From positions 62,001-126,000 of the forward strand of contig NZ_FNGG01000004.1 in NCBI RefSeq assembly GCF_900102915.1: DNA of 64,000 nt, read 5' to 3'. Of the stretch, positions 1-64,000 are shown in pieces. The notes beneath the pieces are model-generated. The model did not search any database, was not told where the DNA came from, and was given only the letters and a program-made list of their open reading frames with translations. Within the stretch, counting starts at the first letter, position 1, and every line of letters starts with the position of its first letter. Made by a program: the position numbers and the translations under genes. This DNA comes from Salinimicrobium catena (lineage in GTDB: Bacteria > Bacteroidota > Bacteroidia > Flavobacteriales > Flavobacteriaceae).

Positions 1-2
1 AA

Positions 3-416
3 AGATTGTTCGGTCTTCACGATGAATGGATCGAAAAACACGCTTTTTACTCCGGATTTTTCGCCATAGTGGCTATCGCCATTTACCTTTTCGCGCTATA
101 TGACAAAAGAAAGAACTATTACAATGGCTTTATGGACTGGAGAGAAGGCTTTATTTCGGGCCTTTTCATTACCTTGTTCGTGGTCATTCTCTCTCCTCTC
201 ACACAGTATATCATCAGCAGGTTTATTTCTCCGGAATTTTTTCCGAACATCATTCGCTACTCGGTCGAAACCGGTGAAATGACCCGTGACCAGGCTCAGG
301 ATTACTTTAGCCTGAAAAATTATATTATCACCAGCGCGGTATTTGCCGTGATCTCCGGGGTGATCACCTCTGCCATCGCAGCTTTATTGATGCGAAAAAG
401 AAAAAAAAGAGCCTGA
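3..416 (+). CDS. DUF4199 family membrane protein, 5' end outside window
   Basis: This frame is already open at the window start, and its first possible start codon (TTG at 6) is probably an internal Leu, so the gene begins upstream. The visible 136 residues contain three hydrophobic segments (about 15-35, 50-70 and 107-128) and end in a basic RKRKKR tail facing the cytoplasm. Length and helix layout suit the C-terminal part of DUF4199 membrane proteins, a Bacteroidota family without a known function. A GT2 glycosyltransferase often follows such genes elsewhere, but none does here. The family call is from pattern recognition only. Confidence 0.7.
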   Translation, partial: RLFGLHDEWIEKHAFYSGFFAIVAIAIYLFALYDKRKNYYNGFMDWREGFISGLFITLFVVILSPLTQYIISRFISPEFFPNIIRYSVETGEMTRDQAQDYFSLKNYIITSAVFAVISGVITSAIAALLMRKRKKRA

Positions 417-448
417 TCTGCAGAAGCTGCTGATTTAACAGGCCTTTT
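411..448 (+). terminator. possible weak terminator after the DUF4199 gene
   Basis: GCCTG at 411-415 can pair with CAGGC at 439-443, followed by four T. The hairpin overlaps the stop codon and its loop holds a smaller CTG/CAG pairing. The stem is short, so this is uncertain. Confidence 0.35.
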
Positions 449-479
449 GCATAAAAAGACTTGCAACTCCTTATCTTTA
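446..479 (+). promoter_or_regulatory. Bacteroidota-type promoter for the P19-like gene
   Basis: A -33 like TTTG at 446-449 is followed after 22 bases by TATCTTTA at 472-479, one mismatch from the Bacteroidota -7 consensus TAnnTTTG. It lies 26 bases before the ATG at 506, which supports that start over an in-frame TTG at 461 that would fall inside the promoter. Confidence 0.55.
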
Positions 480-505
480 GTAGAGAAACCAACAAAATCT
501 CGATC

Positions 506-1036
506 ATGAAGATAGAAGACAATGAAAGAAAGACAGAACTGGCAGAACAACAGGGAAAAGCTTTTTCTGAAGCGTTGGACTATATGAAGAACATGGATAA
601 CCATGCGGAAAAGTCGGTTGAAGACTACATCATTAGCCTGGCTTCTGAAGAGGCAGAAGGAACATACCGGCTCAAGAACGGGAAGCTGGAATGGCAGGTG
701 CCGGATAAAAATTTCAATACCCATCTTGAGATCGTGGTGCGCGATAAAAAAGACAAGCGCTTCATTCCGGGATTAAAGATAAAAGCGAAAATTTATAATG
801 ATAAGGACGAACTGGTGGTGGAAAAAGATTGTCCGTTCCTGTGGCATCCATTTTTGTACCATTACGGAGCCATGTTCGAGATCCCGGAAGAGGGAAAATA
901 TACTGTGGAAGTGAGTTTCCCGGCACCCGAATTTCACCGGCACGATGAGATCAAGGGAAAGAGATACGAAAAAGGGGTACAGGTAAAGATCCCTATTGAA
1001 ATGGAAACCGGGAGAGAACCCCACGGCCCCGAATAG
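506..1036 (+). CDS. P19/Tp34-like metal-binding protein without signal peptide
   Basis: A 176-residue soluble protein. The C-terminal half (about 65-165) resembles the iron/copper-binding beta-sandwich of the P19/Tp34/FetP 'iron transport' family. The expected ligand positions are all present in order: His73 and Glu75 in a THLE motif, His119 in YHYG, and His144/His146 in HRHDE, followed by GKRYEKGV near the end. Known members are periplasmic, but this one has no signal peptide and instead has a charged, helical N-terminus (1-50). It lies 27 bases before a VIT1/CCC1 iron/manganese transporter, so a cytosolic iron-handling role is inferred. The ATG at 506 was chosen because a promoter overlaps the upstream TTG. 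The fold assignment needs a profile search; a plain hypothetical protein is the alternative. Confidence 0.6.
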   Translation: MKIEDNERKTELAEQQGKAFSEALDYMKNMDNHAEKSVEDYIISLASEEAEGTYRLKNGKLEWQVPDKNFNTHLEIVVRDKKDKRFIPGLKIKAKIYNDKDELVVEKDCPFLWHPFLYHYGAMFEIPEEGKYTVEVSFPAPEFHRHDEIKGKRYEKGVQVKIPIEMETGREPHGPE

Positions 1037-1063
1037 AACAACAACAACCAACTACCGTTTATA

Positions 1064-1792
1064 ATGAAGGAAGCCCAACTTCATTCCCGGGAAAAGATCC
1101 TCTTCTTTAATAAAGAATACATCGCCGAATTCGTTTACGGCGGGATCGATGGTGCCATCACCACATTCGCGGTGGTAGCCGGTGCCGAAGGGGCCAGCCT
1201 GGGAATTTCGGTAGTGATCATTTTAGGGATCGCGAATCTCATTGCCGACGGATTTTCCATGTCTGTCGGTAATTTCTTTTCCACCAAGGCAGAGAGGGAT
1301 TCCTTTGAAAAACATCGGCAGGTAGAATACTGGGAGATCGAAAACCTGAGGGAGCGGGAAGTCGAGGAGATCAGGGAGATCTATGCAGCTAAAGGCTTTA
1401 AAGGAGAGCTCCTGGAACAAGTGGTGGATGTGATCACGGCCGATAAGGAAGTGTGGGTAGATACCATGATGAAAGAAGAACTCGAAATGGTCAAAGGTGA
1501 TAAAACTCCTTACAAGACAGCAGGGGCAACTTTTATCAGTTTCATCCTGGTAGGCTCTGTTCCCCTGCTTTCCTACTTTTTCGCCGGAGAAGATCTTTCT
1601 GTCAAAGACCCCCAACTTTTTCTATACTCCTGTATTCTCACCGGGGTGGCCCTGGCTATTGTGGGTAGCTTAAAAAGTATTGTTAACGAAAAGAACATTA
1701 TTTGGGGTATTTTGGAAACTACACTTTTAGGCGGTCTTGCCGCCTTCCTCGCTTATTTCGTGGGCGATCTTCTTGAAAATCTCTTTCTCTGA
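1064..1792 (+). CDS. VIT1/CCC1 family iron/manganese transporter
   Basis: A 242-residue membrane protein of the VIT1/CCC1 family, which moves Fe2+ or Mn2+ out of the cytoplasm by H+ antiport. The first transmembrane helix carries the diagnostic YGGIDGAITTFAVVAGAEGA segment (about 25-44). An acidic helical domain rich in Glu and Met (about 75-145, with EREVEEIREIY and MMKEELEMVKG) corresponds to the cytosolic metal-binding domain of plant VIT1. Three more hydrophobic helices follow (about 152-172, 187-206 and 217-240). It probably shares a transcript with the upstream P19-like gene, and a ferritin-like gene follows at 1959. Choice of metal cannot be read from the sequence. Confidence 0.9.
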   Translation: MKEAQLHSREKILFFNKEYIAEFVYGGIDGAITTFAVVAGAEGASLGISVVIILGIANLIADGFSMSVGNFFSTKAERDSFEKHRQVEYWEIENLREREVEEIREIYAAKGFKGELLEQVVDVITADKEVWVDTMMKEELEMVKGDKTPYKTAGATFISFILVGSVPLLSYFFAGEDLSVKDPQLFLYSCILTGVALAIVGSLKSIVNEKNIIWGILETTLLGGLAAFLAYFVGDLLENLFL

Positions 1793-1958
1793 AAGCTGCA
1801 GCAGGTAAGAATTTTCCATATAATTTAATTCTTAATTTTTTCTGACTATTCTTAAAAATACCTGAATATATTATTAAAAATCAGGGTTTTAACAATTGAT
1901 TAGCAATACAATTCCTTCCTCCGTTCTTATATTGCCATACAATTTAAAAAGGTATCAT

Positions 1959-2459
1959 ATGGAAGATCGTTACTCTAAATTTAAGAAGTTAAACTGGCTC
2001 CTGGCAGAAAGCTTTGAGGCTGAACGGGTGTACTATAACGCCAGTGAAGACGTTCAGCAGGTTGAACTAAAACGGTTTTTCAATCATGAGAGTGTGAACC
2101 GCAACCGGTTTAGCTATGAGATCTCTGAACAGCTTGTACAGGCAGGAGTAGAACCCAAAAAAGACTGGGTGCAAAAAGGTAACCTGCATCGCGACTGGAG
2201 ACAGGAAAGAAAAGCTCTTGTTCAGCAAAGGCCTCTAAAACTGCTGAAAAAGTGTAGGGAAAGAGATGAAAAGAACCTAAAACTCTATGACGAGATCCTC
2301 AAGGAAAAAAGATTACCCAAAGAAGTATTGAAGATGCTTAAAAGGCATCGCCGCACTATCCTTGAAAGTCTGAACAAAGCAGAGAAATTCAGGACAGGTG
2401 AAAAAACGCTTGACCCGAACAACAAGCCTACTAAGGTAAGAACGCTAAAAGCTATGTAA
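1959..2459 (+). CDS. ferritin-like four-helix protein (DUF2383, PA2169 type)
   Basis: A 166-residue, wholly helical, basic protein that resembles DUF2383 ferritin-like proteins: an N-terminal helix with acidic residues and Tyr (LAESFEAERVYYNASEDV), then a helix with HESVNRNRFSYEISEQL, and two further helices. In this group a four-helix bundle with about 110-160 residues is usual; the biochemical role is unknown. The ATG at 1959 is preferred to a TTG at 1896 because the extra 21 residues do not look like the helical protein and the upstream DNA is AT-rich. A related protein is at 54483. A strong terminator follows. The 166 bases upstream (1793-1958) hold no clear gene. Confidence 0.75.
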   Translation: MEDRYSKFKKLNWLLAESFEAERVYYNASEDVQQVELKRFFNHESVNRNRFSYEISEQLVQAGVEPKKDWVQKGNLHRDWRQERKALVQQRPLKLLKKCRERDEKNLKLYDEILKEKRLPKEVLKMLKRHRRTILESLNKAEKFRTGEKTLDPNNKPTKVRTLKAM

Positions 2460-2484
2460 AAGAAAAAGATTGCCCCAATTCAAA

Positions 2485-2520
2485 AAATCCATCATCCTCA
2501 AAAGGTGATGGATTTTTTTT
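2485..2520 (+). terminator. intrinsic terminator after the DUF2383 gene
   Basis: AAATCCATCA at 2485-2494 pairs with TGATGGATTT at 2506-2515, with two further C-G pairs inside and one bulged T, followed by a run of T to 2520. Confidence 0.85.
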
Positions 2521-2547
2521 CGGCCCGGATTTTGTAAATTTCCTGCT

Positions 2548-3126
2548 ATGAAAAAGGCGATCAAAAGAACATTTTTGGGTATGTTCATCCTGGGCGGGGT
2601 GATCATGTTGTCTTATTTCATATTTAAGACCAACACAAAATCTTTCAGTCCCGAAGATACGGTCACTTTTCAGCAGGATGAACTTATCCTGGAGGTCTTC
2701 TACAACCGGCCGTACAAAAAAGAGAGGCAGATCTTTGGCGGACTCGTTCCTTACGGGGAAGTATGGCGTACCGGCGCCAATGAGGCTACCACTTTTACCA
2801 CTAATAAAGATATTTATGTAGACGGCTCATTGCTGCCGGCGGGGAAATATACCCTTTGGACCATTCCTATGGAAGAGTCCTGGAAGGTGATCTTTAATTC
2901 CGAAATGTATCCCTGGGGCATCACTGCCGACGAAAAACCTTCACGGGTACCTCAATATGATGTGCTTACGGTAGAAGTTCCCAGCAAGCGAATCGACGAA
3001 CCTGTTGAGCAGTTCACCATCGATTTCACCACGGCCTATGACTTCATCCAGATGAACTTCGTCTGGGACCGCACTTTGGTAAGAGTTCCCATAAAGGATG
3101 TCGAAAAAGTGGAGAAATTCTCCTGA
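2548..3126 (+). CDS. DUF2911 domain protein, membrane-anchored
   Basis: A 192-residue protein with one N-terminal hydrophobic helix (about 9-26) that acts as a signal anchor or uncleaved signal, followed by a DUF2911 domain (about 40-180). The typical features are visible: YNRPYKKERQIFGGLVPYGEVWRTG with the conserved WRTGANEAT, then LPAGKYTLWTIP and WKVIFNSE..WG. DUF2911 proteins are common secreted proteins of Bacteroidota with no known activity. The gene stands alone between a terminator and a convergent peptidase gene whose stop is six bases away. Confidence 0.9.
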   Translation: MKKAIKRTFLGMFILGGVIMLSYFIFKTNTKSFSPEDTVTFQQDELILEVFYNRPYKKERQIFGGLVPYGEVWRTGANEATTFTTNKDIYVDGSLLPAGKYTLWTIPMEESWKVIFNSEMYPWGITADEKPSRVPQYDVLTVEVPSKRIDEPVEQFTIDFTTAYDFIQMNFVWDRTLVRVPIKDVEKVEKFS

Positions 3127-3132
3127 TCTTTT

Positions 3133-3831
3133 TTACCCCGGAATTTTAAGAAGCAGGTTGGGGTCGGGACAGTCCTGAAGGTATTCTGCCAGAAATCTCC
3201 TGGAAGTCACCCCCGGAAAATCCCCTTTTTGCCCCTGCAGGTCTCTGATAAGCTGAAAATGCAGATGAGGGGCATAATCTCCATTTTCTGAAGCCGCACC
3301 TAACTCTCCAATTTTTTCACCCTTTACTACCTGGTCTCTCTCTTTTAAACCGGCCAGCGAACTTCGGCTTAAATGTCCGTACAAAGAATAGAATTTTTGG
3401 TTTTTTATTTCATGTTTCAGGATAATGGTGGGGCCATAATCCCCGAAATTATCATTATCCCTAAAACTGTGCACAGTACCGTCGAGAACCGCCAGCACAT
3501 CTGTTCCTGCCGCGGCCCAGACATCAATACCCAGGTGGATGTTCCTCTTCAGTTCAGGGTCTTCTTCTGCGGAAAATAATCCGCTGCGCTGGTAGAGCTC
3601 CCGAAGCTCATTATAGCCGCGCCAGGCCACCTTTTTTCCCTTTTTCTGAAGGTATTTGGAAAGGTATTCTGAAAAAGCTTCGGCAGAGGACAGTTCCTTT
3701 TCAGAAAGATCTTTGTTCTTCACCGAAAGATCGATAGGTGTATAATCTGAAACAGAAAAACCGGCATCAACTACCGGAGTGAAATCCGAAGTGAGGCCGG
3801 TTAAAAGTTCAGAAAAGGTTTTTTCCTGCAT
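3133..3831 (-). CDS. M23 family metallopeptidase (LytM type) without signal peptide
   Basis: A 232-residue protein with an M23 peptidase domain in its C-terminal two thirds. The zinc site is visible: HLGID (first His and Asp), the central LYGHLSRSS segment with His, and HLHF near the end of the domain. The family cleaves peptidoglycan cross-bridges, normally in the periplasm. No signal peptide or membrane segment is present at the N-terminus, so either export occurs by another route or the protein acts in the cytoplasm on another substrate. It lies 22 bases downstream of the ECF sigma operon on the same strand and may be read through from it. Confidence 0.88.
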   Translation of the reverse strand: MQEKTFSELLTGLTSDFTPVVDAGFSVSDYTPIDLSVKNKDLSEKELSSAEAFSEYLSKYLQKKGKKVAWRGYNELRELYQRSGLFSAEEDPELKRNIHLGIDVWAAAGTDVLAVLDGTVHSFRDNDNFGDYGPTIILKHEIKNQKFYSLYGHLSRSSLAGLKERDQVVKGEKIGELGAASENGDYAPHLHFQLIRDLQGQKGDFPGVTSRRFLAEYLQDCPDPNLLLKIPG

Positions 3832-3853
3832 TGGTTTTTCACCAAAGATAATC

Positions 3854-5230
3854 CTATTTCAATAACACGTCACTAAAGTTGGCGGTGATAGAGATGGTTG
3901 CATTTGCATTCTTATTGCCGTTAAACCCGTTCAACTTTTCAGTATCATAAGACTTGCTCGACTTCAACTTAAGACTCTCTGGAAACTTCACCTGACTTTT
4001 GGTGCCCGTATACTGAATGTTATAAGCAACATCAGGAAGGTCCAGTTTTAGATCACTGTTCTCAAGCATGATATCAATGCTTTTAAAATTATTTCCCAGC
4101 TTATCGATCACCAGTTCTCCAAAACTACCTCTTAAGATTCCCTGTTCTGCAAGTTCTTTGATGACCACATCACTGGAATTGGAAGTAAGCTTGATGCTTA
4201 CGGCTTTATCAATACTTAGGTCCTGAACATAAGAAGCTTTCAACATGCCATAATCCCACTGCTTAACCTTGATCGGAGTATAGGCGATATTAAGATCGGT
4301 CTTTTCACCCGAGATGGTTCCGGCTGACAGATTACTGTGAGATAGCTGACCTCTCAGGTTCTTTACGTGTCCGTTCAGTTTCACATCTCCATGACGTACG
4401 TTCAACTTGAGTTGACCGTCTTTGGGCATTTTGATCTTTAGGGTCTTTTGTGCCTTGGCGCCCTTATTGATAATGATCACCTTATTATCGGCATTCCCGT
4501 ACTTTGCTTCCACCTCTTTCTCCAGGTTTGCTGCCCAGGCTTCCATATCTTTCCCGAACTGTTCGCCCCAGGCTTCCATGCTTTTCCCGAAATCTTCACC
4601 CCAGGCTTCCATATCTTTTTCGAGTTTTTTGGTCATTTTTTCATGGTCCTTTTCAAAGTTGGCGGCCCATTCTTCCATAGACTTTTCAAAGTCCTTCCCA
4701 AAGTTCTTTTCCATCTTTTTTTCAAATTCGCTCAGGTATGCGTCTCCTTCTTTCCTGTAAGCCTGGTAGTCAAATTTTACATTATCCATCTTTTCATAGA
4801 ATTCAGGCGGCAGGGGATTGCCGGAGATGCTTTCAAGTAGTGGCCCGATCATTTCCTGAAGCGGCGCCATCATTTCTGGTAATTTTGAAAGAGGTTCATC
4901 AAGCGAGGCCATATCAATTCTTTTAATGCCTACTACCGCGCCGGTAGATCTTATGGTGACTTCACCGGCACTGCCGGACAGGTCCAGTTTCCAGTCTTTC
5001 AGTGCCTTGTTCAGTTCCTCCTTTTCTGCTTTAGGCATATCGAGAAAAGCCTCCACCAGCACCTCATTTCTATCCCAGGGCTCCACCACCACATTGGTGT
5101 GGGTGGCATCAATGTTCAAAGTCACATTGGAATTTGTCTTAAAGGTCTTGTCAAGTTTTTTGGTCTGGGCCATGCTCAGCACGCTGCACAACAGGGCTGC
5201 GATCAGAAATTTATATTTGATAGTTTTCAT
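3854..5230 (-). CDS. secreted beta-helix/adhesin-like protein with hendecad repeats, third gene of ECF operon
   Basis: A 458-residue exported protein: signal peptide 1-21 (basic start, hydrophobic core, cleavage near MAQ). The first 100 residues and the C-terminal 200 (about 250-450) have the short alternating strands of DUF4097-like, self-coating beta repeats (TLNIDATHTNVVVEPWD; LKLNVRHGDVKLNGH). Between them is a charged helical stretch, about 140-245, containing five exact 11-residue units at 184-238 (for example DMEAWGEDFGK, SMEAWGEQFGK, DMEAWAANLEK). Such units form coiled coils or amphipathic helices. The start overlaps the end of the anti-sigma gene by 20 bases, so the two are translationally coupled. 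It may be the envelope sensor or effector of the sigma system; this is inference. Confidence 0.75.
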   Translation of the reverse strand: MKTIKYKFLIAALLCSVLSMAQTKKLDKTFKTNSNVTLNIDATHTNVVVEPWDRNEVLVEAFLDMPKAEKEELNKALKDWKLDLSGSAGEVTIRSTGAVVGIKRIDMASLDEPLSKLPEMMAPLQEMIGPLLESISGNPLPPEFYEKMDNVKFDYQAYRKEGDAYLSEFEKKMEKNFGKDFEKSMEEWAANFEKDHEKMTKKLEKDMEAWGEDFGKSMEAWGEQFGKDMEAWAANLEKEVEAKYGNADNKVIIINKGAKAQKTLKIKMPKDGQLKLNVRHGDVKLNGHVKNLRGQLSHSNLSAGTISGEKTDLNIAYTPIKVKQWDYGMLKASYVQDLSIDKAVSIKLTSNSSDVVIKELAEQGILRGSFGELVIDKLGNNFKSIDIMLENSDLKLDLPDVAYNIQYTGTKSQVKFPESLKLKSSKSYDTEKLNGFNGNKNANATISITANFSDVLLK

Positions 5231-5822
5231 AGTTCTTATTTTTAGATTGATTGAGGTCTTTTAATTTATTTTTCAGTTTAAGCAACAGTTCCAGTCTCAG
5301 TTGCAGGTTGGCGATAAGGGCTTCTACGCCGCTTTCATTAAGGCCGGTCTCACTTATCTCTGCGTTCAAGCGTTGGTATTCTTCATCAAGTTCTGCGAGC
5401 TGGGTCATAAAGGAATCAACCAGCGCCCTGTTTTCATCGTTCACCTCCAGTTTTGCCAGCTCAATATTGAGAGAGGCCAGGTAGTAGTTCTCGATCTTTT
5501 TGAACTCGGGCGAAACATCGCTTAGCTGGTACTCTTTCTTAACCGGCACTGTTTCCTCTTTTTCTACAGGAACTACAGTCTCTGTATCCACTACCTGCTC
5601 TCCGTTGAAAAGATCATTATTATTGAAAAAGATGAATCCAACTCCAAAGACCACCACCAAAATGGCTGCGATCTTTAAGAACATATACTTGTTCGAGGAC
5701 TGTTTTTCCTGCGGAAAAGCCTTCTCCAGTTTGGCCTCAAATCTGTTTTGATGGCCTTTCTGCAATTTATCGGCAGGAAGACTCTTATCTTCCTGAAACA
5801 TTTTTCTAATATCCTGTGCCAT
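5211..5822 (-). CDS. membrane protein, probable anti-sigma factor
   Basis: A 203-residue protein with a short charged cytoplasmic N-terminus (1-45), one transmembrane helix (about 47-66, MFLKIAAILVVVFGVGFIFF) and a periplasmic part that ends in a long acidic helix (about 100-195). It overlaps the upstream ECF sigma gene by 17 bases and the downstream secreted protein by 20, the usual arrangement of a sigma/anti-sigma pair. The zinc-binding HxxxCxxC motif of ZAS-type anti-sigma factors is absent. The role is inferred from position and topology. Confidence 0.7.
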   Translation of the reverse strand: MAQDIRKMFQEDKSLPADKLQKGHQNRFEAKLEKAFPQEKQSSNKYMFLKIAAILVVVFGVGFIFFNNNDLFNGEQVVDTETVVPVEKEETVPVKKEYQLSDVSPEFKKIENYYLASLNIELAKLEVNDENRALVDSFMTQLAELDEEYQRLNAEISETGLNESGVEALIANLQLRLELLLKLKNKLKDLNQSKNKNYENYQI

Positions 5823-6351
5823 GACTTAGGTCTTTTAATTCTTCCTGTAATTTTTTCTTTCCCCTGTGCACCAGCGTCCGTGATGCCACTTTAGTGATAT
5901 TCAATATCTCTGCGATCTCTTCATGATCATATCCTTCCAGCAGATACAACATGAGGGGATATCTGTATTTTTCCGGCAGCTGTTCCATTTTCTGCTTTAC
6001 CTGTTCGATTCCCACGCCGTCATCAACGCTCCAGTTCTCCTCTTCTTCCACCGTTCCCAGTACCTGTTCATTAATGGCGACCAGTTCCAGTTTTTTGGCC
6101 TTGAGCTTATCAAGACACTTGTTGATCACGATCCTTTTCAACCAGGCCCCAAAGGTTACCTCCCCGTTGAATTGATGCAGTTTTTCAAATGCCTTTATAA
6201 AGGCCTCGTGCATGGCATCTTCAGCTTCAAATGAATCCTGAATGAACCGCTTCGCCACGTAATACATGCCCTCACAGTACTTGTTGTACAGTTTTAGCTG
6301 GGCCCGGCGGTCATTTTGCCTGCAAGCTTCTATTAACTGATGTTGTATCAC
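5806..6351 (-). CDS. RNA polymerase ECF-type sigma-70 factor
   Basis: A 181-residue sigma factor with region 2 at about 20-90 (FIQDSFEAEDAMHEAFIKAFEKL, then FGAWLKRIVINKCLD) and region 4 at about 115-170 (LPEKYRYPLMLYLLEG, then the helix-turn-helix HEEIAEILNITKVASRTLVHRGKKKL). Region 3 is missing, as in all ECF factors. It is the first gene of a three-gene operon with a membrane protein and a secreted coiled-coil protein, so it should respond to an envelope signal. The stretch between it and the next gene (6352-6561) holds only a terminator for the Ohr-like gene. Confidence 0.93.
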   Translation of the reverse strand: MIQHQLIEACRQNDRRAQLKLYNKYCEGMYYVAKRFIQDSFEAEDAMHEAFIKAFEKLHQFNGEVTFGAWLKRIVINKCLDKLKAKKLELVAINEQVLGTVEEEENWSVDDGVGIEQVKQKMEQLPEKYRYPLMLYLLEGYDHEEIAEILNITKVASRTLVHRGKKKLQEELKDLSHGTGY

Positions 6352-6502
6352 TAATATTTTTTTTGGTTGCTGTTCACTTTAAAGACGATAGCTTTTCTTC
6401 CGCGTTGCAAAAAGCAGAAAAAATTTTGTCATTTTTTGAAAATAAAAATATGAACTTTCCTAAAACCTTTGGCAGATTGTCTTTTTCAGCTTTTTCTTCG
6501 AA

Positions 6503-6532
6503 ATAAAAAAAGGAGCACCTTTCAGCGCTCCT
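6503..6532 (-). terminator. terminator of the Ohr-like gene
   Basis: AGGAGC at 6511-6516 pairs with GCTCCT at 6527-6532; read on the minus strand the stem is followed by a run of seven T (6504-6510 as A on the plus strand). Confidence 0.75.
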
Positions 6533-6561
6533 CAGAAAAAATATTAATTTGCCTATCCCTG

Positions 6562-6978
6562 TTATTCTTCATCCAGAAGAAGGTTAAGGGTAACATCCAT
6601 ATTGTCCATAGTGGCGCGGGAAAAAGGGCAAAGCTCATAAGCCTCATCTACCAGTTCTTCCCCGGTCTCCACATCGACCCCCGGCAGATAGGAATCCAGT
6701 GTAAGGGACAGCTGCTGCTCCCCTTCTTCATTGGTTCCCAGCTCTACTGAAGCCGTTACGGTAAAATCTCCAAGATCGATATTTTGATTTCCCGCAGCTG
6801 CCTTAAGGGCACTACCGTAGCTGGCCGCATAGGCCGCCGCGAAAAGCTGCTCCGGATTGGTCTTGTCTTCTCCCGACCCGGGTTTGCCAAGATCCAGATC
6901 CAGAATTCCGTCGTCACTGCTAACGTGGCCTTCACGCCCGTCATGATTTGTGGCCGTTGCCATATACAAAGTCTTCAT
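6562..6978 (-). CDS. Ohr/OsmC family protein lacking the peroxidatic cysteine
   Basis: A 138-residue protein that matches organic hydroperoxide resistance proteins along its length: the N-terminal GREGHVSSDDGILDLDL, then NPEQLFAAAYAASYGSALK, and the C-terminal ELCPFSRATMDN. Active Ohr reduces organic hydroperoxides with a Cys in the motif AACF and a resolving Cys in CPYS. Here the second Cys is kept (Cys117), but the first position reads Ser53 (codon AGC on the minus strand). The protein is therefore unlikely to be a normal peroxidase. The gene stands alone, with no MarR-type ohrR next to it, and is followed by its own terminator. Confidence 0.85.
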   Translation of the reverse strand: MKTLYMATATNHDGREGHVSSDDGILDLDLGKPGSGEDKTNPEQLFAAAYAASYGSALKAAAGNQNIDLGDFTVTASVELGTNEEGEQQLSLTLDSYLPGVDVETGEELVDEAYELCPFSRATMDNMDVTLNLLLDEE

Positions 6979-7032
6979 ATTGATCTTTATTTTATTAATT
7001 TAGTACTTCAATATACAAATAAGATTTCCAGT

Positions 7033-8109
7033 TTGACCAAAGAATCGGCTTTAAATAAATCTGAAGGTACCCGGCCTTCTTCCGGAGTGAACGCCGACCT
7101 CGCTAAAAAGATAAGGGCACGGAGGAAACAGGAAATTTCCACAGAAACCCTTTTTCAAAAGATAAAGGCGGGAGACAAGACCGCCCTTAGCCAGGGGATC
7201 ACCCTAATCGAGAGTCATACTGCCCAGGCACAGCAAAAAGCAGCCGAACTTATTGAAAAATGCCTGCCTTTTGCCAACAGATCTTTCCGGATTGGAATAA
7301 CCGGGGTGCCGGGCGTGGGAAAAAGCACTTTTATTGAAGCTTTTGGAGGTCACCTGGCCGATGCAGGGAAAAAAGTGGCCGTTCTGGCCGTGGATCCCAC
7401 CAGCACCGTTTCCCGCGGAAGCATCCTGGGAGACAAGACCCGCATGGAAACTTTGGTCAACCATGAAAATGCCTTTATACGGCCTTCGCCTTCGGGAGAT
7501 TCTTTAGGCGGAGTCGCGAAAAAGACACGGGAAACGATCATCTTGTGCGAGGCTGCAGGCTTCGACACACTACTTATCGAAACTGTGGGCGTGGGACAAA
7601 GTGAGACCACCGTTCACAGCATGACCGATTTTTTCCTGCTGCTAAAACTGGCAGGAGCCGGCGATGAACTGCAGGGGATCAAGCGAGGGATCATGGAAAT
7701 GGCAGATGCCATTGTCATTAACAAGGCAGATGGGGAAAACCTGAAGCCGGCCAGACAGGCCCGCTCAGAGTTCAGAAGGGCTCTACACTTGTATCCTGCA
7801 AAAGACAGCCAATGGCAGCCAAAAGTGCTTCTATGCAGCGCCCTTAAAAAGACCGGGATCGAGGAAGTCTGGGACCTGATGAAGGAATTTGAAGAACTGG
7901 TAAAGGAGAACGGGTACTTCAACAGCAACAGGCAGGCCCAGAACAAATTCTGGATGCTGCAGACCATTGATGAACATCTTAGGAATCGTTTTTACCGGCA
8001 TCCCGAGATCAAGAAGCTGCTCCCCGAACAGTTGAAAGCCCTGGAGAAGAACGAAACCACTCCCTTTGAGGCGGCCGCTCACCTGCTCGAAAAATACCGC
8101 TCTTTATAG
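7033..8109 (+). CDS. meaB: methylmalonyl-CoA mutase accessory GTPase MeaB
   Basis: A G3E-type P-loop GTPase of about 358 residues that guards and reloads adenosylcobalamin-dependent methylmalonyl-CoA mutase. Visible motifs: Walker A GVPGVGKST, the switch region DPTSTVSRGSILGDKTRM, ETVGVGQSE (G3), and NKAD (G4), then a C-terminal helical dimer arm. The frame is open far upstream through the Ohr-like gene on the other strand; no ATG is suitable, so TTG at 7033, just after that gene's start, is the likely start (GTG at 7087 is an alternative). The stop overlaps the convergent epimerase stop by six bases. IcmF at 39653 has its own G domain, so MeaB should serve a separate mutase elsewhere in the genome. 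Confidence 0.88.
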   Translation: MTKESALNKSEGTRPSSGVNADLAKKIRARRKQEISTETLFQKIKAGDKTALSQGITLIESHTAQAQQKAAELIEKCLPFANRSFRIGITGVPGVGKSTFIEAFGGHLADAGKKVAVLAVDPTSTVSRGSILGDKTRMETLVNHENAFIRPSPSGDSLGGVAKKTRETIILCEAAGFDTLLIETVGVGQSETTVHSMTDFFLLLKLAGAGDELQGIKRGIMEMADAIVINKADGENLKPARQARSEFRRALHLYPAKDSQWQPKVLLCSALKKTGIEEVWDLMKEFEELVKENGYFNSNRQAQNKFWMLQTIDEHLRNRFYRHPEIKKLLPEQLKALEKNETTPFEAAAHLLEKYRSL

Positions 8110-9045
8110 AAAATTTTCCATGTACCAGGTAATCTGCTTTTGCAGCCCTTCCCTAAAAGAAGTTTTAGGTTCATAGCCCAGGATCTTTTTGGCTTTCTGA
8201 ATATTCGCAAGAGTTCTGTACTGATCGCCTGCCCTTCTTGGCACCACTTCCAGTTGGATCTTTTTACCCAGCAACTCTTCCACGAGAGCGATCCCCTCTC
8301 CGGTCTTATGTTCTTCTTCGGCTCCAAGGTTGATGATCTCCCCGTCGAGATCCTGGTATCTCTCAACCGCCTTATAGATTCCGTCTACTATATCCCATAC
8401 ATAGGTAAAGCTTCTAAGGTGTTTTTCACTGCCTTTGAAGATCGGGAATTTTTCATCTTTAAAAGCACAGGCGATCAGCTTGGTATAAAGCTTTTCGGGT
8501 CGTTCCCTGGGCCCATAGACCGAGAACAGTCTCAAGGATGAGGCCTTCAACTTGCCCGATCGGCTTTCTGCTAAAACAAGCTGTTCTCCGGTTAATTTGG
8601 TCACTCCATACCAGGAAGCCGGTTTGGGCGCGATGGTTTCCGGAAAAGTGGCTTCAAGTCCGTAGATGGAGGAAGTGGCGATATTGAAAAAATGCTTCAG
8701 GTCCTTATTCTTTCTGGCGAATTCCAGGAGGTTTTGCGTGGCCAGCACATTATTGCTGAAATAATCCTGAAAGGAACTGGAGGCCGAAATACCCGGCTGT
8801 GCCGCGAAATGTATGATAAAGTCAAAATCTGGTTCCAAAGCCTCATACTCCTGCACCTCTCGTAAGTCGATCTTATGGACAGGTATTCCTTTATCTCGCA
8901 GAACTTCGGCATTCCGCTCCTTCAGGGCAACATCGTAATATCCGGAAAAATTGTCTGCTCCTATCACTTCGAGGCCTTCTTGATGTAATTTTTCCGCAGC
9001 ATGAGAACCAATAAACCCTGCTGCCCCGGTCACCAGTATTTTCAT
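8104..9045 (-). CDS. NAD-dependent sugar epimerase/dehydratase (UDP-glucuronate epimerase-like)
   Basis: A 313-residue extended short-chain dehydrogenase. The NAD-binding GxxGxxG is GAAGFIGS at 7-14, the catalytic YxxxK is YGVTK with the upstream Ser/Thr in ATSSIYG, and the sugar-nucleotide end carries YGPRERPEKL and FTYVWDIVDGIYKA. The length and sequence resemble UDP-glucuronate 4-epimerases and related sugar-nucleotide enzymes; the exact substrate cannot be told. It is divergent from a GT2/LAB_N/GT39 operon 134 bases away and may supply the sugar that those genes transfer. Confidence 0.82.
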   Translation of the reverse strand: MKILVTGAAGFIGSHAAEKLHQEGLEVIGADNFSGYYDVALKERNAEVLRDKGIPVHKIDLREVQEYEALEPDFDFIIHFAAQPGISASSSFQDYFSNNVLATQNLLEFARKNKDLKHFFNIATSSIYGLEATFPETIAPKPASWYGVTKLTGEQLVLAESRSGKLKASSLRLFSVYGPRERPEKLYTKLIACAFKDEKFPIFKGSEKHLRSFTYVWDIVDGIYKAVERYQDLDGEIINLGAEEEHKTGEGIALVEELLGKKIQLEVVPRRAGDQYRTLANIQKAKKILGYEPKTSFREGLQKQITWYMENFL

Positions 9046-9153
9046 ATTTCTATATTTAGCCGAAGATCCTCTCCGGGATATTCCTTCTGCAAATTAACAA
9101 TCCTTTTGGATTCTTCCGAAATAAGCGCATTCTCTTTCATTTAAATTTATTGA

Positions 9154-9161
9154 TACATTTG
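9154..9161 (+). promoter_or_regulatory. -7 promoter box for the GT2 operon
   Basis: TACATTTG fits the Bacteroidota -7 consensus TAnnTTTG exactly and lies 18 bases before the ATG at 9180. No clear -33 box is visible. Confidence 0.6.
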
Positions 9162-9179
9162 TAAGGCAAGCTTTTACGT

Positions 9180-9896
9180 ATGGATCACCAGTTCACTATT
9201 TTGATCCCCCTATACAATGAAGAAGATAACCTGCTGCGCGTGGAGCAGGAGCTGTCTTCCTATATCAAAAAAGCACCTCTTCCCTCTCGGGTGCTCTTCA
9301 TCAATGACGGTTCTACAGACAACAGCCTGAAACTTCTCGAGGAGATCTGCAAAAGAGAAAAAGACTTCAAATTTATCTCTTTTGAGGAAAACCGCGGTCT
9401 CAGCGCCGCGATCAAGGCCGGTTTTGATGAGGTGCAGACTCCGCTGACCGGTTACATTGACGCCGACCTGCAAACCCACCCAGAGGATTTTGACCTCCTC
9501 CTGGAACATATTCCGGAGTACGACCTGGTGACAGGAGTGCGTACAGACCGAAAAGATTCTTTTAAAAAGAACATGTCTTCGCTGATCGCGAACGGCATTC
9601 GCCGGAGCTTTACCCATGACGGTATGGACGATACCGGCTGCCCGTTAAAAGTGATCAAAACCGAGTACGCCAAAAGAATCCCCATGTTCAATGGCTTACA
9701 CCGATTTTTACCCGCCATGGTGCTGCTTCAAAAAGGCAGGATCAAACAGGTGCCGGTGAGGCACTATCCCAGGATAGCCGGGAAGGCAAAATACCATTTG
9801 ATGAACCGCCTGGTTGGGCCGTTGGTAGACTGCTTCGCTTACCTTTGGATGAAAAGAAAATATATAGACTACAAAATCGCCAGGCGTAATGAGTAG
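9180..9896 (+). CDS. family 2 glycosyltransferase (polyprenyl-phosphate sugar transferase-like)
   Basis: A 238-residue GT-A enzyme. It has the start IPLYNEEDNL, the nucleotide-binding FINDGSTDNS, the metal-binding DADLQTHPEDF and the acceptor-loop region TGVRTDRKDS, in the order found in dolichyl-phosphate mannose synthase, ArnC and GtrB. It lacks the two C-terminal transmembrane helices of ArnC and GtrB, ending in a basic amphipathic helix instead, so membrane contact may depend on its partner. Its end overlaps the LAB_N gene by eight bases. The probable reaction is transfer of a sugar from a nucleotide donor to polyprenyl phosphate; this follows from family and neighbours. Confidence 0.85.
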   Translation: MDHQFTILIPLYNEEDNLLRVEQELSSYIKKAPLPSRVLFINDGSTDNSLKLLEEICKREKDFKFISFEENRGLSAAIKAGFDEVQTPLTGYIDADLQTHPEDFDLLLEHIPEYDLVTGVRTDRKDSFKKNMSSLIANGIRRSFTHDGMDDTGCPLKVIKTEYAKRIPMFNGLHRFLPAMVLLQKGRIKQVPVRHYPRIAGKAKYHLMNRLVGPLVDCFAYLWMKRKYIDYKIARRNE

Positions 9897-10512
9897 CTGG
9901 GAAGTCTACACCCTTGGTTTTATCGCCCAGATCCTTTTCTCTGCAAGGCTCCTCTTCCAGTGGATCGCTTCGGAAAAGCAAAAAAAGGTGCTCACTCCAG
10001 CAAGTTTTTGGAAGATCTCGCTGTTCGCCTCCTTCCTTCTATTTGTTTACGGTTACCTGCGCGATGATTTCGCCATTATGCTGGGCCAGGCGCTTACTTA
10101 CTTTATCTATATAAGAAACCTGCAGCTGCAGGGGGAGTGGAAGAAACTCCACAGCGTCATGAAATGGTTCCTGTACCTGCTCCCGGTGATCCTTTTCATT
10201 TATTCGTACAACAATAACACCTACGATGTACACAAGCTGTTCTTCAACGAAGCGATCCCTTTCTGGCTGCTGTTCCTGGGCTCTGGGGCGCAGGTGATCT
10301 TTACTTTCAGGTTCGTTTACCAGTGGTATTTTTCTGAAAGGGTTCGGGAATCTGTCCTCCCAATGGGTTTTTGGCTGCTTAGCCTTACCGGTGCCAGTTT
10401 GATCCTTATATATGCCGTGCTTCGGAAGGATCCCGTGCTGCTGATAGGTCACCTGGGCGGAAGCATAATCTATATTAGAAACATAATTTTAAGCAGAAAG
10501 CAGTATGCCTGA
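9889..10512 (+). CDS. membrane protein with two tandem LAB_N domains
   Basis: A 207-residue integral membrane protein made of two similar halves. The first (about 3-85) has AQILFSARLLFQWIASE..., FVYGYLRDD, then GQALTYFIYIRN; the second (about 115-205) has AQVIFTFRFVYQWYFSE..., ILIYAVLRKD, then GHLGGSIIYIRN. Each half is a 'lipid-A-disaccharide synthase N-terminal' (LAB_N) domain of three helices, and one helix joins them. LAB_N belongs to the MtN3/SWEET/PQ-loop fold group, so the 3+1+3 layout is that of a full SWEET-like transporter. It is not a lipid A synthase. It overlaps both neighbours (GT2 by eight bases, GT39 by eight), so a joint role, perhaps in flipping a lipid-linked sugar, is inferred. 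Confidence 0.82.
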   Translation: MSSWEVYTLGFIAQILFSARLLFQWIASEKQKKVLTPASFWKISLFASFLLFVYGYLRDDFAIMLGQALTYFIYIRNLQLQGEWKKLHSVMKWFLYLLPVILFIYSYNNNTYDVHKLFFNEAIPFWLLFLGSGAQVIFTFRFVYQWYFSERVRESVLPMGFWLLSLTGASLILIYAVLRKDPVLLIGHLGGSIIYIRNIILSRKQYA

Positions 10513-12115
10513 AGTTTCCAAAAAGTACCTGTACATTCTAGTACTGGTAGGCGTGATCATTTTTATGAGCAATCTTGACGTGATGTATGTAAACATCATG
10601 GAAGCCCGAAATTTTATCACCGCCCGCGAAATGGTGAACATGGACAACTGGCTGCTCACCACCATGAACGCCGAACCCCGGTATGAAAAACCTCCCCTGC
10701 CTACCTGGTTTACAGCCTTAAGCGCCATGCTCTTTGGGTTCAACAGTCTTTTCGCCCTTCGACTACCGGCCGCTTTGCTGGCCCTGTTCCTGCTTTTCTA
10801 CTTTTTCAGACTGATACCCCGCCTGAAAATAGGACAAAAACAGGCCTTTTTGGCTTCACTAATCCTTGCCTCTTCTTTCTACATCATTTTTGCCGGCCGC
10901 AACGGCCAGTGGGACATTTTCACGCATGGCTTCATGATGGCCGCAATCTATTACCTCTGGAAATTCTTCGGTCAAACCCATGGTTTGTACAAAAACGCCC
11001 TTTTGGCAGCCCTTTTCTTCGGATTCTCATTTATGAGCAAAGGTCCTGTCTCCTTATACGCCCTGCTGCTCCCGTTCCTGATCGCCTATGGCGTCGTTTA
11101 CGGTTTAAAAGGGTTCAGCAGGAAGAAAAAACCCTTCCTGCTCTTTCTTTTTACTGCCATTATTATAAGCGGCTGGTGGTTTCTTTATGTGAGGCTGGTA
11201 GATCCCGTCGCTTTTACCCGCATCACCACCGTGGAAACCACGCGCTGGGCCAATTATAATGTCAAGCCTTTTTATTATTACTGGAGCTTTTTCACCCAAA
11301 GCGGCATTTGGACCATTCCGGCGTTTGTGGGACTGCTTTACCCTTACCTTAAACGGAGAGTGTGCAACCATAAAGCCTACGTTTTTTCCCTTTTATGGAC
11401 CTTAAGCGCGGTAATTTTACTTTCTATTATTCCGGAGAAAAAAGCGCGCTACCTGTTGCCCGTCATGATCCCGCTTGCCCTCAACACCAGTTTTTACATA
11501 GAATACCTCTTTAGAAAGTTCAGGGAGATGCCGCTAAAGGAAAAATGGGTAGTCTATTTTAATCATGGATTGATCGCCGCAATAGGGATCGTTTTTCCCG
11601 TGGGCGCCTATTTTGTGCTGGACCTGGAAGGCTACTGGTTTTGGTATGTCATGACCTCTATTATTCTCTTCGGAATTGGCGCAGCTATAATTTATTTTCT
11701 GAAAAAACAGAAATACCCGAAGGTTTTCTACCTCACCGTGGTTTTCATATGCGGAATAATGCTTACCGGCTTTCCCCTCACCTATGCCCTTTTGGAAAAC
11801 CCGAAATTCCGGAACATTTCTGAACTTCAGAATAAATACGAATTCAACATCTACGAGCTTCGCAACACCACGCCAGAACTTATCTGGGAGTACGGGGAAC
11901 CCATTTCCAATCTTTCCGAAGAAGAAGTACTTCAGTTAGATGATGAAAAGATGGGACTGCTTCTTATGGAAAAAGACAGTGTTTTTGTGCAACAGCAGGA
12001 TCGCTTCAGGATCATTTCTTCAGAAAGATATGACCTCAACTATGTGCACCCCGAAAAATCGGGTTATAAAGACAGGCTTATCAGGAGGTTTTATGTTCTG
12101 GAGAAGAAGGAATAG
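10505..12115 (+). CDS. family 39 glycosyltransferase (ArnT-like)
   Basis: A 536-residue polytopic membrane enzyme of the GT39/PMT superfamily, which transfers a sugar from a polyprenyl phosphate carrier to lipid A or protein on the periplasmic side. The first periplasmic loop has the acidic NIMEARNFITAREM motif and the YEKPPLPTW motif found in ArnT-like enzymes. About eleven hydrophobic helices follow, and the last 100 residues form a soluble domain. It is the last gene of the GT2/LAB_N/GT39 operon; its 3' end overlaps the convergent PAP2 gene by 35 bases. The acceptor is unknown. Confidence 0.85.
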   Translation: MPEVSKKYLYILVLVGVIIFMSNLDVMYVNIMEARNFITAREMVNMDNWLLTTMNAEPRYEKPPLPTWFTALSAMLFGFNSLFALRLPAALLALFLLFYFFRLIPRLKIGQKQAFLASLILASSFYIIFAGRNGQWDIFTHGFMMAAIYYLWKFFGQTHGLYKNALLAALFFGFSFMSKGPVSLYALLLPFLIAYGVVYGLKGFSRKKKPFLLFLFTAIIISGWWFLYVRLVDPVAFTRITTVETTRWANYNVKPFYYYWSFFTQSGIWTIPAFVGLLYPYLKRRVCNHKAYVFSLLWTLSAVILLSIIPEKKARYLLPVMIPLALNTSFYIEYLFRKFREMPLKEKWVVYFNHGLIAAIGIVFPVGAYFVLDLEGYWFWYVMTSIILFGIGAAIIYFLKKQKYPKVFYLTVVFICGIMLTGFPLTYALLENPKFRNISELQNKYEFNIYELRNTTPELIWEYGEPISNLSEEEVLQLDDEKMGLLLMEKDSVFVQQQDRFRIISSERYDLNYVHPEKSGYKDRLIRRFYVLEKKE

Positions 12116-12674
12116 TGAAATACTTTTTTAGAATAACTTTCCAGCCTTTGTAAAATAACAGTCCCAAAATAATTCCGAAGAACCAGCCCACCAGGATATC
12201 TCCTGGATAATGCACGCCCACATAGATGCGGCTGTAGGAAACCAGGGCCGCCCAAACTGCAAGTACGATGAGGCTGCCTTTCCAGTAACGACGAAGGATA
12301 AGCCCTAAGAAAACGATAAGCCCGGCTGAACTTGCCGCGTGGGCAGAAAAGAATCCGAACCTTCCGCAGCGCACCGCCACGAAACGGGCCATCTCCATCA
12401 CCCCTTCCTGTCGGCAGGGTCTTGGACGTTCTATCCAGTGCTTAAAAACATTTGCCAGCTGGTCTGTGCAGGTTATAAGACCGGCAACCAGAAGCAGGGT
12501 CACGAAGGTTTTTTTAAGCCCGATACTCCTGTACAAAAGGTACAGCAGCAGCCCATAAAAAGGGATTGAGGTAAACTTGTTTGTCACCAGGTTCCAGAAG
12601 GCGTCAAAGGCCGGATTACCGAGATTGTTCAAAAAGAGAAAGATCTCCTGATCTGTTTCTACCAGCTGCTCCAT
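12081..12674 (-). CDS. PAP2 family membrane phosphatase
   Basis: A 197-residue membrane protein with the three phosphatase motifs: KHWIERPRP (about 73-81), SAHAAS (the PSGH position, with Ser-Ala-His) and SRIYVGVHYPGD. The active site faces the periplasm between about five helices. Relatives dephosphorylate undecaprenyl diphosphate, phosphatidylglycerol phosphate or lipid A. It is the last gene of a minus-strand run with the MATE exporter and a small acidic protein (gaps of 16 and 5 bases). Its position opposite an ArnT-like enzyme fits lipid A or carrier-lipid recycling, but this is inference. Confidence 0.9.
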   Translation of the reverse strand: MEQLVETDQEIFLFLNNLGNPAFDAFWNLVTNKFTSIPFYGLLLYLLYRSIGLKKTFVTLLLVAGLITCTDQLANVFKHWIERPRPCRQEGVMEMARFVAVRCGRFGFFSAHAASSAGLIVFLGLILRRYWKGSLIVLAVWAALVSYSRIYVGVHYPGDILVGWFFGIILGLLFYKGWKVILKKYFTIPSSPEHKTS

Positions 12675-12679
12675 GAAAT

Positions 12680-12907
12680 TTATTCTTCGTAACGGGAAAC
12701 TTCCCTGTCATAAAAATCGGTAGCCTGCTGGATCAGCCCCTCGGCTTCAGAAGCGAGTTCCTTTTCATCGGAAGCGTCAAAATCTTCAAGCCACTCCACT
12801 TCATCATTCTCAAGGTTGAGAATGAACCGCGGAAATTCGGTATGAACGATGAAAATGGCATCGGGAAAATCGGTATTGTCACCGAGGAGAAATTTTGGAA
12901 ATTCCAT
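12680..12907 (-). CDS. small acidic conserved hypothetical protein
   Basis: A 75-residue, strongly acidic protein with no signal or membrane segment. It begins with a hydrophobic strand pattern (FPDAIFIVHTEFPRFILNL) and ends in an acidic helix (KELASEAEGLIQQATDFYDREV). I recognise no domain. It sits between the PAP2 gene (5 bases) and the MATE gene (16 bases) on the same strand, so it is almost certainly expressed with them. The even spacing and absence of a competing frame support a real gene. Confidence 0.7.
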   Translation of the reverse strand: MEFPKFLLGDNTDFPDAIFIVHTEFPRFILNLENDEVEWLEDFDASDEKELASEAEGLIQQATDFYDREVSRYEE

Positions 12908-12923
12908 ATTCAGAAATATATTT

Positions 12924-14294
12924 TTAAACTGTCATTTTTGGCTGCATTTCGGCCTGTACCAGCAGCTTCCTGCTGAGATAGTTGAACCGAATATACAACA
13001 TTAATGCCGAAGCGGTCAATCCTGCCAGCAGCCCGAACCAGATTCCCATAGATCCCATTGCTTCCTCTTTTCCGAGGAAAAAGGAAACGGGAAATCCAAT
13101 GATCCAGTAGGCTATGAAGCAGATCAAGGTGGGGAATTTTACATCCTGCAACCCGCGAAGCGCACCGAGGATGACCACCTGCAGCCCGTCGCTTAGCTGA
13201 AACAGTGCAGCGACGATCAACAGCTGGGCAGATAAAATGATCACTTCGACGTTCTCTATATATAAGGTTGGTAACCAATCTTTGAGGAGGATGAAACCTA
13301 CGGCAAAGACCGCCTCAATTAAGAAGACCAGCAAAAAGGTGGAAAAAGCGATGCGGCGCAGATCTGCGAAATTGGCTTTCCCCTTTTGGTTTCCTACTCT
13401 TATTGTGGCTGTCACTCCCAATCCCACTGCGATCATGAAGGTCATGGAAGCCAGGTTAAGCGCGATCTGGTTCGCCGCCTGCGGGTTGGTTCCCAGCGTA
13501 CCCGCCAGGAAAACCGTAGCTGTAAAAATGGCCACTTCAAAAAGCATTTGCAGCGCTGTTGGAAAACCCAGGGCAAATAACCTTTTAAAAATGTTCATTT
13601 TCAACAACTCTTTTCGGGACCAGACAAAGTACTGCCGAAACTTCTTCTTTCTTCGCAGGATCTCCCATACAAACCACAACATAAAGAACCGCGAAATAAG
13701 CGTACCCACTGCCGCGCCTTCCACCTCCAGCCTCGGAAAGATCCAGATCCCATAGATGAGCAGGTAATTGAAAAGCACATTCACCACGTTGGAAATAAGT
13801 GTGGCATACATGGCATATTTTGTCTGCGACAGGCCATCGGCAAATTGCTTGTAAGCCTGGAACAGCATAAGCGGGATCATGGAGAAGGCCACGATCTCCA
13901 GGTAAGGAATGGCCAAAGCCACCACTTCGGGCGGTTGGTCGAGATGATATAAAATGGGTTTTGCCAGCAGGAGTAACAGGAACAAAATTATTCCATTGAT
14001 CCCGCACATGATGATGCCGTGGTGAAAATAGCTTTTTCCGGTCTCCACATCTTCAGCCCCGTCAGCTTCAGCGATCAAAGGGGTGATGGCAAAAGAAAAT
14101 CCTATTCCAAGGGAGAGCGCGATGAATACCAGGCTGTTGCCCAGGGAGACCGCCGCCAGAGGCGCAGCTCCCAACCTACCTACCATGATATTATCAGCAA
14201 GGCCCACCAGGACATGACCCAGCTGCCCCAGCATCACCGGATAGGCGATGTGCAGGTTCTTTCGGAATTCTTTGGTGTAGGCAGTAATGTGCAA
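12924..14294 (-). CDS. MATE family multidrug/Na+ antiporter (NorM type)
   Basis: A 456-residue protein with twelve hydrophobic helices in two six-helix halves. The N-terminus has PVMLGQLGHVLVGLADNIMVGRLG, typical of MATE exporters, and ALSLGIGFSFAITPLIAEADGAED follows. The family exports cationic drugs or flavonoid-like compounds using Na+ or H+. The start is a TTG at 14294 (no ATG fits before the first helix); a perfect -7 box lies 22 bases upstream. It heads a run with a small acidic protein and PAP2. Confidence 0.92.
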   Translation of the reverse strand: MHITAYTKEFRKNLHIAYPVMLGQLGHVLVGLADNIMVGRLGAAPLAAVSLGNSLVFIALSLGIGFSFAITPLIAEADGAEDVETGKSYFHHGIIMCGINGIILFLLLLLAKPILYHLDQPPEVVALAIPYLEIVAFSMIPLMLFQAYKQFADGLSQTKYAMYATLISNVVNVLFNYLLIYGIWIFPRLEVEGAAVGTLISRFFMLWFVWEILRRKKKFRQYFVWSRKELLKMNIFKRLFALGFPTALQMLFEVAIFTATVFLAGTLGTNPQAANQIALNLASMTFMIAVGLGVTATIRVGNQKGKANFADLRRIAFSTFLLVFLIEAVFAVGFILLKDWLPTLYIENVEVIILSAQLLIVAALFQLSDGLQVVILGALRGLQDVKFPTLICFIAYWIIGFPVSFFLGKEEAMGSMGIWFGLLAGLTASALMLYIRFNYLSRKLLVQAEMQPKMTV

Positions 14295-14316
14295 ACTGGA
14301 AGGATTTTTAGAGCCG

Positions 14317-14324
14317 CAAAGATA
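14317..14324 (-). promoter_or_regulatory. -7 promoter box for the MATE operon
   Basis: CAAAGATA on the plus strand reads TATCTTTG on the minus strand, an exact TAnnTTTG box, 22 bases before the proposed TTG start. Confidence 0.55.
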
Positions 14325-14363
14325 ATAAGTTTCTATGCCTGCCTATGCTAAAACCCCTTCTTT

Positions 14364-15785
14364 TTACTTCAGGATCTCGTCTTTCTGCTGAATCTTCTCA
14401 AATCCGTATTTGTCAACAAGATATACCAGGGAAGCCATAGTGGCTGCACCCAATTCGAGCTCCCTCTTGTTCACGGCATCAAAGGTATCTGTCGCCGCGT
14501 GGTGGTGATCAAAATAACGTTGAGAATCTGGTCTTAATCCGGCAAGGACGATATTTCCGCCTTTTAGCGGACCAATGTCTGCACCGCTGCCACCCTGCTC
14601 AAAATAGTGTATCAAATAAGGTTTGAAAAGGGGTTCCCAGCTCTGGATCTTTTTGAACTGTGCATCTGAAGCATCAAAAGAGAATCCTCTGGGGGTAAAT
14701 CCGCCGGCGTCACTTTCAAGGGCGAAAATGTGATTTTCATTCTTTTCTCTCGCGACTTCAGCATATTTGTTTCCTCCCCTAAGTCCGTTCTCTTCGTTCA
14801 TGAACAGCACTACTCTGATGGTCCTTTTTGGCCGAAGTCCGCTTTCTTTGAAAAGACGCAGCACCTCCATAGACTGCACTACTCCGGCGCCGTCATCATG
14901 AGAGCCGTCACCCAGGTCCCAGGAATCAAGATGGCCGCCCACTACGATGATCTCCTCGGGAAATTCACTTCCGGTTATCTCTCCAATGACATTGTATGAT
15001 TCTACATCGGCAAAATTGCGGCAGTTCATCTTGTAGTAAAAATCCATTTCAGGATCAAGTTTAAGAAGGCTGCTCAGGTATTCGGCATCTTTGGTACTGA
15101 TAGCCGCTGCCGGAATGCGCTTCTCATTCGGAAGTTCTCCATAGCTCATGGAACCGGTGTGCGGATTGTCATCTATCTTATGGCTAAGAGAACGCACGAT
15201 CACTCCTTTGGCTCCATATTTAGCAGCCTCTTTTGCACCGGCATAACGCTGGTCCACACATCCACCATATGCTTCAAAAGTGTGAATAAGATCGGGGCGC
15301 ATTGGCCTGTTGTAAAACACGATCTTACCTTCAATCTGTTCTTTTCCGTATCGTGTCAGGTCATCAATTCCCTGGACTTCGATCACCTTTCCTCGCAAGC
15401 CTGTTTCGGGCGTGGCCACAGAACCTCCCAAAGCAGTGATGTTCACTGTGGTGGTTGGGCCTTGAGAAGGCTGCACGTATGCATACTCCTGCACTCCACG
15501 AGTCCATTTAGGCACCATGACAGGCTGAAGCCAAACTTTGTCGAGGCCGAGCTTTTCCAGTTCGGCTTTGGTATACTCCACGGCACGCTGCGCATTCACA
15601 GAACCCGAAAGACGACCACCGATCTGGTTTGATAAATGGTCGAGCCATTCATAGCTCTGTCCGTTAAGCAGGGACATGTCATAAAGTTTCCGCAGGTTCA
15701 GGGAATCCTGTTCCTGCATTGACATTTGTGCCTGTATGGTATGACCTATGGCCAGAACTAATATTAAAGAAAGGATCTTTTTCAT
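14364..15785 (-). CDS. secreted M28 family zinc peptidase
   Basis: A 473-residue exported aminopeptidase/carboxypeptidase Q-like protein. The signal peptide is residues 1-20 (MKKILSLILVLAIGHTIQAQ), which fixes the ATG at 15785; the frame stays open another 159 bases upstream but that part is not protein-like. A protease-associated domain (about 130-240) is inserted before the catalytic domain. Zinc and catalytic residues are visible in GGHLDSWDLGDGSHDDGAG, NEENGLRGG, ESDAGGF and the late HHHAATDTFD. The role is probably periplasmic or outer-membrane peptide degradation. Transcribed alone; 162 bases separate it from the divergent GNAT-like gene. Confidence 0.9.
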   Translation of the reverse strand: MKKILSLILVLAIGHTIQAQMSMQEQDSLNLRKLYDMSLLNGQSYEWLDHLSNQIGGRLSGSVNAQRAVEYTKAELEKLGLDKVWLQPVMVPKWTRGVQEYAYVQPSQGPTTTVNITALGGSVATPETGLRGKVIEVQGIDDLTRYGKEQIEGKIVFYNRPMRPDLIHTFEAYGGCVDQRYAGAKEAAKYGAKGVIVRSLSHKIDDNPHTGSMSYGELPNEKRIPAAAISTKDAEYLSSLLKLDPEMDFYYKMNCRNFADVESYNVIGEITGSEFPEEIIVVGGHLDSWDLGDGSHDDGAGVVQSMEVLRLFKESGLRPKRTIRVVLFMNEENGLRGGNKYAEVAREKNENHIFALESDAGGFTPRGFSFDASDAQFKKIQSWEPLFKPYLIHYFEQGGSGADIGPLKGGNIVLAGLRPDSQRYFDHHHAATDTFDAVNKRELELGAATMASLVYLVDKYGFEKIQQKDEILK

Positions 15786-15947
15786 ATCGTTTTTGTAGAA
15801 ATTCGATTTTTTCAGAAAAACAAAAATAAAAAACCATTCCAAACAGGTCCTGATTTTCAGGGAAGATTGTCTTTTTTTAACCTTCTGTGAAGACTCGGGA
15901 CATATACGGGGCAAGATTGGTCCTATTTTTTTATCTTTCGGCAAAAT

Positions 15948-16550
15948 TTGAGACCCTTGAACAAAGAGCAGATCATAGAGAATGTTTCCACCTTACTCCA
16001 GGAGATCCCTACCTCAATGGAGATCGTAAAAGACGACCATAAGCGGGAGAAAAGGTTTCGATATCTCGCCAAATACATGGTGGAAAAGGCCATAGAAAAA
16101 GACGCCCTTATTGTTTCTGAAAACGGAAAAGGAATCGCCATCCTTTTTCAGACCAACAGCAAGGATAAAAATTTCTGGAAAGACACCATAATGGACATCA
16201 AGCTCGCGCTGAACGTGACTGGGATCAAAAAAGGCCTGAAGGCGATGAAGGTGCAGAGCTATGTGAAGAATCAGCGCCCTAAAGAAGGAGATTATCTTTA
16301 CTGCTGGTTCTGGGGAGTGCTTTCTGACGCCCGCGGAAAAAGCGATGAGGCAAGGATAGCTTATGACATGAAAGACCAGTTCTTTGAGATAGCAAAAGAA
16401 AAGCAGCTCCCAATATATGCCGAAACCCGCATTCGCCGGATAAGCCTGGCATACCAACGTTACGGGTTTAAATTATTCAATGAGTGGGATCATCCTAGCG
16501 GCGATAAAATGTACTTTTTAAAGTACCTTCCGCCGGCAAAAGACGAATAG
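15948..16550 (+). CDS. GNAT-like acetyltransferase domain protein
   Basis: A 200-residue soluble protein resembling GNAT N-acetyltransferases. Weak but ordered signs: KYMVEKAIEKDALIVSENGKGIAILFQ (first strands), YLYCWFWGVLSDARGKSDEARIAYDM (the beta4/alpha3 acetyl-CoA region), YAETRIRRISLAYQRYGFKLFNEW (the C-terminal helix-strand with YQRYGF). The start is probably TTG at 15948 or 15957; the first ATG would remove 23 residues of good helical sequence. The substrate is unknown. It ends one base before the convergent response-regulator gene. Confidence 0.65.
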   Translation: MRPLNKEQIIENVSTLLQEIPTSMEIVKDDHKREKRFRYLAKYMVEKAIEKDALIVSENGKGIAILFQTNSKDKNFWKDTIMDIKLALNVTGIKKGLKAMKVQSYVKNQRPKEGDYLYCWFWGVLSDARGKSDEARIAYDMKDQFFEIAKEKQLPIYAETRIRRISLAYQRYGFKLFNEWDHPSGDKMYFLKYLPPAKDE

Positions 16551-16551
16551 A

Positions 16552-17715
16552 TCATTTGCTGGCAAACAGCCGCACATCTTCTTCGGTCACTTCACTTCCG
16601 CCAAGGATGATTAGCCGTTCTACCACGTTGCGAAGTTCACGGATATTTCCGGTCCAGTTGTATTCCTGCAACAGCTTAAGAGCGTCATCAGTAAAGGTTT
16701 TAGGGTTCACCCCCTGCTCTTCGGATATTTTTTCGGCAAAGAAATTTACCAGTAACGGGATATCTTCCCGTCTGTCATTTAACGCAGGAACCTTGATAAG
16801 GATCACGGCCAGGCGGTGATAAAGGTCTTCCCTGAACTTTTTCTCCTCGATCTCCTTTTTGAGGTCTTTATTAGTGGCCGCGATCACTCTTACATCTACC
16901 TTGATATCCTTGTCGCTTCCCACACGGGAGATCTTGCTTTCCTGCAGGGCTCTTAAAACCTTGGCCTGGGCCGAAAGGCTCATGTCACCCACCTCATCTA
17001 AAAAAATGGTACCTCCGTTCGCGGCCTCAAATTTACCGGCACGGTCTTTATTGGCCGAGGTAAAGGCTCCCTTCACATGTCCAAAAAGCTCGCTCTCTAT
17101 CAATTCTGAAGGAATGGCGGCGCAGTTCACCTCTATCATGGGCCCTGCGGAGCGGTCGCTCTTTTGATGCAGCCAGTGGGCCACCAGCTCTTTCCCGGTA
17201 CCATTAGGTCCCGTGATCAACACGCGGGCATCTGTAGGCGCCACCTTTTCAATGATATCCTTAATGCGGGAAATAGCGTCTGACTCCCCGATCATCTCAA
17301 TGTTCTTCCCTACCTTCTTTTTTAGCCGGGTATTTTCAACCACCAGTTCCTTACGATCAAGAGCATTACGCACGGTATTCAAAAGTCGGTTAAGATCGGG
17401 TGGTTTGGAAATGTAATCAAAGGCGCCCATTCTCATTGTGTTCACCGCGGTATCCAGGTCTCCGTGTCCCGAGATCATCACCACGGGCACTTCAGGCTTG
17501 ACCTTTTTGACAGCTTCAAGCACCTCGACGCCGTCCATTTTTGGCATTTTGATATCACACAGAATTAGATCGTAATCCTGATCCTTTATTTTTTCGATTC
17601 CTTCAAGTCCGTCAGCAGCTTCCTCCACTTCATAAGAATTATTCTCTTCGGTAAGGATCTTTATCAAAACCCTTCTAATCGCTGCTTCGTCCTCGATCAA
17701 TAAAATTTTTGGCAT
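16552..17715 (-). CDS. sigma-54 type response regulator without DNA-binding domain
   Basis: A 387-residue NtrC-family protein. Receiver domain 1-120 with phospho-acceptor Asp54 and Lys104; AAA+ domain about 138-380 with Walker A GPNGTGKE (169-176), the sigma-54 contact loop GAFTSA (216-221, classically GAFTGA), Walker B GTIFLDEV and the EYNWTGNIRELRN sensor II region. It stops at about the end of the AAA+ domain, so the usual C-terminal Fis-type helix-turn-helix is absent; this form exists in other Bacteroidota. It would act on sigma-54 polymerase without fixed enhancer binding. It is the last gene of an ABC exporter/MscS/barrel operon (one base after the barrel gene) with no histidine kinase next to it. 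Confidence 0.9.
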   Translation of the reverse strand: MPKILLIEDEAAIRRVLIKILTEENNSYEVEEAADGLEGIEKIKDQDYDLILCDIKMPKMDGVEVLEAVKKVKPEVPVVMISGHGDLDTAVNTMRMGAFDYISKPPDLNRLLNTVRNALDRKELVVENTRLKKKVGKNIEMIGESDAISRIKDIIEKVAPTDARVLITGPNGTGKELVAHWLHQKSDRSAGPMIEVNCAAIPSELIESELFGHVKGAFTSANKDRAGKFEAANGGTIFLDEVGDMSLSAQAKVLRALQESKISRVGSDKDIKVDVRVIAATNKDLKKEIEEKKFREDLYHRLAVILIKVPALNDRREDIPLLVNFFAEKISEEQGVNPKTFTDDALKLLQEYNWTGNIRELRNVVERLIILGGSEVTEEDVRLFASK

Positions 17716-17716
17716 G

Positions 17717-18613
17717 TTATATCTTGAATTTTAATCCGCTTCGGGCGTAAAAAGTATTAGTGTCATTGATGATATACACATCGTCCTTATTACCGTCCCT
17801 AAGACGAATATCGTTCATAATGGTATATCCCGTGTACAGGTAATATACTAAATGTTTGGTAAATTTGTATTCATATCCAATGCCGCCTAAAATGATGGTC
17901 ATGGAAATACTTTCGGCAACCGCCCTGCTTGGCTGCAGCACCCTGTTCTCCTGAACATTGGCGAAAAAACCATCCAAAGTAGCAAAAGCCTGCAAATGGT
18001 GTTTCGCGTTAAAGGAATATTTCAGATTGGTTTTAGGCACCCCCAGTGAAAAAGACCAGTCGGGGAGGAATTCCCGGTAGTAGTTGACCACCGGCAGCGG
18101 AAAAGGAAATCCCGAAGTGGTGGAATAATGCAGGCCGGCTATTAGCCTCCAGGGCTTGGGCGCGGCATCTTCGCCGGTACGGTCCTTTATGAAAAAAACT
18201 CCTCCGGTGTAAATAAGGTCATCTTTTATGGCTTTTCCGGTCTCGAAATTGGAGGCGAACAACGCTCCTCCCCTTGCAGCAAAGCGCCAGTCCTCACCCA
18301 AGAGAAAGGTATATCCAAGGTTTAGGCTGAAGGACTGGTAAGGATCCAGCTCTCCCCGCTTGTCAAAAGGAGTATCGTCCAGGAATTTGAAATTGATGTT
18401 CTCATATTCCACTCCCGGAACAAGATAACTGTCATTGCCGAGTTCTATAGGAATATTGAGGAAGGTTTTAAATCTTCTGAAGGAGTTATCCGAATCGCTC
18501 TGCGGAAAATAGGTGAATTCCACCCGGCCAAGATCTGTAGACTGTGCCCGAAGCGAGGGCAACGAAACCAGAATAAGCCCAATGCAAAAAATTATTCTTA
18601 AACTATTCTTCAT
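17717..18613 (-). CDS. DUF6268-like outer membrane beta-barrel protein
   Basis: A 298-residue exported protein. The signal peptide is residues 1-23, ending in LRAQ, and sets the start at ATG 18613, which overlaps the end of the MscS gene by 11 bases. The rest is a series of amphipathic strands with alternating aromatic residues (SFSLNLGYTFLLGEDWRFAARGGALF; LVYYLYTGYTIMND) and ends in FYARSGLKFKI, consistent with a barrel C-terminus. DUF6268 proteins have no known function. Operon context with an ABC exporter and an MscS channel suggests an envelope role. Confidence 0.75.
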   Translation of the reverse strand: MKNSLRIIFCIGLILVSLPSLRAQSTDLGRVEFTYFPQSDSDNSFRRFKTFLNIPIELGNDSYLVPGVEYENINFKFLDDTPFDKRGELDPYQSFSLNLGYTFLLGEDWRFAARGGALFASNFETGKAIKDDLIYTGGVFFIKDRTGEDAAPKPWRLIAGLHYSTTSGFPFPLPVVNYYREFLPDWSFSLGVPKTNLKYSFNAKHHLQAFATLDGFFANVQENRVLQPSRAVAESISMTIILGGIGYEYKFTKHLVYYLYTGYTIMNDIRLRDGNKDDVYIINDTNTFYARSGLKFKI

Positions 18614-19514
18614 GGTCTTCTTCTTTACTACTGCGGTTAAAGAAATGTACATCTCTCTGCGGAAATGGAATAGTGATATTGTGCTCTCTGAACTTCTGAT
18701 CGATATTATACCTTACCTGACTCTTGATCTTGGGATCCACGAAACTATCGGTCACAAAGAAATTGACCGAAAAGATCAGCGCCGAATCCCCAAAATCTTC
18801 AAAAAGCACAAAAGGGCTCGGCTTTTTGGTGATACCCGCCTGTTCGTGTACGCTTTCCAGCAGTAGTTTTTTCACTTTTTCGGTATCACTGCCATAGGCC
18901 ACCCCTACCCTTACCAGTTCACGGGTGGTCCGGTGATTTTGGGTGAAGTTGAGGATGATCTCACTGGTGAATTTGTGATTGGGAATGATCATTACCTTAT
19001 CATCGCGGGTGAGCAGGCGCGTAGTACGCAGTTTTATGTCAATGACCCGACCTACCCGGCCGTCCATTTCCACTACATCGCCTACCAGCAGCGATTTGTC
19101 TATTATGATAAATAAACCTCCTATTATATCCTGAAACAGCTCCTGCAAGGCAAGACCCAAACCTACGAACAGGGCAGCCGAGGCTGTAAGAAGAATGGTA
19201 ATATCAATTCCTGCCGAACTCAGCGTTACTATGATCACCACCACATAAACGAGGTAGCGAATGAACTTGAAAACGCTGATGAATTTAAGCTTATCAGGCT
19301 CTTCCATTTTGCGGGTAAAGAAGATCCTTATTCCCCGCATCACAATGTTGGTGAGCAGAAAGGCCACTATTACTAACAGAATTACCCAGACGGTGATGCG
19401 AATTGGATTTTCTTCACTGCCTACGTTGATCAGCGAATAATTGAGAAAATCCTGTATGGTTCCCCAGATATCCTCTTCAATCACTTCTTTTACCTGATCT
19501 ACTCCCTGCTGCAT
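18603..19514 (-). CDS. small-conductance mechanosensitive channel (MscS family)
   Basis: A 303-residue MscS protein. Three hydrophobic helices precede the pore helix: about 42-65, 84-105 and the TM3-like segment with SAALFVGLGLALQELFQDIIGGLFIIIDKS, which carries the Ala/Gly packing pattern of MscS. The conserved beta domain follows (VGDVVEMDGRVGRVIDIKLRTTRLLTRDDKVMIIPNHKF) and then the C-terminal cage. It releases solutes on hypo-osmotic shock. Two bases separate it from the ABC permease upstream, and it overlaps the barrel gene downstream. Confidence 0.93.
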   Translation of the reverse strand: MQQGVDQVKEVIEEDIWGTIQDFLNYSLINVGSEENPIRITVWVILLVIVAFLLTNIVMRGIRIFFTRKMEEPDKLKFISVFKFIRYLVYVVVIIVTLSSAGIDITILLTASAALFVGLGLALQELFQDIIGGLFIIIDKSLLVGDVVEMDGRVGRVIDIKLRTTRLLTRDDKVMIIPNHKFTSEIILNFTQNHRTTRELVRVGVAYGSDTEKVKKLLLESVHEQAGITKKPSPFVLFEDFGDSALIFSVNFFVTDSFVDPKIKSQVRYNIDQKFREHNITIPFPQRDVHFFNRSSKEEDHEE

Positions 19515-19516
19515 CT

Positions 19517-20809
19517 TTAATATTTAAGCCATTTGTAAAGTTCCTTGTAGCCTGGTTTTTTTCCGTACATCAAGATACCAACCCTGTAGATCTTGGCTGC
19601 AATCCACACGGTTCCCGCAATGCTCAGCAACAGTAGAGCTATGGATAAGGCCAGTTCCCACCAGGCCACTCCAAAAGGTATCCGCATCAGCATCACGATG
19701 GGCGAGGTTAACGGGATCATGGAAAATACTGTTGAGACCACTCCATGTGGGTTTTCTATTACTGAAAAGAATCCCACGTAAATCCCAAGCATCAATGGCA
19801 GGATCAAGGGAAACATGAACTGCTGGGTATCGGTCTCATTGTCTACCGCAGCGCCAATAGCCGCGTAGATCGAGCTGTATAAAAAATATCCTCCAATAAA
19901 ATAAACCAGAAAGCTCACCAGCAGCGTCAACATTGGGAGCTTAGCAATGTCTATAACCAGTTGCTGCAGGTCATTTTCAGAAAGTTGTTCCAGTGCCTGC
20001 TGCTGCGGACTGTGGATCTGGGTAACATCCAAACCGGCAAAATAGGAAACTCCTGTGAGCATAATGCCTCCAAGGATCACCCAAATGATGAACTGGGTAA
20101 TTCCGGCGAAGCTTGTTCCCAGGATCTTGCCCAGCATCAGGTGAATGGGTTTTACAGAGGAAATTATGATCTCAATGATGCGGTTGGTCTTTTCCTCGAT
20201 CACACTGCGCATCACCATATTTCCATAGATGATAATGAACATCATCAACAGGTAACCTGCTGCCCCGCCAAAGAACATCTTGACGTAAGTCGACATTTTT
20301 GAGGTGCGTTCCCCGGCAAAGTTTTGGATCTGGATCACGACCCGGGCTTGTGACTCTTCAATAAGGTCAATATCTATACCTCTTGCCTGCAGCTGTCGGT
20401 TGGTCAGCTTTCCTCCAATGATCTTCTCTATCTGTGTAAGGAAGCCAAAAGCAGGAGCCTCCTGGGCGTAGAACTGGATATCGGGTGAAACATTGTTCTC
20501 TATTTCCGGAATGTGCAGCAAGCCATAATACTCCTTCTCTTTCACCAAATCCTTTGCCTCCTCCACGTTGACTTCAGAAAGGTCGATAAATTTTATCTCT
20601 TCGGAACTTCTGAATTCCCCGGCAAAAAGTCCGGTCTCGTCATTTATGCCCACTATCCGCTGTTCTTCGCTGTTGAGGCTGGCCAGGTAAGCTATGAGCA
20701 TGATCATGGCCACCAGGATGAGCGGACTTAAAAAAGTCATCACCATGAAGGTTCTGTTCCTAACCCTTGCAAGATATTCCCTTTTTATGATCAACTTCAG
20801 GTTACGCAT
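19517..20809 (-). CDS. ABC-2 type exporter permease (NatB/YhaP-like)
   Basis: A permease of about 430 residues. One N-terminal helix (about 20-45) follows the start LKLIIKREYLARVRNRTF, a large extracytoplasmic domain spans about 45-170, and five further helices follow from about 180 to the end, with the region VIEEKTNRIIEIIISSVKP typical of NatB. ATG 20809 is used (eight-base overlap with the ATPase gene) rather than an in-frame ATG 30 bases earlier. The substrate is unknown; relatives export Na+ or lipids or peptides. Confidence 0.88.
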   Translation of the reverse strand: MRNLKLIIKREYLARVRNRTFMVMTFLSPLILVAMIMLIAYLASLNSEEQRIVGINDETGLFAGEFRSSEEIKFIDLSEVNVEEAKDLVKEKEYYGLLHIPEIENNVSPDIQFYAQEAPAFGFLTQIEKIIGGKLTNRQLQARGIDIDLIEESQARVVIQIQNFAGERTSKMSTYVKMFFGGAAGYLLMMFIIIYGNMVMRSVIEEKTNRIIEIIISSVKPIHLMLGKILGTSFAGITQFIIWVILGGIMLTGVSYFAGLDVTQIHSPQQQALEQLSENDLQQLVIDIAKLPMLTLLVSFLVYFIGGYFLYSSIYAAIGAAVDNETDTQQFMFPLILPLMLGIYVGFFSVIENPHGVVSTVFSMIPLTSPIVMLMRIPFGVAWWELALSIALLLLSIAGTVWIAAKIYRVGILMYGKKPGYKELYKWLKY

Positions 20810-21731
20810 GGGTGGTGACGGTTTTGATGAATATGTCATTTACAGAAGGGATCACCTCCACGAAGTGGTTCACGGTGGCCCTGGAAGTGAGGAAGGTCAA
20901 AAGATCGTTTGGTGAAGCTGCTTCAGCTATTTGTATCTGCAGCTTCAGGTCATGATGTATACTTTTAAAATTGGTATCGGTAACAGCGAATCTTTCCTGC
21001 AGTTCCTTCCGAAGTGTTTCAGGGTCTGAAGTTCCCAGCCCTACCTCAAAAGTGTTCGATTTGTACTGTTGCTTGATCTCGGAAACCCTTCCGTCAAGCA
21101 GCTTATTCCCTTTATGGATCAAAGCCATGTATTCACACAGCTCTTCTACACTTTCCATGCGGTGAGTAGAAAATAGTATGGTAGCGCCATCTTCTCTCAA
21201 CTGCAGGATCTCGTCCTTGATAAGATTGGCGTTCACGGGATCGAATCCGCTGAAAGGCTCATCAAAAATGAGCAATTTGGGGCGGTGCAGCACGGTGACC
21301 ACAAATTGTACTTTCTGGGCCATACCCTTGGAAAGTTCCTGTATCTTTTTGTCCCACCAGTCTTCTATCTTCAGCCTTTCGAACCAGTACTTAAGCCTCT
21401 TTTTGGCTTCGGCCTTGGAAAGGCCTTTTAGCTGGGCCAGGTAAAGCGCCTGCTCCCCCACTTTCATGGATTTATAAAGGCCGCGCTCCTCGGGCAGGTA
21501 ACCGATGTTCTGGATATCTGACGGCTGTAATGCATGCCCGTCTAACAGGATGCTCCCCCGGCTTGGTAAAATGATCTGGTTAATAATACGTATAAAGGTA
21601 GTTTTCCCGGCACCGTTGGGGCCTAATAAACCAAAAATGCTGCCTCTGGGGATCTCGAGGGAAATATTGTTGAGTGCAGTAAATTCCCCAAACGTCTTTG
21701 AGACATTTTCTGCAACCAAAAGATTATCCAT
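20802..21731 (-). CDS. ABC transporter ATP-binding protein (NatA-like)
   Basis: A 309-residue ABC ATPase with Walker A GPNGAGKTT (about 36-44), Q-loop region IGYLPEERGLY, signature LSKGMAQKVQ (a common variant of LSGGQ in this exporter group), Walker B LLIFDEPFSGFDPVN and the H-loop STHRM. The last 80 residues form a small C-terminal domain. It is the first gene of the exporter/MscS/barrel/response-regulator operon; TATATTTA at 21747-21754 on the minus strand is a possible -7 box 15 bases upstream. Confidence 0.95.
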   Translation of the reverse strand: MDNLLVAENVSKTFGEFTALNNISLEIPRGSIFGLLGPNGAGKTTFIRIINQIILPSRGSILLDGHALQPSDIQNIGYLPEERGLYKSMKVGEQALYLAQLKGLSKAEAKKRLKYWFERLKIEDWWDKKIQELSKGMAQKVQFVVTVLHRPKLLIFDEPFSGFDPVNANLIKDEILQLREDGATILFSTHRMESVEELCEYMALIHKGNKLLDGRVSEIKQQYKSNTFEVGLGTSDPETLRKELQERFAVTDTNFKSIHHDLKLQIQIAEAASPNDLLTFLTSRATVNHFVEVIPSVNDIFIKTVTTHA

Positions 21732-21838
21732 AAAAAGGGTTTGACGTAAATATATTGAAATGCTGAAAAGGGTTTTTTAAAATTGGGAAGATTTTAATAA
21801 ATCTTAACCCTCTTCCTGCCTCACAGGTAAAAGTCCCT

Positions 21839-21877
21839 TTAAAAAACAAAACCCACCCTTAATCGCTTAAGGGTGGG
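21839..21877 (-). terminator. terminator after dnaJ
   Basis: A perfect 11-base-pair stem, CCCACCCTTAA (21852-21862) with TTAAGGGTGGG (21867-21877) around the loop TCGC. Read on the minus strand it is followed by TTTTGTTTTTT. It separates the grpE-dnaJ transcript from the exporter operon. The rest of 21732-21964 is AT-rich and holds the exporter promoter. Confidence 0.9.
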
Positions 21878-21964
21878 AAAAAAATTGCTATGAAAAAGAA
21901 AAATTATCACTAATTGAGCTTAGTGATGCTCAAATATATGTAAAATTTCTTTAACATTATTAAA

Positions 21965-23092
21965 TTATGTAAACATATCTTTAACTTTTTCAAAAAACGA
22001 TTTATCGCTTTTTTCCGGTTTCGGCTGGAAATGCTCGTCTGTAGCCATTCTTTCAAAGAATTCCCGTTGCTCACGGCTCAGGGTTTTTGGCGTCCAGACA
22101 TTTACATGCACCAGCAGGTCTCCCTTACCGTATCCGTTGATGTTCGGAATTCCTTTTCCCCTAAGACGAAGGATCTTTCCGGACTGCACTCCTTCATCTA
22201 TCTTTATCCTCACCTTTCCGGTAACCGTATCGATCTCTCTTGAGGTACCCAAAGTAGCTTCAGAAAAACTTACGTAAAGGTCGTAGTGCAGGTTATCACC
22301 TTCCCTTTGCAGCATTGGATGCTCTTTTTCTTCGATGGCCACCAGCAGGTCACCAGGGACGCCGTTGCCCGGAGCATCATTACCTTTACCGGTAACCTTA
22401 AGCTGCATGCCTTCCACTACCCCCGCAGGGATCTTGATAGACACGGTCTCTTCTTTCATGATAAGCCCATGTGCATCTGCATCGGCGGGTTTATGCTCAA
22501 TGACCTGACCGCTACCTCCACAGGAAGTACAGGGAGAAGCGGTTTGCATTCTTCCCAAAATGGTATTGGTGATCCTGGTTACCTGGCCGGTACCATTACA
22601 GGTAGGACAGGTCTTATAGGTAGTATCTTTAGCCTGGATCTTACGTTTTACCTTGATCTTCTTCTCGACTCCGTTCGCGATCTCTTCAAGGCTAAGCGAA
22701 ACTCTTATACGCAGGTTACTTCCTTTGACCCTGCGCTGGCCACCGCCACCGCCAAAGCCGCCAAATCCGCCGAAACCTCCTCCGCCGCCAAATGCGCCGC
22801 CAAAGATATCGCCGAACTGGCTGAAGATATCATCCATATTCATTCCGCCACCGCCGCCAAAGCCGCCGCCTTCAAATGCCTGGTGACCAAAACGGTCATA
22901 ACGGGCCCGCTTATCCTCGTTGCTTAGAACCTCATAGGCCTCGGCAGCTTTCTTGAACATCTCTTCTGCCTTGGTATCACCCGGATTCTTATCTGGGTGA
23001 TATTCTATAGCCTTCTTACGATAAGCCTTCTTGATCTCGGCTGTGGTCGCGTTCTTGCTAATTCCTAGTATTTCGTAATAATCCTGTTTCAT
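21965..23092 (-). CDS. dnaJ: chaperone DnaJ with a half zinc domain
   Basis: A 375-residue type A J-protein that delivers substrates to DnaK and stimulates its ATPase. J domain 1-70 with HPD at 32-34; Gly/Phe-rich linker about 71-122; C-terminal substrate-binding domains from about 205. The zinc domain holds only two CxxCxGxG motifs (Cys162/165 and Cys188/191) where E. coli DnaJ has four, so one zinc site instead of two is expected. Between them is TRITNTILGRMQTASP. I believe this short form is shared by other flavobacteria. grpE lies 33 bases upstream in the same operon; dnaK is not in the window. Confidence 0.96.
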   Translation of the reverse strand: MKQDYYEILGISKNATTAEIKKAYRKKAIEYHPDKNPGDTKAEEMFKKAAEAYEVLSNEDKRARYDRFGHQAFEGGGFGGGGGMNMDDIFSQFGDIFGGAFGGGGGFGGFGGFGGGGGQRRVKGSNLRIRVSLSLEEIANGVEKKIKVKRKIQAKDTTYKTCPTCNGTGQVTRITNTILGRMQTASPCTSCGGSGQVIEHKPADADAHGLIMKEETVSIKIPAGVVEGMQLKVTGKGNDAPGNGVPGDLLVAIEEKEHPMLQREGDNLHYDLYVSFSEATLGTSREIDTVTGKVRIKIDEGVQSGKILRLRGKGIPNINGYGKGDLLVHVNVWTPKTLSREQREFFERMATDEHFQPKPEKSDKSFFEKVKDMFT

Positions 23093-23125
23093 TATAAACT
23101 CCTATTCTATATTTTTTGATATAAA

Positions 23126-23707
23126 CTACTTGCCGGTCACCACCTTTGGATAGCGGATGATCTTGTCGCCAAGTTTATAACCTTTCTCTACCACGTCAAC
23201 AATCTTGCCTTTTAATTTATCTGAAGGAGCAGGGATCTGGGTGATCGCTTCATGAAGGTCTGCGTCAAAACTGTCGCCTTCTTTCACTTCCATCAACTCC
23301 AGCCCTTTGGCGCGAAGCGTTTCCCTGAATTTGGTGTGGATAAGCTCCACCCCTTTCAGCAGGTTCTTGTCCTTGGCTTTTGCTATTTCGTTCAAAGCCC
23401 TGTCAAAATCGTCAAGCACAGGCAACATGGCAATGATCACGTCCTGGCTGGCAGTTTTGAACATCTCGATTCGCTCCTTGCTGGTGCGTCTCTTGTAGTT
23501 TTCGAACTCTGCAAAAAGCCTCAGGAATTTATCCTTTTCCTTCTCCAGGTCGGCTTTCAATTGATCTTTTTCTGAAAGCTGCTCCCCTTCGGCCTCTGCA
23601 GACTTTTCATCGGCCTCTTCTATGGCATCGTCCAGAATTTCTTCAACCTGATCTTTTATGTTCTCTTCTTCTGAAATATTTTCTTCGTTGCGTTCTTTTT
23701 CACTCAT
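23126..23707 (-). CDS. grpE: nucleotide exchange factor GrpE
   Basis: A 193-residue protein that releases ADP from DnaK. It has an acidic disordered N-terminus (about 1-45), a long coiled-coil helix (KADLEKEKDKFLRLFAEFENYKRRTSKERI), and the C-terminal beta domain ending in VEKGYKLGDKIIRYPKVVTGK, diagnostic of GrpE. It precedes dnaJ in a two-gene operon. No CIRCE-like inverted repeat is visible in the 157 bases upstream. Confidence 0.96.
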   Translation of the reverse strand: MSEKERNEENISEEENIKDQVEEILDDAIEEADEKSAEAEGEQLSEKDQLKADLEKEKDKFLRLFAEFENYKRRTSKERIEMFKTASQDVIIAMLPVLDDFDRALNEIAKAKDKNLLKGVELIHTKFRETLRAKGLELMEVKEGDSFDADLHEAITQIPAPSDKLKGKIVDVVEKGYKLGDKIIRYPKVVTGK

Positions 23708-23864
23708 TTCAATAGGTATTTATTTCCGTGTTTCAACAGACAAAAGTGCTGCCAATAAATGGGAAATGTCAAAATGTCACCAGAAAGTTTTAGTAATATT
23801 TTAAGATTCTTTGCACCTCAAAAATCTAATTTTACTCTTTAATCCTAAAATAAACATTCAGGAA

Positions 23865-24542
23865 ATGAAGAAAACAATAATGAACTTATTCCTTTTCACA
23901 GGAATTGCCGCAAGTACTATTGCCTGCAAAAATGAGGCAAAGAACAAAGTTGAACCGGGTGAGGCCAAAGAAGCTGCCACTCCAACCGAAGAAGCTGCCA
24001 CTTATGAAATAGATACAACAGCGTCTACCATAGAATGGCGGGGAACAAAACCTACCGGGGAGCACAAGGGAACCATCAACATTGAAAGCGGAAATATCAT
24101 GGCTACCCAGGAAGCGATCACCGGCGGAAAAGTCACTATTGACATGAACTCCATCAAGGTTACTGATGAGGGTATGGACGAAAAGGACCGTACCAGCCTT
24201 GAAAATCATCTGAAAGGAACCGTTGAAGGAAAAGAAACCGACTTTTTCAACGTGAAGAAATATCCTACCGCGACCTTTGAGATCACAGGGATAACGGAAA
24301 AAGACGGACAAAAAATGCTTGAAGGAAATCTTACCCTGAAGGATGAAACCAAGAACATCCAGTTCCCTATAGACTCAGACATAGATGAGGAGGAACTTAG
24401 TCTTGAAAGCGAAACATTTACCATAGACCGAACCAACTGGAAGGTGAACTATGGTTCAAAATCTGTTTTTGACAACCTGGGAGATAACTTCATCAGCGAT
24501 GACATGGAACTTACCATCAAGGTAAAGGCCAAAAGATCTTGA
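23865..24542 (+). CDS. YceI family lipoprotein
   Basis: A 225-residue exported protein. The N-terminus (MKKTIMNLFLFTGIAASTIAC) is a lipoprotein signal with Cys21 as the lipidation site, which sets the ATG at 23865. A low-complexity Glu/Ala/Thr linker (about 25-45) precedes the YceI domain: YEIDTTASTIEWRGTKPTGEHKGTI, then DRTSLENHLKGT.DFFNVKKYPTATFEI and DRTNWKVNYGSKSVF. The family has a lipocalin-like barrel that binds isoprenoid or similar lipids. The gene stands alone and ends at a strong shared terminator. Confidence 0.92.
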   Translation: MKKTIMNLFLFTGIAASTIACKNEAKNKVEPGEAKEAATPTEEAATYEIDTTASTIEWRGTKPTGEHKGTINIESGNIMATQEAITGGKVTIDMNSIKVTDEGMDEKDRTSLENHLKGTVEGKETDFFNVKKYPTATFEITGITEKDGQKMLEGNLTLKDETKNIQFPIDSDIDEEELSLESETFTIDRTNWKVNYGSKSVFDNLGDNFISDDMELTIKVKAKRS

Positions 24543-24570
24543 TTTTTAATTGAGTGAATTTTCGAAAAAG

Positions 24571-24596
24571 AAGCCGGCTTTTTAGCCGGTTTTTTT
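24571..24596. terminator. bidirectional terminator shared by the YceI gene and the convergent epimerase gene
   Basis: CCGGCT (24574-24579) pairs with AGCCGG (24584-24589) around TTTT; flanking A and T runs lengthen the stem in both directions, with seven T on the plus side (24590-24596). The stop codon of the minus-strand gene (24582-24584) lies in the loop, so the hairpin overlaps coding sequence. Confidence 0.85.
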
Positions 24597-25499
24597 ATGC
24601 AAGAGATCTTCCAGGGCTCTTGTAAGGCTTACGTAGTAAAAGGTAAATCCGGTTTCCTCAATTTTCTTACTGCTCACCAACTGACTGCCCAACACCACAG
24701 AAGACATATCTCCCATCACTACCTTCAAGATCCCTGCGGGCACATTAGGCAACCAGGTTTTCTTTCCCATCACCCCCGCTAATCTCTCTGTAAGTTCCTT
24801 GTTGGTTACCGGTTTTGGCGCTACCCCATTATAGACTCCCGTGAGGCCGTTTTCCAGGATATGAAGAAAGATCCTGGCAAGATCTTCAATATGTATCCAG
24901 GACTGCCATTGATCTCCGCTACCCAGAGGAGCTCCCACATTATATTTTACAGGCCTTTTCATCTGCGCCAGCGCTCCTCCTTTTTCAGAAAGCACCAGCC
25001 CAATTCTCACTTTGGCAACCCTCAGGTTGAGATCGGTAAACCTGTCAGCCGCCTTTTCCCATTTATCTGCCACCTCGGCAAGAAAAGAATCGTCTATTTC
25101 TGTTTCGTCCTCATAATGCATTTTTCGAAGAGAGCTTGGGTAAATTCCTATGGCACTGGCCGAGATCAACTGCCCTACCTCATGCTCCTGTTCGCTGAGC
25201 AATTTGTGCAAAACATTAAGAGAATTGATACGACTGCGAAGTATCCTGTTCCTGGCGCTTTTTGTCCAGGGCTGGAAAACATTTTCACCTGCCAGATTGA
25301 TTATTGCCCCCACTCCGTCAAGACAGGCAGCATCTATTTCGCCTGTAGAAGGGTTCCAGTAATATCCTTTGTAATTTTCTTTTTGTTCCAGTTTGTCCTT
25401 ACTCGTTGTGAGGTAGTTGACGTGAATGCCTTTTTCATGACATAACTGAGTGATCCTGGAACCTATTAAGCCTGTAGCACCGGTGATTAAGACCCGCAT
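24582..25499 (-). CDS. TIGR01777 family NAD(P)-binding epimerase-like protein
   Basis: A 305-residue SDR-type protein with the N-terminal GATGLIGSRITQ nucleotide-binding motif, the conserved NLAGENVFQPWTKSARNRILRSRI segment typical of TIGR01777/YfcH proteins, SASAIGIYPSS at the active site and the C-terminal DUF1731 domain ending in LTRALEDLL. The reaction is unknown; the family is sometimes linked to cell division (SulA-like annotation) without firm evidence. It is the last gene after mnmD (68 bases) on the minus strand. Confidence 0.88.
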   Translation of the reverse strand: MRVLITGATGLIGSRITQLCHEKGIHVNYLTTSKDKLEQKENYKGYYWNPSTGEIDAACLDGVGAIINLAGENVFQPWTKSARNRILRSRINSLNVLHKLLSEQEHEVGQLISASAIGIYPSSLRKMHYEDETEIDDSFLAEVADKWEKAADRFTDLNLRVAKVRIGLVLSEKGGALAQMKRPVKYNVGAPLGSGDQWQSWIHIEDLARIFLHILENGLTGVYNGVAPKPVTNKELTERLAGVMGKKTWLPNVPAGILKVVMGDMSSVVLGSQLVSSKKIEETGFTFYYVSLTRALEDLLHKKTG

Positions 25500-25567
25500 T
25501 TTATTTTATAAGTTAGAAAATTCAGCATTGATTGGGCAGTAATTATTAAAGGTTTAACAGCTAATTT

Positions 25568-26251
25568 CTAGCGTTCGCCTTTTTTAGTAGCCCGTAACAT
25601 TTCACGCTTTCCGGGAGGTCCAGGCAGCCGTTCCACCAAAAACCCCACTGCCTGCATGGCACGCCTCACGCTGCCTTTTGCCGAATAGGTGACCAGCACC
25701 CCGTCCTGTCTTAAAGAATTGCACATCCTCATAAAGATCTCCTCTGTCCATAATTCGGGCTGTACCCGCGGACCAAAAGCATCAAAGAAGATGAGATCAA
25801 AATAATCCTGCGCCTTTATGTCCTTAAAGAACATTTGCTGCTTCTGTAGGCAAAAAAGCGGGGAGATCTCTGTTTTTCGACCCCACGGATTCTGGTGGAG
25901 TTTTGCAAAGACCTCTGCAGCGTCATCTTCCGGAAATAGTCCGGCATAATCAAGGGACTCCAGTTCTTCAACAGAAACAGGGTAGGCCTCTACGCCAGTA
26001 TAGTCAAGGATCACTTCTCCTTTTTGCGCCTCGTAATAACTAAGGAGGGCATTAAGCCCGGTTCCGAAGCCGATTTCCAGAATATTCAAACGCTCTGGAG
26101 CCTTCTTTTCCAGGTAATGCCTTAGCCCGCTCTCAATAAAAACATGCTGCGCTTCCTGCAGGGCACCGTGTTTGGAATGATAGTGCTCATTCCACTCGGG
26201 CAGGTAAATGGTGGCAGAACCGTCTCCGGTCTTGATAATTTCTCTTTTCAA
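25568..26251 (-). CDS. mnmD: tRNA mnm5s2U34 methyltransferase MnmD
   Basis: A 227-residue SAM-dependent methyltransferase equivalent to the N-terminal half of E. coli MnmC. SAM-binding residues lie in LNILEIGFGTGLNALLSYYEA, and the catalytic region is DYFDLIFFDAFGPRVQPELWTEEIF followed by LVTYSAKGSVRRAMQAVGF, all diagnostic of the MnmD/MnmC2 family. It completes the wobble uridine modification. It has no FAD oxidase half, so the mnm5 precursor must be made differently. It starts three bases after the DUF4920 gene ends, in the same operon. Confidence 0.92.
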   Translation of the reverse strand: MKREIIKTGDGSATIYLPEWNEHYHSKHGALQEAQHVFIESGLRHYLEKKAPERLNILEIGFGTGLNALLSYYEAQKGEVILDYTGVEAYPVSVEELESLDYAGLFPEDDAAEVFAKLHQNPWGRKTEISPLFCLQKQQMFFKDIKAQDYFDLIFFDAFGPRVQPELWTEEIFMRMCNSLRQDGVLVTYSAKGSVRRAMQAVGFLVERLPGPPGKREMLRATKKGER

Positions 26252-26253
26252 AT

Positions 26254-26757
26254 CTATTTTTTAATATTGACCCCATCTGCCAGGAACAGGAGGGTCTTTT
26301 TGGGTTCTTTAATAGCTGCTATCTCTTCGGGAGAAAGGCCTGCATCTTCGGCATAATGTTTTTGCTCCTCAACCGGCATTTCCTCTACATAGGCCAAACC
26401 GTTAATAAAAACAGTGTGAGATTCAATGTCTTTAGGCACAAAAAAGGCGTAATCCTTGAACTTTATCATCACTTCCTCTCCAGCCGGCAACGCAATCTTC
26501 ATCCAGCAGCCTTTATTTTTGCAAACCGAGGTTACTTCTGCAGTAAAAGCTACCTGCAGGCTGTCTCCGGGTTTTAGATCCCCATATTTTAACTCCATTT
26601 GGTAGGGTGATAATATGTTCTGAATATCGAATTTTTCTCCCAATGAAATACCGCCATTTTCATGAGCAGGATCTTCTGCGGAAACATTCTGGGCAAAAAT
26701 GAAGTTTCCCGCTGCAAGCAATATCGCCAAAGTTAATAATGTTTTGAAATTAGGCAT
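26254..26757 (-). CDS. exported DUF4920 domain protein
   Basis: A 167-residue exported protein with signal peptide 1-23 (ending FIFAQ). The DUF4920 domain follows, with the hallmark VTSVCKNKGCWMKIALPAGEEVMIKFKDYAFFVPKD, where the two Cys in CKNKGCW may bind metal or form a disulphide, and TVFINGLAYVEEMPVEEQKHYAEDAG. The family is common in Bacteroidota and has no assigned function. It is the first gene of the run with mnmD; the promoter lies in the 109 bases shared with ilvE. Confidence 0.88.
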   Translation of the reverse strand: MPNFKTLLTLAILLAAGNFIFAQNVSAEDPAHENGGISLGEKFDIQNILSPYQMELKYGDLKPGDSLQVAFTAEVTSVCKNKGCWMKIALPAGEEVMIKFKDYAFFVPKDIESHTVFINGLAYVEEMPVEEQKHYAEDAGLSPEEIAAIKEPKKTLLFLADGVNIKK

Positions 26758-26839
26758 ACCTGAAAGGATTGAGGATCACGAAATTGAAATTAAGATAAAA
26801 TTAGTCAATTGCCGTCTTTAATTACCGCATTTATTTCGG

Positions 26840-26847
26840 TAAATTTG
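26840..26847 (+). promoter_or_regulatory. -7 promoter box for ilvE
   Basis: TAAATTTG fits TAnnTTTG exactly and lies 19 bases before the ilvE ATG at 26867. No -33 box is clear. Confidence 0.6.
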
Positions 26848-26866
26848 CACAAATATCTAAGAAAAA

Positions 26867-27943
26867 ATGAGAAATGGTATATCCCACGCAATCGATGTAG
26901 TTGAAGCTCCGGCTTCAAAGATCGATTCGGTAGACTTTGATAATCTTGTATTTGGAAATGTTTTTACTGACCATATGATGGAGTGCGATTATGTAGACGG
27001 ACAGTGGCAAAACCCAACCATAAAACCTTACGGTCCCATTCAGCTTGAGCCTTCAGCAAAAGTCTTCCACTACGGGCAGGCCATTTTTGAGGGAATGAAA
27101 GCCTTTAAGGACGATGAAGATCAGGTGTGGCTTTTCAGGCCCGAAGCGAACATTGACCGCTTCAATAAATCTTCTGTACGTCTTGCCATTCCTGAATTTC
27201 CAAAAGAAATGTTCCTGGAAGGGCTGGAAACCCTGTTAAACCTTGACAGGGATTGGATCAAAAAAGGCCTTGGAAATTCCCTTTACATAAGACCATTCGT
27301 GATCGCTACAGAACCGGGAGTCTCGGCTTCCCCCTCGAAAAGCTATAAATTCATGATCATTTGTTCTCCTGCAAAAGCTTACTACAGCGGAGAGGTGAGA
27401 GTGGTATTTGCAGAAAAGTTCAGCCGTGCGGCTAACGGAGGTGTTGGATATGCCAAAGCAGCAGGTAATTACGGGGCGCAATTCTACCCTACCAACCTGG
27501 CCAAGGAAGAAGGTTACCAGCAGATAATCTGGACAGATGCCAATACCCACGAATACCTTGAAGAAGCCGGTACCATGAACATCTTCTTTAGAGTGGGAGA
27601 TAAATTACTTACTGCGCCTATCAGTGATCGAATCCTTGACGGGGTGACCAGAAAAAGCGTTATTGCCCTTGCCGAAGAGAACAATATTCCTATTGAGGTG
27701 AGAAGGGTAACGGTAAAAGAGATCGTGGAAGCCGCCAAAAAAGGTGAACTAAAAGAGATCTTTGGAGCAGGAACTGCTGCTACCATTAACCCTATCAAAG
27801 GTTTTGGCCACATGGGCGAAAAATATGAACTGCCAGAGCAGGCCGAATCTTACGCCAAATTCTTTAAGTCAAAATTGATGGATATCCAATACAACAGGGC
27901 CGAAGACAAATTTGACTGGAGATACCTGGTAGAGAAAAAATAA
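26867..27943 (+). CDS. ilvE: branched-chain amino acid aminotransferase
   Basis: A 358-residue fold-type IV PLP enzyme of the longer (BCAT II) type; it makes and breaks down Leu, Ile and Val by transamination with glutamate. Visible: YGQAIFEGMKAFKDDEDQVWLFRPEANIDRFNKSSVRL near the N-terminus, GGVGYAKAAGNYGAQF with the PLP lysine in the middle, then LEEAGTMNIFFRVGDKLLTAP and GAGTAATINPIKGF. The gene is single; its stop is two bases from the convergent Gmad2 lipoprotein gene. Confidence 0.95.
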   Translation: MRNGISHAIDVVEAPASKIDSVDFDNLVFGNVFTDHMMECDYVDGQWQNPTIKPYGPIQLEPSAKVFHYGQAIFEGMKAFKDDEDQVWLFRPEANIDRFNKSSVRLAIPEFPKEMFLEGLETLLNLDRDWIKKGLGNSLYIRPFVIATEPGVSASPSKSYKFMIICSPAKAYYSGEVRVVFAEKFSRAANGGVGYAKAAGNYGAQFYPTNLAKEEGYQQIIWTDANTHEYLEEAGTMNIFFRVGDKLLTAPISDRILDGVTRKSVIALAEENNIPIEVRRVTVKEIVEAAKKGELKEIFGAGTAATINPIKGFGHMGEKYELPEQAESYAKFFKSKLMDIQYNRAEDKFDWRYLVEKK

Positions 27944-27945
27944 TT

Positions 27946-28983
27946 CTAATTAGAAGAAAACCTCACCGGAACGCGATAAACTCTGTCGTGTTCCGGTTTT
28001 CCTGATGCATTGGAGCGGCTAAAGACAAGAAATCCGTGGTTAGCATCGGGTGCATCAAAAGAGATCTCGGCCTCAAAAGGCACGAAATCTTCGGTCATCC
28101 ACTCCCCTTGTGCCCGCATAGATCCCGTAGCCAAAGTCCGGTGTTCCTCATCAACCAGCTTATAAGGCGCTTCAGCTTCAAAGAACCAGTATCCACGCGC
28201 TTTTCCTTTGATCTGCAGCGGACTTGTTATAACCTGATTTGGCTTAGGCTGCTCAACCCTGATGAGCTCTGAAATCACCTTTTTTGGAGTATTTTCTGCG
28301 GAAAAGTTCAGGCTTTCCAGAACCGAATTCAATGCTTCCATGCTTTCCGACGAAACTTCTCCGGAATATTCCACCCTGTCGCCACCTAAAGGATCGCATT
28401 GGTTCATGGGCTTTTTATCTCCCGAAGCTTCAGAAAAGCATTGGGCTTTAAAATCATTTACGGCATAGTGCACAAAGATGCTCCCATACTCATCCCACCC
28501 CGGCGGAGGAGAATAGAACCTGAGGCTAAGCGCCCACGGGCGCCCGTTCTCCAAAAGATACACCATAGATTCATTGGGGTTGATCTCAAATTGCAACGGA
28601 AAACCTTTGCCCCACTCTTTGAGGCTCTTTCTTTTCCCTGAAGGTGCGTCTACTCCAAAACCATTTGGCAGAAAGGCAATATAAGAAGCTGATGCATTCT
28701 CATGAATGGCGTAAGGAGGAGCCTTATCATTTTGAGGATGGTATATGTTGACTACCGGAGCCTTAGCCGGTAGCTCTCCTGAATAGACCTCATAAGCTGT
28801 AGGAACTTGCAGCGAAAAATACCATTTTTCACTGACGTAATCCTGAGAAGCTTGCAGTTCCTCTTCGGGTTCTACAGAAATACTGTCCTGTTGAATTTTC
28901 TTTTCTGTTTTTTTCTCTGCGTTTTGATCTTTGCAGGCGATCATCAGGAAAAAGGTGATGAAGGCTAAAATAAAACTCCGCAT
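27946..28983 (-). CDS. lipoprotein with C-terminal Gmad2 immunoglobulin-like domain
   Basis: A 345-residue lipoprotein: signal 1-15 with Cys in FLMIACKD. A central domain of unknown kind (about 45-235) follows a charged linker. The last 110 residues match the Gmad2 domain: VEQPKPNQVITSPLQIKGKARGYWFFEAEAPYKLVDEE, GEWMTEDFVPFEAEISF, and SRSNASGKPEHDRVYRVPVRF. Gmad2 is a beta-sandwich found in spore-germination and surface proteins of many phyla. The start codon lies inside a perfect 10-base-pair hairpin (28979-29008), which may affect translation. No operon partner. Confidence 0.8.
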   Translation of the reverse strand: MRSFILAFITFFLMIACKDQNAEKKTEKKIQQDSISVEPEEELQASQDYVSEKWYFSLQVPTAYEVYSGELPAKAPVVNIYHPQNDKAPPYAIHENASASYIAFLPNGFGVDAPSGKRKSLKEWGKGFPLQFEINPNESMVYLLENGRPWALSLRFYSPPPGWDEYGSIFVHYAVNDFKAQCFSEASGDKKPMNQCDPLGGDRVEYSGEVSSESMEALNSVLESLNFSAENTPKKVISELIRVEQPKPNQVITSPLQIKGKARGYWFFEAEAPYKLVDEEHRTLATGSMRAQGEWMTEDFVPFEAEISFDAPDANHGFLVFSRSNASGKPEHDRVYRVPVRFSSN

Positions 28984-29008
28984 TTTTTCTTTTAAGGTAA
29001 AAAATGCG
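28979..29008 (-). promoter_or_regulatory. hairpin covering the start codon of the Gmad2 lipoprotein gene
   Basis: CGCATTTTTT at 28979-28988 and AAAAAATGCG at 28999-29008 form a perfect inverted repeat with a 10-base loop. The ATG of the minus-strand gene is in the 3' arm of the mRNA hairpin. Confidence 0.5.
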
Positions 29009-29039
29009 AATCAGAGTCCTTTTAAAAAAGTGCTAAAGT

Positions 29040-29429
29040 CTAATCTGCTTTAAGGATCCCGGCAAGTTCAGGAGGAAAATAATCAGGGCCTTTTAGCACT
29101 TTCCCGTCCTCGCGGTAAACAGGGTTTCCGTCGGCACCCAGCTTGCTCATATTGGATCTCTGGATCTCTTCAAAAACCTCTTCTATTTTGTGCTGCATGC
29201 CGTGTTCCAGAATGGTTCCGCAGAGAATGTACAGCATATCGCCCAGCGCATCGGCCACCTCCACAAGATCATTATTATCGGCAGCCTGCAGGTATTCTTC
29301 ATTTTCCTCCTTCATCAGCTCAAAACGCAGCCTGTTCTTTTCCTTCCCCAGGTCGGCGGTTGGTTCATCCTTTATTCCCAGGCCAAAGGCGGTATGAAAT
29401 GCCTTAACGGCTTCCAATCTTTTTTTCAT
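29040..29429 (-). CDS. MazG-like nucleoside triphosphate pyrophosphohydrolase
   Basis: A 129-residue all-helical protein of the MazG/PRA-PH superfamily, which hydrolyses nucleoside triphosphates or phosphoribosyl-ATP to monophosphates. The metal-binding motif is FELMKEENEEYLQAADNNDLVEVADALGDMLYILCG, with the paired Glu residues and the later ExxD. A C-terminal GNPVYREDGKVLKGPDYFPPEL tail is typical of this subgroup. It may be a house-cleaning enzyme. It is a single gene, divergent from a 62-residue membrane protein 33 bases away. Confidence 0.88.
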   Translation of the reverse strand: MKKRLEAVKAFHTAFGLGIKDEPTADLGKEKNRLRFELMKEENEEYLQAADNNDLVEVADALGDMLYILCGTILEHGMQHKIEEVFEEIQRSNMSKLGADGNPVYREDGKVLKGPDYFPPELAGILKAD

Positions 29430-29462
29430 CCTAAAGCTTTAACTTCGCATAAAAATAAATAA

Positions 29463-29651
29463 ATGTTTACAACCGGACAGTTAATCTTTGCCATCCTCTT
29501 TTTCATAGCCTTTGTGGTGGTGATCTTTTACAGCTATCGTAAGGACTTAAAGCTGCACAGGAAATATTATAAGGGTACTTTATATGTCCTTGCCGGCTTC
29601 CTTTTGTTCGTGGCACTTTTGTTCGTCATCAAAACCTATCTGAAGCAATAA
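29463..29651 (+). CDS. small two-helix membrane protein
   Basis: A 62-residue protein with two transmembrane helices (about 5-24 and 40-58) and a basic connecting loop (YRKDLKLHRKYYKG). I recognise no named family, although short proteins of this type are common in flavobacteria. It starts 33 bases from the divergent MazG-like gene and ends directly at a strong hairpin terminator, which supports its being a real gene. Confidence 0.7.
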   Translation: MFTTGQLIFAILFFIAFVVVIFYSYRKDLKLHRKYYKGTLYVLAGFLLFVALLFVIKTYLKQ

Positions 29652-29683
29652 AAAAAGCCGCCATTCCGGGGAATGGCGGCTTT
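29651..29683. terminator. bidirectional terminator
   Basis: AAAGCCGCCATTCC (29654-29667) is perfectly complementary to GGAATGGCGGCTTT (29670-29683). The T run is longer on the minus strand, so it mainly ends the M49 peptidase transcript, and it also follows the 62-residue gene. Confidence 0.85.
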
Positions 29684-29704
29684 AGGATCTGAAATATTTT
29701 CAGT

Positions 29705-31741
29705 CTAGTTTTCCATAGGAAGAATGTCGTACTTCTGAGAGTAGTCTAACATCTGTTCTTCAAAAGATACCGGTTGCTCTACTTTGATCGCAGTGATCTC
29801 ACCCTCTTCGTTCATTTCAGGTACCAACACAGGATTTACGAATCCGCTGTATGGAGCCGACTTGAACTGCTCGTTTCTTTTAAGCACCTCTCTGTGGATA
29901 TCCTGGTCTACCTTCACTCCGTAATTTTCAACAAGGTTCTTAGCTGCTTCGTAGTCTCCTTCAGACTTGATTCGCTGAGTTTCCTTCAGCAATTGCCCGA
30001 AAAGATCGCGTAATGCAGCGTAATCCTTAATATCGAAATAGGTCTTCCCGTCTTTGGTCACCTTCTCAATAACTCCGTTTTCCTGACCTTTTTCAAAAAC
30101 CCAGGCACTTACCCACTGGCGGTTACGCATGTGAGCTTCTTCAACATCTGCTCCCTGCTCTAACCTGATAAGTTGGGTCATTAATCCGTTTCTGATGTAT
30201 CCGTCATAAGCAGCTTTCCCAACTTTCGTATGGTCATCTACAAGTCCCAGCTCTTCCAGTTTTGGATCCATTAAATAATAAAGACCAACAAGATCTGCTC
30301 TCCCTTCTTCCAAAGTAGAAGCATAACTCTTTAGCGTTTCTTTGGTCTCACCTACTCCGGGATTCAATTGACCCGACGCATGACCCACAACTTCATGAAG
30401 GGCAGTGTGCAGTTTATCGGCCAGTTGCCCGTACTCTTTTTCTAGAGCTACCTCTTCCTCATCATGTGCAAATTCTTCCAGCCTGCCGGTAGTACCTGCA
30501 TTGTTGTAAGAATTGATAATGTTTCCAAGAGAAACAGATTTACTTCCATGAGCTTTCCTGATCCAGTTAGAGTTTGGCAGGTTCACCCCGATAGGAGTAC
30601 TTGGAGAAGCATCTCCCGCCTCCCCGGCAACGATCACTGTCTTATAGGTAACACCCACTACAGAATCCTTTTTGTGCTCTTCCATCAACGGGGCGTTATC
30701 TTCGAACCATTGCACGTTGTCTTCAAGCACTTTCATCTTCTGGCTCATGTCAAAATCCTTGATCTGCACAATGGTCTCGTAAGAACCTCTGTACCCCAGC
30801 GGATCGTTGTACACTTCGATAAAACTGTTGATATAGTCAATGTTTCCTTCAGTAGCTTTTACCCATGCGATGTTGTATTCATCCCAGGTTTGAAGATCTC
30901 CGGTATTGTAGTAATCAATAAGAAGCCCAAGAGCTTTTGCCTGCTGCTCATTTTCGGCAACACCTTTAGCTTTTTCAAGCCAGAAAACGATCTTGTCAAT
31001 GGCTTCCCCGTACATTCCGCCGCTTTTCCAAACCTTTTCAACCAGCTCTCCGTTCTCTTTTACCAGTTTGGAGTTCAATCCAAAAGCAAGAGGCTTGGCC
31101 GGGTTTGGAGATTGTTTTTTAGCGTAGAAAGCAGCAACATCATCGGCAGTCACATTTTCTCCGTAAAAGTTAACGGCAGACCCCTGTAACAGGCCTTTGC
31201 TCTCATCAAGGTTCACTTTCTTGCTGTCTTCATTGTTGAAGATCACTTCATAAGCCTCTCCGGTAAGTTCGGTGTCAGTTTCTGAAAGCAGGGTGTCAAA
31301 ATATTCCTTGCTGAAAGCCGGCTTCAACTTGTCCATAGAATAGTGGTGGTGGATCCCATTAGAGAACCATACTCTTTTCAGATAAGTCTCAAAATTCTTC
31401 CAGTCCTCGGTAGATTTGTCACCTTCATAGTTGGCGTAGATGTTCTCAAGAGCCTCACGAATCTTCAGGTTGTGCCGGTAATTCTGGTCCCAGATGATAT
31501 CACGCCCGCTTAAGCCGGCCTGGGTAAGGTAGTAAACCAGTTTTTGTTCCTTCAGGCTAAGGTTTTCCCATCCGGGGATCTGGTAGCGCAACACCTTGAT
31601 ATCGGCAAATTCGTCTACCTGGTAATCAAAATCATTTGTTTGGGCGATTTCCGCAGGAGCCGGTTTTTCAGCAACCGATTCAGCACACGAAAACAGCATC
31701 GTTGATGCCAAAAGCAGCATCAAATAGAACTTAATTTTCAT
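29705..31741 (-). CDS. M49 family (dipeptidyl peptidase III-like) zinc peptidase, lipoprotein
   Basis: A 678-residue exported peptidase. The lipoprotein signal ends at Cys19 (STMLFSCAES). The zinc motif of M49 is present as HEVVGH (family HEXXXH, usually HELLGH) followed by EEGRADLVGLY, which carries the third ligand and matches EECRAE of the family. The enzyme cuts dipeptides from the N-terminus of short peptides. Most eukaryotic relatives are cytosolic, while lipoprotein forms occur in Bacteroidota and would process peptides at the envelope. It has its own terminator. The 156 bases between it and the divergent SRPBCC gene hold no further gene. Confidence 0.92.
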   Translation of the reverse strand: MKIKFYLMLLLASTMLFSCAESVAEKPAPAEIAQTNDFDYQVDEFADIKVLRYQIPGWENLSLKEQKLVYYLTQAGLSGRDIIWDQNYRHNLKIREALENIYANYEGDKSTEDWKNFETYLKRVWFSNGIHHHYSMDKLKPAFSKEYFDTLLSETDTELTGEAYEVIFNNEDSKKVNLDESKGLLQGSAVNFYGENVTADDVAAFYAKKQSPNPAKPLAFGLNSKLVKENGELVEKVWKSGGMYGEAIDKIVFWLEKAKGVAENEQQAKALGLLIDYYNTGDLQTWDEYNIAWVKATEGNIDYINSFIEVYNDPLGYRGSYETIVQIKDFDMSQKMKVLEDNVQWFEDNAPLMEEHKKDSVVGVTYKTVIVAGEAGDASPSTPIGVNLPNSNWIRKAHGSKSVSLGNIINSYNNAGTTGRLEEFAHDEEEVALEKEYGQLADKLHTALHEVVGHASGQLNPGVGETKETLKSYASTLEEGRADLVGLYYLMDPKLEELGLVDDHTKVGKAAYDGYIRNGLMTQLIRLEQGADVEEAHMRNRQWVSAWVFEKGQENGVIEKVTKDGKTYFDIKDYAALRDLFGQLLKETQRIKSEGDYEAAKNLVENYGVKVDQDIHREVLKRNEQFKSAPYSGFVNPVLVPEMNEEGEITAIKVEQPVSFEEQMLDYSQKYDILPMEN

Positions 31742-31897
31742 TTGTTAGGGTTTTAATAATAAACTGAATTTAGATCCCGGTTTTTTTACTGCGACCGGGG
31801 GATTGACCTCTTGGATCAACTCGTAACAAATGTAAGAATAAGCTTCAAGCAAAATAACTATATTAGCGTAATAATCTAACAAACCAGCCATACAACC

Positions 31898-32926
31898 ATG
31901 AAAATCATAAAATACCTGCTTTTTTTGATCCTGATCCTGTTCATTGCAGGTTCTATCTATGTAGCCACTAAAGAAGGTGATTTTAAAGTGCAATCAAGCA
32001 GGACCATCAATGCGCCCGCCTCACTTTTGTACAAAGAGATTGCAGACCTTTCCAACTGGAAAACCTGGGATGGCTGGAGACAACAGGATGAGATCAACTT
32101 TGACCTCAGCGAGGATACTTCGGGTGAAGGGGCAATGATAAGCTGGGAAGCCGATAATATGAGAGACGGCAGCATCACGACCACCTCGGCAATTCCTAAC
32201 AGAAAACTGGAACAACAGTTGACCATGGAAACCAGCATTGGGGAAACCTCCGGAAATATTATTTGGGACCTGGAACCGGCCGAAAACGGAACGACGGTGA
32301 CCTGGACACTCACCGGTTCTCAATCTTTTAAGGAGAAACTGGCATTCACCTTACAGGATAGGGACCTGCCTGAGATCTTCCAGCCTATATTCGAAGAGAG
32401 CCTGCAGGACCTGGAAGAGAACGTGATAAGGAAAATGGAAGAATATTCCATAAATGTGGACGGGGTAACCCAACATGGCGGAGGCTATTATATGTACACC
32501 ACCACAGCCGCAAAACTGGGAGAAGTCAATTCAAGAGCTTCAGAAATGATAGACCAGGTAGGCATTTTCATGGAAAAGAACAATATCCCGATCAGCGGTA
32601 AACCTTTGGTTATCTACAACCAGCGAGACGACAGGAACGGCACTTCCATATTCTCTGCCGCGGTACCCACGCCCAGCCAAGTGATCACACCCACCGGCAG
32701 CGATGTGCTTAACGGATATCTTGAACCTCAAAAAGTGGTGAAAACAACTTTAAAAGGGAACCGGAAAAATGCGCCGCAGGCCTGGGAAGAAACCTACCGT
32801 TATATAGAGAAAAATGAACTGAAAGTAAATCCCCAAGGACAGCCTTTCGAGATCTACCTCACCAATCCTGCCGATATTGAAAATCCTGCCATGTGGATCA
32901 CAGAGATCTATATTCCTATTGAATAA
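31898..32926 (+). CDS. membrane-anchored SRPBCC plus GyrI-like domain protein
   Basis: A 342-residue protein with an N-terminal transmembrane helix (about 5-23), an SRPBCC/START-like lipid- or ligand-binding domain (about 35-170: VQSSRTINAPASLLYKEIADLSNWKTWDGW, then ENGTTVTWTLTG) and a GyrI-like/effector-binding domain (about 190-340: YYMYTTTAAKLGEVNS..., PISGKPLVIYN, NGYLEPQKVVKTTLKGN). Both domains bind small molecules. The combination is frequent in Bacteroidota and has no assigned role. crcB starts six bases after its stop and is probably co-transcribed. Confidence 0.85.
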   Translation: MKIIKYLLFLILILFIAGSIYVATKEGDFKVQSSRTINAPASLLYKEIADLSNWKTWDGWRQQDEINFDLSEDTSGEGAMISWEADNMRDGSITTTSAIPNRKLEQQLTMETSIGETSGNIIWDLEPAENGTTVTWTLTGSQSFKEKLAFTLQDRDLPEIFQPIFEESLQDLEENVIRKMEEYSINVDGVTQHGGGYYMYTTTAAKLGEVNSRASEMIDQVGIFMEKNNIPISGKPLVIYNQRDDRNGTSIFSAAVPTPSQVITPTGSDVLNGYLEPQKVVKTTLKGNRKNAPQAWEETYRYIEKNELKVNPQGQPFEIYLTNPADIENPAMWITEIYIPIE

Positions 32927-32932
32927 ATTAAC

Positions 32933-33301
32933 ATGAAACAAATTTTACTGGTCTTTATTGGAGGCGGCACGGGCAGCATTCTTCGTTATCTCATTTCAAA
33001 AAGTCTGAATAACGCGACCGTTCTCCCCCTCGGCACGCTGGTAGTAAATGTTCTGGGAAGTCTACTCATAGGATTCATCCTTGGATTGGGATACCGGCAG
33101 CAAATGCTCTCAGCCAACGGCATGTTGCTGTTGGCTACAGGATTTTGCGGTGGTTTCACAACATTTTCGGCTTTCTCTTATGAAAACCATATATTCCTGA
33201 AGGCCGGCGACTTCATGAGCGTGGGAATCTACACCATTTCCAGCCTGGTGCTGGGTATCGCGGCTACTTTTGCCGGATTGTACGCTTCACGATTTATATA
33301 G
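32933..33301 (+). CDS. crcB: fluoride channel CrcB/Fluc
   Basis: A 122-residue, four-helix protein that exports fluoride as a dual-topology dimer. Diagnostic segments: GGGTGSILRYLISK at the start, LGTLVVNVLGSLLIGFILG with the conserved Asn, and GFCGGFTTFSAFSYEN with the Phe-box and Na+-site Thr residues. It is the second gene after the SRPBCC protein, with a six-base gap, so no fluoride riboswitch can lie directly upstream. Confidence 0.95.
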   Translation: MKQILLVFIGGGTGSILRYLISKSLNNATVLPLGTLVVNVLGSLLIGFILGLGYRQQMLSANGMLLLATGFCGGFTTFSAFSYENHIFLKAGDFMSVGIYTISSLVLGIAATFAGLYASRFI

Positions 33302-33305
33302 AAGT

Positions 33306-33902
33306 TTATTTCTGATAGGCCTTCACCCCTGCCGGAATTTCTACGGCAAGATGATTTTCCTGCGGAACAAGCGGACAGGAATAATCCCCGCTGTAAGCGC
33401 AGTACGGATTGTAAGCCTTGTTGAAATCAAGAAGAACTTCGCTGCTTTTCGGAAGCATCATGTCCAGATATCTCCCGCCTGAATAGGTGGTTTCACCATT
33501 GGTGAGATCTGTAAAAGGCAAAAAAAGATAATCTTCATATCCTTTTTTTGGATCCTGGTTCTGGTACACGTTCAGTTTGAACTCTTTGCCTTTAAGGCTG
33601 AAGAAAAGTTCGCCGTATTTCACATACACCGGTTTACGGTCTGTGGTAGTCGGCATCTCAAATGGGGATTCATACGGAGTACGCACAAATTCGGCTACGA
33701 CGGTAAAGGCAGTATCAATGCTGAAAAAATCCAGAGCGGTAAACTTTTTCCGCTCCTTCGGCGGTAAGGGTGAAGTTTCGGGATCTTTGAAATCCCGGTT
33801 CATTTGCTTCTGAAAATCCTTTACAGACCGAATTTTTTCGCTGTTCTGAGCATTTCCGAAGCCGGCTGCAAACAAAAGCAGCAACAAGATATATTTCTTC
33901 AT
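33306..33902 (-). CDS. exported DUF1684 domain protein
   Basis: A 198-residue protein with signal peptide 1-18 (MKKYILLLLLFAAGFGNAQ), which fixes the start at 33902. The DUF1684 signature is clear near the C-terminus: FNKAYNPYCAYSGDYSCPLVPQENHLAVEIPAGVKAY, preceded by DLTNGETTYSGGRYLDMMLP. The family is widespread and of unknown function. It follows the hydrolase-like gene at a distance of 17 bases and is likely in the same operon. Confidence 0.88.
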   Translation of the reverse strand: MKKYILLLLLFAAGFGNAQNSEKIRSVKDFQKQMNRDFKDPETSPLPPKERKKFTALDFFSIDTAFTVVAEFVRTPYESPFEMPTTTDRKPVYVKYGELFFSLKGKEFKLNVYQNQDPKKGYEDYLFLPFTDLTNGETTYSGGRYLDMMLPKSSEVLLDFNKAYNPYCAYSGDYSCPLVPQENHLAVEIPAGVKAYQK

Positions 33903-33919
33903 GGCCAGGGGGCTATTGA

Positions 33920-35317
33920 TCAATTGTCATAAAACCGGGAGGAACCCAGGTATTTCTCGATTAGCTGATTGTATTCGGGAGTAAGCTTAAGGCCTAGCGT
34001 TCCTTCAATATTGTAAAGGCCGTCTTTATTTTTATAACCGTGCTTAAGCATTTCTTCCAGGTAAAATAAAGCCGTTCCAAAATCGTCGTCCTGGGCGCTA
34101 AGAGTAATGATCTCCTTATAAGCCGCGTAATTCTTGGGATCAAAAATGGTCTGGATCATATTGGCCAGCAACTTCTTCTCCAAAGAAGCGCGGGTTTCCT
34201 TCAATTCATCGCGATAGGCGCGGGAAAGTTCGCCGATCAAACCTTCAAGCCGTTTTGCCATTTTTGCCTGCTCTCCCCCTTTTCGAACTAAGGAATCCAG
34301 CTGAATCTTCTGATAATTCCACCAGCCGAGATTTTCAAAATTCGCGGTGCGGATATCTTCCCCCAGGTAGTAAATGAAATCATCTATAAGCCGCAGTTCC
34401 TTTTCGTTCACTTCGGCTCTTTCCCGCTCCTGCAGATCATAATTGCGTGATCGCTTCAGCTGCTTTTGTTTTTCTTCGATCTCATTAAGATCCTTAAAGC
34501 CATCATACTTTTCTTCCAGAAGTTCTAAAAAGAGCATTGCACCAACAAGATCCTGATTGCTGATCATTTTATTTGCCAGGGCCAAGTCCAGAGAATACAG
34601 ATCATCCACCAGCTGAGGATCGATGGGCCGCAGCTTATTTTTCATGGCATCCAGGGTAAGGGAACCCACGGCACTCGCGATCAACCTCATCTCGGGCCAC
34701 TCATCATTTCCCTCATAAGTGTACACCCGGCTGGGAAATTTAAGATGGCTCAAGATCTGCGCCGTGTAATTCATTCCTGCGGAAGTGAACTGCTCATCAC
34801 CCACTATACCTATAAAAGAAAAATCCCGTTTCTCATCCAGCAGGTCCAGGTTGATCCAGTGATTGCCTACTGCGATCACCCCATGAATATCTTTGTACAA
34901 CAAAGGAATGGCGCTGGCTACTTTTCCGCCTTCATTGGACCCGGCCGAAGAGATCATTTTCATGTTTATAGGAAATCTCGGAACTGTTGCCTGCAACAGC
35001 CTGTCGGCAATTTCTAAGTTCGTCTTCAGGTCATTCTCTGAAGAAATATTGTTGGAAGAGATGAGGATGTATCCCTGTTCTTCGGCTGCAGCCCGAAACA
35101 AATGCGTTGCCGATTTCCCCCTGCCTTCCCCATCAAAAATGAACAGCACCGGCCAGGTTCTGGAGCTCTGAAAAGTAGTTGGCAGATATATGGAATAGCT
35201 CTCCTGAAGAGAATCTGAAACTTTCAGGGAATCAGTCACTATTCCTTTTTTTATCGCTATTTCCTGTGCAGAAACAGGCAAAGCCAATAACAGTATTGCA
35301 AGTAGAATTCTTCTCAT
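33920..35317 (-). CDS. exported esterase-like alpha/beta hydrolase, probably inactive
   Basis: A 465-residue exported protein with signal peptide 1-18. Residues about 40-240 resemble esterase-type alpha/beta hydrolases (SYSIYLPTTFQSSRTWPVLFIFDGEGRG, then FSFIGIVGDEQFTSAGMNY and YEGNDEWPEMRLIASAVG). At the nucleophile elbow, homologues read GFSGG or GxSxG; here the stretch is AGSNEGGKVAS, placing Asn128 where Ser is expected. The last 220 residues are helical and may be a TPR-like domain (YFLEEMLKHGYKNKDG). The loss of Ser suggests a binding rather than catalytic role. It precedes the DUF1684 gene. Confidence 0.7.
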   Translation of the reverse strand: MRRILLAILLLALPVSAQEIAIKKGIVTDSLKVSDSLQESYSIYLPTTFQSSRTWPVLFIFDGEGRGKSATHLFRAAAEEQGYILISSNNISSENDLKTNLEIADRLLQATVPRFPINMKMISSAGSNEGGKVASAIPLLYKDIHGVIAVGNHWINLDLLDEKRDFSFIGIVGDEQFTSAGMNYTAQILSHLKFPSRVYTYEGNDEWPEMRLIASAVGSLTLDAMKNKLRPIDPQLVDDLYSLDLALANKMISNQDLVGAMLFLELLEEKYDGFKDLNEIEEKQKQLKRSRNYDLQERERAEVNEKELRLIDDFIYYLGEDIRTANFENLGWWNYQKIQLDSLVRKGGEQAKMAKRLEGLIGELSRAYRDELKETRASLEKKLLANMIQTIFDPKNYAAYKEIITLSAQDDDFGTALFYLEEMLKHGYKNKDGLYNIEGTLGLKLTPEYNQLIEKYLGSSRFYDN

Positions 35318-35384
35318 GCAATTAAATTAGTTAATTTTCCAAAAACCGCAGACAAAAAGTGAAAGGGATCATATCTGAGAGAAC

Positions 35385-35415
35385 AAAAAAAAAAGCCTTA
35401 CTTTTCAGTAAGGCT
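35385..35415 (-). terminator. terminator of cspA
   Basis: AGCCTTAC (35394-35401) pairs with GTAAGGCT (35408-35415); on the minus strand the stem is followed by a run of at least nine T. Confidence 0.88.
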
Positions 35416-35439
35416 AAATTTATAAATAAGAACCTGAAA

Positions 35440-35631
35440 CTATGCTTGTTTCACGTTTACTGCATTTACACCTTTTCTACCTTCTTCAAGGTCAAAAGTC
35501 ACTTCGTCGTCTTGTCTAATTTCATCAACCAGACCATTAGCGTGTACGAAGTACTCTTCGTTTAATTCTTCATCCTTAATAAATCCATAACCTTTTGATT
35601 CATTAAAAAATTTTACTGTTCCTTTATTCAT
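35440..35631 (-). CDS. cold shock protein (CspA family)
   Basis: A 63-residue single cold-shock domain that binds single-stranded RNA. RNP1 is KGYGFI and RNP2 is YFVHANGL; the start MNKGTVKFFNESKGYGFI is typical. It is a monocistronic gene with a strong terminator 25 bases after the stop and a promoter-like box just upstream, as expected for a highly expressed gene. Bacteroidota have several such paralogues, so a specific symbol is not given. Confidence 0.94.
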   Translation of the reverse strand: MNKGTVKFFNESKGYGFIKDEELNEEYFVHANGLVDEIRQDDEVTFDLEEGRKGVNAVNVKQA

Positions 35632-35652
35632 TATAAAAATTTAAATTGGAGG

Positions 35653-35679
35653 CGAAGGTACAGTTTAATTTTCCCGCAA
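35653..35679 (-). promoter_or_regulatory. promoter-like boxes for cspA
   Basis: On the minus strand TTGC (35676-35679) is followed after 15 bases by TACCTTCG (35653-35660), one mismatch from TAnnTTTG, 21 bases before the ATG. Confidence 0.45.
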
Positions 35680-35719
35680 TCTACTAAAAATCAATAAATT
35701 ATTTTTTTAATTCAATTAC

Positions 35720-36334
35720 CTAGATATCAAAGGCGATGTGGATCCCCTGTATGAGCATGTTCACACCTATAATTGCGATGATCAATCCCATGATCTTTTC
35801 GATCACCACGATCTTGTTAGCCCCTATATACCTCACCAGGTATTCGCTTGACAGGAAAGCCAGGTGGTTGAGCCACATCACCAGGGCGAACATGACCAGG
35901 ATAATACCCAATTGCAGGTAGGTAGCGTTTGTGGTGAAGTTCATCGCGGTAACGATGGTACCCGGTCCTGCCAGGATAGGAATTCCCAATGGGGAAATGG
36001 ATATCCCTTCGTTAAAGTTGACCTCCTCCTGGTTATCAATACTGGAAACCTGCGCCCTTATCATTTCAAAACCCACGAAGAAGACCAAAATTCCCCCCGT
36101 GATCTTAAAGGCAGGAATGGTCAATCCGAAGAAATCAAAAATGTATTTCCCCAGGATGATAAAGCCCGAGACGATCACAAAGGCCGTAAAAGTTGCTTTT
36201 TTGGAGATTACCTTTCGGGTGGGTCTGTCAGCCTGTCTGGTAAGGCTTAAAAAGACAGGAACATTCCCCACCGGGTTGTTAATGGCAATGAATCCGGTGA
36301 AGACCGCGATGGCAAATACTCCTATGCTTTCCAT
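35720..36334 (-). CDS. MarC family integral membrane protein
   Basis: A 204-residue protein with six transmembrane helices. It carries the family motif NNPVGNVPVFLSLT near the N-terminus and GIPILAGPGTIVTAMNF in the second half, matching the 'NPxxxxP' and 'PGT' repeats of MarC/UPF0056 proteins. Despite its name MarC is not involved in multidrug resistance; its substrate is unknown. TACTTTTA on the minus strand (36353-36360) is a possible -7 box. Confidence 0.92.
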   Translation of the reverse strand: MESIGVFAIAVFTGFIAINNPVGNVPVFLSLTRQADRPTRKVISKKATFTAFVIVSGFIILGKYIFDFFGLTIPAFKITGGILVFFVGFEMIRAQVSSIDNQEEVNFNEGISISPLGIPILAGPGTIVTAMNFTTNATYLQLGIILVMFALVMWLNHLAFLSSEYLVRYIGANKIVVIEKIMGLIIAIIGVNMLIQGIHIAFDI

Positions 36335-36511
36335 TTACAGGTTTTAAGGGGATAAAAGTATCTAAAATAAATTTTCTGCAAAAACCGATGGCAAAAGTTT
36401 AATTTTTGAGAGCTTTTCTGCGGAAGGAACTTCCTATTTTCAGACTTCTTTAACGCAGCTGCCCTTCCATTTTTCGTACTTTTTATTCCGAAGATCCAGA
36501 AGCAACCTTGT

Positions 36512-37105
36512 ATGAAAAGCTATAATGAGAAAAGAGATTTCAGCAAAACCAAAGAGCCTCGCGATGAGCCTTCAAAAAAGAAGAACGAGACTCCCATTTT
36601 CGTGATCCAGAAACATGAGGCGACCAATCTGCATTACGACTTTAGGTTAGAAATTGATGGAACCTTGAAATCCTGGTCGGTGCCCAAAGGGCCCAGTACA
36701 GACCCTTCGGTAAAAAGAATGGCCATTCCCACCGAAGATCACCCTATAGCCTACGCCGATTTTGAAGGCACCATACCCAAAGAGGAATATGGCGGCGGCA
36801 CGGTCATGATCTGGGACAAAGGTACCATTGAAAGCAACAAGCACGATGACAAAGGGAACCTTATCTCGCTGGAGGAAAGCTTCAAAGCCGGAAGTATTGA
36901 GATCATTCTCCACGGAAAAAAGCTAAAAGGCGGCTACAACCTCGTAGAAATGAAAGGCGGCAAGATGAAAGGAAACTGGCTGCTGATAAAACAGGATGAC
37001 GAGGAAGCAGATGCGAGACGGAATCCTGTAAGCACCCAGGACAAAAGTGTGGTTACCGGCCGCAGCATGAAACAAATAGCCAAGGAAGACCAAAATCAAG
37101 AATGA
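36512..37105 (+). CDS. stand-alone LigD 3'-phosphoesterase domain
   Basis: A 197-residue protein corresponding to the phosphoesterase (PE) module of bacterial LigD, which trims 3' ends of DNA and 3'-ribonucleotides in non-homologous end joining. The catalytic pattern is clear: FVIQKHEATNLHYDFRLE (His, His, Asp), LKSWSVPKGPS, and EDHPIAYADFEGTIPKEEYGGGTVMIWD (second His). An N-terminal basic disordered tail (1-28) precedes it. No ligase or polymerase module is fused; a separate polymerase gene follows after seven bases. It begins a four-gene operon (36512-38843). Confidence 0.93.
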   Translation: MKSYNEKRDFSKTKEPRDEPSKKKNETPIFVIQKHEATNLHYDFRLEIDGTLKSWSVPKGPSTDPSVKRMAIPTEDHPIAYADFEGTIPKEEYGGGTVMIWDKGTIESNKHDDKGNLISLEESFKAGSIEIILHGKKLKGGYNLVEMKGGKMKGNWLLIKQDDEEADARRNPVSTQDKSVVTGRSMKQIAKEDQNQE

Positions 37106-37112
37106 TTGAATT

Positions 37113-37928
37113 ATGGAAATAGCACAGGTAGAAATAACCCATCCCGATAAGGTCATTTTTCCGAAGAAAAATATTACCAAAGGAGATATGGCAGAATATT
37201 ACGACAAGATCGCAGACCAAATGCTGCCCTATCTAAAAGACCGGCCGCTAACCTTACACAGGTTTCCGAACGGCATTGGAGAAGCAGGGTTCTACCAAAA
37301 AAATATTTCAGATTACTTTCCCGATTATATTAAGACCGTAGAAATTGAAACTGAAGACGGTACCAATACCCAGATAATCTGTAATGACAAAAGAACCCTG
37401 CTGTACCTGGTAAACCAGGGCACGGTGGAGTTTCACATCTGGCTTAGCCGTAAGGACAAAATACGGGAACCAGATAAGGTGATCTTCGACCTGGATCCTC
37501 CCGAAAATGCTTTCGAAAAGGTAAAAGAAGCAGCCAAAGTGGTGAGAAATTACCTAAGAAAGCAGAAAAAAGATCCGCAGTTAATGACCACCGGGCAAAG
37601 CGGACTGCACCTGTATTATTCCATTCGCCGGGGTAAAGATTTTGATGAAATTAAAAAAGAAGCAAGAAAGGTGGCCGAGGAAGTCACCCGGTTACGACCT
37701 GATCTTTTGACAACAAAAATCAGAAAAGACCAGCGGGAAGGAAAGATTTTTGTAGATTACCTTCGCAACGCATATGCGCAAACAGCAGTTTGTCCTTATT
37801 CGTTAAGGGCGAACCAGGAAGCAGGTGTCGCCACTCCGCTGGAGTGGGAAGAGCTGTCAAAGCTGGAAAGCGCGTCTTTTTATACGTTAGAGAACATTTT
37901 TAAGAGACTGGGACAGATCCAAAAATAA
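37113..37928 (+). CDS. stand-alone LigD polymerase/primase domain
   Basis: A 271-residue protein equal to the polymerase (POL, archaeo-eukaryotic primase type) module of LigD, which adds ribo- or deoxynucleotides during end joining. The metal-binding acidic pair lies in VIFDLDPPE, and the motifs TTGQSGLHLYYSIRRGKDFDE and KIFVDYLRNAYAQTAVCPYSLRANQEAGVATPLEW match the family. ATP-dependent ligase residues are absent. It is the second gene of the PE-POL-DUF1232-four-helix operon. Neither Ku nor a ligase gene is visible nearby, so these must be supplied from elsewhere or not at all. Confidence 0.93.
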   Translation: MEIAQVEITHPDKVIFPKKNITKGDMAEYYDKIADQMLPYLKDRPLTLHRFPNGIGEAGFYQKNISDYFPDYIKTVEIETEDGTNTQIICNDKRTLLYLVNQGTVEFHIWLSRKDKIREPDKVIFDLDPPENAFEKVKEAAKVVRNYLRKQKKDPQLMTTGQSGLHLYYSIRRGKDFDEIKKEARKVAEEVTRLRPDLLTTKIRKDQREGKIFVDYLRNAYAQTAVCPYSLRANQEAGVATPLEWEELSKLESASFYTLENIFKRLGQIQK

Positions 37929-37946
37929 AACTTCAAAAACAGTAAA

Positions 37947-38360
37947 ATGAAGCACATTAGCCCCGAACAAGCAGATCACGCTTTAAATCAACAAGCTGAA
38001 AAGGTAAAAGAAAAAGACCTTGAAAAGGTCCTGAAAAAGCAGGAAAAGATCGAGAATAAATTCCGGAACAATGATTCCATAAGCGGGTATATAACCAAGG
38101 CTAAAAGCATGTTCGGCCTTATAAGGGATTACTGGAGCGGGGAATACACCGGGGTGCCATGGAAGACCATTGCGGCCGTGGCAGGAGCTTTACTGTATGT
38201 GCTTATGCCCCTTGACCTCATCCCCGATTTCATTCCGCTGGTAGGATTACTGGACGACGCCGGAGTCATCGCCGCCTGCCTCACCCTGGTCAATGATGAT
38301 TTGGTAGCTTACGAAAAATGGAAGGTACTGCAGGAGCAGGAAGAAGAGGTAGAAGGATAA
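37947..38360 (+). CDS. DUF1232 (YkvA-like) membrane protein
   Basis: A 137-residue protein with a charged coiled-coil N-terminus (about 10-50) and the DUF1232 domain (about 70-118): WKTIAAVAGALLYVLMPLDLIPDFIPLVGLLDDAGVIAACL. The domain is short and hydrophobic and has the invariant PLDLIPDFIP(L/V)xGLxDD motif; its function is unknown. It lies 18 bases after the LigD polymerase gene and three before a four-helix protein gene, so co-expression with end-joining genes is likely. Confidence 0.9.
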   Translation: MKHISPEQADHALNQQAEKVKEKDLEKVLKKQEKIENKFRNNDSISGYITKAKSMFGLIRDYWSGEYTGVPWKTIAAVAGALLYVLMPLDLIPDFIPLVGLLDDAGVIAACLTLVNDDLVAYEKWKVLQEQEEEVEG

Positions 38361-38363
38361 ATT

Positions 38364-38843
38364 ATGAGAAGCGAAGAGCTGGAAAAAATGCCTTTGTATC
38401 AAAAGGCAATGGAGATCCTCAAGATCGTTGAAAGGATAACCAGCCTTGTACCCGAAGATGACAGCCCACTTTCCTTTCTTGCCCGCGACATGCAGGCGGA
38501 CGCTTTACAGATTCCCGCGAAAATTGCCGGGGCCTCGGGTGTTGATCTCTATGACATTAAAATGGAAAATGCCGCGGTGATTAGAAAATGCGCCAGGCAG
38601 ATCTACGTGGGCTGCAACGGGTTCAGGATCTGGGATTTTAAGGAAACAGAATATCTCGAACTGTTAAGAGCTCAAATTGAAGATTTCCGTGTTCTTTTCG
38701 CGGAATGGGTCAAAACCTTTGACCAATGGAACTATGTCATCGACCGCTGGGGTTTGTTCAATCCTCCGGGAGTGAATTATGACGACAAGGATCCTGATGA
38801 AGATATTCCTTTTGACAATCCATTCGATGACCCGGAGGATTAA
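38364..38843 (+). CDS. four-helix bundle protein (23S rRNA IVP-like) with acidic tail
   Basis: A 159-residue helical protein. The first 110 residues resemble the 23S rRNA intervening-sequence/Avd-type four-helix proteins: LYQKAMEILKIVERITSLVPEDDSPLSFLARDMQADALQIPAKIAGASG has the helix, Pro and ALxIPxxIA pattern of that family, and a second helical pair follows. It ends in a very acidic tail with repeated DxP units (DKDPDEDIPFDNPF). It is the last gene of the LigD PE/POL operon, three bases after DUF1232. The family match is weak and the function unknown; nucleic acid or protein binding is possible. Confidence 0.6.
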   Translation: MRSEELEKMPLYQKAMEILKIVERITSLVPEDDSPLSFLARDMQADALQIPAKIAGASGVDLYDIKMENAAVIRKCARQIYVGCNGFRIWDFKETEYLELLRAQIEDFRVLFAEWVKTFDQWNYVIDRWGLFNPPGVNYDDKDPDEDIPFDNPFDDPED

Positions 38844-38887
38844 ATTTTTTGTTCCGTTTTCAACCTTTTCCCGGATATTCTAATATT

Positions 38888-39352
38888 TCAGAGGGTAAGA
38901 TAACGGTCCAGAGACCATTTTCCACCGCCTTTGATAATGAGAAAGAGCGACCCAAGCCACATTGCAAAATCGGTTCTCATTTCATGAGCCATGCTCCAAA
39001 AGCCATAGGTTTTTAGATCGCGTAGAACAAAAGGACCAAAACTTTCTCCCAAACCTATAGGTATTTTCGTCACTACAATAGCTACACTCATAATTATAAG
39101 AGTGACAACGGCTGCACCCCGGGTGTATAGGCCAAGCAGGAGAAGTATTCCCGCCAGCACCTCAAAAAATCCGACAAAATTTCCAAAAAAGTCAGCTTCC
39201 GGAAAACCCATTTTTTCGAACCTGCCCACACCCCTCATCGAAGGATAGAGAAATTTTTGAATTCCTTCTACCAGGAAAACAGCCCCCACCATTAGCCTGA
39301 TAAGAATGGTTGTTCTTTGAGCGTCTGTACGCATAAAGCTGCGAATAGTCAT
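38888..39352 (-). CDS. DoxX family membrane protein
   Basis: A 154-residue protein with four transmembrane helices. DoxX features: LIRLMVGAVFLVEGIQKFLYPSMRGVGRFEKMGFP near the start, FVGFFEVLAGILLLLGLYTRGAAVVTL in the middle, and MWLGSLFLIIKGGGKWSLDRYL at the end. Members are linked to quinone or sulfur metabolism and stress, but most have no proven activity. It ends 44 bases from the convergent four-helix gene and stands alone. Confidence 0.9.
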   Translation of the reverse strand: MTIRSFMRTDAQRTTILIRLMVGAVFLVEGIQKFLYPSMRGVGRFEKMGFPEADFFGNFVGFFEVLAGILLLLGLYTRGAAVVTLIIMSVAIVVTKIPIGLGESFGPFVLRDLKTYGFWSMAHEMRTDFAMWLGSLFLIIKGGGKWSLDRYLTL

Positions 39353-39652
39353 GATCTAATTCTTTGGATGGATTTTAAAAATACGAAAAAGAGCAGCAGG
39401 AAAGAAAAACTGTGGAGTTTCTAAACCAGACCAAATCAAAAGGTAACAAAACAAAAAACCTAACAGGTCTCAAAGTCCTGTTAGGTTTGATCATTTAAAG
39501 AAGTCTTGGAAAGGAAAATCGGCTGCGCCTCTCGGATAAAGCCTGCAACTTTTCTAAGAATTTTTTTCAGTTCAAAAGATCCCGATACCGCTGCCGCTCA
39601 TCGGGATAAGCGATTCGCACGGCTTTTACAAAAGTAAAAGCCGGCTCTCTGC
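39353..39652. other. 300-base intergenic stretch with three hairpins
   Basis: No gene is seen here. It holds a terminator-like hairpin (39456-39488), an inverted repeat ATCCCGAT/ATCGGGAT (39579-39586 and 39600-39607) and GGCTTTTAC/GTAAAAGCC (39621-39629 and 39634-39642) just downstream of icmF. The last two have no following T run, so they may protect the icmF mRNA end rather than terminate. Confidence 0.6.
39456..39488 (-). terminator. terminator-like hairpin downstream of icmF
   Basis: AAACCTAACAGG (39456-39467) pairs with CCTGTTAGGTTT (39477-39488); on the minus strand the stem continues into a T-rich run. Similar palindromes around CCTGTTAGG are frequent between flavobacterial genes, so it could also be a dispersed repeat. 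Confidence 0.65.
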
Positions 39653-42600
39653 TTACATATTTCTCCTGTACTGCCCTCCTACTTCAAAGAGAGCAGTAGT
39701 GATCTGTCCTAAAGAACAGACTTTGGTGGCTTCCATCAGCACCTCAAAGATGTTCTCATTTTGAACCGCCGCCTGCTGCACTTTTTCAAGCGTTTCCTTC
39801 TCCAGTTCTTTTTTGGCCTTGTGAAGGTTCTCCAAAGTTTTGATCTGGTTCTGTTTTTCCTCTTCGGTAGCCCTGATCACCTCTCCCGGAGTCACGGTTG
39901 GGGAGCCGGTAGAGCTAAGGAAAGTATTCACCCCGATAATTGGATAATCACCGCTGTGCTTTAAAGTCTCGTAGTAAAGACTTTCCTCCTGGATCTTGCT
40001 GCGCTGGTACATGGTCTCCATCGCTCCAAGCACTCCTCCCCTTTCAGTGATTCGGTCGAATTCCTGCAGTACCGCTTCCTCCACAAGATCGGTCAATTCT
40101 TCAATAATGAAAGATCCCTGGATAGGGTTCTCATTCTTGGCCAAGCCTAATTCCTTGTTGATGATCAACTGGATGGCCATCGCCCTTCTTACAGAAGCTT
40201 CGGTAGGCGTAGTGATCGCCTCGTCATACGCATTGGTATGCAGCGAATTACAGTTATCATAAATAGCGTAAAGCGCCTGCAGGGTGGTCCTGATATCATT
40301 GAAATCGATCTCCTGCGCATGCAGGGATCTCCCTGAAGTCTGGATGTGATATTTCAACATCTGCGCCCTTGGGTTCGCACCATATTTATGCTTCATGGCC
40401 TTAGACCAGATCTTCCTGGCTACACGGCCAATAACCGCATATTCTGGATCGATCCCGTTCGAGAAGAAAAATGACAGGTTAGGCCCGAATTTGTTGATGT
40501 CCATTCCCCTGCTCAAATAGTACTCCACGTAGGTAAATCCATTAGCAAGAGTAAGGGCTAATTGAGTAATTGGGTTTGCACCTGCTTCCGCAATGTGGTA
40601 TCCGGAAATGGAAACCGAATAGAAGTTGCGTACATTTTCTTTGATAAAATATTCCTGCACGTCTCCCATTAACCTTAATGCGAATTCCGTAGAAAAGATA
40701 CAGGTATTCTGTGCCTGGTCCTCTTTCAGAATATCTGCCTGCACGGTACCACGTACCTGACTTAAAGTTCGTTTTTTGATATCGGCGTAAACATCGGCCG
40801 GTAAAACCTGATCTCCGGTCACCCCAAGCAGCATCAGGCCGAGTCCGTTATTTCCTTCGGGTAATTCTCCCCTGTATTTTGGCTGGTCGACATCTTTTTC
40901 GGCATAGATCTCTTTGATCTTTTCCTGAACCTCACCCTCCAGGCCGTGCTCTTTGATGTATTTCTCACATTGCTGATCTATGGCCGCATTCATGAAGAAT
41001 CCAAGTAACATAGGTGCCGGACCGTTAATGGTCATACTTACCGAGGTCATAGGATCGGCCAGATCAAAGCCTGAATATAATTTCTTGGCATCGTCAAGAC
41101 AACAGATGGAAACTCCCGCGTTTCCGATCTTTCCGTAGATATCGGGGCGGTGGTCGGGATCATTTCCATAAAGCGTAACAGAATCAAAGGCTGTAGAAAG
41201 CCTTTTTGCAGGCATTCCAAGACTTACGTAATGGAAACGACGGTTGGTCCTTTCGGGAGAACCTTCCCCAGCGAACATCCTGGTAGGATCTTCACCCTGC
41301 CTCTTGAACGGGTATAGTCCCGCGGTATAAGGGAATTCTCCAGGTACATTTTCCTGCAGGCACCATCTCAAAATATCGCCCCAGGCCTGATATTTAGGCA
41401 AAGCTACCTTCGGGATCTGGGTGTGGGAAAGTGACTCTGTATGCGTTTTGATCTTGATCTCCTTATCACGAACCTTAAAGCTGTAGATAGGATCTTGGTA
41501 CTTGTTCACTTTGTCATCCCAACCGATAATGATCTCCCAGTTGTATGGGTCAAGGTCCATTTTTACCTTATCGAATTCCTTTTTCAACAGGTCTATCAGA
41601 TCCTTGTTTTCTTCGGAAGTAGCATTCTGCAGGCTCTCCTCCTCAAAACCGTACTGGTTCAGTTCCACTTTCACACCGGTAACCGACTCCACAGTCTTGT
41701 AAATTCCGTAGAGCTTTTGGGCCACCTCAGCCTGAGCTGTGGCCTTTTCGTCATAAGAGCGGTTGTTTTCAGAAATTTCGGAAAGATAGCGCGTTCTGCT
41801 TGGCGGGATCACAAATACCTTTTCGCTCATTTCTTCTGAAATGTGGAAAGTAGATTTGAATTTCGCGCCGGTCTTATCATCGATCCTGTCCATGATCTGC
41901 TTGTACAGCGTGTTCATTCCGGGATCGTTGAACTGCGAAGCGATGGTGCCAAACACCGGAAGCTTCTCAGGGTCTGAATGCCAAAGTCCGTGATTGCGCT
42001 GGTACTGCTTTTTAACATCGCGAAGGGCATCCAGGGCTCCGCGTTTATCGAACTTATTGATCGCCACAAGGTCTGCAAAGTCAAGCATGTCGATCTTTTC
42101 CAGCTGGGTAGCCGCACCAAATTCAGGAGTCATCACATATAGCGAAACATCAGAATGCTCCAGGATCTCTGTATCTGACTGCCCGATCCCTGAAGTTTCA
42201 AGGATAATAAGATCATAACCTGCTGCCTTTAGTACCTCAATAGCTTCAGCAACATATTTTGAAAGCGCCAGGTTTGACTGACGGGTAGCCAGGGAACGCA
42301 TGTAAACTCGCGGATTGTTGATCGCGTTCATACGTATGCGGTCTCCCAAAAGGGCACCGCCGGTCTTCCTTTTTGAAGGGTCAACCGAGATGATCCCTAT
42401 GGTCTTTTCAGGAAAATCTATCAGGAACCTGCGCACAAGTTCATCAACCAAAGATGACTTTCCGGCACCCCCGGTTCCGGTAATTCCCAGCACAGGAATG
42501 CTCCTCTCTTTATTTTCTTCATGTATCTTCTGAAGGGTGTCTTTTGCAACCTCCGGGAAATTTTCCGCAGCAGAGATCACCCTGGCGATCGCGCCGGGCT

Positions 42601-43084
42601 TTTTCTCTGAAAGCAGATCCACTTCCCCGTTCAGGTTTTCTCCTATGGCAAAATCAGATTTTTCAACAAGGTCGTTGATCATTCCCTGCAGCCCAAGATC
42701 TCTGCCGTCATCGGGAGAATAGATACGGGTAATGCCGTATTCTTCCAGTTCTTTGATCTCTTCGGGAAGGATCACTCCGCCTCCGCCTCCAAAGATCTTG
42801 ATATGACCGGCGCCTTTTTCCTGTAGCAGGTCATACATGTATTTGAAATATTCGGTATGCCCGCCCTGGTAGGAGGTCATGGCTATGGCATTGGCATCTT
42901 CCTGTATCGCGCAGTTCACTACTTCCTCAACACTGCGGTCATGTCCCAGGTGGATCACTTCCACCCCGGTGGATTGAATGATGCGGCGCATGATGTTGAT
43001 AGCGGCATCGTGGCCGTCAAAAAGCGAGGCTGCCGTTACTATTCTTACTTTATTCTTGGGTTTATAAGGAGCTTGTTGTTCCAT
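39653..43084 (-). CDS. icmF: fused cobalamin-dependent acyl-CoA mutase with G-protein chaperone (IcmF)
   Basis: A 1143-residue single-chain mutase. The N-terminal B12-binding domain (about 10-140) has the base-off DGHD motif with His25 as cobalt ligand. A MeaI-type GTPase follows, with Walker A GTGGAGKS at 203-210, GIGQS and NKFD (343-346). The linker leads to the C-terminal TIM-barrel mutase (about 560-1110) with [25 protein letters not shown]. IcmF enzymes interconvert isobutyryl- and butyryl-CoA. At the two substrate-selecting sites, Gln792 is of the isobutyryl type, while Tyr591 sits where, by my alignment, IcmF usually has Phe. It stands alone, with hairpins downstream. Confidence 0.93.
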
Positions 43085-43246
43085 CTTCTATCCTGAAATT
43101 TTAAGTGGCCGCAATTTACGAATTTAGGAAGGAACTTGCCATTTTTCGGGCTTTTTAAAAACTGAAGCTAAAAAAACTGAAAAAGCTAAAAATCGCTATC
43201 GTTTGAGGATAACTTTTTATTATGACTATCTTCCTGCTCAAAACAA

Positions 43247-43254
43247 TAACTTTG
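43247..43254 (+). promoter_or_regulatory. -7 promoter box for the DUF4197 gene
   Basis: TAACTTTG fits TAnnTTTG exactly, 13 bases before the ATG at 43268. No -33 box is clear. Confidence 0.5.
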
Positions 43255-43267
43255 AAAAAAATCCATC

Positions 43268-43975
43268 ATGAAGAAATACCTGCTTGTTTTCATCGTTCCT
43301 CTTTTTCTTGGCTGTGCCGAATTACAACAAATAGCTGATAATTTACCCACCGAAGGCGGATATGTTTCCAATGCTGAAGTCGCAGCAGGTTTGAGGCAAG
43401 CCCTGAACTTTGGGATTGAGAAGCAAGTGAGTAAACTCACAGAAGAAGATGGTTTCTTTAGAAATGAACTGGTGCGCATCACCCTCCCGCCTGAACTGCA
43501 AAAGGTAGACCGAACTTTAAGGGATGTGGGCCTTGATGCCCTTGCAGATGAAGGTCTGAAAGTACTGAACCGTGCTGCCGAAGACGCGGTAAAAGAAGCT
43601 ACTCCCATTTTTGTCAATGCTGTTAAGGAGATCACCTTTACCGATGCCCGCAACATACTTACCGGAAGTGATAAAGCAGCGACCACATACCTGGAAAACA
43701 AGACTACAGCCCAACTTTACAGCAAATTCAATCCTGTGATCTCCAACTCTCTTGATGAAGTGGGCGCCACACAGGTCTGGGCGAACATAATCGACAGATA
43801 TAACGCACTGCCTCTGACTTCCAGCGTCAATCCAGACCTGCCGGATTATGTGACCAATGAAGCTTTGGAAGGCGTTTTCACCATGATCGCCATAGAGGAA
43901 AAAGAGATCAGGAATAATTTTAGCGCCAGGACCACCGAACTGCTAAAGAGGGTGTTTGCCCTCCAGGACCAATAG
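43268..43975 (+). CDS. DUF4197 lipoprotein
   Basis: A 235-residue lipoprotein with signal 1-15 and Cys16 (FLGCAELQ). DUF4197 fills the rest: SNAEVAAGLRQALNFGIEKQVSKLTEEDGFFRNELVRITLPPELQKVDRTLRDVGLDALADEG, then FTDARNILTGSDKAATTYLENKTTAQLYSKFNPVI, all characteristic of the family. Function is unknown; members are envelope proteins of Gram-negative bacteria. Single gene with its own promoter. Confidence 0.92.
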   Translation: MKKYLLVFIVPLFLGCAELQQIADNLPTEGGYVSNAEVAAGLRQALNFGIEKQVSKLTEEDGFFRNELVRITLPPELQKVDRTLRDVGLDALADEGLKVLNRAAEDAVKEATPIFVNAVKEITFTDARNILTGSDKAATTYLENKTTAQLYSKFNPVISNSLDEVGATQVWANIIDRYNALPLTSSVNPDLPDYVTNEALEGVFTMIAIEEKEIRNNFSARTTELLKRVFALQDQ

Positions 43976-44160
43976 CCAATTACGTAGGAATTTTTCCACA
44001 AATGTAGGAGTTTATCTACAAATGTAAATTTCGCTAAAGGTGCATCAGCTCTGAAAATCACAGCCTTAAGTCAAAAGTTATTAACAATGTGAGATGGAAG
44101 AATTCCAACTTTTACCATAACGTTAACTTTAAGTTAGGAAATGTTCATAGCTCTGCTGAA

Positions 44161-44168
44161 TATCTTTG
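44161..44168 (+). promoter_or_regulatory. -7 promoter box for the Lacal_2735-like gene
   Basis: TATCTTTG fits TAnnTTTG exactly and is 17 bases before the ATG at 44186. The rest of the 210-base gap (43976-44185) is AT-rich, with two near-repeats around CACAAATGTAG and CTACAAATGTAA at about 44000-44025. Confidence 0.6.
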
Positions 44169-44185
44169 TAACATAAACCTAACGT

Positions 44186-44371
44186 ATGTTTAGACTTTTT
44201 GAACCAAGATCAACTTTGGAGAGGCTGCAGGAAAAGTATGCTTTTCTGATGCGCCGTTCTTTTGAGCTCGCTCTGTTCGATAAGACCCGAAGCGACATGC
44301 TCAACCAGAAGGCATGCACCATCCTCCAGGAGATCAAACGCATGGAGAGAAATCATGATGAGGAAGAATAG
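44186..44371 (+). CDS. Lacal_2735 family small protein
   Basis: A 61-residue helical protein resembling the Lacal_2735 family of short flavobacterial proteins: an initial MFRLFEPRSTLERLQEKYAFLMRRSFELA, then SDMLNQKACTILQEIKRME with an acidic end. Function unknown. The upstream -7 box supports expression, and its 3' end overlaps the convergent BtuF-like gene by 19 bases. Confidence 0.78.
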   Translation: MFRLFEPRSTLERLQEKYAFLMRRSFELALFDKTRSDMLNQKACTILQEIKRMERNHDEEE

Positions 44372-45171
44372 ATCTTATCGTGAAGATTTCTAAAGTAGCT
44401 GAAAGCAGCTACCAGGCGTGATCCATACCAGCTAAAATATTCTCCATCCACAATGTGGATGCCATCCCTCCTCACCACTTTTTCGAACGCTTCTTTATCT
44501 TCTTCCTTGAACGGAAATGGCTCTGTTGATAAGAAAACAAGGTCAGGATTTTTATTGGCCACATCTTTCATTTCCACCTCGGGATATCGAGATTTTTCAC
44601 CGAAAAAAATATTTTCAAAGTTGTTGAGTTTTAGCAGGTGATCTATGAAGGTATCTTTACCCACAACCATCATGGGTCGTTTCCAGATGAAATAAGCCAC
44701 TCTCTTTACCGGCTTTTCCATTATGAATTTTCTGAAGTCATTGCGCTGATCCAGGATCTTTCCTGCGATCTCAAAGGCTTTTTCTCGCTTACCAAAGACC
44801 TCCCCGTATTCCCTTATCAATTCTATCGCGTCATCAATGCTCTTTACATCTGAAACATGAACCGGCGCCAGCTCTTCCAGCTCCTCCACCATTTTTGGGG
44901 TATTCTCTTCTTTGTTGCATAAAATAATATCTGGAGCCAACCTTCTTACCTTATCAATATCGACCTGTTTAGTGCCTCCAACCACTTCCTTTTTTTTCCT
45001 GAGATCTTCCGGGTGCACACAGAATTTCGTTACACCCACCACATTATCTTCGAGACCGAGATCCACCAGAAGTTCGGTCTGACTCGGCACCAGGGAAACG
45101 ATCCTTTTTGGGATCTCCTCAAGCTCCACTTTTCTGTTCAACTGATCATAAAACACATTCATCTTGTTCAT
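44353..45171 (-). CDS. helical-backbone metal receptor / BtuF-like substrate-binding protein without signal peptide
   Basis: A 272-residue protein of the cluster that includes BtuF, FhuD and related binding proteins: IPKRIVSLVPSQTELLVDLGLEDNVVGVTKFC at the start, APDIILCNKEEN in the first lobe, long connecting helix (about 110-150), and NPDLVFLSTEPFPF in the second. Family members deliver cobalamin or iron chelates to an ABC importer in the periplasm. No signal peptide is visible and no importer genes lie nearby, which is unusual. The B12-dependent icmF is about 1.3 kb away, but a link is only inference. Confidence 0.8.
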   Translation of the reverse strand: MNKMNVFYDQLNRKVELEEIPKRIVSLVPSQTELLVDLGLEDNVVGVTKFCVHPEDLRKKKEVVGGTKQVDIDKVRRLAPDIILCNKEENTPKMVEELEELAPVHVSDVKSIDDAIELIREYGEVFGKREKAFEIAGKILDQRNDFRKFIMEKPVKRVAYFIWKRPMMVVGKDTFIDHLLKLNNFENIFFGEKSRYPEVEMKDVANKNPDLVFLSTEPFPFKEEDKEAFEKVVRRDGIHIVDGEYFSWYGSRLVAAFSYFRNLHDKIYSSSS

Positions 45172-45236
45172 TTTTAAACAGTTGAATAAGTTAACAAGAA
45201 AAGCCCGGTTTTGAAAGTTCGGGTAAAGAAATAAAC

Positions 45237-46046
45237 TTAGAGAAAAGCAGCCATTTGCTCCTGCAGTTCTTTGGCCTTGGCAGCAGCGGCTTCAGCGAAA
45301 TCTACTCCCCCAGAAGCGTAGATGATCCCTCTTGCAGAATTGACCAGGAGTCCCACATTACGGTTCATCCCGAATTTGCAAACTTCCTCCAGGCTGCCCC
45401 CCTGGGCGCCAACACCCGGAACCAGAAGAAAACTTTCGGGTACAATATTCCTGATGTCAGCTAAAAACTCTGCTTTGGTGGCACCCACCACATACATAAG
45501 GTTTTGCCCGTTCACCCAGGATTTGGAAACTTTCAGTACCTTTTTATACAATTCTTCCCCGTCGATCTTTTCAGTTTGAAAATCGAAGGCACCGGCGTTA
45601 GAGGTGAGGGCCAGCAAGATAGTATGCTTGTCCTCATAGGCCAGAAAAGGCTCTACGGAATCTTTTCCCATATAAGGCGCCACTGTCACCGAATCGAAAT
45701 TGAGGTCTTCAAAAAAGGCTTTCGCGTACATACCCGAAGTGTTACCTATATCTCCCCTTTTAGCATCGGCTATGGTGAAAATTTCCGGATGGTTCTTATT
45801 CAGGTAATCAATGGTTTTACCTAAAGCCTTCAGACCTTTTATCCCATAGGCTTCGTAGAAAGCGAGGTTGGGTTTGTAAGCCACCGCCAGGTGATGAGTG
45901 GCGTCAATAATAGTTTTATTGAAGGCGAAGATAGGGTCCTCTTCCTCGAGCAGGTGCTGCGGAATCTTGTTTAGATCCACATCAAGCCCTATGCACAAAA
46001 ATGATCTTTTGCGCTTTATTTCCTGTACAAGTTGCTGGGTGGTCAT
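45237..46046 (-). CDS. pyrF: orotidine 5'-phosphate decarboxylase
   Basis: A 269-residue TIM-barrel enzyme that makes UMP from OMP. The length and the motif [19 protein letters not shown], with the catalytic Asp/Lys, identify the larger (type 2) PyrF found in Bacteroidota and mycobacteria; [14 protein letters not shown] near the start and [17 protein letters not shown] in the second half agree. A hairpin terminator lies only about 20 bases upstream of the start, after prfA, so its transcription either starts within that stretch or depends on read-through. Confidence 0.95.
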
Positions 46047-46062
46047 TTGGTGTTGATTAGAA

Positions 46063-46098
46063 AGAAAAAAAGCTGCCGGATAGTCCGTGGCAGCTTTT
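46063..46098 (-). terminator. terminator after prfA, immediately before pyrF
   Basis: AAAAGCTGCC (46068-46077) pairs with GGCAGCTTTT (46089-46098) around an 11-base loop; on the minus strand a run of seven T follows. The pyrF ATG is about 20 bases further on, so this hairpin could also act as an attenuator. Confidence 0.85.
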
Positions 46099-46112
46099 GA
46101 ATTTATGATCGA

Positions 46113-47189
46113 TTAAAAAACATCCGAATTTTCCTTGAGTTTTTCGGTGTTCTCTACCAGTTGCAGTTCATCGATGATCTTCTGGATATCCCCATTGATA
46201 ATGTTGGAAAGATCATAAAGAGTAAGCCCTATCCTGTGATCGGTAACCCTGCCCTGGGCGTAGTTATAGGTACGGATCTTGGCACTCCTGTCTCCGCTGG
46301 AAACCATGGAGTTCCTTTTGGCCGCATCGGCTTCCATCTTCTTGGCCAGTTCCTGCTCATATAACCTGGAACGAAGTACTCTAAAGGCTTTTTCCTTGTT
46401 CTTGTGCTGTGATTTCTGGTCCTGGCACTGCGCCACCAATCCGGTAGGAATATGCGTTAATCGCACGGCGGAATAGGTCGTGTTCACCGACTGACCTCCC
46501 GGCCCCGAAGAACAGAAGTAGTCGATACGCACATCTTTAGGGTCTATCTGCACGTCGAATTCCTCGGCTTCCGGAAGCACCATCACGGTAGCCGCCGAAG
46601 TATGCACCCTTCCCTGTGTTTCCGTTTGTGGCACACGCTGCACACGGTGCACTCCGGCCTCGAATTTCAAAGTTCCGTAGACATCCTCACCGGTCACATC
46701 AAAGATGATCTCTTTGAATCCGCCGCTGGTTCCTTCGCTAAAGTCAACGATATTGTGTTTCCAGCCTTTGCTTTCAATGTATTTGGTATACATACGGTAC
46801 AGGTCACCAGCAAAGATACTGGCCTCGTCCCCACCGGTACCGGCACGAATCTCCATCACCACGTTCTTCGCGTCTTCAGGATCTTTTGGCACCAGCATCA
46901 TTCTTATCTTCTCTTCCAGCGCCGGCAGCTCCTCTTTCGCTTCTTCCAGCTGCAATTTGGCCATTTCGGTCATTTCAGCATCACTGCCGTCGGCAATGAT
47001 CTCTTCGGCCTCAGAAATATTTTGAGTAAGGGTCATGTACTTTTCCCGCTCTTCCATCAACGCCTTCAGGTCCTTGTATTCCTTGTTCAGCTCTATATAA
47101 CGCTTTTGATCGGCAATCACATCGGGTTGAATGATCAGGTCATTCACCTCGTCAAAACGTTGCTTCACAATATTCAATTTATCGATCAT
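46113..47189 (-). CDS. prfA: peptide chain release factor 1
   Basis: A 358-residue class I release factor for UAA and UAG. It has the domain 2 recognition region [15 protein letters not shown] (the PxT position) and the catalytic GGQ in [18 protein letters not shown]. The ATG at 47189 gives the normal length; an in-frame GTG 21 bases upstream would start inside the -7 box. It is followed by a strong terminator. Confidence 0.96.
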
Positions 47190-47209
47190 AACATCTGCTT
47201 GTAAGGACA

Positions 47210-47217
47210 CAAATTTA
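47210..47217 (-). promoter_or_regulatory. -7 promoter box for prfA
   Basis: CAAATTTA on the plus strand reads TAAATTTG on the minus strand, an exact TAnnTTTG box, 20 bases before the ATG at 47189. Confidence 0.6.
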
Positions 47218-47320
47218 CGATAATTCCACGGATTTAAAGAATGGATTTTTTCTGCGGAAGAATTTTGATTCCTCCTGGAAAAATTGGTGTTACTACAGAA
47301 TTTCTCTTAACTTCAGAAGA

Positions 47321-47794
47321 ATGAAAATTACAACAAAGATCGGATTAGGAGGGGGATGCCACTGGTGCACCGAAGCGGTTTTCCAGGCGGTAAAAGGTGT
47401 TGAAAACGTAGAGCAGGGATATATCGCTTCAGAAGGCGACGCGAGAGAATTCTCTGAAGCCGTCATCGTACATTTTCACCCTGAAATTGTTTCTTCAGAA
47501 GATCTTATCAGGATACATCTTCACACTCACAATTCTACCTCAGATCATTCTTTCCGGAAGAAATACAGAAGTGCGGTGTATTATTTCTCTTCTGAAGATG
47601 AAAAAGTAGTAAAGAAGATCCTGGAAAAACTGCAGCCTGAATTTGAGAAGAAAATAATCACTGAGGTACTGCCCTTCAAGGAGTTTAAACCTTCCCGGGA
47701 ATCGCTTCAGAATTACTACAGGAAGAACCCTGATGCACCTTTTTGTAAAAGGTTTATTGAACCGAAGCTGAAGAAAGTAAAAAATTACTTTTAA
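47321..47794 (+). CDS. divergent peptide-methionine (S)-S-oxide reductase (MsrA-like)
   Basis: A 157-residue protein related to MsrA, which reduces methionine-S-sulfoxide. The active-site motif is GCHWCTE (12-18) instead of the usual GCFWCTE, so Phe of the substrate pocket is replaced by His14 while nucleophile Cys13 and acid Glu18 are kept. KKYRSAVYYFSSED matches the QYRS region. The loop that normally holds GG...Y..VxxGxTGH is shortened to GDAREFSE. It is followed seven bases later by the GxxExxY cassette. Activity is likely but specificity may differ. Confidence 0.8.
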   Translation: MKITTKIGLGGGCHWCTEAVFQAVKGVENVEQGYIASEGDAREFSEAVIVHFHPEIVSSEDLIRIHLHTHNSTSDHSFRKKYRSAVYYFSSEDEKVVKKILEKLQPEFEKKIITEVLPFKEFKPSRESLQNYYRKNPDAPFCKRFIEPKLKKVKNYF

Positions 47795-47800
47795 AATCTC

Positions 47801-47819
47801 TCACGCAGAGAGCGCAAAG
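47801..47819 (+). repeat. left inverted repeat of the GxxExxY cassette
   Basis: Left 19-base arm; the bases after it (GTCCCGCGAAGTTCGCAAAG) contain a second, imperfect GCAAAG copy. Confidence 0.85.
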
Positions 47820-47857
47820 GTCCCGCGAAGTTCGCAAAGAATCACTATCTTAAAGAG

Positions 47858-48234
47858 ATGGAAGAAAATGAAATTTCTTATAAGGTAATTGGTGTGCCAT
47901 GGAACTTCACCGTAAAATAGGTCCAGGACTTCTAGAATCTGTTTATGAAAATGCTTTAGCCTACGAATTAATCAATACAGGTCTTCTTGTACAAAAACAG
48001 CTGCCTATGCCTTTTATCTATAAAGAAATCAAAATGGATATCGGGTACAGGCTAGACCTCCTTATAGAGAACAAAGTCATTGTTGAAGTGAAATCAATCG
48101 AAACTCTTGCACCCGTTCATTTTTCCCAACTTCTGACTTACCTGAAGCTTTCAGAAAAGAAGCTGGGACTTCTAATAAACTTCAACTGCAAAACTCTCAA
48201 AGAAGGAGTTCACAGAATTGTCAATGATCTATAG
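47858..48234 (+). pseudogene. GxxExxY family PD-(D/E)XK-like protein, frameshifted near the N-terminus
   Basis: The larger open part (ATG 47899, 111 residues) has the family motif GPGLLESVY (GxxExxY), and the nuclease-like core YRLDLLIENKVIVEVKS (D...EVK) with LAPVHFSQLLTYLKLSEKKLGLLINF. The normal first segment of such proteins is encoded just upstream but in another frame: ATG 47858 reads MEENEISYKVIGV, then the frame is lost. One G missing in GTGCC (about 47894-47898) would explain it. Either the gene is broken, the shorter ATG 47899 form is used, or the assembly has an error. Its function is unknown; relatives are nuclease-like and linked to repeats. Confidence 0.8.
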
Positions 48235-48257
48235 GATCTCTGCGGCCTCTGCAAATT

Positions 48258-48276
48258 CTTTGCGCTCTCTGCGTGA
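48258..48276 (-). repeat. right inverted repeat of the GxxExxY cassette
   Basis: Exact reverse complement of the left arm; ends three bases before the stop codon of the convergent gene. Confidence 0.85.
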
Positions 48277-48279
48277 AAT

Positions 48280-49461
48280 CTAATGATACTCAAACTCCCC
48301 AAACTCACTCTTAATCGTCAGTTTCTTTTCTTCGGAAGCCTCTACCCTTCCCACGATCCTGGCATCGACATTAAATGACTTTGAAATAGCGATAAGATCT
48401 TCAGCTATGGCTTCGTCGATATATAATTCCATACGATGCCCCATGTTGAACACCTGGTACATCTCTTTCCAATCAGTTCCGCTTTCTTCCTGAATAAGCC
48501 TGAACAATGGCGGCACCTCGAACATATTGTCTTTGATCACGTGCACGTTCTCCACAAAATGAAGCACTTTGGTCTGCGCCCCACCGCTGCAGTGAACCAT
48601 CCCGGAAATATCTTTATTGGAGTACTTTTCCAGGATCTTTTTTATGACGGGAGCATAAGTGCGGGTTGGAGAAAGCACCAGTTTCCCCGCGTCAAGCGGA
48701 CTGCCCTCAACCTTATCGGTCAGATTCTTTGAGCCTCCGTAAATAAGTTCGTTGGGAATGGAAGGATCAAAACTTTCAGGATATTTCATCGCCAGATAAT
48801 TACTGAACACATCATGTCTTGCAGAGGTAAGTCCATTGCTGCCCATTCCGCCGTTGTATTCCTTCTCATACGTAGCCTGTCCAAAAGAAGACAGCCCCAC
48901 GATCACATTTCCGGGTTTTATGTTGGCATTGTCGATCACCTCGCTGCGCTTCATACGTGCAGTTACGGTGGAATCGACTATTATGGTGCGAACAAGGTCA
49001 CCTACGTCGGCAGTTTCGCCGCCGGTCGAATGAATGTTTATTCCGAAGTTCTTAAGATCAGAAAGTAATTCTTCTGTTCCGTTTATAATGGCCGAGATCA
49101 CCTCTCCCGGCACCAGGTTCTTGTTGCGCCCAATGGTGGATGAAAGCATAATGTTATCAACTGCTCCCACGCACAGCAGATCATCAATGTTCATGATAAG
49201 CGCATCCTGGGCGATGCCTTTCCAGACAGAAATATCCCCGGTCTCTTTCCAGTAAAGGTAAGCAAGGGAAGATTTGGTACCCGCGCCATCGGCATGCATG
49301 ATGAGACAGTGATTTTCATCTCCTGTGAGATGATCGGGCACGATCTTGCAGAACCCCTTCGGGAAAAGGCCTTTATCAACGTTCTTTATGGCATTGTGCA
49401 CGTCTTCTTTTCCTGCCGAAACTCCTCTGCCGGCATACCTCTTACTAATTTCCTTACTCAT
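48280..49461 (-). CDS. purM: phosphoribosylformylglycinamidine cyclo-ligase-type protein (AIR synthase)
   Basis: A 393-residue protein of the PurM superfamily in the form found in Bacteroidota. It opens with MSKEISKRYAGRGVSAGKEDVHNAIKN and has HADGAGTKSSLAYLYWKETG, DALIMNIDDLLCVGA, GGETADVGDLVRT and a later GLSSFGQATYEKEYNGGMGSNGLT, as in AIR synthase-related proteins. It would make AIR from FGAM in purine synthesis. ATG 49461 is used because a perfect -7 box covers the ATG 21 bases upstream. The GxxExxY cassette starts directly at its 3' end. Confidence 0.85.
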   Translation of the reverse strand: MSKEISKRYAGRGVSAGKEDVHNAIKNVDKGLFPKGFCKIVPDHLTGDENHCLIMHADGAGTKSSLAYLYWKETGDISVWKGIAQDALIMNIDDLLCVGAVDNIMLSSTIGRNKNLVPGEVISAIINGTEELLSDLKNFGINIHSTGGETADVGDLVRTIIVDSTVTARMKRSEVIDNANIKPGNVIVGLSSFGQATYEKEYNGGMGSNGLTSARHDVFSNYLAMKYPESFDPSIPNELIYGGSKNLTDKVEGSPLDAGKLVLSPTRTYAPVIKKILEKYSNKDISGMVHCSGGAQTKVLHFVENVHVIKDNMFEVPPLFRLIQEESGTDWKEMYQVFNMGHRMELYIDEAIAEDLIAISKSFNVDARIVGRVEASEEKKLTIKSEFGEFEYH

Positions 49462-49479
49462 GGTTGTGTGTTTGTGGCT

Positions 49480-49487
49480 CAAAGATA
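49480..49487 (-). promoter_or_regulatory. -7 promoter box for the purM-type gene
   Basis: CAAAGATA on the plus strand is TATCTTTG on the minus strand, 18 bases before ATG 49461. The leader contains the 13-mer CCACAAACACACA (49465-49477), which is also in the glnN leader. Confidence 0.6.
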
Positions 49488-49525
49488 AACAGATTTACAC
49501 TTTTAGTCCTGTTTAGCTTCAGAAT

Positions 49526-49555
49526 TAAAAAAGCCACATCGCGAGGGATGTGGCT
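49526..49555 (-). terminator. terminator of glnN
   Basis: AGCCACATC (49532-49540) pairs with GATGTGGCT (49547-49555) around GCGAGG; a T run follows on the minus strand. Confidence 0.85.
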
Positions 49556-49574
49556 CTCAAAAATTGATTTTAGA

Positions 49575-51761
49575 TTATCTTGTAAATAATAGTTCTCTGT
49601 ACTTGGTTAGCGGCCAGATCTCATCATCGATCAACAGCTCCAACTTGTCACAATGATATCTTATCGATTCAAAGTAAGGCTTCACTTTATTACAATATGA
49701 AAATGCTTTTTCTTCGGCATCTTCCAGCTTGTTCGCCTTTTTACGGGCTTCGATCATCTCGGTTATCTCGGAATTTATCTTTTCTATATGGGCAGATATT
49801 TCCTGAATGATCTCTAATTGCTCTTTTGAATGCTTCTTGAAATCATTATCAAAGATCTCTTTTAAGCCGCGAACGTTCTTGATCAAGATGTTCTGATAAC
49901 GAATTGCAGTAGGGATCACGTGGTTACGGGCAATGTCTCCCAAAATTCGGCTTTCTATCTGGATACGCATGATGTACTCTTCCAGCTCGATCTCATGACG
50001 GGCCTCGATCTCGACGCGGTTCATCACATTAAGCTCTTCGAAGAGCTTGATGTTATCCTCAGTGATCATCGCTTTAAGGGCTTCGGGAGTATTTCGATTA
50101 TTGCTTAAGCCTCTTTTTTCTGCTTCTTTCTCCCATTCTTCGGAATAACCGTCCCCTTCAAAACGGATGTTCTTGGAATCTTTGATATACTCTCTCAAAA
50201 CATTGAAAATAGCATCGTCCTTCTTCATCTTCTTACCTTTGGTAAGCCCATCCACTTCTTTTTTGAATTCCTTCAGCTGCTTGGCCACGATGGTGTTGAG
50301 CACTGTCATTGGCTGCGCACAGTTCGCAGTAGATCCTACCGCACGGAATTCAAATTTATTTCCTGTAAAGGCGAAGGAAGAAGTTCTGTTCCTGTCTGTG
50401 TTATCCAAAAGGATCTCAGGGATCTTGCCTACAACGTTCAGTTTTAATTCGGTTTTCTCCTGCGGAGAAAGTTTCCCGTCGGTCACTTTTTCAAGCTCAT
50501 CAAGTACCTCGGTCAGTTGAGAACCGATAAAGGTTGATATGATTGCCGGTGGCGCTTCATTGGCACCAAGCCTGTGATCGTTAGACGCGCTGGCAATGGT
50601 GGCTCGCAGCAATTCTTCGTGATCGTGCACGGCTTTAATAGTGTTGATAAAGAAGGTTAGGAACTGCAGGTTCTTCATTGGAGTCGAACCAGGTCCTAAT
50701 AAGTTTACTCCGGTATCTGTACTAAGAGACCAGTTATTGTGCTTCCCGCTTCCGTTAATACCGGCGAAAGGTTTTTCATGGAACAAGACCATGAAATTGT
50801 GACGCTCGGCGATACGCTGCATGATATCCATTAACAGCGAGTTGTGGTCTACCGCCAGGTTGGCCTCCTCAAAAATAGGAGCCAGCTCAAACTGGTTTGG
50901 CGCCACCTCATTGTGCCTGGTCTTCACCGGCACTCCCAGGATCATACATTCTTTTTCAAGCTCTCTCATGAAAGAAAGCACCCTTGGAGGAATTGAACCA
51001 AAATAGTGATCGTCCAATTGCTGACCTTTAGCAGGGGAATGCCCTAAAAGCGTACGGCCTGAAAGCTGAATATCGGGCCTGGATGCAGCAAGGGCAGAAT
51101 CGATTAGGAAATATTCCTGTTCCCATCCTAAGGTAGCCTGTACTTTATTTACATTCTTATCAAAATATTTAGCAACATCTGTAGCAGCTTCATCTATGGC
51201 ATGCAAAGCTCTTAAAAGCGGTGTTTTGAAATCCAGGGCATCTCCTGTATAGGATACAAAGACACTGGGAATACAAAGTGTGGTTCCGTAGATAAAAGCA
51301 GGAGAAGTCGGGTCCCATGCGGTGTATCCTCTGGCTTCAAATGTATTTCTGATCCCCCCGTGCGGAAAACTGGACGCATCCGGCTCCTGCTGCACAAGCT
51401 GTCCGCCTCCGAATTTTTCGATCGCAAGACCGTCTCCGATGGTCTCAAAAAAGGCATCGTGCTTTTCGGCTGTGGTTCCTGTTAATGGCTGGAACCAGTG
51501 AGTGTAATGGGTAGCTCCTTTAGAGATCGCCCATTCTTTCATCCCGGTAGAAATATGATCGGCGATGGTGCGATCGATCTTTTTACCGGTGGCATTGGCT
51601 TCCATGACGCTTTGATAAGCTTCCTTAGTAAGGAACTGGCGCATAACGCTCTCGGTAAAGACATTTTTCCCGAACAATTCTGAACGGCGTTCTTTTTCCT
51701 CTACTTCAACGGGTTTTCGGTTAAGGGTTTCTTTTAAGGCATTAAATCTCAATGTTGCCAT
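49575..51761 (-). CDS. glnN: glutamine synthetase type III
   Basis: A 728-residue GSIII enzyme that forms glutamine from glutamate and ammonia; it is almost twice as long as GSI subunits. Signature segments: FGKNVFTESVMRQFLTKEAY near the N-terminus, TLGWEQEYFLID, KTRHNEVAPNQFELAPIFEEANLAVDHN, HEKPFAGINGSGKHNNWSL and RNRTSSFAFTGNKFEFRAVGS. Monocistronic, with a clear promoter and terminator. A stem-loop overlaps its -7 region. Confidence 0.96.
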   Translation of the reverse strand: MATLRFNALKETLNRKPVEVEEKERRSELFGKNVFTESVMRQFLTKEAYQSVMEANATGKKIDRTIADHISTGMKEWAISKGATHYTHWFQPLTGTTAEKHDAFFETIGDGLAIEKFGGGQLVQQEPDASSFPHGGIRNTFEARGYTAWDPTSPAFIYGTTLCIPSVFVSYTGDALDFKTPLLRALHAIDEAATDVAKYFDKNVNKVQATLGWEQEYFLIDSALAASRPDIQLSGRTLLGHSPAKGQQLDDHYFGSIPPRVLSFMRELEKECMILGVPVKTRHNEVAPNQFELAPIFEEANLAVDHNSLLMDIMQRIAERHNFMVLFHEKPFAGINGSGKHNNWSLSTDTGVNLLGPGSTPMKNLQFLTFFINTIKAVHDHEELLRATIASASNDHRLGANEAPPAIISTFIGSQLTEVLDELEKVTDGKLSPQEKTELKLNVVGKIPEILLDNTDRNRTSSFAFTGNKFEFRAVGSTANCAQPMTVLNTIVAKQLKEFKKEVDGLTKGKKMKKDDAIFNVLREYIKDSKNIRFEGDGYSEEWEKEAEKRGLSNNRNTPEALKAMITEDNIKLFEELNVMNRVEIEARHEIELEEYIMRIQIESRILGDIARNHVIPTAIRYQNILIKNVRGLKEIFDNDFKKHSKEQLEIIQEISAHIEKINSEITEMIEARKKANKLEDAEEKAFSYCNKVKPYFESIRYHCDKLELLIDDEIWPLTKYRELLFTR

Positions 51762-51775
51762 AATAGATATGTGTG

Positions 51776-51796
51776 TTTGTGGTTTGAAGCCACAAA
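51776..51796 (-). promoter_or_regulatory. inverted repeat overlapping the glnN -7 box
   Basis: TTTGTGG (51776-51782) and CCACAAA (51790-51796) around a seven-base loop. It covers part of the -7 box and the probable start of transcription, so it is a possible operator. Confidence 0.4.
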
Positions 51797-51827
51797 TGTA
51801 TTATTTTTTTATACACCCCCGTCAAAA
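51793..51827 (-). promoter_or_regulatory. Bacteroidota-type promoter of glnN
   Basis: On the minus strand TTTTG (51823-51827) and TACATTTG (51793-51800) are spaced by 22 bases. The ATG is 31 bases downstream. Confidence 0.65.
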
Positions 51828-51882
51828 ATAGGGGTCTTTGTATAAATTTTAATACTTTTTAAGTTTTACCCCTAAAAATTAC

Positions 51883-52833
51883 CTACCCTATGAAAGCAAG
51901 ACCAACAAAAACAGCATAGCCAACAAAGAGAACCAGTCCCTTTACGCGCCCCATGGAAAATTTTCGCGGAAGAAAGGCCAGGGGAATAAGAATGAAGGCA
52001 ATACCCATCATCCAAAAGATATCATTGGAGAGTATGGCGGCAGATTTCACGGCAATTGGCTGAATGACCGCCGTTATTCCCAGGACCGAAGCGATATTGA
52101 AAATATTGGAACCGATCAAATTTCCCAGGGAAATGGCTTTTTCCTGTTTCAAAGCGGCGATCACCGAGGCAGCGAGTTCAGGAACACTGGTCCCCACGGC
52201 TATCATGGTGACCGAGATCACCCGTTCACTCACCCCAAGGGCAGTAGCCAGGTCAACAGCACCGGTTACCAACAGTTCAGACCCGCCCCATAAAGCCGCA
52301 CCGCCTATTGCCAGCCACAGGATCATTTTAAAGGTAGAGGTAGCCTGCAAGGCAGGATCTACCTCATCTGCCTGCAGTTCGGGTTTTCTTCTGGCCCGTC
52401 TTATCAAAAGAATAAGGTAAAGCGCTATTCCTGCCAATAATAGCACCCCCTCAATGCGAGATAGGGTCAATTCCGAAGAAAGAAAGAAATACAACAGAAA
52501 TGAGAAGACCATCATTACCGGCCAGTTGAACCGGTAGAAATCGCGGTCTATGAGCAATGGGGAAATTATAGCGGTTATTCCAAGCACCAGGCCAATGTTA
52601 GCGATGTTAGACCCTATGACGTTGCCAAGGGAAATATCTGAAAAACCATTGAGCGCTGCCTGCAGGCTCACCAGAAGTTCTGGAGCCGAAGTGGCAAAAG
52701 AGACCACTGTGAGACCTATTACCATGCGGGAAAGGTTAAGGCGAAATGAGATGGCCACCGATGACCTTACAAGGAACTCCCCTCCTATTACCAGTAAAAC
52801 AAACCCCAGGAAAATAAATAAAACGCTCATCAA
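51883..52833 (-). CDS. calcium/sodium antiporter (CaCA family, YrbG-like)
   Basis: A 316-residue membrane protein with ten helices in two inverted halves. The two alpha-repeats are clear: VVSFATSAPELLVSLQAALNGFSDISLGNVIGSNIANIGLVLG and AVGTSVPELAASVIAALKQEKAISLGNLIGSNIFNIASVLG, both with the catalytic (S/T)xPE and GNxxGSN motifs. It exchanges Ca2+ for Na+ across the inner membrane. TATCTTCG at 52844-52851 (minus) is a likely -7 box. Single gene. Confidence 0.94.
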   Translation of the reverse strand: MMSVLFIFLGFVLLVIGGEFLVRSSVAISFRLNLSRMVIGLTVVSFATSAPELLVSLQAALNGFSDISLGNVIGSNIANIGLVLGITAIISPLLIDRDFYRFNWPVMMVFSFLLYFFLSSELTLSRIEGVLLLAGIALYLILLIRRARRKPELQADEVDPALQATSTFKMILWLAIGGAALWGGSELLVTGAVDLATALGVSERVISVTMIAVGTSVPELAASVIAALKQEKAISLGNLIGSNIFNIASVLGITAVIQPIAVKSAAILSNDIFWMMGIAFILIPLAFLPRKFSMGRVKGLVLFVGYAVFVGLAFIG

Positions 52834-52843
52834 TTTTTTTTTG

Positions 52844-52851
52844 CGAAGATA
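52844..52851 (-). promoter_or_regulatory. -7 promoter-like box for the CaCA antiporter gene
   Basis: CGAAGATA on the plus strand is TATCTTCG on the minus strand, one mismatch from TAnnTTTG, 10 bases before the ATG. Confidence 0.4.
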
Positions 52852-52910
52852 AAAGATTCCTGACGAACCTTTAATAAAAGCGCCTTTAAGTAAAATTTCT
52901 CAACTTGTCC

Positions 52911-52918
52911 TATCTTTG
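52911..52918 (+). promoter_or_regulatory. -7 promoter box for the 50-residue protein gene
   Basis: TATCTTTG fits TAnnTTTG exactly, 16 bases before ATG 52935. Confidence 0.6.
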
Positions 52919-52934
52919 AAAAAACCAACCGAAC

Positions 52935-53087
52935 ATGAAAAAGCGATTTTTCAAAACTCTAGCGCGGCTCAATAAAAAGTTGTTACCCAGCTACAGCAAG
53001 AAGAGACTGGACCTGGCAAAAGCCAGCACCTTCCAAAAAGCCATTATTGGCTGGAAACTATGGGTGACCAAGAGGGCGCTTGATTAA
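52935..53087 (+). CDS. 50-residue basic conserved protein
   Basis: This short gene encodes a 50-residue, strongly basic protein: MKKRFFKTLARLNKKLLPSY, then SKKRLDLAKASTFQKAIIGW and KLWVTKRALD. I recognise closely similar short proteins in other Flavobacteriaceae, sometimes labelled 'SsrA-binding protein' without good reason; the function is unknown. A perfect -7 box lies 16 bases upstream and the codon use looks like that of its neighbours. The stop overlaps the convergent apt stop by four bases (TTAA). The amphipathic, Lys/Arg-rich pattern suggests RNA, ribosome or membrane contact, but this is a guess. Confidence 0.8.
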   Translation: MKKRFFKTLARLNKKLLPSYSKKRLDLAKASTFQKAIIGWKLWVTKRALD

Positions 53088-53599
53088 ATGGAAAGCAGGG
53101 AAACTACCTGGTAAGAATCCAGTTTGTCTTTTCCGTTAAGGAAACCCAGCTCCATTAAAAAATTGCACTGTACGATCTCTCCGCCCATTTTCTCGACCAG
53201 CTTACAGGCTGCGGCAGCCGTACCACCGGTTGCCAGGACGTCGTCATGTATCAGTACCTTTTCACCCGGCTTGATGGCATCGCTGTGGATCTCAAGCACA
53301 TCCTCGCCATATTCCAGGGAATAACTTTCCTGCAAAGTATCGTAAGGCAGCTTTCCCGGCTTGCGAATTGGAATAAAACCGGCATTTAGCCTTTCGGCCA
53401 GTAAGGTCGCAAAAAAGAATCCGCGGGACTCGATCCCAACCACCTTGTCTACCTTTAGACCTCCTATTTTTTCCATAAGAGCATCGGTAGTCTTTCTGGC
53501 CGCTTCAGGGTCCTGAAGCAATGGAGTAATGTCTTTATAAACAATTCCCGGTTTTGGGAAGTCCTTGATGTCACGAATATAATCCTGTATCTTGAACAT
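53084..53599 (-). CDS. apt: adenine phosphoribosyltransferase
   Basis: A 171-residue type I PRTase that salvages adenine to AMP. The PRPP-binding motif is VLIHDDVLATGGTAAAA, with KVVGIESRGFFFATLLAERLNAGFIPIRKPGKLPY in the first half, both diagnostic of Apt. ATG 53599 (MFKIQDYIRDIKDFPKPGIVYKDITPLL) gives the standard length. A TATCTTCG box (53619-53626, minus) lies 19 bases upstream. Confidence 0.95.
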   Translation of the reverse strand: MFKIQDYIRDIKDFPKPGIVYKDITPLLQDPEAARKTTDALMEKIGGLKVDKVVGIESRGFFFATLLAERLNAGFIPIRKPGKLPYDTLQESYSLEYGEDVLEIHSDAIKPGEKVLIHDDVLATGGTAAAACKLVEKMGGEIVQCNFLMELGFLNGKDKLDSYQVVSLLSI

Positions 53600-53618
53600 G
53601 CGAGAAATTTTAAAGCTA

Positions 53619-53626
53619 CGAAGATA
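53619..53626 (-). promoter_or_regulatory. -7 promoter-like box for apt
   Basis: CGAAGATA on the plus strand is TATCTTCG on the minus strand, 19 bases before ATG 53599. Confidence 0.45.
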
Positions 53627-53779
53627 GAATTTTTCCGCAGCAAAAACCACCTGCAGCCCGCATTATTGCCACATTTTCTTACACAGGTTTGGCAAAATAT
53701 CAACAAAGAATTATTACCTGTTTAACTGCGCAATGCCTCTTCATTGGTTATTTTAGACTGAACCAAAAAATTGTGAGAG

Positions 53780-54268
53780 ATGAAAGATTTAAAAGATTTA
53801 TTTGAACACGAATTAAAGGATCTATACAGTGCCGAAAATCAGCTTTTGAGGGCGCTTCCAAAATTAAAAGATCACGCGAATGACGATAAGCTCAAAAAAG
53901 CTTTTGAGAACCACCTTAAAGAAACTGAAGGTCATGTAGAACGCTTAAAGGAGATCTGTGATGAGTTAGGCATTAAGCCTACTGGGGAAACCTGCAAGGC
54001 CATGCAGGGACTGGTGAAGGAAGCAGAATCCTTCCTTGAGGAAAAAGCCGATAAAGAAGTGATGGATGCCGGCCTTATTGCGGAAGCGCAGCGGGTAGAA
54101 CACTACGAGATCTCGGGCTACGGAACTGCTGTACGTTTTGCCAAAGAACTGGGCTATGATGACATTGCAGCCAAACTGCAAAAGACCCTTGATGAAGAGT
54201 ATAAAGCCGATGATCTTTTGACCGATATGGCCGAAGACAGGCTCAATCGAAAAGCCAAAGCACACTAG
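53780..54268 (+). CDS. ferritin-like DUF892 protein (YciE/YciF type)
   Basis: A 162-residue four-helix protein. It has the DUF892 pattern LKDLFEHELKDLYSAENQLLRALPKLKDHANDDKLKKAFENHLKETEGHVERLKEI in the first half, and AEAQRVEHYEISGYGTAVRFAKELG with the second Glu/His pair, which form the di-iron site in the family. DUF892 proteins are induced by osmotic or general stress. It is followed by a strong terminator and then two more stress-type genes (DUF2383 and UspA). Confidence 0.93.
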   Translation: MKDLKDLFEHELKDLYSAENQLLRALPKLKDHANDDKLKKAFENHLKETEGHVERLKEICDELGIKPTGETCKAMQGLVKEAESFLEEKADKEVMDAGLIAEAQRVEHYEISGYGTAVRFAKELGYDDIAAKLQKTLDEEYKADDLLTDMAEDRLNRKAKAH

Positions 54269-54298
54269 ATTTTTGCACAAGCAAATTTCAGTTTCCGG

Positions 54299-54335
54299 GA
54301 TCGCCTGAAAAAGCATTTTTTCAGGCGATCTTTTT
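54299..54335 (+). terminator. terminator of the DUF892 gene
   Basis: GATCGCCTGAAAAA (54299-54312) pairs with TTTTTCAGGCGATC (54317-54330) and is followed by five T. Confidence 0.92.
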
Positions 54336-54482
54336 GTAGGAATACACAGCTTTTTCACCAAATTTTTGACAGTATCTTCTACATCTACTAAAATCCAGTT
54401 AATCAACTGAACAACAGTTGGTTGGCAGGCTAATTTTGAGTATATTACCAAACATAAAAGTCCGAATTTTCAAGCATACAAA

Positions 54483-54959
54483 ATGAACTCCCATAACCTA
54501 AAAACAAAGCAGCTTCAACTGCTCATTGAAGATAACTTTCTGGTAGCCAAACACTGCCGAAAAACCATGGAAACCATAGCGGAAGTTTCCCTGAGATATT
54601 ATTTTCAAAAGTTGGCAGCAAAAAGATCTCAATTCGCTATGGAACTGGGCACCCAACTAAATGCTTTGGGAGGCAAAAATCCCTATGTACCTACTTCGAC
54701 CTTTGAAAAAAGATGGTCCGATATTTCTGAAGAGAACAAATTAAAGAATGTGAGGAAAAGCTTAAAGCTGTACAAGCAAAGTACCAGGAACTACAAAAGA
54801 GCGTTGTCGTATATCAATGACGGGTGTTGCCGCGAGATCTTAATCAGGCATAAAGCCCACTTTGCCCGTACTGTTCCAGAGCTTAAGGCTTTAAAGAACC
54901 TGATCAAGGAAAAACAGGAAAAAGCCAAAGGACAGGGTTCTCATGCCGAGATAGAGTAA
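54483..54959 (+). CDS. ferritin-like four-helix protein (DUF2383, PA2169 type)
   Basis: A 158-residue helical, basic protein related to the one at 1959: an N-terminal helix pair (KTKQLQLLIEDNFLVAKHCRKTMETIAE, then LRYYFQKLAAKRSQFAMELGTQLNALGGKNPY with the RxxFxxEL pattern of DUF2383) and a second pair with KSLKLYKQSTRNYKRALSYIND. Several Glu/His residues seen in active ferritins are missing, so metal binding is not certain. It has its own terminator and lies in the stress-gene run. Confidence 0.75.
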   Translation: MNSHNLKTKQLQLLIEDNFLVAKHCRKTMETIAEVSLRYYFQKLAAKRSQFAMELGTQLNALGGKNPYVPTSTFEKRWSDISEENKLKNVRKSLKLYKQSTRNYKRALSYINDGCCREILIRHKAHFARTVPELKALKNLIKEKQEKAKGQGSHAEIE

Positions 54960-54983
54960 ATGCTTCTGAAGAAAATAAATTTT

Positions 54984-55022
54984 AAAAAAAGGATCTGACG
55001 CTGCTCGCGCCAGATCCTTTTT
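54984..55022 (+). terminator. terminator of the second DUF2383 gene
   Basis: AAGGATCTG and CAGATCCTT pair around a GC-rich loop (54989-55019), flanked by A and T runs. Confidence 0.85.
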
Positions 55023-55078
55023 AAGTTATTCAAATTCCGTTATTTTTCCTACATTTAAGAAACTAAACTTTCTTACAA

Positions 55079-55516
55079 ATGAAAAATATCCTGGTCGCCA
55101 TCAACTTTGAAAAAAATGCCGAACACCTCATTAGTAAAGCAGAAGAAATGGCGGTGGCCTTTAATTCAAAGATCTGGATCCTTCACGTAACCGAACCCGA
55201 CCCGGATGATTACCTGGGCTTGGAAGCCGGTCCCCAGTTTGCCCAGGACCGCCGAGTCGCAAAAAGAAAAAAAGAACAGGCGCTGGTAGAGGATTTGACC
55301 CAGAAGTTAAAAGACAAAGGATTTGATGCAGAAGGCCTGCTCATCTCTGGCCCTACTGCGAAAACCATCAAAAAGGAAGTGAAACGACTGGATATCGACA
55401 TGGTGATCGCAGGTCATCATAAAAGGAATTTCTTTTACCAAATGTTCGTGGGCAATGTGGAACAGGACATTATTGAAGATCTCAAAGTTCCGGTTTTACT
55501 GATCCCCTTGAACTAA
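55079..55516 (+). CDS. universal stress protein (UspA family)
   Basis: A 145-residue single-domain Usp. It opens with MKNILVAINFEKNAEHLISKAEEMAVAFNSKIWILHV and ends with the ATP-binding-like loop VIAGHHKRNFFYQMFVGNVEQDIIEDLKVPVLLIPL. The loop deviates from G2xG9xG(S/T): GHHKR replaces the first glycine pair and GNVE the last part, so ATP binding may be weak. TACATTTA at 55050-55057 is a possible -7 box. Confidence 0.9.
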   Translation: MKNILVAINFEKNAEHLISKAEEMAVAFNSKIWILHVTEPDPDDYLGLEAGPQFAQDRRVAKRKKEQALVEDLTQKLKDKGFDAEGLLISGPTAKTIKKEVKRLDIDMVIAGHHKRNFFYQMFVGNVEQDIIEDLKVPVLLIPLN

Positions 55517-55632
55517 AAACCTTTCCCATAATATTAATTTATTATTAGTAATTTTTTTCCTACTTTTCCAACTCTTCCATTTCGATAAAAAACTCTTTAA
55601 TTCGCCTTAAAAGCTGATAAAGAAGAGTTTAA

Positions 55633-55663
55633 TTTGGAAAGATGTGGTTTTATTTTATCTTTA
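55633..55663 (+). promoter_or_regulatory. Bacteroidota-type promoter of the PAS sensor gene
   Basis: TTTG at 55633-55636, 19-base spacer, TATCTTTA at 55656-55663 (one mismatch). The leader is about 98 bases. The 244-base gap (55517-55760) also holds an imperfect inverted repeat, AAACTCTT and AAGAGTTT, between about 55588 and 55631. Confidence 0.55.
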
Positions 55664-55760
55664 CCTTCTTGGAAAATTAACAAAATATTAAGGTTGTTCT
55701 TCATCCCTGCTAAAGGAACACTTAAGTAGAAAGAAGAAAGAGCCGTCTTGTAGGAAGCCT

Positions 55761-58511
55761 ATGAACACGTGCAATTGGGAAGAAATATTCAAAGCTGTTC
55801 CACTACCCTGTCTTTTACTCAAGCCACAAAACGATGGTTGTTTCCTTATCCTGGCAGCTAACGAATCATATCTGGAGCTTACAGGTACCACTCCGCAAGA
55901 CTTACTTGGAAAGAAGAGTAATGAAGCCTTTCCGCAGAACCCTGATGGACCTTCACACGGCAATATCCTGTTGGAACAGACTTTACAAGAAGTTAAAAAT
56001 ACAGGGGGAAAAAGAAGTATAGAGAAACTGCGTTTTGACATTCCGGTGAGAGGAACCAGTCGCTTCGAAGAACGATATTGGAGTAACCAGAACATCCCCT
56101 TAACAAATACATCGGGCGAGGTGGAATTCATCTTGCACACTGTTCAGGATATATCCAAAGAAATAGCCCATGAGGAACGGGAAAAAGAACTGCAGGCACA
56201 GATAGAAGTCAACCGTCAGCAGTACAGGAACTTCATTAGGAGTAATCCGGATGGACTCTTTAGGCTTGATCTTTCAGGCAATTTCCTTCACGCCAATCAA
56301 GGTTTGGCCAAAATGGCAGAAATGCCCCTGGAGGATATCCTCAAAATGAACTTCCAGCCCTTTTGCGCGCCTCACCATAAAGATTTTATTCTTGAAAAAT
56401 TTGAGCAGGCTATAGAAGGAAAGACCATTTCTTTTGAAGCAGATTACATTTCAGCAAAAGGTAACCCCCTCATCCTGAAAGTGCTTCTCATGCCTATGTA
56501 CATTGATGGTAAGGTAGCTGAAGTGCACGGGATCACCAAGGATATTTCAGGTCTTAGGGAATCAGAAAAAATTGTGGTCGAGAAAAGCAGGTTCCTGGAA
56601 GTTAACGCAGCCTTTATCAGTTCCCTCCTTGAGCATGAACTGGATGACAAGGCTCTTTATGACACCTTTGAGGTCATAGCTACCACTGTCAAGGCAGACA
56701 GGATGTACTATTTTGGGGCTGACAAAGATCCGGAATCAGGAGAGATCCTCATTAGCCAAAAGGTGGAATGGTGCAGCGACAAAGCCAGTGTACAACTGGA
56801 CAATCCGGAAATGCAGAACATGCCGATCAAAAAGGTGGAAGAGATCATCGCGCCGCTCACCAAGAATGAGACCTTTACCGCTACGCTTTCTCAGCTCTCA
56901 GAAGGAGATCTTAAAGATATATTTATAGAGCAGGACATACAGTCCATGTTGCTCCTGCCCATAATCGTGAGGGGACAACTTTTTGGATTTGTTGGCTTTG
57001 ACGACTGCACTTCAGAAAGAACCTGGAAGGAAGAAGAAATTTCCTTTTTAAGAAGTCTCACCCAGAATCTTACCAATGCCTTCGAAAAAAGAATAGCCCT
57101 TGATCACGTAAAAAGACAGGAGGAGGAGCTTAGAAAGAGTGAACGCAAATTCAAGGCTTTGGTCCAGGAGGGATCAGACATGATAGCGATCGTTGACATG
57201 GAAGGAAAGGCAAGATTCGTGAGCGAGACCTCCAAAGCCATTTTGGGAGTAGAATCAGAAAAGCTGCTCGGGAAGAACCTTTTTGAAATGGTGCATCCCG
57301 AAGACAAGGAAAGGCTGAGAAGTGAATTCCTTCAGCTGCAGGAAAAAAAGCAGAAGAAATCCACCCCTTACAGGATCCTGAACAAAGATGGAAAATGGAG
57401 ATGGATACAATCTGTAGGCACCAACCTTTGTGATGATCCTGCAGTAGAAGGCATTGTTCTCAATTCAAGGGACATTACCACGGTCATTGAGCAGGCAAGG
57501 GAGATAGAACACATCAACGAACGCTACCAGCTGGCTGCTACAGCCACCGAGGATCTTATATATGATTGGGACCTGGTAACCCGTGAAGTAACCCGTTTTC
57601 ACCGAAGCATGAAAGAGCTCTTTGGCTACCCGGCCGAAGTGGTGAATAAAAGAAATTTCTGGAGAGAACATATTCATCCGGACGATTATCCTGAAGAACA
57701 ACGGAAACTGGATCAGGTACTCCAGGATCCAACCCGCAACTACATCAAGACCGAGTATAGATTCAGACGTGCAGATGGCACTTACGCGCGGGTTAGCGAT
57801 AAAGGATACATTCTTAGGGACAGCGAAGGCAAAGCCCTGCGCCTTATAGGTGCTACCAGCGATATCTCTGAGATCGTGGCTAAAAAAGAAGCTCTTAAGA
57901 TCGCCAACAAGCGTTTCCAGATCGCCATGAAAGCGACCAATGAAATGATCTGGGACTGGGATATTGCGACAGATTCGGTTACCCGAAGCAAGGGCTATAA
58001 GAACATTTTTGGCTACGACACCAACGACGCTACCTCTGTACACTCCTTCTGGCTCACGAAGGTAGCACCCGAGGATCAGCTAAAGATAAGGGCTTCCCTC
58101 AATCGCGCTTTAGTAGACCCGAAACAGGAAAAATGGAAACTGGAATACCGCCTCATCAAGGCAGACGGTTCTATCGCCTATGTAAGCGACCGCGGATACA
58201 TCATAAGGGACAGTGAAGGCAAGGCCACAAGAATGGTAGGCGCTGTACTTGATGTGACCAATTCCAGGAGGCTCATAAGGCGGATCAAGCGACAAAATAC
58301 CGTACTTAAGGAGATCGCCTGGGAACAGTCTCACGTGGTACGGGCACCACTTGCCAGGATCAAGGGCTTATTGCACATCTTAGAAAATGAAGATTATGGG
58401 GAGATGTCGCGGGAGCAGGTGTTATTCCACATTCGCACCTCGGCAGACGAGCTGGATGGCATCATCAGAAACATAGTAGGCAAGACCGAGGAAATACACG
58501 TGCAGGCCTAG
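55761..58511 (+). CDS. multi-PAS/GAF sensor protein with C-terminal DHp-like helices, no ATPase domain
   Basis: A 916-residue soluble sensor. Two PAS domains (about 5-130 and 150-270), a GAF-like domain (about 275-445), three more PAS domains (about 460-570, 590-705 and 715-830, the last two clearly similar, each ending in YI(L/I)RDSEGKA), then about 80 helical residues. These contain EIAWEQSHVVRAPLARIKGLLHIL, which is like a histidine kinase H-box with His858 and the following Pro, but the protein stops after the second DHp-like helix; no HATPase N, G1 or G2 box exists here or in the next 100 bases. It could be a phosphotransfer or kinase-regulating protein. No response regulator is adjacent. 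Confidence 0.88.
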   Translation: MNTCNWEEIFKAVPLPCLLLKPQNDGCFLILAANESYLELTGTTPQDLLGKKSNEAFPQNPDGPSHGNILLEQTLQEVKNTGGKRSIEKLRFDIPVRGTSRFEERYWSNQNIPLTNTSGEVEFILHTVQDISKEIAHEEREKELQAQIEVNRQQYRNFIRSNPDGLFRLDLSGNFLHANQGLAKMAEMPLEDILKMNFQPFCAPHHKDFILEKFEQAIEGKTISFEADYISAKGNPLILKVLLMPMYIDGKVAEVHGITKDISGLRESEKIVVEKSRFLEVNAAFISSLLEHELDDKALYDTFEVIATTVKADRMYYFGADKDPESGEILISQKVEWCSDKASVQLDNPEMQNMPIKKVEEIIAPLTKNETFTATLSQLSEGDLKDIFIEQDIQSMLLLPIIVRGQLFGFVGFDDCTSERTWKEEEISFLRSLTQNLTNAFEKRIALDHVKRQEEELRKSERKFKALVQEGSDMIAIVDMEGKARFVSETSKAILGVESEKLLGKNLFEMVHPEDKERLRSEFLQLQEKKQKKSTPYRILNKDGKWRWIQSVGTNLCDDPAVEGIVLNSRDITTVIEQAREIEHINERYQLAATATEDLIYDWDLVTREVTRFHRSMKELFGYPAEVVNKRNFWREHIHPDDYPEEQRKLDQVLQDPTRNYIKTEYRFRRADGTYARVSDKGYILRDSEGKALRLIGATSDISEIVAKKEALKIANKRFQIAMKATNEMIWDWDIATDSVTRSKGYKNIFGYDTNDATSVHSFWLTKVAPEDQLKIRASLNRALVDPKQEKWKLEYRLIKADGSIAYVSDRGYIIRDSEGKATRMVGAVLDVTNSRRLIRRIKRQNTVLKEIAWEQSHVVRAPLARIKGLLHILENEDYGEMSREQVLFHIRTSADELDGIIRNIVGKTEEIHVQA

Positions 58512-58614
58512 CCGTAAATTTTTTCAGTGATACTTCAGCTGAAAGAAGATCCTAAGGAACATTTTTTGAGCCACCGGACAGCTTCCGAAGAAATTTAGTA
58601 TCTTCAAAAGAAAA

Positions 58615-59667
58615 ATGAAAAAGATCAAAACCGCTTTGGCCGGATTTGGATCGGGAGGAAAGGTATATAATGCCCCTATCATTTCCAGCGTTCCCGGCTT
58701 CTCCATAAATAAGATACTGACTTCAAGTCCTGAAAATATAAAGGCTGCCAAAGAGGATTTTCCCAATGCCGCTATTGTCAGCGATTATTCCGAGATCATT
58801 GAAGACCCTGAGATAGAGCTGGTGATCATTTTACTGCCGAACCACCTTCACTGCGAACATGCTCAAAAAGCCCTTTTAAAAGGCAAACATGTGGTGGTGG
58901 AAAAACCTTTTACTTCCACCGTCAAGGAAGCCGAAGAACTCATCCAGTTAGCCCGACAGAACAACCTCCTGCTAAGTGTGAATCACAACCGAAGGTATGA
59001 CAGCGATATCCAGACCATAAAAAAGCTGATTGAAGAGAAGAGGCTGGGAGATGTTGTGGAATATGAAGCGCATTTTGACCGCTTTAGAGACAAGGTCAAG
59101 GACAGCTGGAAAGAAAATCCGGAGCTGCCCGGGAGCGGCATTTTGTACGATCTTGGCAGTCATTTGATCGACCAGGCGCTGATGCTCTTTGGAAATCCTT
59201 CGGAAGTCTTTGCCGACATAAGAACGCAACGCGAGGGCGCAAAGGTTCCCGACAAGTTCGAGATCCTTTTGTTCTATCCTGATCTTAAGGTAAGCCTGAA
59301 CGCCGGAATGCTGGTAAAGGAAAAAGGTCCGACTTACAGCATTTTTGGCACCCGCGGAACTTTTCTGAAATACGGAGCCGATGTACAGGAAGAAGCTTTA
59401 AAGAATGGAGAAAGACCACAGGACGATCCGAAATGGGGAGAAGAGCCTGAAGCCATCTGGGGAAAACTGAGTACTATGGACAGGGAGGAAAAGATCAAAA
59501 GCGAACCCGGTGATTACCGAAAGATCTACGAGAACATCTATAAGGCTATTACCGGAAAGGAGGAGTTACAGGTCACTGCAGAGCAGGCCCGGGATGTTAT
59601 CAAGGTCATTGAACTCGCCTGTCAAAGCCATTCAGCCAGGAGGGCCCTGGAATTCAATGTGAGCTAG
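58615..59667 (+). CDS. Gfo/Idh/MocA family oxidoreductase
   Basis: A 350-residue NAD(P)-dependent oxidoreductase, with the nucleotide-binding AGFGSGGKVYNAPIISSVPG at the N-terminus, the family hallmark EKPFTSTVKEAEEL (about 100-113) and the substrate-domain GSGILYDLGSHLIDQALMLFG, which resembles oxidoreductases of the YdgJ/inositol dehydrogenase type. The actual sugar substrate is unknown. It ends with a four-base overlap with the convergent symporter gene. Confidence 0.9.
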   Translation: MKKIKTALAGFGSGGKVYNAPIISSVPGFSINKILTSSPENIKAAKEDFPNAAIVSDYSEIIEDPEIELVIILLPNHLHCEHAQKALLKGKHVVVEKPFTSTVKEAEELIQLARQNNLLLSVNHNRRYDSDIQTIKKLIEEKRLGDVVEYEAHFDRFRDKVKDSWKENPELPGSGILYDLGSHLIDQALMLFGNPSEVFADIRTQREGAKVPDKFEILLFYPDLKVSLNAGMLVKEKGPTYSIFGTRGTFLKYGADVQEEALKNGERPQDDPKWGEEPEAIWGKLSTMDREEKIKSEPGDYRKIYENIYKAITGKEELQVTAEQARDVIKVIELACQSHSARRALEFNVS

Positions 59668-61034
59668 ATCTTGAGCTTGGCGAAATATTTCTTCGCCTCC
59701 TTCAGTACCCTTGGCGCCATGATCAAAGTGGCCGTCATGGTAGGAATAGCCATTAAGGCAAAAAACCCATCTATCAGGTTGATCATCATGCTCAGGGAAG
59801 TCGTCGCCCCTACTAAAATACTCAGCACATAAAAATAGTTATAATAATGCTTTTTTTCAGCCCCGATCAAAAATGATAAACATTTTGTTCCGTAGTAAGA
59901 GTAAGAGAAAAGGGAAGAGATACTAAAGATGGCGATACACAGCAACAGCAGGTAATTACCATAGACAGGCATGGAAGCATTGAAAGCAGCCGCCGTAAGA
60001 CTTACCCCATTGACATCTGTTGTCTGCCACACACCCGTAACAAGGATGGCCATCCCGGTAAGAGAACAAACCACAAGCGTATCAATGGCCGGTCCTAACA
60101 TGGCAACCAGGCCTTCACGAACAGGCTCTGTGGTCTTTGCAGCCCCGTGAGCCATAGGTGCGGTTCCAATTCCCGCTTCATTGGAGAATGCCCCTCTGCG
60201 GATCCCCAGAATAATGATCCCGCCAAGCACACCTCCCAAAAAGGGTTCGCCGCTGTAATTTTTGGCGGCAAAGGCATCGGTGAAGATCATGGCGAAATAG
60301 TGCGGTACCATATCATAGTTCACAACGAGAATGATGAGCACAGACAGGAAATAAAGCGCCACCATGGCTGGCACCAGTCTGGACACTGTATTACTGATGC
60401 GCTGCAGTCCGCCGAAGATCACGATCGCGGTAATACCTGCCAGGATGATCCCGACTATAAGATTGGAAGTAAAGTTAACCTCTACCCCGTTCGGGCTTAA
60501 CAGAATATAGTTTATCGCCTGTGTAAGTTGATTCACATTAAAAACCGGAAGGGCCCCTATCAATCCGGCAAGACTGAAGAAAGCGGCCATTGCCCACCAT
60601 TTCTTCCCAAGGCCTTCGGTAATGAAATACATAGGGCCACCCTGCAACTCACCCTTGGTATCCCTGCCTCGGTACATCACCGCGAGCGTGTTGGTAAAGA
60701 ATTTGGTTGCCATCCCAATCACTGCGCTCACCCATAGCCAGAACATGGCTCCCGGGCCGCCAATTGCAATTGCTACCGCTACTCCGGCAATATTCCCCAT
60801 TCCAATGGTGGAAGCCAAAGCAGTGGAAAGCGCTTTGAAGTGATTTATTTCCCCCGGATCGTCGGGGTTATCGTACTTCCCCCTCAGTACTTCAATGGAA
60901 TGTCTAAGGTATCTGTAGGGTAAGAATTTTGAATAGATCAGCAGATATAATCCGCCACCGGTAAGCAATATTAAAAGCGGAAGTCCCCACACAAAGGAGG
61001 CAAATTCAGCTATAAACTCGTCTAGTTTAGCCAT
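59664..61034 (-). CDS. alanine/glycine:cation symporter (AgcS family)
   Basis: A 456-residue protein with about eleven transmembrane helices. Signatures: LRGKYDNPDDPGEINHFKALSTALASTIGMGNIAGVAVAIAIGGPGAMFWLWVSA and later GIRRGAFSNEAGIGTAPMAHGAAKTTEPVREGLVAMLGPAIDTLVVCSLTGM, both diagnostic of Na+:alanine/glycine symporters. Takes up alanine or glycine with Na+ or H+. Single gene. Confidence 0.94.
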   Translation of the reverse strand: MAKLDEFIAEFASFVWGLPLLILLTGGGLYLLIYSKFLPYRYLRHSIEVLRGKYDNPDDPGEINHFKALSTALASTIGMGNIAGVAVAIAIGGPGAMFWLWVSAVIGMATKFFTNTLAVMYRGRDTKGELQGGPMYFITEGLGKKWWAMAAFFSLAGLIGALPVFNVNQLTQAINYILLSPNGVEVNFTSNLIVGIILAGITAIVIFGGLQRISNTVSRLVPAMVALYFLSVLIILVVNYDMVPHYFAMIFTDAFAAKNYSGEPFLGGVLGGIIILGIRRGAFSNEAGIGTAPMAHGAAKTTEPVREGLVAMLGPAIDTLVVCSLTGMAILVTGVWQTTDVNGVSLTAAAFNASMPVYGNYLLLLCIAIFSISSLFSYSYYGTKCLSFLIGAEKKHYYNYFYVLSILVGATTSLSMMINLIDGFFALMAIPTMTATLIMAPRVLKEAKKYFAKLKI

Positions 61035-61109
61035 GAAACAAATATAGCAGAAGCGTTAAGAAAACCTAAATTTTTTTCTGAAGAACCAGGAGGTTCGAAA
61101 ATGGCATTT

Positions 61110-63668
61110 TTAACGGGATTCCTTCCGAAGCACTTCCAGTGGCGGACTTTTAATGATGCCCAGACTATTACCCAAACCGACTGCCAAAACCAGTAAAGTA
61201 ATGGCCGGAAAGATGATCAAGAACGGGATGATTGACGGCAGAAAACTGGCGTCAAACAGCAGCCAGGCCAGCAGCTGACTGGCAATAAGGGACAGCAAGA
61301 TCCCGGAAAGACTGCCCAGCGCACCTAAATAAAGATATTCCAAAGCGGTGATCTTCAGGATCTGCCTGCTGCGGGCGCCGATGGTCCTTAGCAAAACACT
61401 TTCCCTTATCCTTTGATATTTACTGGTCCTCACCGCGCCCAGCAGAACAATGACCCCGGTGAAGATACTAAAGAAGGCCATGAAATTGATGAGCAGGGAG
61501 ATCTTATCAAGGATATCCCCTATTACGGTGAGTACCTGCCTAAGATCTATGATGGAAACATTGGGAAATTGACGGACCAGTTCCCGCTGCAGGTGGGCTG
61601 AGGATCGTTCATCAGGAACGCGAGTTGTAAGCACTTTGAATTGTGGCGCGTTTTCCAGGACGCCTGCAGGAAAGACCAGGGAAAAATTCAGCTGCATTCT
61701 TGCCCAATCCACTTTTCTAATGCTCTTTACAACAGTTGGCATCACCACTCCCTGAACATTGAAATCCACGGTGTCTCCCACGCCAACCATTGCGCTTTGG
61801 GCAAAGCCATCGCTTACCGAGATGGGAATTATTTCCTGCTCTTTATATTCAGGCACCCACTGCCCTTCCTGGAGGGTTTCCGAAGCAATGATAGAATCGC
61901 GGTAAGTCACCCTAAACTCATGATTCAGGATCCAGGTATTGACTTCGGAAGCAGTATCCTTCCGAAGCTCATTCACAGGAATCCCTCTAAGGTTCTGTAC
62001 CCGCATGGTCACGATGGGAATGGTGTTTATGACCGGAAAGCCCTGTTGCCTTATAGTGGCAACAACTTTATCCCGCTGCTCTGTCTGCACATCGAGCAGG
62101 ATCAAATTAGGGCTGTCTGCATCCCCCTCGATAGAAGCCTGTGCCAGTAACAGATCCCGGGTAAAATATAAAGTGCTGATGAGAAAAGCTCCTACTCCAA
62201 TTGTAAGAACCAAAGTAAGCGTTTGGTTCTGCGGCCGAAAGAGATTTCGCAGGCTCTGCCTTGGAACGAAACCCCAGGATGCGGGAAAATATTTTCTTAT
62301 CAGGTTCATAAAGAGACTTGCTACTCCTGCCAGAATAGCAAATGTCAGCATCATGCCTCCCACGAATCCGGCAGCATACAACCAGTCATTCAAGAGCCAA
62401 AAGGAAAAGAGATAAATAAAAAGAAATATTGCCAGAGACACCCATATTGCTGATCTTTTGGATCGCCCGGTTCCTTTTTCCCTAACCCGCAATGTCTCCA
62501 AAGGGGAAACATAAAGCGTTCCCATCAACGGGTATAAGGCAAACAATACAGAAATGATCACTCCCAGCAACAGCCCCATAAATACCGGTTGCCATGAAAA
62601 GCTAAGCTCTACCTGAAAAGGAAGCAGATCACCAAGAACCACTGGGAAGGATCGCTGCAGCAATAGGCCGAGCAAAGTCCCCATTAAGCCTCCCAGGAAA
62701 CCCATAACAGCAATTTGGATAAGGTAGATCAAAAAGGTCTGTTTGCGGGTAGCGCCAAGGCACTTGAGCAAAGCCACAGCCTTTAGTTTGCCTTTTATGT
62801 AGATGTGAATGGCACTGGCTATCCCCACGCAGCCGAGCAGCAAGGCTATGAAGGCGACCAGGTTCAGGAATTTCGAGAAATTTTCATACCTGCGGCCAAG
62901 GCGTTCACTGGTGGAAGAATGTGTGTCAAGATCGGCGTCATTTTGATCTAGTACAGGATCAAGTTTTTCCTCCAGCTCCTCCATGTCAGTTCCCAGAGAG
63001 GATCTAAAGTAGAACTCGTAATCTATGCGGCTGCCCTTTTGAACCAGACCCGATTCATCAATATATTTATATGGAATGATCACCGGGGGAGCCATGGAAC
63101 TGAAGAGGGAGGAGCTTCCCGGCACTGAAATAAGCTCTCCTGCAACAGGCAATTTCACCGCACCTATCTTGATGCTGTCGCCAATCTCCACTCCCAGCTG
63201 CGCCATGGCCGTAGCATCTACCAGGGCCGCATCACGTGTTCTGAAATCATTCGCTGCAGATGACGGTTTGGTTTCCAGTTCTCCATAGAACGGAAAATCC
63301 CCTTCTATTCCTCTCACCTGCACCAGTTTGGTCGCGTCAGTTCGTGAAAAAGCAGCCATTGAAGCAAATCTTATTTCCCGCGCATCGGCACCACCCAGGG
63401 AATCGATTATTTGCTGTACTCTCTCGTTTGGCGGATCTTCACTGTCTATAGTAAAATCTGCACCCATCAAGGATTTCGACTGGCTTGCGATGTTATCTTT
63501 TAAATTCTCACCAAAAGACTGGATGCCCACAACTGCTGCTATACCCAGCACAATGGACGCCATGAACAGCGTAAGTTTTCTGCTGCTCGCTTTCCCGTCC
63601 CTCCCGGCCATTTTTAAGAGCCAGGAGAAAGAACTTCGGAAAGATCCAAACTTTCTCTGCTCTTTCAT
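61110..63668 (-). CDS. FtsX-type ABC transporter permease (YbbP-like)
   Basis: An 852-residue permease. One N-terminal helix (about 31-50) is followed by a large periplasmic MacB-like domain (about 55-260), a first FtsX block of helices (about 265-390) and two further helices (about 410-470), then a second periplasmic part and a second FtsX block (about 730-840). This 10-helix layout is that of YbbP and lipoprotein- or lysophospholipid-type exporters. Its start overlaps the ATPase stop by four bases. Substrate is not visible; envelope lipids or toxins are typical guesses. Confidence 0.9.
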   Translation of the reverse strand: MKEQRKFGSFRSSFSWLLKMAGRDGKASSRKLTLFMASIVLGIAAVVGIQSFGENLKDNIASQSKSLMGADFTIDSEDPPNERVQQIIDSLGGADAREIRFASMAAFSRTDATKLVQVRGIEGDFPFYGELETKPSSAANDFRTRDAALVDATAMAQLGVEIGDSIKIGAVKLPVAGELISVPGSSSLFSSMAPPVIIPYKYIDESGLVQKGSRIDYEFYFRSSLGTDMEELEEKLDPVLDQNDADLDTHSSTSERLGRRYENFSKFLNLVAFIALLLGCVGIASAIHIYIKGKLKAVALLKCLGATRKQTFLIYLIQIAVMGFLGGLMGTLLGLLLQRSFPVVLGDLLPFQVELSFSWQPVFMGLLLGVIISVLFALYPLMGTLYVSPLETLRVREKGTGRSKRSAIWVSLAIFLFIYLFSFWLLNDWLYAAGFVGGMMLTFAILAGVASLFMNLIRKYFPASWGFVPRQSLRNLFRPQNQTLTLVLTIGVGAFLISTLYFTRDLLLAQASIEGDADSPNLILLDVQTEQRDKVVATIRQQGFPVINTIPIVTMRVQNLRGIPVNELRKDTASEVNTWILNHEFRVTYRDSIIASETLQEGQWVPEYKEQEIIPISVSDGFAQSAMVGVGDTVDFNVQGVVMPTVVKSIRKVDWARMQLNFSLVFPAGVLENAPQFKVLTTRVPDERSSAHLQRELVRQFPNVSIIDLRQVLTVIGDILDKISLLINFMAFFSIFTGVIVLLGAVRTSKYQRIRESVLLRTIGARSRQILKITALEYLYLGALGSLSGILLSLIASQLLAWLLFDASFLPSIIPFLIIFPAITLLVLAVGLGNSLGIIKSPPLEVLRKESR

Positions 63669-64000
63669 GTTGCCGAAATATCTTTTGCTATTATTTTCCC
63701 ACCTTTTAACCTCAGGATCTTCTGAGTTTTTTGCGCAAGTTCCATGTCGTGGGTCACGATCACCAAAGTGGTACCCAGCTCCCGGTTCAACTCGAAAAGA
63801 AGCTGTTCTACTTTTTCCCCTGTCTCGGCATCCAGGTTGCCCGTGGGTTCATCGGCAAAAAGGATCGAAGGCCGGTTAGAAAATGCCCTTGCCACAGCAA
63901 CTCTTTGTTGCTCTCCTCCTGAAAGCTGCGACGGATAATGATGTAACCTGTCTCCCAGACCGACTTTTTCAAGCAACGCCTTTGCGGCTCCCGAAGCATT
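63665..64000 (-). CDS. ABC transporter ATP-binding protein, 5' part outside window
   Basis: The last 111 residues of an ATPase like YbbA/LolD. Visible are the signature LSGGEQQRVAVARA, Walker B ILFADEPTGNLD, the D-loop and the H-loop VTHD. The frame is still open at the window end (NASGAAKALLEK), so the Walker A half lies beyond 64000. It overlaps the FtsX permease start by four bases (ATGA) and forms an exporter with it. Confidence 0.93.
   Translation of the reverse strand, partial: NASGAAKALLEKVGLGDRLHHYPSQLSGGEQQRVAVARAFSNRPSILFADEPTGNLDAETGEKVEQLLFELNRELGTTLVIVTHDMELAQKTQKILRLKGGKIIAKDISAT

Follow-up and report, generated by a model that had tools for sequence, protein, structure and literature searches.

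RAYT genes, the closest described counterparts of the locus reported here, are described in PMC3116915 as flanked by repeats; hairpin doublets showing compensatory changes accompany them, and the genes differ from one another rather than multiplying. An E. coli RAYT recognizes single-stranded REPs and cleaves at GTAG, according to the accessible part of PMC3733652. Here we describe genes of the GxxExxY family in bacterial genomes. Because their flanking repeats, hairpin doublets and distinct gene copies resemble those of RAYTs, we propose a nuclease–repeat partnership. By this analogy, and with slightly less than even confidence, GxxExxY would be a resident nuclease, resembling Cas4 and lambda exonuclease, that is paired with its own REPIN-like repeats, an arrangement comparable to RAYT–REP but built on an unrelated enzyme.

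The window (the whole 64,000-nucleotide stretch of Salinimicrobium catena DNA analyzed) carries one such gene as a compact cassette between two convergent neighbors (Table 1). As the original prediction had it, exact inverted copies of the 19-mer TCACGCAGAGAGCGCAAAG enclose a single GxxExxY gene, on the plus strand at the left and the minus strand at the right, and the ORF ends place them six and three bases from the msrA stop, which ends at 47794, and the purM-type stop, which starts at 48280. The 19-mer has no other match in the 64 kb at up to three mismatches, and shuffled sequences gave a mean of 0.01 matches, with two matches in none of 100 shuffles. The full inverted arm extends beyond 19 bp to 39 bp and consists of four inward-facing units of about 7 bp (CRCNRAK), spaced by approximately one helical turn. 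Read from the outer end toward the gene, the units are CGCAGAG, CGCAAAG, CGCGAAG and CGCAAAG in the left arm and, on the minus strand, CGCAGAG, CGCAAAG, TGCAGAG and CGCAGAG in the right. No exact duplication was seen by eye in the bases just outside the arms (47795-47800 and 48277-48282). The right arm lies three bases beyond the GxxExxY stop codon, an abutment reminiscent of a terminator and consistent with a somewhat unlikely reading based on host function: the arms would serve the gene as operator and/or terminator sites, the arrays dispersed elsewhere would be targets of a housekeeping nuclease engaged in recombination, repair or the clearing of folded-back DNA, and the repeats would be kept by use rather than spread.

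Table 1. The GxxExxY cassette and its neighbors (positions within the window)
Feature	Position	Strand	Remarks
prfA-type gene	46113-47210	-	presumably prfA-type, named from its translation; divergent from msrA
msrA, left neighbor	47321-47794	+	PF01625; points at the cassette
left arm	47801-47839	+	units 47804-47810, 47813-47819, 47824-47830, 47833-47839; outer 19 bp (47801-47819) identical to those of the right arm
GxxExxY (PDDEXK_3) gene	47858-48234	+	ORF 47899-48234 (111 aa); first 12 codons from ATG 47858 in another frame
right arm	48238-48276	-	units 48267-48273, 48258-48264, 48247-48253, 48238-48244; outer 19 bp 48258-48276
purM-type gene, right neighbor	48280-49482	-	PF00586, PF02769; convergent

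Membership of the window gene in the GxxExxY family is supported by matches to TIGR04256 (133.3 bits, cut-off 35) and to PF13366 (125.4 bits, cut-off 22), the sole Pfam domain found in it. The frame opened by the upstream ATG encodes MEENEISYKVIG and then diverges, the remaining 111 codons being open in the other frame, and the family profile match begins at position 11-12. The window copy therefore stands in the family without a complete frame that includes the N-terminal helix. Since its N-terminus is out of frame and the GxxExxY genes of three relatives read through uninterrupted, the assembled sequence contains a single-base frame offset, as had been proposed from the sequence of the window, and intact copies exist elsewhere. 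The offset may be real or an assembly error. The window copy may be damaged or truncated, perhaps recently damaged; its ORF keeps the core nuclease residues D, E, K, Q and Y.

In 72 GxxExxY sequences, D53, E63, K65 and Q77 (window ORF numbering; D53, E63xK65, Q77xxxY81) are invariant, and Y81 is at least 90% conserved. The predicted model (pLDDT 90.6) matched SSO0001, a Cas4, with a Z score of 10.8 and an rmsd of 4.6 over 103 aligned residues, the next row scoring 8.1. The structural neighbors include lambda-type exonucleases (LHK-Exo, E 2.8e-4) and the Holliday-junction resolvase Hjc (Z 8.0), the latter agreeing with a housekeeping role. A weak Cas4 profile match was obtained for three of four GxxExxY proteins scanned, and sequence searches up to E 1 returned no relative of solved structure. 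With D...ExK, QxxxY and the modeled fold all present, GxxExxY belongs to the Cas4/lambda-exonuclease branch of PD-(D/E)XK nucleases, its catalytic activity being predicted; a fold does not establish function. Cas4 proteins carry iron-sulphur cluster cysteines and have cas1/cas2 neighbors. Identity with Cas4 was rejected: the 72 sequences contain no invariant or nearly invariant cysteine, and the neighbors at the window locus are msrA and the purM-type gene, not cas genes. Separately, PMC8934634 reports that, next to a reverse transcriptase of the CRISPR type, a GxxExxY domain was annotated in the place expected for cas4, which agrees with a Cas4-like fold. Values of dN/dS were 0.02-0.09 in the six of 16 pairs with estimable dS (several dS >1; the window's gene is in none of the six, its own dS being saturated), so that GxxExxY is under purifying selection in the measurable pairs. 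Selection of this strength, too, would fit a host function.

The inverted ends had been suggested to belong with the GxxExxY gene itself, and this proposal was examined on 173 distinct genes with usable flanks from relatives, the phylum and named genomes (176 were found and three dropped for flanks shorter than 100 nt). The sample is not random: it holds 30 loci from relatives, 70 from among the best-scoring phylum matches (30 taken automatically, 40 picked by hand mostly in list order), the best 80 of 576 named loci, and one viral locus. A GxxExxY gene is present in 15 of the 40 genomes of the relatives' set and a match in 186 of 395 phylum genomes, the window's genome counted in both. When 5' and 3' flanks were aligned in inverted orientation with no motif assumed, scores of at least 28 were reached by 106 of 173 genes, compared with 6.0% of 519 mismatched pairs and 1.2% of 173 shuffles. 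At least two inward CRCNRAK units on both sides were found at 117/173 genes, outward units at 17/173, and units inside the coding sequence at 0/173; the remaining 56 genes lack two-unit inward arms on both sides. The pattern was drawn up from the first 30 genes, and among the 143 unseen when it was written, 95 have two-sided inward units. At named loci such units flank 39 of 75 GxxExxY genes compared with 3 of 346 other ORFs (called mechanically). Of the named genes, 25 of 56 in Bacteroidota have arms, as do 14 of 19 in nine other phyla, including one metagenome-assembled genome labeled Methanosarcinales (such labels may be wrong). Inverted unit arms are a family-wide architecture of GxxExxY genes, recurring, also with other unit sequences, around most of those examined.

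The geometry of the arms is equally regular. Among 615 spacings between neighboring units, 67% are 8-11 bp, with a mode of 9-10 bp; the 117 two-armed cassettes have a median length of 505 bp, and their nearest unit follows the stop codon at a median distance of 4 bp. Examples include the Bacteroides finegoldii plasmid NZ_OY725952.1, in which GxxExxY lies between radA and the gene of an FAD-dependent protein with three units per side, Bernardetia NZ_CP147018.1, with two units per side, and a Sphingomonas gene between fabD and fabG with two upstream units only. Direct rather than inverted similarity between flanks (score at least 28) was found at 40/173 genes, compared with 5.4% of mismatched pairs, and in several of these a whole hairpin lies on each side, while at least one of them, L187, represents a tandem duplication. 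At four loci (L259, L266, L267 and L272, in genomes G243, G063 and G259), GxxExxY has arms of other units, built by eye around CATATAAG or ACATAGA, so that the unit code extends beyond CRCNRAK. A viral contig yielded one GxxExxY locus (L046) from 26 pattern matches. A phage origin was considered and rejected: the window protein has no PHROG match, and two of three relatives scanned gave weak matches of unknown function.

Within the window's genome, the 19-mer occurs at 13 places with up to three mismatches, three of them exact and the two arms included, compared with none for the 19-mer read backwards. Apart from the arms, the copies are directional arrays of the CGCAAAG-type arm unit, mostly solitary, with two pairs 143 and 268 bp apart. 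All nine of these loci that were examined stand in the gaps separating main ORFs. At four the flanking genes converge, and two overlap short, probably spurious ORFs. The original prediction had made the mobility of the cassette depend on the 19-mer flanking further GxxExxY copies, and this expectation largely failed: the other copies flank neither of the genome's two GxxExxY genes. The second of these lies between tsaC and cca, is 33% identical to the window's, and is enclosed by different inverted arms, GCCACGAATNCACGAAT. Its unit pair is dispersed as well (36 matches in its own genome at up to one mismatch, arms counted, compared with one for the control), so that in this genome both genes come with a separate repeat family. 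Two further arrangements were observed: a repeat beginning TGTCATTTCGAAGGAG adjoins CGCAAAG arrays at three places of one contig (G000:C25; L006, L007, L012), and CACGAAT unit pairs form tandem clusters with spacings of about 100-250 bp, as ordered arrays rather than single elements, at G000:C9:55158-55900, outside the window, and at G002:C3:83784-85148.

To follow the unit along the protein tree, each gene was labeled by the final base of its unit (G in 141, T in 25; the unclear 7 of the 173 were left out). The tree requires seven final-base changes, compared with a mean of 23.6 and a minimum of 19 in 200 shuffles; shuffling within sampling groups gave a mean of 19.9 and a minimum of 16. In the window's genus (19 genes) two changes were counted, compared with 5.8 after shuffling (lowest of 300 shuffles, 3). 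The unit type follows the GxxExxY protein tree. The match between dispersed repeats and resident cassette within the genus is looser. CACGAAT pairs number 36, 46, 21, 23 and 14 in the CACGAAT-armed genomes G000, G002, G005, G007 and G011; among genomes with no cassette so armed they number 17, 17, 15 and 10 in G003, G006, G010 and G009, and 1, 1 and 0 in G004, G008 and G001 (the genomes of G001 and G008 being 74-75% complete). It is the fifth armed genome, G011, that makes this contrast loose. G003 has no GxxExxY gene and yet 17 pairs, and in G286 CACAGAG hairpins match the arms of neither of its two GxxExxY genes.

Whether gene and scattered repeats occur together was assessed by counting two unit-pair patterns in 394 phylum genomes, the window's own left out. 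The numbers of genomes with a match in the transcribed count tables agree with those returned by the search (204, and 287 plus the window's own). The 185 GxxExxY-positive genomes hold a mean of 20.1 repeats (median 9, control 1.2) and the 209 negative genomes a mean of 2.0 (median 1, control 1.9). In the 24 families containing both positives and negatives, the repeat difference was exceeded by none of 5000 within-family permutations, the control pattern differing in the same direction but less (0.30 vs 1.22). The arms themselves account for part of the excess, and only 26 of the 185 positives surpass eight matches per gene by at least 10. These counts suggest that the gene family goes with its own scattered repeats, in a previously undescribed partnership of enzyme and repeat. 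Four genomes with at least 10 repeats (G062, G175, G359 and G408) are negative, with no PF13366 match; they may be relics, or their repeats may have another mover. That the repeats are in fact spread by a different enzyme, for instance a RAYT-type Y1/HUH transposase, with GxxExxY merely carried or tolerated between them, would account for these four, and the available portion of PMC3733652 offers precedents in Y1 transposases with flanking inverted repeats and in CGTC repeats with no known transposase. We consider this very improbable, given that the repeat excess tracks GxxExxY within the 24 informative families, that the unit type follows its protein tree, and that the arms hug GxxExxY genes and hardly any other ORFs.

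The structure of dispersed copies was inspected in 20 stretches from seven genomes, selected by hand among the matches listed; in G286 and G408 the choice fell on stretches most of which showed both orientations. Arm identity, computed for seven of the eight stretches of these two genomes, revealed seven inverted pairs with arms 82-94% identical (up to 60/64 bp) and loops of 1-58 bp, their sequence differing between elements; in G243 and G380 the dispersed repeats are looser or solitary. At L232, L233 and L234 of G408, which has no detectable PF13366 match, hairpin symmetry runs about 15-20 bp past the units into element-specific sequence. No convincing target-site duplication was seen by eye at the window junction or at the hairpins, and no clean empty site was found. 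Between lepA and yebC the window's genome carries both repeat types; G009, G002 and G003, the three relatives in hand with these neighbors, have no array there, and two of them have a lone unit-like match; the further junctions available are bordered by other genes. These intergenic regions are too diverged for placing repeat boundaries. The comparison suggests a lineage-specific gain of repeats. These observations weigh on the host-function reading in both directions. The hairpins of G408 stand directly after genes, and GxxExxY genes keep conserved positions, such as tsaC–cca in four genus genomes; against it, the lepA–yebC repeats look like a recent gain, hairpin-arm symmetry extends into element-specific flanks, and the unit sequence of the repeats varies among relatives as well as among the genes of a single genome.

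Comparison of relatives bears on whether the cassette itself moves. A related cassette adjoins msrA in six of 12 genus genomes, the window's included (71-83% protein identity), and the site was compared in nine genus genomes with a close msrA, again including the window's. GxxExxY follows msrA in the same direction in the window's genome, G002, G004 and G011 and is reversed in G009 and G006; in G009 the cassette, with an 83% identical protein, is flipped at the same junction. No purM match follows the cassette in G006 and G011, and G003 has no GxxExxY at this site. A different GxxExxY with CGCAGAT-type arms lies between prfA and msrA in G005 and G007, and a remnant CGCAAAG array remains outside a CACGAAG arm in G002 and G004. 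The second cassette is shared in turn, occupying tsaC–cca in the four genomes noted above and lying, in a fifth, beside what seems to be the same tsaC end. Within genomes, 76 of 78 GxxExxY pairs among the loci in hand are less than 70% identical. The two remaining pairs reach 72% in G216 and 99% in G130. The latter (L187, G130:C4:67183-71264) consists of two adjacent genes that arose by recent tandem duplication; no other pair seen among these loci is near-identical.

The flip in G009, the reversal in G006, the different cassette beside msrA in G005 and G007, and the remnant in G002 and G004, which looks as if one cassette had nested in another, could all point to a selfish element in which gene and arms move together and insert in or beside existing arrays like a homing endonuclease, the arms serving as repair homology; a distant Foldseek match to the homing endonuclease I-Bth0305I (E 0.07) is in the same vein. 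We regard this as improbable. Orientation flips could equally arise by recombination between the inverted arms, and plasmid carriage is rare, at eight of 72,556 records (one query protein, E 1e-5); three records from that search, those of Bacteroides finegoldii, Bernardetia and Sphingomonas described above, were read, two with arms on both sides and one with two upstream units only. Above all, the gene copies within genomes are distinct and the same sites are kept between species, and for these reasons a mobile cassette was rejected as the leading explanation. The original prediction of a small transposable unit thus holds in part: the genomes that carry the gene also contain scattered repeats related to its ends, and orientation and position at the msrA–purM junction vary among relatives, but the gene copies are distinct and their sites recur.

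We therefore return to the nuclease–repeat partnership. GxxExxY would be a resident PD-(D/E)XK nuclease, its gene framed by inverted arrays of the unit that the enzyme recognizes, with two to four units of about 7 bp in an array. Given the 8-11 bp spacing, several protein molecules could line up along a single face of the double helix. Units of this kind are also dispersed over intergenic positions of the genome, either in single arrays or in inverted pairs capable of forming hairpins. The nuclease most likely acts on the arrays or hairpins and, together with host recombination and repair, most likely disperses and homogenizes the arrays, the gene itself staying mostly in place as a distinct, vertically kept single copy. 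Binding of the unit, cutting and dispersal by GxxExxY, and the repair route are steps that we infer. A broader form of the proposal is a real but doubtful possibility: that a PD-(D/E)XK nuclease alone, in place of any DDE, HUH, tyrosine or serine recombinase, generates and spreads hairpin repeats by cutting and host repair, with its own unit code in each lineage, across numerous phyla of bacteria and perhaps in certain archaea.

In the open-access literature searched, no description of a GxxExxY–repeat partnership was found, and GxxExxY is mentioned only in passing. The name PDDEXK_3 had no match there; the unit-pair sequences, in either orientation, retrieved unrelated work or nothing, single-unit strings unrelated work among the matches listed, and keyword searches RAYT/REP and unrelated work. 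GxxExxY proteins have been named for a motif alone, and the family now has a testable partner repeat whose unit can be read from the adjacent sequence. A functional pairing would represent a second, independent solution to the role filled by RAYT and REP, provide natural matched pairs of nuclease and site for recognition studies, and account for one class of short repeats found between genes, in Bacteroidota as in other phyla.

Among known systems, Cas4, lambda exonuclease and RecB-type nucleases share the fold and core residues of GxxExxY, which differs from Cas4 in its length of only about 120 aa and in the absence of cas neighbors at the window locus. The homing endonuclease I-Ssp6803I is a PD-(D/E)XK enzyme, and those of the I-Bth0305I type resemble GxxExxY in belonging to the same nuclease superfamily and in being small stand-alone genes tied to a DNA site; unlike them, GxxExxY has inverted arms on both sides, and no intron or intein was seen at the window locus. 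MITEs and their autonomous transposons likewise combine short inverted-repeat elements with a gene-bearing form that has similar ends, but the cassette contains no transposase, its gene-bearing forms in hand are not near-identical (as with the two found in the window's genome), and no target-site duplication was found. TIRtrons, the loci of TIRYTs, have one gene between inverted repeats and repeats that form modest dispersed families (in the accessible part of PMC3733652); their enzyme is of the HUH/Y1 type and unrelated to GxxExxY, whose arms are quasi-tandem arrays of units. In the RAYT–REP/REPIN systems, or REPtrons, as with GxxExxY, short repeats border a chromosomal gene and recur at scattered intergenic sites, the repeats are often hairpin pairs with compensatory changes, and the genes within a genome are distinct and single-copy (PMC3116915, in the excerpts available). 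For GxxExxY, the mostly extragenic position of the dispersed repeats comes from the nine loci examined, and the distinctness of the genes from the within-genome pairs in hand. The two systems part at the enzyme and its repeats: RAYTs are HUH/Y1 transposases (as given in the available portion of PMC3733652), whereas the window gene contains PF13366 as the only Pfam domain found and has a predicted PD-(D/E)XK fold, and its repeats are arrays of units of about 7 bp.
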